Assembly: GCA_027577415.1 (NCBI GenBank)
Contig: JANBQS010000079.1
Location: 1-39,376 of the forward strand
Source of the DNA: Coemansia sp. RSA 922
Taxonomy: Eukaryota > Kickxellomycota > Kickxellomycetes > Kickxellales > Kickxellaceae
DNA: 39,376 bases
Direction of reading: 5' to 3'
The position numbers were made by a program, and so were the translations under genes. The notes under the pieces were generated by a model. It worked only from the letters and a program-made list of their open reading frames with translations, was not told where the DNA came from and did no database searches. Below are positions 1 through 39,376 of this stretch, piece by piece; position 1 is the first letter of the stretch, and the number at the start of each line of letters is the position of its first letter.

Positions 1-518
1 TCTCTCTGAGCGCGCTCCTTGTCAGCGACGATCTGCGCATTAGTATTACGCTCCAGTACTTGCTCATCACCAGTATGTTCTCGATAAACGATCTCCGACT
101 CGCCATTCGCTCCCTCAACAATCTCTGGCGCGCCAACGTCATAGGCCTTCAGGACGCGCTCACGCTGCCGCCGCTCCTCCGCCGTCAGCTGCCTGCCCGC
201 AGCCACGGGTTTGGCGTCTTGCGCATCGCGCAGTAGCTCCTCACGCTCCTTCTCCAATGCCCCCCGCAACGCCTGCTGTGCCTGCTCCAGGGCGTCCAAA
301 TCGCGCTGCGCCTTGTCTCCAGCCACTAGCTCAAGGGCTTTGTTGACTACCTGTGTAAAATCCTGCTCGCTCTCGGTTGCCTCCAAGTACCCGACTATCG
401 CCTCGTGCTTTTCCTCATCGTCCATGCTCGTATCTTCCAGCAATCCCACGCAATACTCTACAATCGCCTCATCGTCCACGCCGAGCTTTCCTAGCTCTGT
501 AGCCAAGTACTCTGACAT
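1..518 (-). CDS. CCDC43: CCDC43-family protein (C-terminus cut by window edge)
   Basis: The frame is open from an ATG at 518 to the left edge (172 codons, no stop). The first ~60 residues form a short helical domain beginning MSEYLATELGKLGVDDEAIV, followed by an acidic segment and a charged Glu/Arg/Gln-rich coiled coil. Around residues 155-165 there is LERNTNAQIVADKERAQ. The order of a small helical N-domain, a basic ERRQRERVLKAYDV stretch, then a L-x-R-N-T-N signature matches the CCDC43 family of eukaryotes. The molecular function of that family is poorly defined. The ATG is preceded by an AT-rich leader and sits about 100 bp below a TATA-like block. FIRRM ends 136 bp upstream on the same strand. 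The C-terminal basic coiled coil expected in the family would lie outside the window. Confidence 0.7.
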   Translation of the reverse strand, partial: MSEYLATELGKLGVDDEAIVEYCVGLLEDTSMDDEEKHEAIVGYLEATESEQDFTQVVNKALELVAGDKAQRDLDALEQAQQALRGALEKEREELLRDAQDAKPVAAGRQLTAEERRQRERVLKAYDVGAPEIVEGANGESEIVYREHTGDEQVLERNTNAQIVADKERAQR

Positions 519-616
519 TAAAGTTTTACGAGAGAAATACAAAATAACGTCCCAGACAAAATTATCCAATATCTCGCTACTCCAATCTTTTTTTGACGTG
601 ATATATAATCTCCAAT

Positions 617-635
617 CTATAAAATTATATATAAT
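617..635 (-). promoter_or_regulatory. TATA-like block for the CCDC43-like gene
   Basis: An AT-only run with overlapping TATA motifs lies 99-117 bp upstream of the ATG at 518. That spacing resembles the TATA-to-ATG distance of several other genes here (about 95-150 bp). It also overlaps a possible splice acceptor discussed under findings. Confidence 0.35.
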
Positions 636-653
636 CACATGAGCTGTGCTGAT

Positions 654-3566
654 TCAGATCCACTCACCAGGCTGTCGCACTCGCTCAATAGTTTGCGCAA
701 GTCTCGCCAGTTCAGTCTGAACCGCCGCCTCAGCCACGCCGCGGTCCGTACCATCAAGACGGGAGCACAGTGCTCGAATCGCATCTACTAGCGACTGGCT
801 GCTCATGCCATTGGTTCCTTTGCCGCGAGTAGCCAATCTAGCGGAGCTGGAGCCAAGAGGCTGGTCAAAGACGCTCCTGTACAACAATCTACGCTTGTCG
901 CCAACATTTTCGCCATCAAAGGGCGCACCGGCCGGTACATTCTGTATAAAGTCCACAAAGCCGGCCTGCATGTGCCCCGGTACAAGCGACTCTACGACAG
1001 ACGCAGATGTTGACTCGGTAACGAAACGGACGATCGACAAGTGCGCAGCATGACGTACTATCCACGGCCTCTGGTCATCCAGCAAGTGCGCGGTTACTTG
1101 GCTCATGAGTTGCACAACTGTAGACGCTGACGGCTGTTCCAAATCAACAGAGACAAATACTCCGATAAACTCTGACAGTTGGAACAGCGCCTTGGGCCCC
1201 GACAAAGCCGGACAACCAAGGCTTTTAGCACACAGCTCAAGCAAGCGCCCCGCGTGCATGGTGTTCCCGATTTCAAGCTGCGACACAGTATACAGCAGTC
1301 CCTCGATAATACTTTGGCTATCAACGCCCGAGTCATGCACGACGCAGCATCGCTCGAGTGCTGTATACGCACTTGCACAAATGTCAAATATCAGTCCACG
1401 GTTATCCGCAGTCTTTTGCCTAGCAATTGCAGGCGCCAGTGCTGCAAGCGCCGCAAAAGCCTTGGAATTTTGACTTGGTGGTCCATTGCCAAGAAGTGCT
1501 ACCATCTGCTTTGCTACAGAGCAAGCTATACTCTGCATCGCCGCTGATGATGTGTCGAACACCACCCACGGCACCAATGCACACGCACTCGCAGCTCTCG
1601 ACGGGTCATTTGGCCGCAAGAACCGTTGACCAATATCGGACAACAGCCGCGCTCTTTCGCCATCGCTACGTGTCGCAATCAGGCCAGAAACAAGCCGCCG
1701 CACGACTGCACGCTGGCCAAGATCAGTCGAATGGCTAGATACCTGCGTCTCAATAATCCCAATGACCGTTGAAAGGACCAATTCGCCAGACAGAACATGC
1801 TTAGCCAGCACGATCCAGGCCTCTACGACGACCCATGCCCCCAGGCTACATGGAGGCGATTTCACTACAGCCGCGAGTGCCCCAGTCTCCCAGTATCCAA
1901 AGAGTGCTGGCGAAGCAACCTTTGTCGCACAAAGAGCCAGTGCCTGCGCCAATTTTTCAGAGTCGGTCGCCGAGGACATCTGGTCAGCACTTACTTGGTC
2001 AGTATTGGCCATGGCATACGGAAGCGCGGAGACAATGTCACTGTCAATAGACAGTGCAATGGCGTGTATGAGGCCAATTCCGCGAGTCAGAAGCGTCTGC
2101 TGTTGATCGGCGGTAAAGGCGTCAATATTGGTCGCGAGTATCTGCAAAATATCGCGATTCGCTGCCGCATGTTGCACTCCCGGCAACAAGGGCATTTGAA
2201 CAGTACTTAAACCGCTATTGCCATCAATATACGCTTGCAGCGAGTCCAAGTAGTCGGCAATCGGCGCCAGATAATGCGTTAACAGCGAGATCAAAAGCTT
2301 GGTCATAAACGTGTTCACAACTTGCCGAATCGATGTACTCGACTTTAGAGAAGTGCGGCAAAGCGTCTGCCCACAAGCCAGCTCCCCAAGTATGACATCG
2401 AGCATAGCAAATACGGCAGCGACCACCCTAGACCTATTGTCCGCGCTTCTGCTTGCGGCCTCGGTAGCTTGGATTCGAGACAAGAGGCTGGGCATCTGGA
2501 AGACGATAAATTTGATAAACGCCAAATGCTTGGTTGCGCACTGCTCGACTTTTGGGTCGCGCATTTCAGACAGCCTAGTTTGTCGCAGAAACGTCACCAG
2601 CTGTGCTGCCAGGTTACGTGCCGCCTCGCACGACTGTATATACACCTTGAGACACAGACCAGCGGCGTCGAAAGACACGCCCGCTGGAAATACAGTGACA
2701 ATCGTACACAGCGACTGCCACACTGCCCTAAACAAAGGCGCCGAGCTTAGCATATTGCTATATACTCCCAGCGTGCGATCACAATACCGCAATAACAGCG
2801 ACCGCTTCATACCTGAATCCTGCGCCAAGTGAGACTTTGAGCCAAAGACCGCCGACAAAAGCATAATAAGCCTCTCCGCTGCCTTGCATAGTACACTGCA
2901 CTGTGTTTGATGCTTCAAAACGGGGTTTGTACATAACGAGTAGAACCGGCATCCGCCCTCATACAGCTTAAAGACATGCAACGCAACGGCACTAGTGCCA
3001 TCCAAAGCCGATTTCCAAATTGCTGGCGACTTTAGCAGTCCATCGTCACCCGCACCCGACAATCGCTCTACGGCGTCGCCAGTACACTCTGTACACACGG
3101 TCGCCAGTTGAAGCAACTCGGCCACGCTGATAGGATCGCTTGCGCTAGACGTGGCAACATATTTTTCCAGCTGTCGACCAAGTTCGTCAACAGCCTTCGC
3201 TAGTTTAGACAGGCACATGTCGGTGATGTGCGAGCTGTATATAGACGACTTTTCGTTGCCCCCTTGGCTAGATATGTTGGCAATGGCCGCTGGCATAGCT
3301 CCTAGAATCAGCACTGCTGAGCGAATACCACATTCGTAGAGCCGAGTAACAGAGGGGCTGGACAGCAGTTCGTTGACCAAGTATAATCCGACCTCGATGT
3401 CGCCAGAGCTGCCCGGAGAACCAAACCTGAACATGTCCTCGACCAACCCTTCCATAACCTTTAGCAGCTCAACGTAGTCCAGCAGCTCCAAGACCGTGGC
3501 TTGCTTTGCGTGTTCGATTAGTTGCTTTGCCCTAGCAGCAGGGTTTTCGACGCCATTGGTAAACAT
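654..3566 (-). CDS. FIRRM: FIRRM/C1orf112-like regulator of recombination (DUF4487)
   Basis: A 970-residue all-helical, HEAT/ARM-like protein with no introns. In animals and plants (FIRRM/FLIP) this protein partners the AAA ATPase FIGNL1 to control RAD51 filaments and mitotic chromosome stability; that role is family knowledge. Two segments support the call: residues ~610-690, with the W-V-V-V-E-A-W-I-V-L-A-K pattern followed by an RLVSGLIATRSDGERARLL helix, and the C-terminal part LLDDQRPWIVRHAAHLSIVR followed by a short F-V-D-F-I-Q motif. Both resemble the conserved end of FIRRM. The frame is open up to 3731, but the extra 55 residues are AT-rich and aromatic-rich, as translated promoter would be. 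I therefore place the start at the ATG at 3566 (MFTNGVENPAARAKQ). It is divergent from MCM4. A different HEAT-repeat protein is the main alternative. Confidence 0.6.
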   Translation of the reverse strand: MFTNGVENPAARAKQLIEHAKQATVLELLDYVELLKVMEGLVEDMFRFGSPGSSGDIEVGLYLVNELLSSPSVTRLYECGIRSAVLILGAMPAAIANISSQGGNEKSSIYSSHITDMCLSKLAKAVDELGRQLEKYVATSSASDPISVAELLQLATVCTECTGDAVERLSGAGDDGLLKSPAIWKSALDGTSAVALHVFKLYEGGCRFYSLCTNPVLKHQTQCSVLCKAAERLIMLLSAVFGSKSHLAQDSGMKRSLLLRYCDRTLGVYSNMLSSAPLFRAVWQSLCTIVTVFPAGVSFDAAGLCLKVYIQSCEAARNLAAQLVTFLRQTRLSEMRDPKVEQCATKHLAFIKFIVFQMPSLLSRIQATEAASRSADNRSRVVAAVFAMLDVILGELACGQTLCRTSLKSSTSIRQVVNTFMTKLLISLLTHYLAPIADYLDSLQAYIDGNSGLSTVQMPLLPGVQHAAANRDILQILATNIDAFTADQQQTLLTRGIGLIHAIALSIDSDIVSALPYAMANTDQVSADQMSSATDSEKLAQALALCATKVASPALFGYWETGALAAVVKSPPCSLGAWVVVEAWIVLAKHVLSGELVLSTVIGIIETQVSSHSTDLGQRAVVRRLVSGLIATRSDGERARLLSDIGQRFLRPNDPSRAASACALVPWVVFDTSSAAMQSIACSVAKQMVALLGNGPPSQNSKAFAALAALAPAIARQKTADNRGLIFDICASAYTALERCCVVHDSGVDSQSIIEGLLYTVSQLEIGNTMHAGRLLELCAKSLGCPALSGPKALFQLSEFIGVFVSVDLEQPSASTVVQLMSQVTAHLLDDQRPWIVRHAAHLSIVRFVTESTSASVVESLVPGHMQAGFVDFIQNVPAGAPFDGENVGDKRRLLYRSVFDQPLGSSSARLATRGKGTNGMSSQSLVDAIRALCSRLDGTDRGVAEAAVQTELARLAQTIERVRQPGEWI

Positions 3567-3966
3567 GAGAAATTTAAACGACAATAGTGTCGCGCATTTA
3601 GCCAGACACAATGGACAGAACCGGAATGCAAACGAATAAGAAAAATAATACAAGAGAAAATAAAAACGCGACAAGACAATTAAAAGTTTATGAAACAGAA
3701 AGGCCGTGCTGCGCATAAATCCTCCACCCAACCCCCAAAAAAACGTTGGCTGATCAGGTTACTGAACTGATGCGTTGATCGATTTAGAGGTGTTTACTTT
3801 AGCAGAGGATAAACAAAGTTCTCAAGGCAAAACCTTGCCGTGCATCGCATCTTTTCCTTCCTTTGCTTGCTATCTTTACTTATTTATTTATTATTTCACC
3901 TTTGCGCGCACCCTATTTTTTTGGTGTTTGAATTGAGCTAATCTAAAGCCCCCAAAAAAGTTTACA
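3567..3966. promoter_or_regulatory. Shared divergent promoter, FIRRM / MCM4
   Basis: This 400-bp AT-rich gap separates two divergent starts. It holds AACGCGAC at 3665-3672, an MCB-like ACGCGA core about 100 bp above FIRRM, and TTTGCGCGC at 3901-3909, about 60 bp above MCM4. The second resembles but does not exactly match an E2F/MBF site. Both genes belong to DNA replication or repair, so S-phase co-regulation is plausible. No strong TATA box is evident on the MCM4 side. Confidence 0.35.
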
Positions 3967-6882
3967 ATGTCGGGTGACCCTTCAAGCTCGCCAGTACTTG
4001 GCCAAGACTCGGACGTCGAGGACTTTAACATTGGAGCAGATGAGTATAATATGCTTCCAGCGACACCAGCGCCGTTCTCGCCGCCGCCACTTCCAGTTGG
4101 CCGCAACCGGCTGCAGCAGTCACAGCAAGGAGCGAGCCAGACGGGACGCGTAGCAGCAGGTCGCAACAACAACGCGATTCTCTCCTCATCGCCACGTCTC
4201 GGTTTTAGCGACATGCCATCGACACCTGGCGGTGGGCTCAACTTTGGGCACAGCAGCCAGCTAGCGGCGGCAGGCATGGCAGGCGGCTACTCTGACGCGC
4301 TATCTTCTCAGCTGGACAGCATGAGCATGAACGTGCAGCCAGCCAGGACGGCCAGCGGACACCGGCGTGGCGACTTGGGATCTCGCGCGCAGGCGCTGTC
4401 ATCAGAGCTAGGCGGCATGGAGCCCAGCGGCGGGCCATCTGAGGGGGCAGCGCAGCCCAAGGAGATCCGCACGATCTGGGGTACCATCGTCCATGTGCGC
4501 GACGTAATGAGCTCATTCAAGGACTTTTTGCTGCACTTTACTCCCAAGCACCGGCCGCCCGCCGACAGTGCCAACATGTCCGAGGCTGAGCTCAACGAGC
4601 CCGTGTACCCGCAGCTACTCAAGCGTATGCACGACTCTGAGATCTTCCAGCTCAACCTCGACGCGCAGAACCTAAAGGCATATCCGCTGTCACAGAGCCT
4701 GTACCGGCAGCTAGTCAACTACCCGGAGGAGGTGGTGCCTATTATGGACTACGTGCTTACTGAACTGTATTTGGAGCAGTTCCCCAGCGCCGACGTTGAT
4801 CTGGCGCAGTCGGACCTCAAGGTGCGGCCGTACAACCTGAGCACCTCGACCAACATGCGCGATCTCAACCCCAGCGACATTGACAAGATGGTGTGCGTGC
4901 GCGGCATGCTCATCCGCTCGTCGTCAGTCATCCCCGACATGGAGCGGGCGTTCTTCCGGTGCCTGCACTGCGACTGGACGACGACGGTGGGCATTGACCG
5001 CGGCGTCATCAGCGAGCCCACGCAGTGCGGCAACACGTCGTGCCTGCAGAAGGAGTGCATTGAGCTGGTGCACAACCGCAGCTCGTTCGCCGACAAGCAG
5101 CTGTCGCGGCTGCAGGAGACCCCCGAGGTCATTCCCGACGGACAGACCCCGCACACAGTGACTCTGGTTATGCACGACGAGCTGGTCGACGTGGCCAAGC
5201 CCGGCGACCGCCTGGAGATCACGGGAATCTACCGCGGCGTGCCAGTGCGCACCAACCCCCGCAACCGCACTGTGCAGGCCATCTACCGCACGTACATTGA
5301 CATTGTGCATATCCGCCGCCTGGGCCGCAGCCGCGTCCAGCGCGCGACCAAAGAGGGCCTGGACGTGGCCGAGGCCGTCGTCGACCCACAGCGCGAGCTG
5401 GCCACGGCGGCGTCTGATGGGTCGGAGGGCGATGATTCCAAGAACCAGGCCTTCACTCAGCATGAGATTGACGAGTTCAAGAGGTGGTCGCGCGACCCGC
5501 GTCTCTTCGACATCCTCTCGCGCTCGGTAGCTCCGAGCATCTACGAGATGGACGATGTCAAGCGCGGCCTGCTCTTGCAGCTGTTTGGCGGTGTGCGCAA
5601 GCAGTTTGCCCGCGCTGGCGCCCCCCGCTCCCGCGGCGACATCAACGTGTTGCTGGTCGGTGACCCTGGTGTGTCAAAGTCGCAGATGCTTTCTGCCGTG
5701 CACTCGTTGGCGCCTCGCGGTATTTATACCTCGGGAAAGGGCAGCTCGGCTGTCGGTCTCACCGCCTATATCACGCGCGACCCTGATACCCGCCAGCTGG
5801 TGCTCGAGTCCGGAGCCCTGGTGCTGTCAGACGATGGCGTGTGTGCCATTGACGAGTTTGACAAAATGTCGGAATCCACTCGCTCCGTGCTGCACGAAGT
5901 CATGGAGCAGCAGACTATTTCTATTGCCAAGGCTGGCATCATCACGTCGCTGAACGCGCGCTGCTCAATTCTTGCTGCTGCCAACCCCGTCAACAGCAAG
6001 TGGGACAAGGACCTGAGTATTGTGGAAAACATGAACTTGCCGCCTACCCTGGTCTCCCGCTTTGACCTAGTGTTTATTGTGCTGGATACTGTTGATGAGA
6101 CCATGGATCGCCGCCTGGCTCGCCACATTGTCGGCCTGTACACTGACGAGGCGAATGTCGATGAGGCTGTTAGCGATGTGGAGAGTATGCCCATGGTGCC
6201 CACGGAGAAACTGACTCGCTATATCGCCTATGCTCGTCGCTACGTCAAGCCTACGATCACTGACGAGGCAGCCACCGCGTTGGTCCAGGCGTACGTTGAT
6301 TTGCGTCGCATGGGTCGCGACACTGCCGCTGCCAACACGACCTCTGCCGCCGTGCAGGCAGGCAACAGCGCCAATGGCCGAGTCACTGCTACTGCGCGTC
6401 AGCTGGAGTCTATGATCCGTATGGCTGAAGCTCACGCCAAAATGCGTCTTTCCGAATTGGTCGACGCCAACGACGTGCACGAGGCATCGAAGCTTATGCG
6501 CGAGGCTCTGCGCGAGTCTGCCACTGACCCACGTACTGGCCTTATTGACTTGGACTTGCTCAACACTGGGTTTGCTGCTAGCGACCGCCGCCAGCTGGAC
6601 GCTATCAAGCGCGAGACTCGTAGTTTGTTGCTTGCTGCTGTGCGCTCTAATACCGTGCGTGGTGATAGTTCGGAGGGCGCGCTTCCTGATTCTCCTCACT
6701 CGGGTAATAGTGCTACATACCAGATTTGGTTGGAGCGCCTCAACGAGCAATCATACTCGCCGGTGCCGCCTCGCTTGTTTGACCAGGTTATTCGCGAACT
6801 GCAAACTGAGGGCACTATAAATGTCGTTGGATCTGGTCGCAATATGCTTATTGTCGTCAAGCAAAGCGCTATTCATAACTAG
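3967..6882 (+). CDS. MCM4: DNA replication licensing factor MCM4
   Basis: This is a subunit of the nuclear MCM2-7 replicative helicase, 971 residues with no intron. The N-terminal ~150 residues are Ser/Pro/Gly-rich and disordered, as expected for the Cdc7-Dbf4 target tail. The OB/zinc domain follows, with a zinc finger starting CLHC near residue 331 and closed by a second cysteine pair about 20 residues on (C-G-N-T-S-C). The AAA+ core carries Walker A GDPGVSKSQ (~565), Walker B CAIDEFDKM (~625), sensor 1 AAANPVNSKWD (~672) and the arginine finger LVSRFDL (~696). The C-terminus ends in a winged-helix-like segment. The linker after the AAA+ core has an Ala/Thr-rich insert (about 783-800). Subfamily assignment rests on the zinc-finger spacing and the DDLSIVENMNLPPTLVSRF-type region. 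The ATG at 3967 directly follows an A-rich leader. Confidence 0.95.
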   Translation: MSGDPSSSPVLGQDSDVEDFNIGADEYNMLPATPAPFSPPPLPVGRNRLQQSQQGASQTGRVAAGRNNNAILSSSPRLGFSDMPSTPGGGLNFGHSSQLAAAGMAGGYSDALSSQLDSMSMNVQPARTASGHRRGDLGSRAQALSSELGGMEPSGGPSEGAAQPKEIRTIWGTIVHVRDVMSSFKDFLLHFTPKHRPPADSANMSEAELNEPVYPQLLKRMHDSEIFQLNLDAQNLKAYPLSQSLYRQLVNYPEEVVPIMDYVLTELYLEQFPSADVDLAQSDLKVRPYNLSTSTNMRDLNPSDIDKMVCVRGMLIRSSSVIPDMERAFFRCLHCDWTTTVGIDRGVISEPTQCGNTSCLQKECIELVHNRSSFADKQLSRLQETPEVIPDGQTPHTVTLVMHDELVDVAKPGDRLEITGIYRGVPVRTNPRNRTVQAIYRTYIDIVHIRRLGRSRVQRATKEGLDVAEAVVDPQRELATAASDGSEGDDSKNQAFTQHEIDEFKRWSRDPRLFDILSRSVAPSIYEMDDVKRGLLLQLFGGVRKQFARAGAPRSRGDINVLLVGDPGVSKSQMLSAVHSLAPRGIYTSGKGSSAVGLTAYITRDPDTRQLVLESGALVLSDDGVCAIDEFDKMSESTRSVLHEVMEQQTISIAKAGIITSLNARCSILAAANPVNSKWDKDLSIVENMNLPPTLVSRFDLVFIVLDTVDETMDRRLARHIVGLYTDEANVDEAVSDVESMPMVPTEKLTRYIAYARRYVKPTITDEAATALVQAYVDLRRMGRDTAAANTTSAAVQAGNSANGRVTATARQLESMIRMAEAHAKMRLSELVDANDVHEASKLMREALRESATDPRTGLIDLDLLNTGFAASDRRQLDAIKRETRSLLLAAVRSNTVRGDSSEGALPDSPHSGNSATYQIWLERLNEQSYSPVPPRLFDQVIRELQTEGTINVVGSGRNMLIVVKQSAIHN

Positions 6883-6938
6883 TCTCATTCTCATAGTATT
6901 TCCAATTTTTATTTATTTATTTCCAATGATTACTTTTG

Positions 6939-7247
6939 CTACATGTGCGAAAATAAACCTATATATTCTTTGTTAGTTTTTAGATATACTTTATATCTGC
7001 CACCTTCCTCTTTGCATTTGTTCATGAATTGCTCAATAATCATGTCGGCTTCAAATATTGCACCCTGGCTGTCGACAATATTAAGCCTAGAATACTTGTT
7101 TAATTCATATTTGGCTTTCATAGCAGTGATAAAACTCTCTCTGCTGTTGGAACTACATTGTACGTCAAAATCCACCTCTACTTTTTTCTCGGCTCTATCT
7201 TCGTTATAGTGAACGAGAAATTTATAAATATTGGTAGTTTTGCTCAT
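6939..7247 (-). CDS. Small orphan-family protein, paralogue A
   Basis: 102 residues, function unknown. It is homologous to the genes at 9124-9507 (B) and 10200-10574 (C). The common pattern is a beta-hairpin opening, an (S/T)-N-x-R-x-x-F-(I/M) motif entering a helix (here SSNSRESFI), a G-A-(I/T)-F turn (QGAIF), then F-M-N-K-C and a Y-K-V-Y-L-K-T-N-K-E-Y strand. The alternation suggests a compact beta-grasp-like alpha/beta domain, which is a structural guess. A start at 7253 is possible. I prefer 7247 because TGAATATGAG around this ATG is shared with B and C. No signal peptide or membrane segment is visible. It is tail-to-tail with MCM4, with 56 bp between stops. A lacks the ~25-residue C-terminal helix present in B and C. 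Confidence 0.65.
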   Translation of the reverse strand: MSKTTNIYKFLVHYNEDRAEKKVEVDFDVQCSSNSRESFITAMKAKYELNKYSRLNIVDSQGAIFEADMIIEQFMNKCKEEGGRYKVYLKTNKEYIGLFSHM

Positions 7248-7396
7248 ATTCAAATAAACTATAGTTCGTCTGTTGGCTATGTTTAACCTGTCCCTTTTTA
7301 ACGTAATATGTAAAAGAGAGAAAAAAAAGAGAAAAATGGAAAGAAGAAAGAGAGCTTGTTAGAGTAGGAGAAAAAAATAGGGCCTTGAGCTTTTGT

Positions 7397-7652
7397 TCTT
7401 TATTTAAAGCATTGGAAATGCCCACCCAACATTTTTTTTCTTCTATTCAGACATGATTTGGAACAAGGCTGGCCCCTTTTTTTGTTCAAAAGAAATCGAG
7501 TGAGAGGCGAAAGAAATTTCAATGGCCCGGGCATTCCAGAAAACATTTTTTTGCCGCTTTGCAACGTCATGTCTGAAAAATGTTGGGGGAGAGAGGGACA
7601 GTATTTATTTTTGTCAACGCGTGGAGAACTGTGCACAAAGCATACAAAGCAA
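7397..7652 (-). promoter_or_regulatory. Promoter of paralogue A with modules shared with B
   Basis: Reading upstream from the ATG at 7247, there is a TATA-like CTTTAAATAAAG at 7398-7409. Next is an ATGATTTGGAA...AGGCTGGC block at 7453-7478 (about -206 to -231). Last is GTGCACAAAGCATACAAAGC at 7631-7650 (about -384 to -403). The last two have close counterparts at the same distance from the start of gene B. An imperfect inverted repeat (CCAACATTTTT ... CAGACATG at 7427-7455 against CATGTCTGAAAAATGTTGG at 7568-7586) brackets the middle part. Confidence 0.45.
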
Positions 7653-7899
7653 GCTGACTTAATGACTTTGGATTTTTTGTTCCAAGAATAAATTTTTTTG
7701 GTTGGGGGGAATGCTAAAGTCTAACCCCAACACCCTTTTTTTTGTTCTTGCACTATAAAATCATGCCATTTTTGTGTAGTTTACATCGGCTATTTTTTGT
7801 TAGACCTCACTAATATAAATAGTAATGGAGATATTTGGTGGGGGTATCCGGGATGTAGAATAATTGGCTAGTAAGATTTGTATTTCAGTGATAGTTGCT

Positions 7900-8025
7900 T
7901 TATTCCGAATCAGGGCTACACCACAGGCGTCCTTGGATAATAACACAGCTTCGTTCTTTGAGAGGTACAGCGGTAGCGATGGTAGCAGCCACGAGGGTAA
8001 ACAGGGCAAATGAATATAGTTTCAT
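7900..8025 (-). CDS. Putative small secreted peptide (41 residues)
   Basis: A 41-codon frame encodes a clear signal-peptide-like N-terminus (Met-Lys, then a 14-residue hydrophobic core, A-T-A before the predicted cut near residue 19). A 22-residue mature part follows with two cysteines (S-C-V-I-I ... L-W-C-S). A TATA box (GAATATAAAAAG) lies about 115 bp upstream, the same spacing as in genes B and D. The peptide could be longer: GTGTAG at the Trp-Cys codons and TTACTAG about 50 bp on could be an intron, giving a different tail. I do not recognise the family. The alternative is a chance short ORF, but signal sequence plus TATA argue for a gene. Confidence 0.4.
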   Translation of the reverse strand: MKLYSFALFTLVAATIATAVPLKERSCVIIQGRLWCSPDSE

Positions 8026-8135
8026 AATGTCAAGCAACGATAGATATCTAAAAAAAAAAAAAAGAATATTTTAGTGGGGCAAGGTTTAAATGGTGTATGA
8101 GAGAGTACCAAAAACTAGCCTCTACAGGTAGCCTC

Positions 8136-8143
8136 TTTTTATA
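8136..8143 (-). promoter_or_regulatory. TATA box of the putative secreted peptide gene
   Basis: TATAAAAA on the minus strand, 111-118 bp above the ATG at 8025. Between them lies a 13-T tract ending in AG (8051-8063), which could be the acceptor of a 5'-leader intron. Confidence 0.4.
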
Positions 8144-8165
8144 TTCACAAATAAAAGTATTTTTG

Positions 8166-8306
8166 CTCATTCTCATGGCACATGTCGAATGAGGTGGGAA
8201 CCAGAGCCAAAAACGTGAGAATAAGTTCCATGTCCTCGTATTGTTTGATTATTCTCACAGGTTATACAAGCCGACACTCGTATAGAATTACTACTAGCAT
8301 AACCTG
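8166..8306. repeat. Three consecutive inverted repeats
   Basis: There are three perfect inverted repeats in 141 bp. CTCATTC/GAATGAG (8166-8172, 8187-8193) has a 14-nt loop. GTGAGAATAA/TTATTCTCAC (8215-8224, 8249-8258) has a 24-nt loop. CAGGTTAT/ATAACCTG (8258-8265, 8299-8306) has a 33-nt loop. The last two arms share a base. They may form hairpins in RNA or mark a degenerate mobile element; no coding frame crosses them. Confidence 0.5.
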
Positions 8307-9123
8307 GAAAACCCTCCCTCTTTGTACCTTGAAATAGTGCCAGGTTTTTTTTGTTTTGTTTTTCCTTTTCTGGGAATAACAGCCATGCTTTCTTGTCACA
8401 ATCAACACGGCCCTTTTTTTGCCTAATAGAGGGGAAAAAACAACTGAAGCCCTTTATTCAGCTGTCCTAACATCACTCTTTGTAAAGTCATATCTTGTAG
8501 TGCTGGGAACAGAGCTTTTTGTTAAAATCGACAAGAGAAGAACAAAGCGAGGAGGCTTGCTTCGACCATCTCAATGCCCGAATTACAGTTTTTAGGGATA
8601 ATCCTATCAAAACCCCAGTGCTCATCCTTGACCTTATTTAAAAAAATGTTCTCTGGCACTTGGGCACGGCGGGATGCTGGTTGCCGAGAGCCAGTACAAT
8701 AAAAATATGGAATTTGCCAAGATCGGGTATCCTGACCCTGACCATAGCCACATTACTCTTCACGGAGGTTGAATAGGGAGTCATTACCCTCGAGACAGAA
8801 CTAAAACATTATTTTATTGCTACCCCCCACAACTAGCATAACAAATGTATACATTTCTCTCTGATCTCTGATTCTATTTGTATGCCAAGTTGCCTCTATT
8901 TTATCTCCATTTCTAAAAAATAACTATAGTTAACATGTTCTCGATATTATAATAGACATATGTTTCAACTCATAAATCCATTAGAAACAAACAAATACAA
9001 GAACTAAAGAAAATACTATTGGTGCGTCACAGAAGACGAGGAAACCTAAACTAAAGAGTTGGGTGGCGGGCGCTTGCACAATCCAGCAAACCAAATGTCT
9101 TATTACTCGTGCTACAGAAAAGT
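8307..9123. other. Gene-free AT-rich stretch
   Basis: I see no convincing gene. Both strands give only short frames, the longest about 48 codons on the minus strand near 8640-8785, without similarity or composition bias. No tRNA-like A/B boxes are visible. Poly-T and poly-A runs are common. Confidence 0.5.
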
Positions 9124-9507
9124 TCACTGGTCTGTTTGCAGTTGTTGGCAGATATCTTTAATGTATGCCTCCCACTTATATATAGCATTATTCATGGTCC
9201 TCTTAACAAATTCTATGTACTCGGTTGGTGTCATTAAACACACCACGTAGTTGCCATTTCCATTATCATGACACTTTGTGATAAAATGCTCTACGCTCGT
9301 TTCCTTGACAAACGTTGCGCCATGTTTGTCACCAACAACTTGGCACTTGTCAACTGATTCTAAACCAAGGGCTTCCTTCAAAGTTTGCATAAACGCGTCC
9401 CTATTATTGGTAGTTTCGTTTAGATAGAAGGGAAAACTCTTTCTACCCTCCTTGCCACTGTTGTTGTAGACAACGTTAAAGACTAGTTCACGGGGATTTT
9501 CACTCAT
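9124..9507 (-). CDS. Small orphan-family protein, paralogue B
   Basis: 127 residues, function unknown. It is the closest relative of C: both open L-V-F-N-V-(V/L)-Y, carry L-N-E-(T/S)-T-N-(N/D)-R-x-x-F-M, a G-A-T-F turn, F-(I/V)-x-x-C, and a strand ending C-L-M-T-x-x-E-Y. They finish with a charged helix containing W-E-A-Y. The pattern suggests one small cytosolic alpha/beta domain plus a C-terminal helix. The frame is open to 9615, but those 36 residues translate a pyrimidine-rich leader. The ATG at 9507 lies in the TGAATATGAG context shared with A and C. The gene is not obviously transferred, as its codon use is AT-leaning like that of A, C and D. Confidence 0.7.
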   Translation of the reverse strand: MSENPRELVFNVVYNNSGKEGRKSFPFYLNETTNNRDAFMQTLKEALGLESVDKCQVVGDKHGATFVKETSVEHFITKCHDNGNGNYVVCLMTPTEYIEFVKRTMNNAIYKWEAYIKDICQQLQTDQ

Positions 9508-9565
9508 ATTCAATAGCTGGAAAGTTTGCGAAAACAAGAGAAAGGCGAGAAAAAAAAATGGTGAG

Positions 9566-9589
9566 GAGAGTTGAAAAGAGAGTTGAAAA
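9566..9589 (-). repeat. 12-bp tandem duplication in the leader of gene B
   Basis: GAGAGTTGAAAA is repeated exactly twice (9566-9577, 9578-9589). On the sense strand it reads TTTTCAACTCTC, a pyrimidine-rich leader motif. The leader of gene D contains a related TTTTCAACACCC. Confidence 0.7.
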
Positions 9590-9608
9590 GGTGGAGGGGG
9601 CAGACCTT

Positions 9609-9645
9609 GCTCCAACTCTTCTTTTTAGCCGCCTCAAAGTCAACC
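9609..9645 (-). promoter_or_regulatory. Core promoter of gene B (conserved with gene C)
   Basis: On the sense strand a GACTTTGAG box is followed 6 bp later by a TATA-like TAAAAAGAAGAG and then GGAGCAA. The same three elements in the same order occur above gene C (23 of 27 aligned columns identical in the central part). The TATA-like element lies about 115 bp above the ATG. Confidence 0.55.
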
Positions 9646-9717
9646 ACCCCTGCCCTTGGTCCTCTTCCCTCGAGCAAGGGAAAAAAGTCTCCTTTTGTCT
9701 CAAGCTAGCATTAGCTA

Positions 9718-9885
9718 TGATTTGGAAGGGGCGAGGCTGGTCTTTTAGGAAAAGAAGGAAAAACTTGTGCGGCAAAAAGGCCTTTCAACCACCCAGAGAT
9801 CACGCCATTGTCCCAGTCAAGCCGCTAAATGCGGGAAACAAGGTTTTTTTGTCGGGTAAAAGTGCAAACAAAGCACACAAAGCAA
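9718..9885 (-). promoter_or_regulatory. Upstream modules of gene B shared with gene A
   Basis: ATGATTTGGAA ... AGGCTGGT at 9718-9744 (about -211 to -237) and GTGCAAACAAAGCACACAAA at 9862-9881 (about -355 to -374) match the two modules above gene A in sequence, order and distance. On the sense strand the distal one is a double GCTTTGT repeat. Confidence 0.45.
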
Positions 9886-10199
9886 AAAGGTTTCCTTTTT
9901 AAGTATTTGCGTACCGAGCTTTCTTTCTCGTTAAAAGAAATTTGCCAAGGATGTGCCAGCAATGGCTACCAACAAGCTTCTGTCCCGCTTTCAACCTTTT
10001 GAAGCTTAAAAGAAAAGCCAAATGGATTTTCTCTTGCAACTTTTTGGTTGGCGTATCCTTTTGTAAGGCCTGGGGCAAGGCGCAGCTATACAGTTGCCAA
10101 TTTTTTTGTTACATTTTAAAAAGTATATTATACACAAAATAATTGCCCCCAAAGGCATAAACTACATAAAAAACAGATATCTACACAAGGCATACTAGT
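9886..10199. other. Gene-free spacer between B promoter and gene C
   Basis: AT-rich sequence with homopolymer runs. Nothing recognisable was found on either strand. It must contain the 3' UTR of gene C. Confidence 0.5.
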
Positions 10200-10574
10200 T
10201 TATTGCTGCTGGCGAGCAAGAAACATATATGCCTCCCACATGGCCATACTACTTCTTAATGTTCTCCCAACAAATGACAGGTACTCGCCATTGGTCATTA
10301 GACATATCTTGTATTTACCATCATCACCCTTGTAGCAGTTTCTGACAAATCGCTCAACAGTCATATCTTGTTTTGTAAATGTTGCACCACATTCGTCATA
10401 AACAATTTGAAACCCACTAGTCGAGCTCAAGCCAAGTTGTTGCTGCAGTGCCAGCATAAAGGTTTGTCTGTCGTTGGTACTCTCATTTAAATCAAATTGG
10501 ACATCTTCAGTTGCGCTCACACCATCTTTGGTGTAAAGAACGTTGAAAACTAGGCTGCAAGGCATTGTGCTCAT
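10200..10574 (-). CDS. Small orphan-family protein, paralogue C
   Basis: 124 residues, function unknown, homologous to A and B. Visible family residues are LVFNVLYTKDG at the start, FDLNESTNDRQTFM into the helix, the CGATF turn, then FVRNC and KYKICLMTNGEY, and a C-terminal helix with M-W-E-A-Y-M. The acidic FDLNE strand and the polar loop DDGKY are plausible surface features. The ATG at 10574 is chosen because of the shared TGAATATGAG context and because residues upstream of it translate promoter and leader. There are no signal peptide, membrane segment or metal-ligand clusters. B and C are tandem copies with about 690 bp between them. Confidence 0.7.
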   Translation of the reverse strand: MSTMPCSLVFNVLYTKDGVSATEDVQFDLNESTNDRQTFMLALQQQLGLSSTSGFQIVYDECGATFTKQDMTVERFVRNCYKGDDGKYKICLMTNGEYLSFVGRTLRSSMAMWEAYMFLARQQQ

Positions 10575-10651
10575 ATTCAGTTGTTGGTTTGCTAAAGTAT
10601 GCGAATGTAGAAGATGGGGTGTTGGGATGAAGAGATGGAGAACAGACATTT

Positions 10652-10693
10652 GCTCCCGCCCTCTCTTCTTTTTAAGTTGTCTCAAAGTCGGCC
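10652..10693 (-). promoter_or_regulatory. Core promoter of gene C (conserved with gene B)
   Basis: The sense strand shows GACTTTGAG, then TTAAAAAGAAGAG, then GGGAGCAAATGTCTG, matching the gene B core element by element. It lies about 80-120 bp above the ATG at 10574. Confidence 0.55.
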
Positions 10694-11355
10694 AACGCTT
10701 TTTTTTTTATTTTATTTCTTCTGAAGCCAGGTGCTCTGTCATGCCAACTTTCTTTAAGTCATGGCCAGCGTTGATTGCAAGAGTAAAATGTGAGTCTTTT
10801 AGACACAAGGGAAAAGCGTGACTATTACTTTTCTTTTACGTCAAATACCTTTTGAATCGCGTCACCCTTTTTTCCGAGGTTTATATTCTCAGCGCTAAGG
10901 GAAGTGTTATTATGCCGTTGAGATGGGTGGTACAAAAAAGGCAGTACTTGCTCTTAGCAGGAAGAGAAAGCTTGATACTTTTTGTCTACGGAAGCGTCAG
11001 TTAAAAGTACCACCAAGAGCGATACATTTTCAACAGTAGAGCAGGAACTCTACTTAATGGATAGGCTCACTGGCACATCATTTTGCAGTCTACAGACGAC
11101 ACATCCTGTCCAGTGTGATTTGGCGCAAGGACAAAAGAGAGTCACAAGTCTATGTTGCTCGACTGCCGCCTCAACAAACAACGTGAGGTTTCAAGGAACA
11201 CACCCCCACCCACATGTCCTATGGATCCGCTTGATTGGGGATCAGATCACGCGACTTTTATCTTATGAATTGTCTAAATTCAACGAATTCTTATTTTTTG
11301 TTCTTTACGCACATTTTGTTTTTTCGTTTAATAAGAGTACGCGCAATTACAGACA
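10694..11355. other. Gene-free stretch upstream of gene C and bL28m
   Basis: No supported gene. A 38-codon plus-strand frame at 10923 (starting MGGTKKAVLALSRKRKLD) is basic but too short to call. The frames at 10982-11600 overlap the bL28m leader and show no family features. Confidence 0.4.
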
Positions 11356-11703
11356 ATGCTGGGTCAGAATTTGGCAAAGCTTTTACGGGGACCTGCGACG
11401 GCCTTCTACCGGCTACGCATGGACGGATTATTTGGTGGAGTGGCTATACAGCATGGCAACAACAAACCAAAGTCGTTGCACAAAACGCGGCGAATCTGGC
11501 TCCCCAACATTCAAAAAGTCACGGTATACTCTGCAATCCTCGACAAGAAACTAAAACTGCGTATGACCTCTCGTATTCTGCGCACGATTGACAAAAAGGG
11601 CGGGTTTGATAACTACTTGCTTGAAACCAAGGACAAGAATATCGCCAGCGAGCTAGGACTAGAGCTCAAGCAAACTTTACAAAAAGCGTTACAAGCAAAG
11701 TAG
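11356..11703 (+). CDS. MRPL24: Mitochondrial large-subunit ribosomal protein bL28m
   Basis: 115 residues. It is an rRNA-binding protein of the mitochondrial large ribosomal subunit. The bL28 signature is present: K-S-L-H-K-T-R-R-I-W-L-P-N-I-Q (~39-53), then V-Y-S-A-I-L-D-K-K-L-K-L-R-M-T, and the L-R-T-I-D-K-K-G-G-F-D-N-Y-L-L motif (~76-91). The first ~20 residues (MLGQNLAKLLRGPATAFYRL) are basic and amphipathic, consistent with a mitochondrial presequence. Yeast MRPL24 (bL28m) is longer, so this is a compact version. The stop lies 28 bp from the stop of the convergent RNF220 gene, so their 3' UTRs must overlap. Confidence 0.88.
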   Translation: MLGQNLAKLLRGPATAFYRLRMDGLFGGVAIQHGNNKPKSLHKTRRIWLPNIQKVTVYSAILDKKLKLRMTSRILRTIDKKGGFDNYLLETKDKNIASELGLELKQTLQKALQAK

Positions 11704-11731
11704 TTCAATATATGTTTATTAGAAAGTGATA

Positions 11732-12994
11732 TTACAGGTAAACGCGGCGGAGATCGGTTGGTTGCGTTATCTGTTGGCATTGCGGACATAGTTTTTTAGT
11801 GCCTAGTGTATGTAGCCAACAGGTTTCGCAGTATACGTGCCAGCAGTTGATAGATGTACAGGGCTTTTCATAGGGCTCGAGGCAGATCAGGCATTTCTGT
11901 ACTGATTGCAAGAGCCGGTCTTGCTCACGAATACGGGCTTTGAGCGCATCGATAATGAGCTGTGATCCACCAGTAGCTTGCTGCAAGCCTGCCACAGGTG
12001 ATGGTTCGGGCTCGTCTTCAAGAGCAGGGGCAAACTCTTCGAACTGAGGATTAGCCAGTTCTTGAGTCTGTCTATCATCGCGTCGCGAGCCCTTACGATT
12101 ATCAGCAGACGAGGAGGTAAAGAGCAAGTTGCTGTCACTATACTGAGCAGCACCGAAGTTAGTTTCGTCTTCGGCATCGACATCAATATCATCGTCGTTG
12201 TGCAAAGACATTGACGACGAATGACCGATACCCGCAGCAACCAGGCCGCCCTCTACCATAGCAGTAGCACGGACACGTCGCTGACCGCCCCACTCATACT
12301 CGACCATGGGCTCATGGACAGCAGGAGCGCCCGTCGACAAACAGTTGTCGATATGTGCATTGACAGCGTCCATGTCTCCATCGATAGTATTACTACAGAT
12401 AAAGCAAGTCTGTGTGGACTCGTTGGGCGGGCCCACGTTGTGAGGAACTGCGGTTCCCTGCGTATATATGCACACTTCGACAGACAGCTCAGAGTCCATA
12501 CTGTCCACGGGTGGCGACGAACTGTCGGATCTGGAGGTATTCCGGCGCTTACGCGAGCGGCTACTACGGGGTGGATTAATATTGCCAGATACTCGGCGGC
12601 TACTAGTGGCAGAGTCTGCTCGACTGCTACCACCAAAACTACGGCTAGCAGAGCCGAGACCGTTCGTCAGACTGCGCAGGCTGATCCGGCGGTCGGGCGG
12701 TGCAGGAACTGGCTCATGAGGCTGTACATTGAGCAACACGCGTTGTGTGCGTCTACGCGAAGAGCGACGCCGGTTGTCAGCATACTCCTCCAAGTAGTCA
12801 GGATCCGTCAGTGCACTATTCTCGTCTCCAGACATATGCTCATCTCCGTTTACGACTTCGTCATACCTCCTGACTCTAGGCCTCTGGTTCACAGTGCCAG
12901 ACTGCGATCGTTGCTGATCGTACTCAGTAGCTAGAGGCAGTCCGTTCAACGCCCGTAGTCCCAGCTCCTCAAACGTCCAAACCATAGGATCCAT
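11732..12994 (-). CDS. RNF220: RNF220-like RING E3 ubiquitin ligase
   Basis: 420 residues. Residues 1-190 are polar and disordered with Arg/Ser-rich tracts. A small C2HC zinc finger follows (C197, C200, H214, C218). The conserved W-G-G-Q-R-R-V-R-A-T-A-M-V-E-G-G block of the RNF220 family is at 236-250, and a coiled coil at ~347-366 (LIIDALKARIREQDRLL). The C-terminal RING is at 368-406 (C-L-I-C ... C-W-H-V-Y-C-E-T-C ... C-P-Q-C), ending LRRVYL at the very C-terminus. RNF220 proteins end in the same way right after the RING. In animals the family ubiquitinates nuclear substrates with E2 partners; targets here are unknown. SCAI lies upstream on the same strand across a 246-bp gap. Confidence 0.87.
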   Translation of the reverse strand: MDPMVWTFEELGLRALNGLPLATEYDQQRSQSGTVNQRPRVRRYDEVVNGDEHMSGDENSALTDPDYLEEYADNRRRSSRRRTQRVLLNVQPHEPVPAPPDRRISLRSLTNGLGSASRSFGGSSRADSATSSRRVSGNINPPRSSRSRKRRNTSRSDSSSPPVDSMDSELSVEVCIYTQGTAVPHNVGPPNESTQTCFICSNTIDGDMDAVNAHIDNCLSTGAPAVHEPMVEYEWGGQRRVRATAMVEGGLVAAGIGHSSSMSLHNDDDIDVDAEDETNFGAAQYSDSNLLFTSSSADNRKGSRRDDRQTQELANPQFEEFAPALEDEPEPSPVAGLQQATGGSQLIIDALKARIREQDRLLQSVQKCLICLEPYEKPCTSINCWHVYCETCWLHTLGTKKLCPQCQQITQPTDLRRVYL

Positions 12995-13240
12995 AGCGCG
13001 TGTATGTGTATGACAATATCTCTTGCTGAACAGTATCCAACCCGGAGCGTGTAGTGTTGGCTGAAGATACAGACGCTAAAAAAAGGTTGACGGAGAAAAT
13101 TGCAGAATTTCGAAATGTTAATGTAGAAGGATACAAATTGACAATATAATAAGAGATGGATTATCAAAGAGTCGCTTCTTATGAGCCAGTTGACCATTTA
13201 GCCAACAAAAAAAAAAGTTGATGGATTCATTTTAATGTAG

Positions 13241-15475
13241 TCACGTGGATAGAGATGCTGGATGGTCATTGGCGCTGCTGTCACCAGTGATGGCCTCCGC
13301 CACTGTAGCAGCGGCGATGGGCTGAGGTGACGCTGGCGGCACTTGTTCTTGAATTGGTGACTGTGGTTTAGCGGGAGGTGTCGGCGGACGGTCAGACATG
13401 CGATAGCGGTCCTCAACCGAGCACAACTCAATAACATCGCGAGCCTTTCTCAACAGCACCGGCGCAGTCACAACATCCTTAAATCGCTCAGGCGACGACT
13501 GCGGCAAATGCTCGGGCCGCACAAACTCCAGATGCAAGTCCAACAGGACACAGCACAGGACGTGGCGAATAACGATCTGGCGCAAAAAGTCGTCGCCCAT
13601 GAACTTGCGCACCTGGCTAGAAGCATAGGTGTTCAGCAGCTCAAGAGCCAGATCCTCAAACTCTATAAACAGGGACTCCAGCTCTGACCATTGCTCGGCT
13701 GCCATCGACGTGATCTGCGACACGACACAAAATGCAACAATTGGCGAGTGCAAGAAGAACGTGTAGATGCTACCTGAGCTGCTGGTAATCGGGTACTCGG
13801 TCGGCGACAGTAGACAGAGCAATGGCTGATTGAACAGGTTGGGCATGACTTTGTACGCCCACGAGCTTTCGCTCTCGACCACGAGGAAGAACGGCTTGCG
13901 CGTGTACGGAACCAGATCCGCCGGGTGCACGGAGTTGATAAGCTGCTCGGCGCTGCGATCCTTGGCCGCCTCACCTGAACTGCGCCGAGCCGTGGCAATA
14001 CCGCCTATATAGCCGTGTGCTGCTGCACCGTTAGTTGTATCCGGGACTTCGGTGCTGGCACCTTCAGAGGATAGGTATAAAAGCACGCAGCCTTGCTCGC
14101 CTATTTCTCGGAACGCATTGGCTAGATACACTTGGATCTGGCTAAAGTTCGGCTGGTACAAAACATACTTGTGTGGGTTGACACGTCGACCAGGCCGCTC
14201 CTTCTCCACAGTATCCTTGTCTCGCTCATTAGGCTCGACCTTATCCTTAATGGCGGCCTTTCCCTTACCGCCCACTGCTGCTGCGCCTCCGGTATCAGCA
14301 GCAGTCTCTGGTACTTCAGGCGTATCGGCTGTTGAGCCATCGGCAATCCCCGCTGTGCTTCCCTCAGCCGTCTCTGTGGCGGCCGGTATCGCTGGCGTAG
14401 CAGCCGATCCAGTAGCAGCCTCTTTTGAGTTAGTGCTGGGTTCGCGCTCGAGCATCTGCAGCATATAGTACATATCCAGGGTTAGCTCTGAGAACTTGAT
14501 CTGAGTCGGACGATTCCCAACAATAACCGCCTCTTGCAAGCGAAACTTGAAGCCATCCTTCTCGGGCCTAAGACGTCTGCGCGCGACCAACCGGTAGCTA
14601 ACAGGCAGAGACGCCGTGCCCGAGTGGTTGCTAGGCACCGGACTGCACACGGCCTGCATAAACATGGCCATTTCCTTAACGACCAGCGACCACTCCATCT
14701 TATCGACGGGATTAAAAGTAGTCGAGTAAATGTCGATCAGCGCCTTGACTTCTTCCAGCAGCTGTAGCATCATCGGAGCGTTGTTCATCTGCAGACAAAC
14801 CATGATGAACCGCGCGTAGTACCGGAGTTTCTTGATCATCAGCGCAGAGTTTTTGACTTCTTGCTCGCCCTTAAAGTAGCTGCGCTCGCGAATCGCGTCG
14901 TAAAACATATACGCCTCTTGCAAGTAGTTTGTCTCGCTCGTTCGCAAGTAGTACCGGTAATAGAGCTGTCCGATTTTGGACGCTATCTCGCCCACCTCCC
15001 ACCGCTTCAGTCCGTAGTGCTCGGGCTTCTCCAAGAGTACGCGGTGCTGGGTCTGGTACTTCCATAGCTTGGTATATACCTCAAATGTGCGTTGAAAGTG
15101 TGGCATCCAGTACTTGCTGCCGATTTCGGGCAGATCGCTTAGTCCCGAAAACAGCTGCTGACTCTTCTCGAGCAGGTATTCAAACTCCTCGACTATCTCC
15201 TTGTCGCGCTCCGTGTTTTGTGTTGATGCATCAACGCCGTCCTTTGTCGCAACCGTGGGTTGGTCAGTGTCTGCTGCTGCCCCGTCAGTGACGTGTTCGA
15301 CTGGCACTCGCTCTTTCTCCAGCACGGGCGGCACAGGGACACACTCGACTGCGGGTGTTTGTTGTTGCTGCTGCTGCAAATGAGCAACAGGCTCAGTGTG
15401 GGGCCCCTCGTGTACGCGTGTTTCAGGCGGAGCATCCTGAATAACCGGCGTACTGGGAGCAGAGTCGGTCGTCAT
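13241..15475 (-). CDS. SCAI: SCAI-family protein
   Basis: 744 residues. In animals SCAI is a nuclear cofactor that represses MRTF/SRF transcription and also acts in double-strand break repair with 53BP1; neither role can be read from sequence here. The family domain starts near residue 94 (VEEFEYLLEKSQQLFSGL). Its hallmark segments are the F-x-V-Y-T-K-L-W-K stretch, YGLKRWEVGEIASKIGQLYY, YLRTSETNYLQEA and KKLRYYARFIMVCL. Later blocks are VNPHKYVLYQPNFSQIQVYL, LVPYTRKPFFLVVESE and FNQPLLCLLSPTEYP. Additions absent from the human protein are a ~90-residue Pro/Gln/Val-rich N-tail with a polyQ run, an Ala/Thr-rich insert (about 348-410), and a Pro-rich C-tail. There are no introns. The protein is absent from the model yeasts. 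Confidence 0.92.
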   Translation of the reverse strand: MTTDSAPSTPVIQDAPPETRVHEGPHTEPVAHLQQQQQQTPAVECVPVPPVLEKERVPVEHVTDGAAADTDQPTVATKDGVDASTQNTERDKEIVEEFEYLLEKSQQLFSGLSDLPEIGSKYWMPHFQRTFEVYTKLWKYQTQHRVLLEKPEHYGLKRWEVGEIASKIGQLYYRYYLRTSETNYLQEAYMFYDAIRERSYFKGEQEVKNSALMIKKLRYYARFIMVCLQMNNAPMMLQLLEEVKALIDIYSTTFNPVDKMEWSLVVKEMAMFMQAVCSPVPSNHSGTASLPVSYRLVARRRLRPEKDGFKFRLQEAVIVGNRPTQIKFSELTLDMYYMLQMLEREPSTNSKEAATGSAATPAIPAATETAEGSTAGIADGSTADTPEVPETAADTGGAAAVGGKGKAAIKDKVEPNERDKDTVEKERPGRRVNPHKYVLYQPNFSQIQVYLANAFREIGEQGCVLLYLSSEGASTEVPDTTNGAAAHGYIGGIATARRSSGEAAKDRSAEQLINSVHPADLVPYTRKPFFLVVESESSWAYKVMPNLFNQPLLCLLSPTEYPITSSSGSIYTFFLHSPIVAFCVVSQITSMAAEQWSELESLFIEFEDLALELLNTYASSQVRKFMGDDFLRQIVIRHVLCCVLLDLHLEFVRPEHLPQSSPERFKDVVTAPVLLRKARDVIELCSVEDRYRMSDRPPTPPAKPQSPIQEQVPPASPQPIAAATVAEAITGDSSANDHPASLST

Positions 15476-15764
15476 TGTACGATTGTCAAGTAATGCAAAT
15501 TCAAGAATAAAATAAAAACAATAATAAAATACACACTAGAAAAGAATCATGCATACAGTCATGATGACTTTGCTATAGAAAATCGCAAAGGGTGACACGA
15601 CTGACAATGATGTGTGATTGACGAGGAACGGGTTGTCTATATGCACGCAATGTCTAGGCTTTGGCCCTCTAAGACAAATAGCTTGCGCTCCTAACCTCTT
15701 CTCCACCTCGCTATTTTTTCTCTCTGCTTCACTTCAAACCTCTCTGTCCTATCGTTTAAAAAAA

Positions 15765-16378
15765 ATGTCATCACCTATGCGGACAAAAAGACTGCTACGC
15801 GAACTGCGTCAACTAAAACTCTCACAGTCGCGCTACGTATCGCTAGACACTACCGACAACATTGACAAATGGATTGTCCGACTTTGCGGTGTCGAAGGTA
15901 CATTATATGCTGACGAAGAGTTTACGCTGCTATTCGAGTTCCCCGCCGACTATCCTTTAGAAGCACCGGTCGTCACATTTACGGGCAAAACGCCAGTCCA
16001 CCCGCACGTCTACAGCAACGGACATATTTGCTTGAGTATTTTGTATAAGCACTGGTGCCCGGTATTGACAGTCGACGCTATATGCCAATCAGTCCTCTCT
16101 ATGCTCTCCAGCTGCGAAAAGAAGGCAAGTCCAAGAATAATCTCACGTTGCTAGGGGACTATTGAAATCAGTTTAATAATTGTGTGTATTGTAAATATTT
16201 TTTTTTTGTCTCTGGAGGGTAGGAGCGGCCTGAGCGAGACCAGGTGTATGTCAAACAGGCAAAGGCCTCGCCCAAAGACACGGTCTGGATCTTTGATGGT
16301 ATGTATTGAAACATTTTGCAACGCAATGTCCAATTACACTCGTAAATTAGCTAATAAGAAAATATCCCAGAGCTGTAG
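15765..16378 (+). CDS. UBE2W: UBE2W-type ubiquitin-conjugating enzyme (spliced)
   Basis: This E2 type attaches ubiquitin to protein N-termini. Exon 1 (15765-16124, 120 codons) contains GTLYADEEFTLLFEFPADYP, the P-V-H-P-H-V-Y-S-N-G-H-I-C-L-S-I-L motif with the catalytic Cys (HIC), and ML-S-S-C-E-K-K. The frame then reads into nonsense. AAG|GCAAGT at 16122-16130 is a GC-type donor, and the acceptor GGAGGGTAG ends at 16222. Exon 2 from 16223 restores the family C-terminus (ERPERDQVYVKQ, then SPKDTVWIFD). The end is uncertain. Without a second intron the protein stops at 16309 (148 aa, WIFDGMY). With intron 16299-16370 (GTATGT...CCCAG) it stops at 16378 (147 aa, WIFDEL). The ATG follows an A-run, and frame upstream of it is leader. 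Confidence 0.85.
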
Positions 16379-16415
16379 ATACGACAGTCTAACATTTGCA
16401 AGTTTTGTTATAACC

Positions 16416-16421
16416 AATAAA
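16416..16421 (+). terminator. Poly(A) signal of the UBE2W gene
   Basis: AATAAA just downstream of the UBE2W coding end and 17 bp before the stop codon of the convergent antiporter gene. The two transcripts must overlap at their 3' ends. Confidence 0.55.
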
Positions 16422-16437
16422 GTAATATCACCAATAT

Positions 16438-18033
16438 TCAAATGCCGTCGTTACCAGTATCCACTGATCCGTAGCTAGGCAAGACCTTATGCTGAAGACC
16501 ACTAGCCTGTAGTGGTGTATGTACTGGGTCAGGCGGACAGCTGCTGGGTACAATATCATCGGCCAGATGGCGTGCATGCTGCCGTACAGTAATGGCAGTA
16601 GCGTGGCGCGGCAGTGACAACCCGCTTGCATTGGCAGGCAATCGCAGTCCGCCGATTTCAGTCAACGAGCGGGGCGAAAAGCCAAACAAGCGCGGCGATG
16701 GCTGGGATGGTGTGCGACTCAGATACTCCGACACGGCAAAAGTGGCATTGGGTACGGCTGAAACAATGTGGTACAGAGGAATCGTGATGCCATGGACGAT
16801 AACCGAGGCAGTGACGAGCGAGTACACGATCGGAAGGAGGAATTCCTTTGCACGCAGATCAGCCAACATCGTATCCTGAAGCTCATTATAGGCAACCATT
16901 GCGTAGAACACGGCGCCCACACCAATAGGTCCAAACCAGCCGGCAAACAAGGATTCTCGGAAAGTTTCAATGGCAGGCGTAAGCTTGGTCACAGCCAATA
17001 CCATTGGGAGTCGGCGGAACAGCAAGATTAGAACCGCCGAGACCACCAACCGGCCTGTAGTCAATGTATCCATGCCGCCAGTGAACTCGTTCCAAGGGAT
17101 GATTGTGCCAAGGTAGATGAAAAACGTAAAGTTGAACAGCGTATCCAATACATCTTGAAAATGCGCCTCCTTGGTTTCTTCTCTGAACCAGTCATCCCAA
17201 GTCAGCGTGTTTCCAGCCACAAAGCAGGCTAGAATATCGTCGCTGCCCACTAACGACACCAAACCCAAGGTCAGCAATGTCAGGGATATAGCGAACGACA
17301 AGAACGAGTCATGGTCGATCCATCCTTGCTTACGCGCAAACTGAAGTAACTTGCGTGCGGCCCATCCAATAGCAGCACCAAACACCATTGACATGAGCAC
17401 TTCCCACAGAACGACTGCTACAAACCATCGCGTGAGTGCCTCTTTGGCCGTGGCATACTTTAGCAAATACAGCGCCAAATATAGATACGGATATCCGAGT
17501 CCGTCATTGGCGCCCGATTCAGCCGAAATTATGTTTCGTACATGTTGCGGTACCTTGGCTTCGGCGAATTTGCCGCGTACAATGGAGTTGGCTAATACGG
17601 GGTCTGTAGGCGCGACGCAAGAGGCGATGAGCAATGACTCGATAAAGCTCAGTCTGAATACGAGCATGATGATTACGGCGGACGTCAGCCACATCCAGGC
17701 CATCACTGGGCCGAGTAGCATCAGCAGCGAGGTGAGTTCCTTTGTCAGATACTTTTTCGGCAAAGTAATGCCTGCTGCCATCACTTGGATGGCAATGATC
17801 AGGCGGGTCAGCTCTAGCGTAAATGATGGCACGTCAATCCAGCTGGCTGGGTCCACTGCGCCTATACCCGCTGGCCCGACCGTGGCTCCGAATAAAAGCG
17901 CCACTAATGTGTCCGATAGAAAAAGCCACTCCTTGACTACCATGGATACTAGGCCAAAGCACACGGCAAACAGCCCTAGTAAAAGAGGGACCATGGTATT
18001 CGCACCTGTGTTGAAGTGAATCCAGCCACTCAT
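16438..18033 (-). CDS. NHA1: Plasma-membrane Na+(K+)/H+ antiporter, Nha1/Sod2 type (CPA1)
   Basis: 531 residues. It exchanges cytosolic Na+ or K+ for protons across the plasma membrane. About 12 hydrophobic segments span residues 10-430. Family motifs include F-G-A-T-V-G-P-A-G near residue 55, C-V-A-P-T-D-P-V-L-A (TM5 region, ~145), and E-S-G-A-N-D-G-L-G-Y-P (~170) with the ND pair that carries ion binding in the CPA families. Later features are the GSDDILACFVAGN segment and FGPIGVGAVFYA. The cytosolic tail is only ~90 residues, like S. pombe Sod2 and unlike the very long tail of S. cerevisiae Nha1, so the long regulatory tail is missing. The first in-frame ATG is at 18033 (MSGWIHFNTGANT). 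Confidence 0.92.
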   Translation of the reverse strand: MSGWIHFNTGANTMVPLLLGLFAVCFGLVSMVVKEWLFLSDTLVALLFGATVGPAGIGAVDPASWIDVPSFTLELTRLIIAIQVMAAGITLPKKYLTKELTSLLMLLGPVMAWMWLTSAVIIMLVFRLSFIESLLIASCVAPTDPVLANSIVRGKFAEAKVPQHVRNIISAESGANDGLGYPYLYLALYLLKYATAKEALTRWFVAVVLWEVLMSMVFGAAIGWAARKLLQFARKQGWIDHDSFLSFAISLTLLTLGLVSLVGSDDILACFVAGNTLTWDDWFREETKEAHFQDVLDTLFNFTFFIYLGTIIPWNEFTGGMDTLTTGRLVVSAVLILLFRRLPMVLAVTKLTPAIETFRESLFAGWFGPIGVGAVFYAMVAYNELQDTMLADLRAKEFLLPIVYSLVTASVIVHGITIPLYHIVSAVPNATFAVSEYLSRTPSQPSPRLFGFSPRSLTEIGGLRLPANASGLSLPRHATAITVRQHARHLADDIVPSSCPPDPVHTPLQASGLQHKVLPSYGSVDTGNDGI

Positions 18034-18051
18034 ATCCGAGTGTCCTTGCAA

Positions 18052-20793
<2,742 letters not shown>

Positions 20794-21080
20794 ACTCACT
20801 GCACTCAAAGTGGCTCACCCACACATATTTTATTGTCAACATTGATTTAAATTGATGCCTGGAACCGTCTTTTGTTCATTTGAGAAGCTGCATAATTGTC
20901 TTTGGATCCGTGTAGTGGCAGATGTCTATGTGGATACTTTGGTGCTCGTGTGTGGCTTGCAGAAAAGCCAAGACTCTCTGTACTCAATCGTCCGCCTGAC
21001 TGACTGACTCTTCTCAGCATATTTTTTTCTCTATTTATTTTCATTTTTCATTCTTTAACAACGATCTTTCGAAATTGCCA

Positions 21081-21971
21081 ATGGTGTCTTTGCGCCGTGT
21101 GTATGCCTCTCGCGTACATTTGCTCAGTTGCAATCAGATACACCCGTCCTTGCCGCAGTCACTCTGGTCTGCGAATTTACCTTGGCCAACTTCCGCTCCT
21201 GCGACAAAGCCGGCAACTAGCACTGAAGATGATACAGATTATGATGTGCTAGACATTTGGCGGCCCCTGTATCCTGCACCACCCGCGCCTACTGCCCAGA
21301 CGTTCCGGAGCCCGATTGTCGAACCTGGTGACTCTGCTATGCTTAATGTCTGGATGTGTCCAGAGATAGACAGCCGTCAACGGTGTGAGCGAGCAAAGTG
21401 GCGGAAAGCCGAGCTAGTTGCTGAGCGTATGACTGCACTCATGCAAGCTAGCAACAAGGACCGAGAGAATAAAGAGGTGCGTCGAGGAACAAAACGCAAG
21501 GCTGTCGAGGAACAAGTTGAATCGACTGTGCCTGTGGCGCCGAGCAGTCCGGACTTGCTCAAACCCCAGTCGCTTTTGATTCCCGAGCTGCTGCCAAAGG
21601 GAATGGTTCCGAGTCAGCCTGCTGTTGTCCCTCAGGTCGAGCCTCGATCTCTGCCGGCTCTTGATCTAGGGGCTGGGAGTCATGGTATGGAGACTGGCGA
21701 TATGTCGTTGGGCCTTGATCTTGGGTTTGATATTGCGCAGAACTCTGTTAAACGCGGTCCGGTGTCTGGTATGAGCAGTTCGATCATGGAGATTGCAAAC
21801 TTTCTTGAGCGAGATATCGACGTATTCACGCCGTTGTCTACTGCCAGAACACCAAGGTCGGCTGTCGTACCGAATACACCTGTATCATTGCCTACTGACG
21901 GTTTGAGGGAGGAAATACCGGCGTCTAAGCAACGTGAATTAATCGAGGATATTCTCAAACTCAGCTTTTAA
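21081..21971 (+). CDS. Unrecognised protein (296 aa)
   Basis: I do not recognise this gene. The ATG at 21081 follows an AT-rich leader and the frame has no introns. The first ~20 residues (MVSLRRVYASRVHLLSCNQ) are basic and hydrophobic, possibly a mitochondrial presequence. A Trp/Pro-rich acidic stretch follows (TEDDTDYDVLDIWRPLYP). Residues ~90-150 form a charged helix (SRQRCERAKWRKAELVAERM) leading to RRGTKRKAVEE, a possible nuclear signal. The rest is Pro/Ser/Leu-rich and probably disordered, with a final helix (KQRELIEDILKLSF). Presequence and NLS give conflicting localisation hints. Coding status is supported by length and by clean flanking UTRs, and it sits between PAB1 and NDUFAF7 on the same strand. 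Confidence 0.65.
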   Translation: MVSLRRVYASRVHLLSCNQIHPSLPQSLWSANLPWPTSAPATKPATSTEDDTDYDVLDIWRPLYPAPPAPTAQTFRSPIVEPGDSAMLNVWMCPEIDSRQRCERAKWRKAELVAERMTALMQASNKDRENKEVRRGTKRKAVEEQVESTVPVAPSSPDLLKPQSLLIPELLPKGMVPSQPAVVPQVEPRSLPALDLGAGSHGMETGDMSLGLDLGFDIAQNSVKRGPVSGMSSSIMEIANFLERDIDVFTPLSTARTPRSAVVPNTPVSLPTDGLREEIPASKQRELIEDILKLSF

Positions 21972-22166
21972 ACCTTTTTTTTCAATACTTGTGTACTTTA
22001 TCATGTCTCTATTCTGTTCTGTGGTTACACTAGCGAAACCATATTTACGCGATGGTTCTTTTAATGGTTGTTACAAGCTACTTTAATTTTTTTTTTGGAC
22101 CATTAACGGGGACTATACTGTTCTTTTATATATTTTGCTCGCTTTGTAAACCCTCACAAACTTGCC

Positions 22167-23588
22167 ATGATCCTTCGCCGCGCATTAACATGCAGTCGAC
22201 TTTCGCATCGAGTCGCTTTGGCACCATCGCTGGCGCGCTGGTATAGTCCGACGATCTACAAGCCCGACGGCACAACGCATACGGTGAAAGAGGAGCTGAC
22301 TCCGCTAGCCAAGCATATCCGCGATACTATTCTGGCCACGGGACCGATATCCATTGCACAGTACATGCAGCTGGCTCTAACCAGTCCTATCGGTGGCTAT
22401 TATACCCGTGGTCAAGTGTTTGGACAGGAGGGCGATTTTGTCACATCACCAGAGATTAGCCAGATGTTTGGTGAGGTCATGGCTGTATGGTATGTAATGC
22501 ACTGGGAGATGATGGGTCGACCCGCAAAGACCGTCTTTGTCGAACTGGGTCCTGGACGTGGCACCTTGATGGACGATATTATGCGGGCGGCTAAGCGGTT
22601 TACCTCGTTTTATGAGAGTATTCAGGGTATCCACTTTATTGAGAAAAGCCCCGAGCTGCGCAAACTACAGCATGAAAAACTGGGCTGCGACTGGAATGTC
22701 ACTGCAACCGTCGGTGACAAAAACGACACTGGGAAGACGCCATTGTCTAGCGTCAGTCAGCACTACGGAGGGCTTGAAGTTGGCTGGCACGACGTGTTGG
22801 AGCAAGTCACTGTGGACAGGGACTGCGTGCCACTAGTGATGGCACACGAGTTTTTCGACGCTCTGCCCATTTACAAGTTTGAAAAGGGCGAGAGTGGAAA
22901 GTGGAACGAGATACTAGTAGATGTTTCTGACTCGAGTACCACGCCAGTACAGCCCACCAGTCCAGCACAACTGCGCGGCTCACTGCAATCAACTTCTAGT
23001 GTTGAGGATTCGAGTACCAGCCATTTTAAATTCGTACGGGCTCGAGGCGTTACCTCCAATGCGGCCATGGTATTGCGCGACCAGCGGTTTGACTCACTAT
23101 TCGACAAGGGCGATCGTGTTGAGGTCTCGCCCGAATCTGCTCGAGTTATGATCCAATTGGCCGACTGGATCTCAGCAAACAATGGCATGGGACTGATTAT
23201 CGACTATGGCGTTGACTGGACTCAGGGCGATACGTTCCGCGGGATCAAGAACCACCAATTTGTCAACCCGCTCAGCTCGCCTGGATCGATGGATCTGACA
23301 GCTGATGTTGACTTTAGCTACTTGCGCTTTGCGGCGAATGGCAAGGCCAAGTGCTATGGCCCTATTGAGCAAGGATCGTTTTTGCACTCGATGGGAATTC
23401 AGGCGCGGTTGCAGCAGCTCCTGCAGTCTACCAGCGACAACAAGGTGCAAAAGGACTTGGTTGATTGTTATAAGCGTCTAACTGACGTTCACAGCATGGG
23501 CCGGGTCTATAAAGTACTTGCTGTACTTCCTAATAGCTCTGAAGGAGCTCCAATTCCCTTTGCCCAGCCAACAGCAAACAGCTCTTAA
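22167..23588 (+). CDS. NDUFAF7: NDUFAF7-type mitochondrial arginine methyltransferase
   Basis: 473 residues. In mitochondria of other species NDUFAF7 (MidA) symmetrically dimethylates an arginine of the NDUFS2 subunit during complex I assembly. Its presence implies that this fungus has complex I. An Arg-rich presequence (MILRRALTCSRLSHRVALAP) precedes the domain. Family blocks are GPISIAQYMQLALTSPIGGY, F-G-Q-E-G-D-F-V-T-S-P-E-I-S-Q-M-F-G-E, SAM-binding V-F-V-E-L-G-P-G-R-G-T-L (~130-141), and V-M-A-H-E-F-F-D-A-L-P (~225). A poorly conserved Ser/Thr-rich insert lies at ~255-285. The conserved G-L-I-I-D-Y-G motif is at ~342. The gene is convergent with the LPMO-like gene, with 69 bp between stops. 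Confidence 0.92.
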   Translation: MILRRALTCSRLSHRVALAPSLARWYSPTIYKPDGTTHTVKEELTPLAKHIRDTILATGPISIAQYMQLALTSPIGGYYTRGQVFGQEGDFVTSPEISQMFGEVMAVWYVMHWEMMGRPAKTVFVELGPGRGTLMDDIMRAAKRFTSFYESIQGIHFIEKSPELRKLQHEKLGCDWNVTATVGDKNDTGKTPLSSVSQHYGGLEVGWHDVLEQVTVDRDCVPLVMAHEFFDALPIYKFEKGESGKWNEILVDVSDSSTTPVQPTSPAQLRGSLQSTSSVEDSSTSHFKFVRARGVTSNAAMVLRDQRFDSLFDKGDRVEVSPESARVMIQLADWISANNGMGLIIDYGVDWTQGDTFRGIKNHQFVNPLSSPGSMDLTADVDFSYLRFAANGKAKCYGPIEQGSFLHSMGIQARLQQLLQSTSDNKVQKDLVDCYKRLTDVHSMGRVYKVLAVLPNSSEGAPIPFAQPTANSS

Positions 23589-23657
23589 TGATGGAAAAAT
23601 ATGAATAATATTATATCTGTAGTTAGAGACGTAAAAAAATTGCGTTTGATGAGGTAG

Positions 23658-25169
23658 TTAAGCAGGCGCAGAGTAGGCGATGGTCAGGCTTTCAGGAATC
23701 GCTGTACTATCCATCGATACAACCACTTGCAACATGGGCTTTCCGTTCTTGGTCACCGTGCTTAACATGGTCCTTGCATGTGGAACTGCTGCTGCCAGCG
23801 ACTGGTGGACATGGTTCGTGGCAATGACGCGAGCCTGGTCAGTCACACTTCTAAAATCAGGTCGGTTAGTAACAACAGTGTTTGAGGAGATGAGCCCCGC
23901 CAACTCAGCCGATCCCAGTGAGAACTCCGATGCCAACGAGCCGATCTTGCCTATGCTACTCGTCCCTGTATGAGTAGTAGGGAACAATGGCGTACCAGCA
24001 GGGTACGTAGAGTCAGCTACGAGCTGTCCTGACTTGGTGACAGACGATTGTCCGCTAGCTGGCCACAAATCCGCACTGGCCGAAGTTGGTGACGTTGGAC
24101 GTGGTCCTGGAAGCGAGGGCGGGAAGTAGTTTGTTTGGTCGGTGCCCAGCCACTTGGCGCTCCCCGAGGGCTTTGATGCCCAGTCGTTGGTAAATGTCAT
24201 TAAAACAGGCAGGCCGTCGGTAGTTGTCGGTGTCTCGGCAGGGGCGATAGTCAGTCCTACATTGGTGCCAAACAGCGGCTTGACATAGGGCCCCAAGGCA
24301 ACCGATGGCGCACCCTTGGTCTGAATGCCCCGGCCATACGAGTATAGGGCGTTGAGGTCAGTGTCTGCTTCTGTAATATACTCGCTGACGTATACGACAT
24401 GGGTCATAGTCGACGTGCTCTCCGATACGTATAGAATCACTACGCCCGAAGTATCTCCATCCTCTCCGTTATTCTCGGCTGCGTCATCGGTCTTGCTGCT
24501 ATCGACAAGAATTTCATCTTCGGTCTGAGCGGGCTCTCCCACAGTAATTAAAGGACGAGCCTCGAGCAATGCCGGAAGCGTATCATTACTTTCGAATCTC
24601 TTTATCGCCAAAATAGGTTTTCCCGGGACGTTGACTACGAGTAGCTCCTTGCCTGTGTATGATTCTTGTTTTCCGTAATTTTCGATACGCACGTCAGCAC
24701 AATTCATGAAAAATGGGCGCTGACCAGTTGCTGGTATCCACGTCCATGCGAATATAGCGCTCTTTGATGCGGGAAGTTTATCGGGAATCGGCACTTCGTA
24801 TCCGCCGTTAACTGTATCAAGGAAACAGTTTCCTAACTTGTCCCAGATCACTGCAAAGCTTGTTCCGTTGTCGTAGGATATTGCGAATTGACAGTCGCCG
24901 CCCTGCCGTGCGGCCATGCCGTCGAAAAATACTTTGAGATCTTGGCCAGCCACCAACGTGCCTTGTACAGGACCCGATGATGATTTGCGACAGGGATACC
25001 CGTTTTTGCCTCCCAGCGGTGACTTCATATTGTAATCGACATCGTCGGCGGTAATGTAAAACTTGCTAAACTTTGAGCGACGCGGTGGCGGCTCTCTCAT
25101 CTCCACCTGGGCGCAGCACAAGTCGATCAGCAGCGCTATTGCCGAAATGTACTTTAGAAGCATGATCAT
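23658..25169 (-). CDS. Secreted LPMO-like protein, probably lacking the histidine brace
   Basis: 503 residues. A signal peptide (MIMLLKYISAIALLIDLCCA, cut before Q21) precedes an immunoglobulin-like domain (21-~190). Its motifs, EMREPPPRRSKF, D-Y-N-M-K-S-P-L-G-G, Y-P-C, C-Q-F-A-I-S-Y-D, F-A-W-T-W and F-M-N-C-A-D-V, match a family of fungal copper lytic polysaccharide monooxygenase-like secreted proteins. Four cysteines (60, 93, 115, 157) would give two disulfides. The mature protein would start with Gln rather than His, and the segment that usually carries a second His reads R-Q-G-G-D-C. Catalysis is therefore doubtful; it may bind polysaccharide. The last ~300 residues are Thr/Ser/Pro-rich with no GPI signal or membrane helix. 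An ATG at 25163 is an alternative start. Confidence 0.7.
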   Translation of the reverse strand: MIMLLKYISAIALLIDLCCAQVEMREPPPRRSKFSKFYITADDVDYNMKSPLGGKNGYPCRKSSSGPVQGTLVAGQDLKVFFDGMAARQGGDCQFAISYDNGTSFAVIWDKLGNCFLDTVNGGYEVPIPDKLPASKSAIFAWTWIPATGQRPFFMNCADVRIENYGKQESYTGKELLVVNVPGKPILAIKRFESNDTLPALLEARPLITVGEPAQTEDEILVDSSKTDDAAENNGEDGDTSGVVILYVSESTSTMTHVVYVSEYITEADTDLNALYSYGRGIQTKGAPSVALGPYVKPLFGTNVGLTIAPAETPTTTDGLPVLMTFTNDWASKPSGSAKWLGTDQTNYFPPSLPGPRPTSPTSASADLWPASGQSSVTKSGQLVADSTYPAGTPLFPTTHTGTSSIGKIGSLASEFSLGSAELAGLISSNTVVTNRPDFRSVTDQARVIATNHVHQSLAAAVPHARTMLSTVTKNGKPMLQVVVSMDSTAIPESLTIAYSAPA

Positions 25170-26362
25170 ACACCGCTCGATAGTAATGGTCTTCGATATA
25201 GCAAAGTATAATAATAATAATAAAAATAGTGAGCAGACAAACTAGAAGGAAAAAAAATCCTAGTCTTGGAGGGCACTAGTTGTCACCCGCATCTTTGCTG
25301 AACTGCAGTAGCATGCTCGGTATTTAGCAACTGCTCGTCATCCCCCTTATAACATTCTTTGTCGTGCGGGGTTGATAGTGACCCTGCAGGTGAGCGATTT
25401 AAAGGAGGAATTAGAAGCCCTTAACAGGCCAGTGACCGACGCTAGCGTGAATGTGCAGGGACTCCTGCTAATACTGCTAGCAGTGGCAATATGCGAATCG
25501 AGGTGATGCCCACAAACTTACAAGCTGGTTGAGATTATACACGGGCACAGTTACTTAAGTGTAAGATGGGCCGGCAGCGGCTACATTGTACTACTTCCAC
25601 TCCCGCACTCGACGGATAGGGTCTTTGGTCCCTGGCTAGCCACCATCCTGCCTTGCTATCTAAATGGATGGCTGTTCCTCGTACATAAGCTGGCAATTAG
25701 AAACAAGCAAACGTAGAAGAAATCCTTTATTGACATCTCAGAGAGCTGCCACTTGAGCGAATAAGTTAACCCCAAGGCATAAAAAATAAATGTCGACGAA
25801 AGGAAGAAGTAAAAAAACGATGGTGCTTCACGCCTGCCAAAAAGACACACTAGAATTGCAACTGGCATAGTCTGCTGACAGGCAGTTGCCATGGGCTTTG
25901 AAAGTGAATCCTTTGGGCATGCAAAAAAAAAACCACGGACTTTTGCGAAAGCCCAATCCGCCTGCCAATCGTGTTTGTGCTGCTAGCGAGTGCCCAAGTG
26001 CCAAGCAATTGGGGTTTCAAAAAGACCTTTGCACACACCTACACACACATCAACTCTACTCGATGATTGGCTTCCCTGCAAAAGAGGATAAAAATAGTTG
26101 ACAACGTGGTCGCCTTAGTGGAAAGGAGCACTTTTCGTCATCAACTCTTGACAGAGCTGAGCGCTGCAGCACGTTCCCACTTTTTCGAAGACTAACCAAT
26201 AAGGAAGAGTTCCTCTCTTGGATTTCAAAGGCGACACCGCGCGTCATCTTGCCTTTGAAATAGATTGGATGCCTTTTGTCAAAGAAAACAGCGCGAACAG
26301 ACAAGTTGCGTAATGAAAGTGTTGGAGTGCTGGCGAGGAAAAAAATGCCTACTCATTCTGTG
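25170..26362. other. Gene-free stretch of about 1.2 kb
   Basis: I see no convincing gene. A 78-codon minus-strand frame at 25656-25892 is Phe/Leu-rich but has no family features. An (ATA)n microsatellite lies at 25207-25222, just above the LPMO-like gene. The stretch 25310-25660 is more GC-rich than a normal spacer and could be a decayed gene, but no frame survives. The right part is the promoter of gene D. Confidence 0.5.
26222..26261. repeat. Perfect 11-bp inverted repeat above gene D
   Basis: ATTTCAAAGGC (26222-26232) and its complement GCCTTTGAAAT (26251-26261) flank an 18-nt spacer, about 220-255 bp above the gene D start. This could be a dimeric operator or a hairpin. Confidence 0.6.
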
Positions 26363-26370
26363 TATAAAAA
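26363..26370 (+). promoter_or_regulatory. TATA box of gene D
   Basis: TATAAAAA in the context CTGTGTATAAAAAGGCGG, 109-116 bp above the ATG at 26479. A pyrimidine-rich leader with TTTTCAACACCC follows. Confidence 0.6.
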
Positions 26371-26478
26371 GGCGGCCAGTTTCCCATGAGTTTTTGTTGT
26401 TAGCTACATCTTCTACCAGCTCTCATTTTCAACACCCATTTTTTTACTCCCCACTACATACTACTTGCTTATTTAAAC

Positions 26479-26739
26479 ATGACTGAGATTATATTCAGAT
26501 TTATATTCAATAAGGTACCTTACCCTGTAAAGGCAGAATCCGGTGAAAAGTTTAGCAAGGTTGTTGAGGCTTTCAGAAAGGAACATGTCTCTGAAGGCTA
26601 CCAGAGCAACCAGATGAAAGTTATAGACCTTTTTGGAAAAGAAGTTAAATATGACGCCAAAACCGTACAAGAGGTTTTTGATAGTACGAGATTTGCAAAG
26701 ATAGGCGAAGTTCGTCACGTAAATTTTAGTGATAACTAG
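26479..26739 (+). CDS. Small orphan protein D, possible distant paralogue of A-C
   Basis: 86 residues, function unknown. It starts with a hydrophobic strand (I-I-F-R-F-I-F-N), then a polar strand, a helix (FSKVVEAFRKEH), a strand with K-V-I-D-L-F-G-K-E-V, a T-V-Q-E-V-F helix and a final strand (EVRHVNFSD). This is the order seen in A-C: opening F-N strand, helix with conserved F, V-x-G-x-x-F/V turn, V-E-x-F helix, closing strand. Sequence identity is low, so homology is a hypothesis. The TATA box, pyrimidine leader and size agree with B and C. It lacks the TGAATATGAG start context. The pattern is compatible with a ubiquitin-like beta-grasp fold. Confidence 0.55.
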   Translation: MTEIIFRFIFNKVPYPVKAESGEKFSKVVEAFRKEHVSEGYQSNQMKVIDLFGKEVKYDAKTVQEVFDSTRFAKIGEVRHVNFSDN

Positions 26740-27111
26740 CCACTTAACAATTAACTGTCGTACACTGTATGTTAGGTATACTGGCAATGTTTTAAAAGGA
26801 CAAACGTCATTTTCTACCATTGAGAAGCCACTCACTAATTATCAGTAGCTTTTTTACTAGTCTTATAATAGCCATCAATAAAAAAACATATACCAGCTAA
26901 CATTTTAAATCGTGTTACTCACTCGTTACAACATCTACTCAATTTCCTTATGTGGTGTAAATACAAGCACTATTTTGCTCATATACTTCAAATGAACACA
27001 GCTTAATCGCGCCCATTATTCTTTGGCACATATCGAAGTTGTTATCACATTAATTAGCTCTTTCGAAGGCTCGTATAATTTTTAGCACGTAGTTACTTCT
27101 TTATTATCAAA
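26740..27111. other. Spacer between gene D and the fructosamine kinase gene
   Basis: AT-rich spacer with no gene seen. AATAAAAAAAC at 26877-26887 may be a poly(A) signal for gene D. Confidence 0.45.
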
Positions 27112-28038
27112 ATGAACAGCACAAATTCAACCGTCGAGCTCATCAAGGCCTTGAACTGTTCTGGGCAGTTTGTAGATGACACTATCACTTTGCTGACTCC
27201 CATTGGCAGCAGTAAGATAAACGATACATATATGGCTGACACGACTAACGGATGCCGGTACTTTGTCAAGCACCACATCACTGACACCGATATGGACCAG
27301 CAGTCATGTATAAAGATGTTTGAAGCAGAGGTAGCGGGACTAAGCGCTCTACAACAGACTGGCGCATTCCGTGTGCCTCAGACACTTGGTATAGTCCCAG
27401 TGCCCAATGGCGCCTTCCTGATAACCGAGTATATTCAGCTGCAGCCGCTTAGCGACCAGAAAAATTTTGGCCAAGCACTAGCCGCAATGCACTTGGTCAA
27501 GGGACCGGATAAGTTTGGATTCCACATCGACAACTACATTGGCACCACGCCACAGCTAAACAGTTGGAAGGAGAGCTGGATAGACTTTCTATATATGAGG
27601 CTAAAGTTCCAGTTTGACCAAGCACCATTTCCCGAAGAGGCGCAGAGACAGGCTGAACAGCTACTAGCGAACCTTCCGACCTTCTTTCAGGACATACCAA
27701 ATATAGTCCCGTCGATCATTCATGGCGATCTGTGGAGCGGCAACTGTGCGGCGGACGAAAATGGAGAGCCAGTGGTTTATGATCCAGCAGTCTACTGGGG
27801 TCACAACGAGTCGGAGCTTGGCATCATGAGACTGTTTGGCAGATTTAGTGACGAGCTCTATGAGGCATATCACGCATATATCCCCAAAGCACCGGGTTTC
27901 GACAAGCGCGCTCCTATCTATGAACTATACCACCTCGTCAACCATCTCAACATGTTTGGCGTAGCTTATCTGGGTCGCTGCACACACTTGCTACAAATTA
28001 TCAGCGATCAGCTAGCCCAAGATATGGCGAATAAATGA
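27112..28038 (+). CDS. FN3KRP: Ketosamine/fructosamine 3-kinase
   Basis: 308 residues, APH-like kinase fold. These enzymes phosphorylate C3 of ribulosamine or fructosamine residues on glycated proteins, making the sugar unstable so that the amine is freed. The nucleotide-binding lobe has I-G-S-S-K-I-N-D-T-Y (~38-47) and the ATP-contacting Lys in Y-F-V-K-H-H (~56). The catalytic loop is I-I-H-G-D-L-W-S-G-N (~203-212), with the metal-binding Y-D-P-A-V-Y-W-G-H-N-E-S-E-L-G-I (~223-238). The family usually has a similar Y-D-P-A-x-x-Y/W-G-H block. The C-lobe follows with Y-E-A-Y. Nothing is missing. The gene is convergent with the GH17 gene, with 51 bp between stops. Confidence 0.9.
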   Translation: MNSTNSTVELIKALNCSGQFVDDTITLLTPIGSSKINDTYMADTTNGCRYFVKHHITDTDMDQQSCIKMFEAEVAGLSALQQTGAFRVPQTLGIVPVPNGAFLITEYIQLQPLSDQKNFGQALAAMHLVKGPDKFGFHIDNYIGTTPQLNSWKESWIDFLYMRLKFQFDQAPFPEEAQRQAEQLLANLPTFFQDIPNIVPSIIHGDLWSGNCAADENGEPVVYDPAVYWGHNESELGIMRLFGRFSDELYEAYHAYIPKAPGFDKRAPIYELYHLVNHLNMFGVAYLGRCTHLLQIISDQLAQDMANK

Positions 28039-28067
28039 TACTGCACAATGTTCTAGCTAATGTTGAG

Positions 28068-28073
28068 AATAAA
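28068..28073 (+). terminator. Poly(A) signal of the fructosamine kinase gene
   Basis: AATAAA 29 bp after the kinase stop and 16 bp before the stop of the convergent GH17 gene, so the 3' UTRs overlap. Confidence 0.55.
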
Positions 28074-28089
28074 AACGACTACTTCATAC

Positions 28090-29265
28090 TCAAATGAAGG
28101 CAGACACGGCCAGAGCGGCCATCGACGCAGCAATGCTCACAGCCGAGAGGCCTGAGCCAACTGGCGACCACGCGGCGCTGTTCTTGCTCGTATCAGATTT
28201 CTCCTGAGAGTCGGATGACTTGTCGCTATCGCTGTCCGTGCCCGAGGGCTTGCCATCGCTCTTGTCAGTGTTCGAGTGGCCGTTTGGCGTGCTGGAAGGC
28301 TTGCTGCCAGTTTTGGACGACGACGATGACGCAGGCGTCGACGAGGAAGAGGACGAAGACGGCTTATTGCTGGGAACAAAGCCCTTGCAGTCATACATCG
28401 GGGAAGCAAACTTTGGCGTCTTGTCGCCCTTTAGGACACCCCAGTGAGTCTCCACGTCGCTGGCATTAGTGACGGGCTTCCAAGCCTCGTCAAACGCCGA
28501 GAACCAAATGTAGTCGATTTTCTCCAAATTGGCACGGCAAATAAACTCCTTCAGGTAGCGCTGCTCGTTAGCCAGGGAGGGCACGGCAGCATCAAAGTTG
28601 CCACCAGCGTCGGGCCAGCCAGTCTCGCCCACGACGACCTTCTTTGAGCCAGCCAGCTTTTGGATGGCATAGATGTGCTCAAACACCTTGTCCTGGGCAC
28701 CCTCGATAGGAGTGCCCTCCCAGAACGGGAAGGCGTGGACGTTGACATAGTCGACAGCTGCAACCAAGGTTGGGTCGTAGTAGGGCCAGGTCTCGGAGGC
28801 CGTGACAGGGATGCTGCCCAGGCCGATCTTGGTCAAAGCGGCCTTTGTATCGCGGACCTTGGCGGCGATCTGAGCCGACGTCTGCTCCTTGCGGTAGATG
28901 GCCTCATTGCCGACAATAACAGCAGAGACGTGCTTTTTGAAATCAAACACGCCAGCCAGACGGATAAGCTCGTTTCTGTCAGCCTCGTACACGGACTCGA
29001 CGTTGCTGACCCACATGCCTAGCTGCACCTTCCAGTCGGTGTTCTCCATGGCGCGGAGGACAGGCTCGCCCTGGTTGCAGTCTTTGACCGAGTAGATACG
29101 CACTTGGTTGGTGTACTTGCTGAGCACGCTCAGGTCATCACGCACCGTGTCGACTGTTGGGCAGGCGCCAGTCTTGAGCTGCTTCGGGTTATACGAAAAG
29201 CCGTTGAATAGGTTGGCCGCGGCGGCAGCCGTGGCAAGGGTAGCCAGCGTAAGTGTCAGCTTCAT
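28090..29265 (-). CDS. GPI-anchored GH17 beta-1,3-glucanase/glucanosyltransferase
   Basis: 391 residues. It is a cell-wall enzyme of the Bgl2/Scw family acting on beta-1,3-glucan. The signal peptide is residues 1-17 (MKLTLTLATLATAAAAA). The TIM barrel runs from FNGFSYNPKQ to about residue 300. The proton-donor Glu is in I-V-G-N-E-A-I-Y-R (~119) and the nucleophile Glu is in V-V-V-G-E-T-G-W-P (~215). Two cysteine pairs are likely. A ~70-residue Ser/Thr/Lys/Asp linker follows, suitable for O-mannosylation. The end is a small-residue region plus a hydrophobic tail (SAVSIAASMAALAVSAFI), typical of a GPI signal. Codons are C/G-ending as in PAB1, suggesting high expression. A TATA box lies ~145 bp upstream. 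Confidence 0.93.
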   Translation of the reverse strand: MKLTLTLATLATAAAAANLFNGFSYNPKQLKTGACPTVDTVRDDLSVLSKYTNQVRIYSVKDCNQGEPVLRAMENTDWKVQLGMWVSNVESVYEADRNELIRLAGVFDFKKHVSAVIVGNEAIYRKEQTSAQIAAKVRDTKAALTKIGLGSIPVTASETWPYYDPTLVAAVDYVNVHAFPFWEGTPIEGAQDKVFEHIYAIQKLAGSKKVVVGETGWPDAGGNFDAAVPSLANEQRYLKEFICRANLEKIDYIWFSAFDEAWKPVTNASDVETHWGVLKGDKTPKFASPMYDCKGFVPSNKPSSSSSSSTPASSSSSKTGSKPSSTPNGHSNTDKSDGKPSGTDSDSDKSSDSQEKSDTSKNSAAWSPVGSGLSAVSIAASMAALAVSAFI

Positions 29266-29407
29266 GGTTTAGGTATAAATTGCGAAATGTAAGGACTAGT
29301 TGGCCAGCAACACAAAGGGGGGGGGGAAGATAGGGAACAGAGTGTAGATAGAGTGGAGAGAGGGAGAGATAGAAAGCGCGGTCTCAATAGTCCCATCCAG
29401 GAGACTG

Positions 29408-29461
29408 TTTTATAGTGGGGCAGTTTTGTACTCCCCAAAAGCACAACAACTCCTATAAATA
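29408..29461. promoter_or_regulatory. Paired divergent TATA boxes, GH17 / DUS2
   Basis: TATAAAA on the minus strand at 29408-29414 serves GH17 (ATG at 29265). TATAAATA on the plus strand at 29454-29461 is about 165 bp above the DUS2 ATG. The two are only 39 bp apart within a 358-bp divergent promoter. A G9 run at 29318-29327 lies in the GH17 leader region. Confidence 0.55.
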
Positions 29462-29623
29462 GTTGGCCTCCAAAAATATGTGGCCTGACAGGCTCGCTTC
29501 TGAGGATTTTCCAGCTCGGCTCGCTACATTAGTCTTCAGTTAGCTTCCTGAATTTCGGCAAGTCTTCCTTTGCTTATAAACCAAATTACTATTGTTATTT
29601 CCTATTTGGCATTGAACTAAAGC

Positions 29624-30745
29624 ATGGCCTCGAATGCAATGACCACGAATGACAGCAAGCGCACAGAATGGAGAGACAGATACCGGAACGGGTTCTTCCT
29701 TGCGCCTATGGTCAGAGTCGGCACTCTCCCTATGCGCCTGCTGGCACGGCAGTACGGAGCTGACTTGCTGTGGGCGCCCGAAATTGTCGACAAGAGCATT
29801 GTGGGCTGCGAGCGAGTAGTTGACGACAAGACAGGCGTCATATCCTATATAAAGCACGACAAGGATATATTCACTACGCATCCTAGCGAGAAGCAGCAGG
29901 TGATATTCCAGCTCGGATCGGCTGGACCCGAAACTGCGCTGGCAGCAGCCAAGGCCGTCGAACAGGACGTGTCTGGGTTTGACCTGAATTGCGGGTGTCC
30001 GAAAAAGTTTTCGATCCAAGGCGGAATGGGCGCAGCTCTCATGTCAGATCCCGACAGACTGTGCTCGATTCTCGATGTACTCGTGAAGAACATCGATCTG
30101 CCTATTACTTGCAAGATTCGGGTGTTTGACGACGTGGAAAAGACTCTGGAGCTGGTCAGAAAGATCGCCGCTACGGGAATTTCGGCACTGACTGTGCATT
30201 GTCGCACAAGGGATATGCGACCGCACGAAAAAGCCATGTGGAGCCGCCTGAAGGACGTAGTTAGCGAGCTGCCGGATCTGCCTATAATCCTTAACGGCGA
30301 TATCTACGAGTACGCAGACGTGCAAAGGGCACGCGATGAAACCGGTGCGAGCAGCGCTATGACTGCCCGAGGGGCGGCTGCTAACCCGTCGATATTCCGC
30401 TCCGAGGGCATGTTGCCTACGATGGAAGCTGCCCAGGAGTACACAAAGTACGCTGTGCGAACCAGCAACAACTTTGTCAACACAAAGTACACGCTGCTGC
30501 AAATGTACCCCGATACAAAGACCGAGCAGTTTGCCTTGCTTCGTGGCACGCGCAAGTACAAGGACATGTGCGAGGCAATGGGTCTGGCCGAGTTTTACGA
30601 GTCTGAGGGCGCAGAGCTTGTCCATAGCCGCGCTGAGCCTCCGGACGCCAACGCCAATAAGCGGTCTACGTCAACCACAGACACAACCTTACAATGCGTA
30701 GCTGAATCGGCTTCCAAGCCCTCACCAAAACGGGTTAAGGTTTGA
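29624..30745 (+). CDS. DUS2: tRNA-dihydrouridine(20) synthase DUS2
   Basis: 373 residues. This FMN enzyme reduces U20 in the D-loop of cytosolic tRNAs. The TIM barrel starts with F-F-L-A-P-M-V-R-V-G-T-L-P-M-R-L-L-A, a DUS2 rather than DUS1/3 signature. The catalytic Cys is residue 125 in D-L-N-C-G-C-P-K-K-F-S-I-Q-G-G-M-G-A-A-L. T-C-K-I-R-V and H-C-R-T-R-D follow, and I-L-N-G-D-I-Y at ~222 contacts the FMN phosphate side. The C-terminal helical tRNA-binding domain is present (F-V-N-T-K-Y-T-L-L-Q-M). There is no dsRNA-binding domain like that of the animal enzyme. The last ~40 residues are Ser/Thr/Lys-rich and end in a basic PKRVKV that could be a nuclear signal. Confidence 0.92.
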   Translation: MASNAMTTNDSKRTEWRDRYRNGFFLAPMVRVGTLPMRLLARQYGADLLWAPEIVDKSIVGCERVVDDKTGVISYIKHDKDIFTTHPSEKQQVIFQLGSAGPETALAAAKAVEQDVSGFDLNCGCPKKFSIQGGMGAALMSDPDRLCSILDVLVKNIDLPITCKIRVFDDVEKTLELVRKIAATGISALTVHCRTRDMRPHEKAMWSRLKDVVSELPDLPIILNGDIYEYADVQRARDETGASSAMTARGAAANPSIFRSEGMLPTMEAAQEYTKYAVRTSNNFVNTKYTLLQMYPDTKTEQFALLRGTRKYKDMCEAMGLAEFYESEGAELVHSRAEPPDANANKRSTSTTDTTLQCVAESASKPSPKRVKV

Positions 30746-30886
30746 TGGCCATGTGATTTTTTTTATTCACCAATACATACGCGATCTAGAGCTGTTCCAG
30801 GGCCGTGCTCGCTTCTTCCTTTTTTTCAATTGTACTAATTCGCCTCGCATTTTTTCTTCTATTTTTTTTTTTACTAGTGGGGACAA

Positions 30887-33800
30887 ATGCCACCAGTAAA
30901 CCCAGCATCTGGTCGTAGTCATGTCTCCATTTTCGACAGGCGTGGCCAAAAGCCCAATCGTGGACGCACACCGGCTGGAGGAGCCTCGAATGCCAACCAG
31001 TCGTCTAGTCATCGCGGCAGTGGCAGCGGCAACCAGAGCGCACATGGCGACGACGCCAGCCAGGGCGCCGGCGCGCTATTTAACAAAACGTGTATGCTAA
31101 GAGTTCACGAGGATACCTTTTCGTCGAGTGACTTGGTGCTGAACCCGTCGTTCTTTCCGGGCATCCGCGTGGGCGATATTGTCGCTATCAGACCCATTCC
31201 CGACGGCGATGACGGCAGCGGAGACGTAGCCTCGCCCAAGGGCCAATTAGACACAGAGTCTGGAGCAGGCGGAGCCCATACGAGTGAATCCGCCAACACT
31301 AGCAGCAAAGGCAAGAGCGCTGCACCACCGCATGGCAAGCCTTCCACTACAACAGCAAACAGCGGCCAAGTCACCGATACTGGCGAACAGGGCGCTGACT
31401 CGAAGCCTGGTCCAGGTCGGGTAGAGTTGCGCGACCAGCCGCGTGGAACGACGTTGGATACTGGTCGCGCTGGCGATGCGCGTCGCACGGGTCAACCCTC
31501 TGGCTCATTTACGCCCAAAACGCCAAGCAGGTGGCGAGTCATGAGGGAGAGCAGTGGGGAACTTGTGCGCGATGAGGAGCGTGCCGACGACGACCACAAC
31601 GAGAGCATTTTAAAGCCCGACCCGCATCGTGAGATACTGCTAAAAGTAGGCGAGGTTAGAAAGGATGCACAGCTGCTCCAAGCGTCTGTCATCAACCATG
31701 TTGCCCGCGCGCTGTGGGGTGACTACCTGAATAGCCAACGAGTGGCCATTCGCAAGATCGACATGAGACACCCCGACGAGCGCGAGTCTATTCGTGCCGA
31801 TTTTGTTGAAATCGCCTTCCGCGACCAGTACGTCGGCCGCAGCGATATGTGGAGGTTGTGGCGGAACCTGTCGCACAAGATTGTTCACAACAACAAGCCC
31901 ACCAATATGGAGGGCCTGATTCGTGCGTCTGTGCGGCGGATCTACAAGGACGGGCGTCAGATCTCCTGTGGCTACATTGACAGTCAGAGCCAGCCCATCT
32001 TTCGCTCAGAGTCGGGCCGCTTTATGATATTTATTCAAATGTCGGAGGAGATGTGGTCCTACCAGGAGGATGGCAACTTGTGCTTTGAAAAGGCTGTCAA
32101 CTCATTCATGACCGAGTTGTTTCGACGGTGGAACGAAAAGCAGCTTAACCACATGGTGACGATCGTCATGTTTTCGCGTTGGTTCTACAATGCACGCGAT
32201 AGTCTGTTCTTTCAGGATCTGATTCTTGACGAGGACAGCGGCCGATACTACCGCGACTACTACAAGGTTATTGCCGATATGGAGGTTCGCCCAGACTGGT
32301 CCGTGTTTCTGCCTGAGATCCTCTCAGAGTTCAACAGCTACCGCCGCGACATTCAGGAGATCCAAACCATCACTGGCAACCGTCTACGTGGCGATCTGAG
32401 CAAGGCTCACCAGGGCAACATACTTGAGGCGATCAACCTCGGCATAAACAGCTTTTCCAGCCACCACGTAGACCGTGACTTGTCTAGAACGGGACTAAGC
32501 ACTATCGTCATCACGCCGTCGTTTGGCGTCTTTGACGTGACCAAGAAGCTTCTGCGAATGACCACCGAGCGCATGTTGCACTATGGTATGCGTGCCGATT
32601 TCGTGTGTCTCGCTCCAAAGCCACTGTTTAGACCGCCGGTTTTCCGCTTCAAAGCTCCTCCGGTCCCCACCGAGCAAGAGCAAAAGCGTGCGCTGGCGCT
32701 ACGAGAGAATGATAGGATTATCGAGAGGCAAGCCAGGACCACTGAGCTTAACTCAGTCTCGCCGCTAGACGAAGGCCCGCCTGGGTTCATCAGCCCAGTA
32801 ACCAGTACGCACACCGCGGCGCTGCCCAAGGACCGCGGAGAAAAGGCTGTAGCACTATCCACGGCACTTGTCAACGTCGACCCGATCATGCTTGACCCAC
32901 TCTACTTTAACGAGGAAAAGTGGGAGCTAAACCTCCTGCCTTATCTTACTGGCACATCGCCAAAGTCCAATGCCGTTGACGACAGCGTGAAGGCACCATC
33001 GGCTCTCGCAGCGTCAACAGCGGCGCTTGGATCTATTGGCAAGGACTCCAAGCAGGACCCCGACTCTCTGTTCCCCGGCTCGATTGCCAGTGTGCTACTC
33101 AGTAACCCCGACAACGTTTCAGACATCCCCAGCGCAATCTTAGAGTTGCGTACCGCCGACTACCCGTTCTTTTCACAGCCAAAGGCTTGCCCAGCGAACA
33201 AAGATCGCCTTGTCACTCACTGCTATTTCCCGTATTGGGTCGATTGCGGGTTCTACAACAACTTTGACGACCCGGTGTCTGAGCGAGCTAGTAGCTTCAA
33301 GCCCTCGTGTAAGATGGGCGATCTGTCTGTGACTGGCGTGTCTAGCTACATGCGAATGACGCCGTCAGTGCCATATTTAGACTTGAGCACCTTTGACCAG
33401 GGATTGGCTTCGGCGCTAAAGCTTGACACTCAGTCGGTCTCAGGGGTTGATAGCATGGCTGACGAGCGGTTTAGGTCTCGCGATGAGGAATCGCGCTCAA
33501 TGGAGGTACACTTTTTCTCGGCAACTAGGGACGTCGGGCATGGCAGGATTCTCCCGCTGGATCGCAAGCTGCCATCTGTTCATAGCCGCGAGCGGCTTTT
33601 AGACGTGTTTGCCGAATATGACCGCCAGGCTATCGTGGGACTGGGTATGAGTCAAGGAGCTTCTGCTGGCGCTATGCCCGCGGGAGACCATACAACTGGT
33701 GGTGGTGCGGCCGATAGCACTGTTGGCGCAATGCCACAGTCAGCGCTGTTGACTCACACGGGCGGCACCAGTGAGCACCGCCTTCCGCTGGGCTCGGTGA

Positions 33801-36800
33801 ATGCAGCGTCGCAGCAGAGCATCCTTCTGCCCTCAAACGCGTCGGCGCACTGGGATGACCACCAGCAGAGTCATTACTCGCGCCACTTGGACAGCCGAGC
33901 ACCGACGGACCGTGTTGAAGTGGGGTCGGCTGGCAGTGTTGAGGCTCTAGACAACCTCTTGGCCACTGTTTCTACCTCGGCCTCGCCCAACCTGGGCCCT
34001 GGTCAGCACATAAAGCCGCCTCCACGTACTGAGCATAGCGCTAGTTCGTCGTCGTCAGTTCCCCGCGATGTGAATCTCGGAGGTGTGAGCGCGGCGGTTC
34101 CACAGCGCTCATCTATATTTGTGCGAAACAATCCGCAGCGCAAGCGCCCCCAGCAGCATGTCAAGATGCAGTCTACGCTGGAAGCGATCGAGCCTGCCGT
34201 GGCCACCGCACCTCAGACTAGCCAGCATCGGACTGCGCCGGGTCATGGCGCATCGCCCGAGCGATCACTCTATTCGATTGCGGGTGGCTCGAGAAGTCGT
34301 GTGGCGACTGCTGATCCTGCAGGACGCCAGAGCCTAAATCGCGTCGCAGAGTCCCCGCAGTCAATCACTCGCGGCCAGTACATACCAGCCAATTACAACC
34401 GTCTGTCGGGCGAAATGTCTCTAGGCGCGCCAGGCGAGCGACTGCCAGTTGCAGAGTCGGTGGCCAAGCAGTCGCACCTGGAAGAAATCCGCACTTTCCG
34501 AGGTCCCGACTCTCAGGGAGTATCGCCCAAACACCCGTACCACTCGCTACAGCAAACGCCTCCGGGCATGGCAATGCCGACGGGCGTGGTATCACACCGT
34601 CACTCTACGCTTCCTAGCGCGCTGCTAAGTGAGACCGACTTTCATCTCACACTGCCTAATGGCCGGCAGGCGACAGCACTGCCATATAGTGCGGCTGGGC
34701 CTAGCCAGCCATCGGCGCCAGTTGACTACCACAGTGGGTCTCCTCAGTATGGAAAGGGTTTGCTGTTAAGCGAGCGGCTGCTACTCGGTCACATACCCGA
34801 TGTCTCGCCAAAGGGTCAGCGCGGACGGTACTACTCGTCGTACAACCCATGTAACCCAGAGTTGCATACGCCTATGCATAACGAGCTATCTCAGCTATGG
34901 TCGTTTGCGCTGCCCACGTACTCTTCGCTCTCGAGCTACACGCCCAAGTGGCGATCTCTATGTACGCCAGCCTCTTTGCCGCTAGTGACCGATTACTACC
35001 CTACCGACCTCGCCACATTCTACCAGGTGTATAGCTACGACATGCAAACGCAAGACACAATGTTGGAGGACGCCCTAGATCTGCAGCATGACGACTACGA
35101 AGAGTTTTCGCAGTTTATGTCCTGCCGGACTCCAGCAAATGTGTCTACGGGCGCCAGCAACATGAGCGAGATGCAGCGCATAGACCGCTCGACGCGAATG
35201 ATGCTGAAGGAGATGGTGTACCAGCGCTTAGCGCAAGGGTTCCAGTTTATCATGATCGCTAACTCGGCCACCCCTCGAAGATCTCGCGACCAGGTCGCTG
35301 GAAGCAGCAGCAAGCGCGGGCGCCTGTTCAAGCTTAATGGCAGATCCGATGGTATTGATCGTTTGGCTGTACGCAGTGGTAGTGGCGGTGGAGCAGGCAT
35401 TACTAGTGGCGGCGCAGAGTCGTTCATAACTGGTGGCTCGCCTCACTCAGGTAACCTGCCCTCTGGCGTGCCGCAGAAACTAGAGAGGTCCATATGGATG
35501 AGCAATGGTCGACAGGTGCAAAAGCTCGAGTTCCAAGACAGCAGCGTATCGAACCATACGCCGGGTGTGACGGTTACTCGGTGGGAGCGAAACGCGCCGT
35601 TTGATCAGACGGAGCAGCACTACAAGTTCCACATGTGGTCGCGCAACAACAACGCTGGCTACTGCTCGGCGGACATTCGCTTTTTGTATCCGCGCAACGA
35701 CGAGGTCAACTGGAACAGCCACGACTGTATAATTGTTGGGTACCAGGCCAACTCTACCAAGGCGACCAAGTACTGGCGTGCCCGATATATACTGGTTCCG
35801 TGCGATCATTTGGGCAGCGATACGATTGCCAACCCCAAGTCAAACTCGCAGATGTCGGTGGAAGATATACGCATTTCCAACTTTGAAAAGTTCTTGGACC
35901 ACATCCTCCGCTTGTTGCACAAAGAGGACAGGGCCAAGCTCGAGGATCGATTCTTGGGCTCTTTGCCAGACGAGATACGACAGGGTCTTCGGCCAGCAAC
36001 GAGCACGGCAGGCAGCTCCAGCCATGGACCAGTAAGTATTTTATTGCCACTGAATTGTCAATATGTTGACTCGGCATTGTATATTTTTTTGACTAACGCT
36101 ATATGTTGCTATGTGTAGGCGGGATTGGGATACACCTACAAAAAGTCGCTAGGGCTGAGTGACCTCACTCCAAGCATGCTGATGCAAATTCGGTATACCA
36201 CGATGTACCCTGTGCCGTACTTGAGCTACCAGTTGTATTGCTACATCAACGACAAGATATTCCTCGATCCGACCAAGCCCATATCGCTGCCGCGACCAGC
36301 CGTGGCTGCCATGGGCTTGCTAGTCCCGCTCAACGTCGAGTCTCCATTCTCCCAGCTGGCATGTGCGCTGCAGCACCCAACAGCGGGGTTGGAGCTTCGC
36401 AACCTGCGCTGGCACTATGCGTACTACAGCTCGATATTTGCTGGATATCAACTAGTGGACTGGATACTCGTGAACTTTGACGGATTGTCCAAGCGTGCTA
36501 TTGCGACGGTGTGTGGCAATCGGCTAATGGAGCGCGGGTTATTCTTCTCAGTGCAGCGGCCAGGCCCGTTTATGGACGGCTACCATTTTTACGCGTTTAC
36601 TGAAACAGCCATAGAGTGCAAGAATCAGTCTACTCTGGCAAGTCATCAGCAGTCGGGGCGTGGTCAGAGCTCGCATATGTCGTCTATTGCGCTTGCAGAT
36701 AAGGTCAATCGCTACGTACCGAACAGCAACAATGCGTCACCTAGCGCCAGTCGGCCAAGCAGTCGACAGGGCAGCAACGCACCATCGATGTACAACAACG

Positions 36801-39202
36801 ACGGCGATGCTACTACCACTACCACTACCACTACCTCTGTGCCCAGCATTGGCCCAAAGAAGAACATGTCGTTTGTGCATTCGTCAGCATTGATTGGGTC
36901 AGCTGCAAAAGGTACAAGTATGGCAGGTGGACACGATACGGCGACCGACTCTGGCTCAGATTCGCGTAGCTCTGGCGCGCAGCCGGCCAGCAAATTGCGA
37001 GTGCGCACCGATATAGATAGCCAGCAGCCAAAGCAGGCGATCGATGCGATTGGTGGTCAAGGCTCCAACGCCGACGGCAGCCCTCATGTCAGCACCGATA
37101 GCGCGACGACGAGTACTAATCATCGACCCGACACTACCACTATTGTTTCTCAGCAGCAGGAACAATTGCAAGTTCCTAGCTCTAGGACGGCAGCGGGGGG
37201 ATCCTCGGGGTCGACCAGTACCACGCAACAGCAATCACCTGGAGATGAAGCATTGTCGGCGAGTGACTATCGCAAAACGCCTGATGTGTACCCGAAGCTC
37301 TCGCATCGGCGCACTCGGCGGCCACTGCCAAAGCAACTGCACCAATCGCGCAATTTTAAACTGGACCTCGACTTGCAGAGGAAATCGGCACGCGTCGAGA
37401 ATTGTTTAGTGCATTTGGATGCGGTTCAGAACCCGATGACATGCTTCCACTTGTCGATCAACTGGCTTAATTGTACCAACCACTTGGTCGACGAAATGGC
37501 GCAAGGGTGGGCTCGGATGGCAGAACGCTGCGGCATGCGACTAGTTGAAGCGCCGCGGGCTCAGGACACGGTGGTCGACGACCACCACCCGTTTCACTCG
37601 CCTATCCACATCAACCTCGATAGAGGAGCACCGCCGCCTATTGAGAAGATATTTGACGATGACTGGGTACACGAGTTTAGCTTTTTCGGCGACGAGGACT
37701 CTGAACCCGAGACTAGCCCTGAGACTGACGCGGTTGACTTTTCGGACAGCGAAAGCGAAGTATCCGCAGCTGGCAGCAGCTCGGAGGCAAATGCTGACTT
37801 GCCTTTTATGAAGCGCAGAGCGCGGATTGTGCGGCGCATGGCCAAATGTCTCCCGAGGTATGCGTTTGAGCGTGAGCTGCTCGAAGACCAGGACTTTATT
37901 TTGGACGTCGAGGCGGAGTCCAATTATCCTGACAGTTCGATGCTGCAGCGTGAATATTCGTTTGACCGGCAGGGACATCGGTACACACAGTACGTGCATC
38001 GGTCGGGAACGGCGTTTGTGCAGATATGTGGGCCTGGACAGTTCCTGTGGATCAACAATTACTTGTTTACTTCGCACCAGAGCCACTTGCGGCCACAGGC
38101 GGCAAACCAGCAGCAACAACAGCAACAACACCAGCAGCAACAGCAACAGCAGCCGCCTGGTAGTAGCAGTGGCGGTCAGACGGGGCTGATGACTGTTGGG
38201 GCTTCGCAGGTGAATTTGGGTGCAAATAGTGGGCGTACCGGTGACGCACTAACAGATATAGCAGCACCACCACCCGGCTTACCACCCGTACAGTCATTTG
38301 TTGGCCGTCACAATGCACGCGCGCAAGTTAGCGGTAGTGGCGAGAATATTGCTCTGCCTTCGCATTCGAGCGGTAGCCGAATGATCCCATCGTACTACCC
38401 AGCGCGAAACGCACGCGATATGTGGGCACACCAAGTGCTCGAGCCCGTGAATCTTGACAAGCATAAGCGGAAGAGCAAGGCAGGGGAGGACACGTACAAG
38501 TCGCAAATAGTTGACCATGTTGGAGAACAGCCGGCTGACTTTGACTCTGTCAATGCGGCGATTACGCGGGCGGCATACAAGATCGAAGACGAGAGGAAGG
38601 CAAGGCCGGTGACTATTGCGGTGTCGGCGGTTTCCAGTAGCAGTGCTGGAAGCAGCCGTAGCAGTAGCTATAGCGGTGAAAGCGAGGTGACTAGGAGTTT
38701 CTGGCGTGGCGACCAGCCGTCTGACTTGGGATCGGAGCTGGCAAAGGCTGGAGAAGTGCTTAGCGATGTGGGTGAAGGTGGTGGATCTGCGACACCGCCT
38801 GGTGGGTTGCAGCAGACAGAACCCAATCCTGATGTGCTGCGAGCGCACTTTATCGAGACGTGTGGCGATACGAATAGCTTGGCGATGTTCTGGGAGGAAA
38901 CCATTGAGCGGTACCGCAGTGGATGGCGAAATTACATGTCGGGGCAAGCGACGGTTAGCGATCTGCCAAAGAGTAGGCCGATGATCATTGACTTGTTTTC
39001 TGAAGGGATGTGGCAGCAGAAGTGGCACAGTGTAAGGCAGACAGCACCACCGCCTCAAGCACCACCGCCGCCGCCAGTATCGGGATCACCACCACGCCGA
39101 ACGTTATCGCCACCATTAGCTCCACCTCCACCACCTCCTCCGCCGCCTCCACCACCACCGCCGCCGCCGCCGCCACATTCATCAGTACGGTTCCGAGTAT
39201 AA
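30887..39202 (+). CDS. IML1: Iml1/DEPDC5, GATOR1/SEACIT subunit (one intron)
   Basis: Exon 1 is 30887-36031 and exon 2 is 36119-39202; the 87-nt intron has GTAAGT, a CTAAC branch site and TGTAG. The product is about 2742 residues against ~1600 in yeast or human. In GATOR1/SEACIT, with Npr2 and Npr3, it restrains TORC1 at the vacuole when amino acids are low. Family parts seen: N-terminal LRVHEDTFSSSDLVLNPSFF (~70); ALWGDYLNSQRVAIRKID and VEIAFRDQYVGRSDMWRL (~280-320); I-F-I-Q-M-S-E-E-M-W (~380); T-P-S-F-G-V-F-D-V (~543). Later come W-R-S-L-C-T-P-A-S-L-P-L-V-T-D-Y-Y-P (~1355) and a DEP domain (~1790-1880, YSSIFAGYQLVDWILVNF). The extra length is disordered Ser/Gly/Gln inserts, poly-Thr, polyQ (38107-38153) and a polyPro C-terminus. 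Confidence 0.92.
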
Positions 39203-39283
39203 CTATCAATTTATTTATTTTTGCTTTACAACCGGTATTTTCCTTTTTGGTATCAAGCTATATTTAATTATGCGCCAAGTCTT

Positions 39284-39376
39284 TCATTTTTCTACTAAAA
39301 AAAGATTTGCGGAGTTGATGTCCACGCTCACCAGTGAAACGGGTGCAACGCTATCCCCCCTCTTCACTACTGCACG
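39284..39376 (-). CDS. Possible C-terminal end of a gene entering from the right
   Basis: From the right edge a minus-strand frame is open for 30 codons to a TGA at 39284. The residues look protein-like (D-S-V-A-P-V-S-L-V-S-V-D-I-N-S-A-N-L-F-L-V-E-K, alternating hydrophobics as in beta-strands). GC content rises here compared with the AT-rich spacer to the left. A competing plus-strand frame starts at an ATG at 39270 (MRQVFHFSTKKRFAELM) and is also open to the edge. Neither is long enough to identify. The minus reading would put this gene convergent with IML1. Confidence 0.35.
   Translation of the reverse strand, partial: RAVVKRGDSVAPVSLVSVDINSANLFLVEK

What the first reader, a model, noticed from the sequence alone, without database searches (positions are those of the whole stretch)
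6939..10574. Undescribed family of small tandem paralogues (A, B, C)
Three minus-strand genes of 102, 127 and 124 codons share (S/T)-N-x-R-x-x-F-(I/M), G-A-(T/I)-F and F-x-x-C ... Y-x-V/I-x-L-x-T-x-x-E-Y. They sit in an AT-rich island between MCM4 and bL28m and match no family I know. Conserved spacing with diverged sequence suggests selection on the protein. The alternation of strands and helices resembles a compact beta-grasp-like domain, which would fit a ubiquitin-like or PB1-like adaptor; this part is inference.
Basis: partly seen in the sequence, partly recalled or inferred. Interest (0 to 1): 0.8.

Follow-up and report, generated by a model that had tools for sequence, protein, structure and literature searches.

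The report
Orphan ubiquitin-fold protein trio in fungus
Three small neighbouring genes in an unnamed, apparently fungal genome are related and look like real genes, and two of their products are predicted to fold like ubiquitin although no sequence relative was found, so they may be a small home-grown set of protein-binding modules of unproven role.

Summary
A (6939-7247), B (9124-9507) and C (10200-10574), minus strand, are intact ORFs of 102, 127 and 124 codons and true paralogues. A second, collinear, 95-97% identical haplotype carries all three intact. Between haplotypes: 0 indels in 1068 coding bases against 48 in 3405 flanking bases; dN/dS 0.31 (A), 0.71 (B, not distinguishable from 1), 0.12 (C); pooled P about 0.0007. 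No further copy was found in the assembly and no sequence relative in any library searched; no fungal genome collection was on offer. AlphaFold2 models of C and B (pLDDT 82 and 85) give the ubiquitin-like beta-grasp order plus a long C-terminal helix; fold matches are many but individually weak, and PB1, RA, UBL, UFM1 and FERM are tied. The PB1 label is not: OPCA core and beta1 lysine are missing in A, B and C; none ends in diglycine. Most likely: lineage-restricted, non-conjugated beta-grasp binding modules. Partner and pathway are unknown.

The parts
6939..7247 (-). Gene A, 102 aa; family core without the C-terminal helix; pI 7.7
   Evidence: ORF; paralogy to B and C; intact in both haplotypes, dN/dS 0.31, Fisher P 0.007. 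Its structure was not predicted on its own.
9124..9507 (-). Gene B, 127 aa; beta-grasp core (about residues 5-93) plus C-terminal helix 94-125; pI 5.6
   Evidence: ORF; AF2 model pLDDT 85.2, pTM 0.73; fold matches; haplotype dN/dS 0.71, not distinguishable from 1 (P 0.49).
10200..10574 (-). Gene C, 124 aa; beta-grasp core (about residues 6-94) plus C-terminal helix 95-122; pI 4.8
   Evidence: ORF; AF2 model pLDDT 81.9, pTM 0.71; fold matches; haplotype dN/dS 0.12, P 0.003.
7635..7650 (-). Upstream element GCTTTGTATGCTTTGT of A, shared with B
   Evidence: A-B upstream match E 0.002. GCTTTGTRYGCTTTGT occurs exactly at only 3 places in the 20.4 Mb assembly: before A, before B and before A's allele; B's allele does not match exactly. 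Picked after seeing it; regulatory role inferred.
9868..9883 (-). Upstream element GCTTTGTGTGCTTTGT of B
   Evidence: not kept exactly in B's allele
10663..10689 (-). Upstream stretch GACTTTGAGACAACTTAAAAAGAAGAG of C, 85% alike (one gap) to 9616-9641 before B
   Evidence: B-C upstream match E 0.002. The gapless pattern made from it finds only C and C's allele; B and B's allele do not match it. Regulatory role inferred.

Best explanation
A, B and C are a lineage-restricted, tandemly duplicated family of small intracellular proteins. Each is one ubiquitin-like beta-grasp domain (b1-b2 hairpin, a1, b3, short b4, connector helix, b5); B and C add a helix of about 30 residues. The most likely mode of action is non-covalent protein-protein binding: the exposed sheet or hairpin, and in B and C the C-terminal helix, dock partners, as RA, PB1, FERM-F0/F1 and UBL domains do, rather than conjugation. 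SHOWN: ORFs, paralogy, intactness in both haplotypes, purifying selection on A, on C and on the pooled set. PREDICTED: the fold of B and C (AF2 from a 6-row alignment); A by homology only. INFERRED: lineage restriction (from empty searches), cytosolic location (no signal sequence seen by eye, no tool run), adaptor role, co-regulation through shared upstream elements.
Confidence: 0.55

Rival explanations
1. Highly diverged PB1 (or RA) domains freed from a multidomain signalling protein, keeping the parent's partner.
For: Foldseek top hit of C is the p40phox/p67phox PB1 heterodimer (E 2.4e-3); RGL1 RA and Par6/aPKC PB1 are rows 1 and 2 (C) and 1 and 4 (B) of the VIA lists; C reads Y-D-E-x-G at the place of the OPCA loop; connector helix present; the genome has PB1 matches (5 at E <= 10, 3 over the cut-off) and RA matches (4 of 4 over the cut-off).
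Against: No Pfam PB1, RA or ubiquitin match for any of 6 members. OPCA core D-x-(D/E)-x-(D/E) not met in A, B or C; beta1 lysine not met. hhalign scores no better than column shuffles: 14 (PB1), 21 (UBL) and 30 (RA) of 60 shuffles reach the observed score (the three own-genome profiles do not recognise one another either, so the test is weak).
Confidence: 0.2
2. Young, rapidly evolving orphan genes in a lineage-specific conflict or stress role (for example against mycoviruses, mycoparasites or a host), the beta-grasp being a convenient scaffold.
For: Nonsynonymous divergence of the three pooled is far above the MCM neighbour's (31 of 858 against 6 of 2200 sites; P 2e-12); A differs at 17 of 102 residues between haplotypes; tandem array.
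Against: Each dN/dS estimate is below 1. No match over a cut-off, and none consistent across the members, in Pfam, NCBIfam, PHROGs or PADLOC.
Confidence: 0.2
3. Decaying duplicates of one functional gene (C), with A truncated and B drifting.
For: C is the most constrained (dN/dS 0.12); B is not distinguishable from neutrality (P 0.49); A lacks the helix; third positions are AT-rich; two conserved residues are lost in the other haplotype's A and B.
Against: A and B have no stop or indel in either haplotype while flanking DNA has 48 indels; A alone is below neutrality (P 0.007); 22 of the 24 invariant columns stay invariant when the second haplotype is added.
Confidence: 0.1

Closest known systems
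PB1 domain (PF00564; p40phox, p67phox, Par6, p62, NBR1)
   Same: Size and b-b-a-b-b-a-b order with connector helix; top Foldseek hit for C, rank 6 for B, and high VIA rows.
   Different: OPCA acidic core and beta1 lysine absent; no Pfam match; stand-alone protein, in B and C with a C-terminal helix.
RA / Ras-binding domains (PF00788; RGL1, RALGDS, PI3K)
   Different: Tied with other families; no Pfam match; no Ras link tested.
Ubiquitin and UBLs (Dsk2, Hub1, UFM1, ISG15, Rad60 SLD2)
   Different: No diglycine tail; extra long C-terminal helix in B and C; no sequence match.
FERM F0/F1 subdomains (kindlin, merlin, ezrin)
   Same: Kindlin-1 N-terminal domain is Foldseek rank 2 for C (E 2.7e-3); merlin and ezrin in the VIA rows.
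   Different: Not embedded in a FERM protein; no sequence match.

Membership tests
Ubiquitin-like beta-grasp fold | b1-b2 hairpin, helix, b3, b4, b5 in ubiquitin order with high structural similarity | tested here: met
PB1 domain | OPCA core D-x-(D/E)-x-(D/E) (as stated in PMC7051960, passages read) | tested here: not met
   At the b3-b4 loop C has D-E-C-G-A, B D-K-H-G-A, A D-S-Q-G-A.
PB1 domain | Conserved lysine in b1 (as stated in PMC7051960) | tested here: not met
   At the position of K in K-V-H-(Y/F) of the genome's own PB1 domains L021 and L022, lined up by eye with F-x-V-x-Y, A has L (F in the other haplotype), B and C have N. A has a lysine two residues earlier.
PB1 domain | Pfam PF00564 match | tested here: not met
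   0 of 6 members (filters drop most matches above about 0.1); hhalign with own PB1 domains no better than shuffles.
Conjugated ubiquitin-like modifier | C-terminal (di)glycine, mature or after processing | tested here: not met
   B and C continue into a long helix and have no GG after b5; A ends LFSHM.
RA domain | Pfam PF00788 match | tested here: not met
   0 of 6 members; hhalign RA no better than shuffles.
RA domain | Binding to a Ras-type GTPase | not testable with these tools
   No binding data.
Crinkler N-terminal ubiquitin-like header (PF20147) | Profile match | tested here: not met
   0 of 6 members match in the Pfam scan. The whole-genome search also gave 0, but its controls did not ring, so that part is uninformative. 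That this header is ubiquitin-like is recalled.
Pseudomurein endoisopeptidase (PF12386 / phrog_37889) | Match over curated cut-off, consistent across members | tested here: not met
   One of 6 members only: B, E 0.0013, 19 bits against a cut-off of 22; phrog_37889 E 0.0078, 1 of 6. Treated as chance; catalytic residues not checked.

The most novel reading that the evidence does not exclude
A new family of free-standing beta-grasp adaptors arose, or diverged beyond recognition, in one fungal lineage and expanded in tandem, with A (no C-terminal helix) and B and C (with helix) as pieces of one homo- or hetero-oligomeric module under shared promoter elements, working like PB1 or RA adaptors without their signature residues.
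Probability: 0.25. Interest if true: 0.5.

Novelty: new member of a known kind. Interest (0 to 1): 0.35.

Why it matters
If real and expressed, the trio is a case of the ubiquitin-like fold re-used in stand-alone form in a fungal lineage, missed by sequence profiles but recognisable by predicted structure. It illustrates that part of the 'orphan' gene content of sparsely sampled fungi may be known folds in disguise. Since the fold is common and the function open, the interest is moderate.

Tried and rejected
Protein search of B alone: 2 candidates, none at E <= 1; of the 6-row alignment A2: 97 candidates, none at E <= 10; A and C were not searched alone in that set. PDB sequences with the 3-row and the 6-row profile: none at E <= 10. 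Viral contigs: 151 pattern stretches, none confirmed; genome contigs (prokaryotes): 65 stretches, none confirmed. Pfam: only matches below the curated cut-off, different for each gene (DUF7277 2 of 6 members, Ribosomal_S24e 2, CDC24 2, Peptidase_C71 1). NCBIfam 0 of 6. PADLOC 0 of 6. PHROGs weak and inconsistent: 11 families, at most 2 of 6 members each. Rfam (gathering threshold) and tRNA scans of the window: nothing. Viral fold library with the B model: none at E <= 0.001; the first rows are ubiquitin-like, SUMO-like, RING or uncharacterised proteins mostly of giant viruses, with a few phage proteins, which adds nothing beyond the fold.

Mobile-element origin of the AT-rich stretch: DNA 7260-9100 matches only itself, the second haplotype and a short piece (about 8663-8808) at three other places, so as far as this search shows the stretch is not a repeated element. 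hhalign against own PB1, UBL and RA domains: no signal. Literature: three word searches on orphan or lineage-specific ubiquitin-like fungal proteins and on Kickxellomycotina orphan genes returned 0 papers; this speaks only for those words in an open-access library. The organism was not identified; an early-diverging fungus is my impression only. [quoted passage not shown]

Two rows of my dN/dS table are not used: 'sp41' (wrong coordinates, out of frame) and 'ORF654' (frame broken by a one-base alignment gap).

Full report
WHAT IS THERE. Three minus-strand, uninterrupted ORFs lie between an MCM gene and a Ribosomal_L28 gene: A 6939-7247 (102 aa), B 9124-9507 (127 aa), C 10200-10574 (124 aa). 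They share 24 invariant columns in the three window proteins and 22 when the second haplotype's copies are added. Identities are B-C about 44-45%, A-C 34%, A-B 30%. Shuffling shows that none of these similarities is chance (0 of 2000 in each of 3 pairs).

GENOME CONTEXT. The window is contig C79 of a 20.4 Mb, 960-contig assembly. Searching the assembly with B, A and C finds the same six genes each time: the three here and three counterparts on contig C105. C105 is collinear with the window over two blocks (1-25773 at 95.5%, 26807-33597 at 97.1%). PF00493 (MCM) gives 9 matches that by score look like 3 close pairs and 3 singles, as expected if six MCM genes are partly assembled as two haplotypes. 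I therefore read the C105 copies as alleles, not extra paralogues; a recent segmental duplication is not strictly excluded. The search scores only its best candidates, so more distant copies may exist.

ARE THEY GENES? Between haplotypes the three ORFs have no indel and no internal stop in 1068 bases, while 3405 flanking bases have 48 indels (chance of none at that rate, taken as independent, 3e-7). Nei-Gojobori dN/dS: A 0.31 (11 synonymous, 18 nonsynonymous differences), B 0.71 (3.5 and 10.5), C 0.12 (6 and 3), against 0.03 for the MCM neighbour and 0.04-0.11 for six other neighbours, one of them with a 21-base alignment gap; two further rows were unusable. Fisher tests on rounded counts: A P 0.007, C P 0.003, B P 0.49, pooled P 0.0007. 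So A and C are under purifying selection; B is not proven. Differences by codon position 1, 2, 3 are 10, 7, 12 in A, 4, 6, 5 in B, 2, 1, 6 in C: a clear third-position bias only in C. Pooled, the three evolve much faster than the MCM neighbour (P 2e-12 on nonsynonymous differences).

UPSTREAM DNA. B and C share a 27-column stretch (85%) and A and B share an 18-base stretch (94%), each at E 0.002; no strong A-C match was seen beyond A-rich runs. The core of the A-B element occurs exactly at only three places in the assembly, before A, before B and before A's allele, but not before B's allele. A pattern made from the B-C stretch found only C and its allele. These motifs were chosen after inspection; they hint at co-duplicated promoters and do not prove them.

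WHICH FAMILY? Sequence says none: Pfam, NCBIfam, PHROGs, PADLOC, PDB, the large protein set and the viral and prokaryote contig sets gave no convincing relative. As a direct test I built small alignments of the genome's own PB1 (5 of 5 matches), ubiquitin-like (6 of 18 matches) and RA (4 of 4) domains and compared them with the family by hhalign; scores are within column-shuffle noise (14, 21 and 30 of 60 shuffles as high). The three reference profiles do not detect each other either, so this test has little power. PB1's signature residues are absent (against PMC7051960, passages read). A conjugated modifier is excluded by the C-termini.

HOW IT PROBABLY WORKS. Many eukaryotic beta-grasp domains without a diglycine tail act as binding modules; PMC1949818 (passages read) lists RA, PB1, FERM-N and DCX as adaptors and describes new ubiquitin-like families appearing sporadically in eukaryotes. 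By that analogy A, B and C most likely bind protein partners non-covalently, with the C-terminal helix of B and C as an extra binding or oligomerisation element (hydrophobic moment 0.41-0.51 in B, 0.27-0.39 in C: moderate). This step is inference; nothing here identifies a partner.

VERDICT. A correct observation of a real orphan gene family, with the fold guess borne out by prediction for B and C and the PB1 label not. Orphan status is relative to the libraries at hand; no fungal genome collection was among them.

Noticed in passing
window 7900-8025, minus strand: 41-aa ORF between A and B with a signal-peptide-like start, a KER site and two cysteines in the tail. In the other haplotype the frame is open and 90% identical over residues 1-40 but its ATG reads ATA; a polypyrimidine-AG just upstream suggests a possible spliced upstream exon. 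Possibly a small secreted peptide gene; no other copy found in the assembly.
   Followed up: partly
window about 8663-8808: About 145-base stretch with 74-76% identical copies on contigs C387 (two) and C912 (one): a fragment of a dispersed element, perhaps a degraded transposon.
   Followed up: partly
window 25774-26806 versus contig C105: Between the two aligned blocks the window has about 1.0 kb against about 0.2 kb in C105: a likely insertion or deletion allele. The assembly holds two haplotypes about 3-4.5% diverged here, so the organism may be heterozygous diploid or dikaryotic.
   Followed up: partly
window 7000-7250 (gene A): Highest haplotype divergence of the 250-base bins from 3.5 to 13.5 kb (10.8%; next 10.4% at 8750); synonymous divergence 0.24 in A against 0.04-0.11 in seven neighbours; unexplained local excess.
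   Followed up: no
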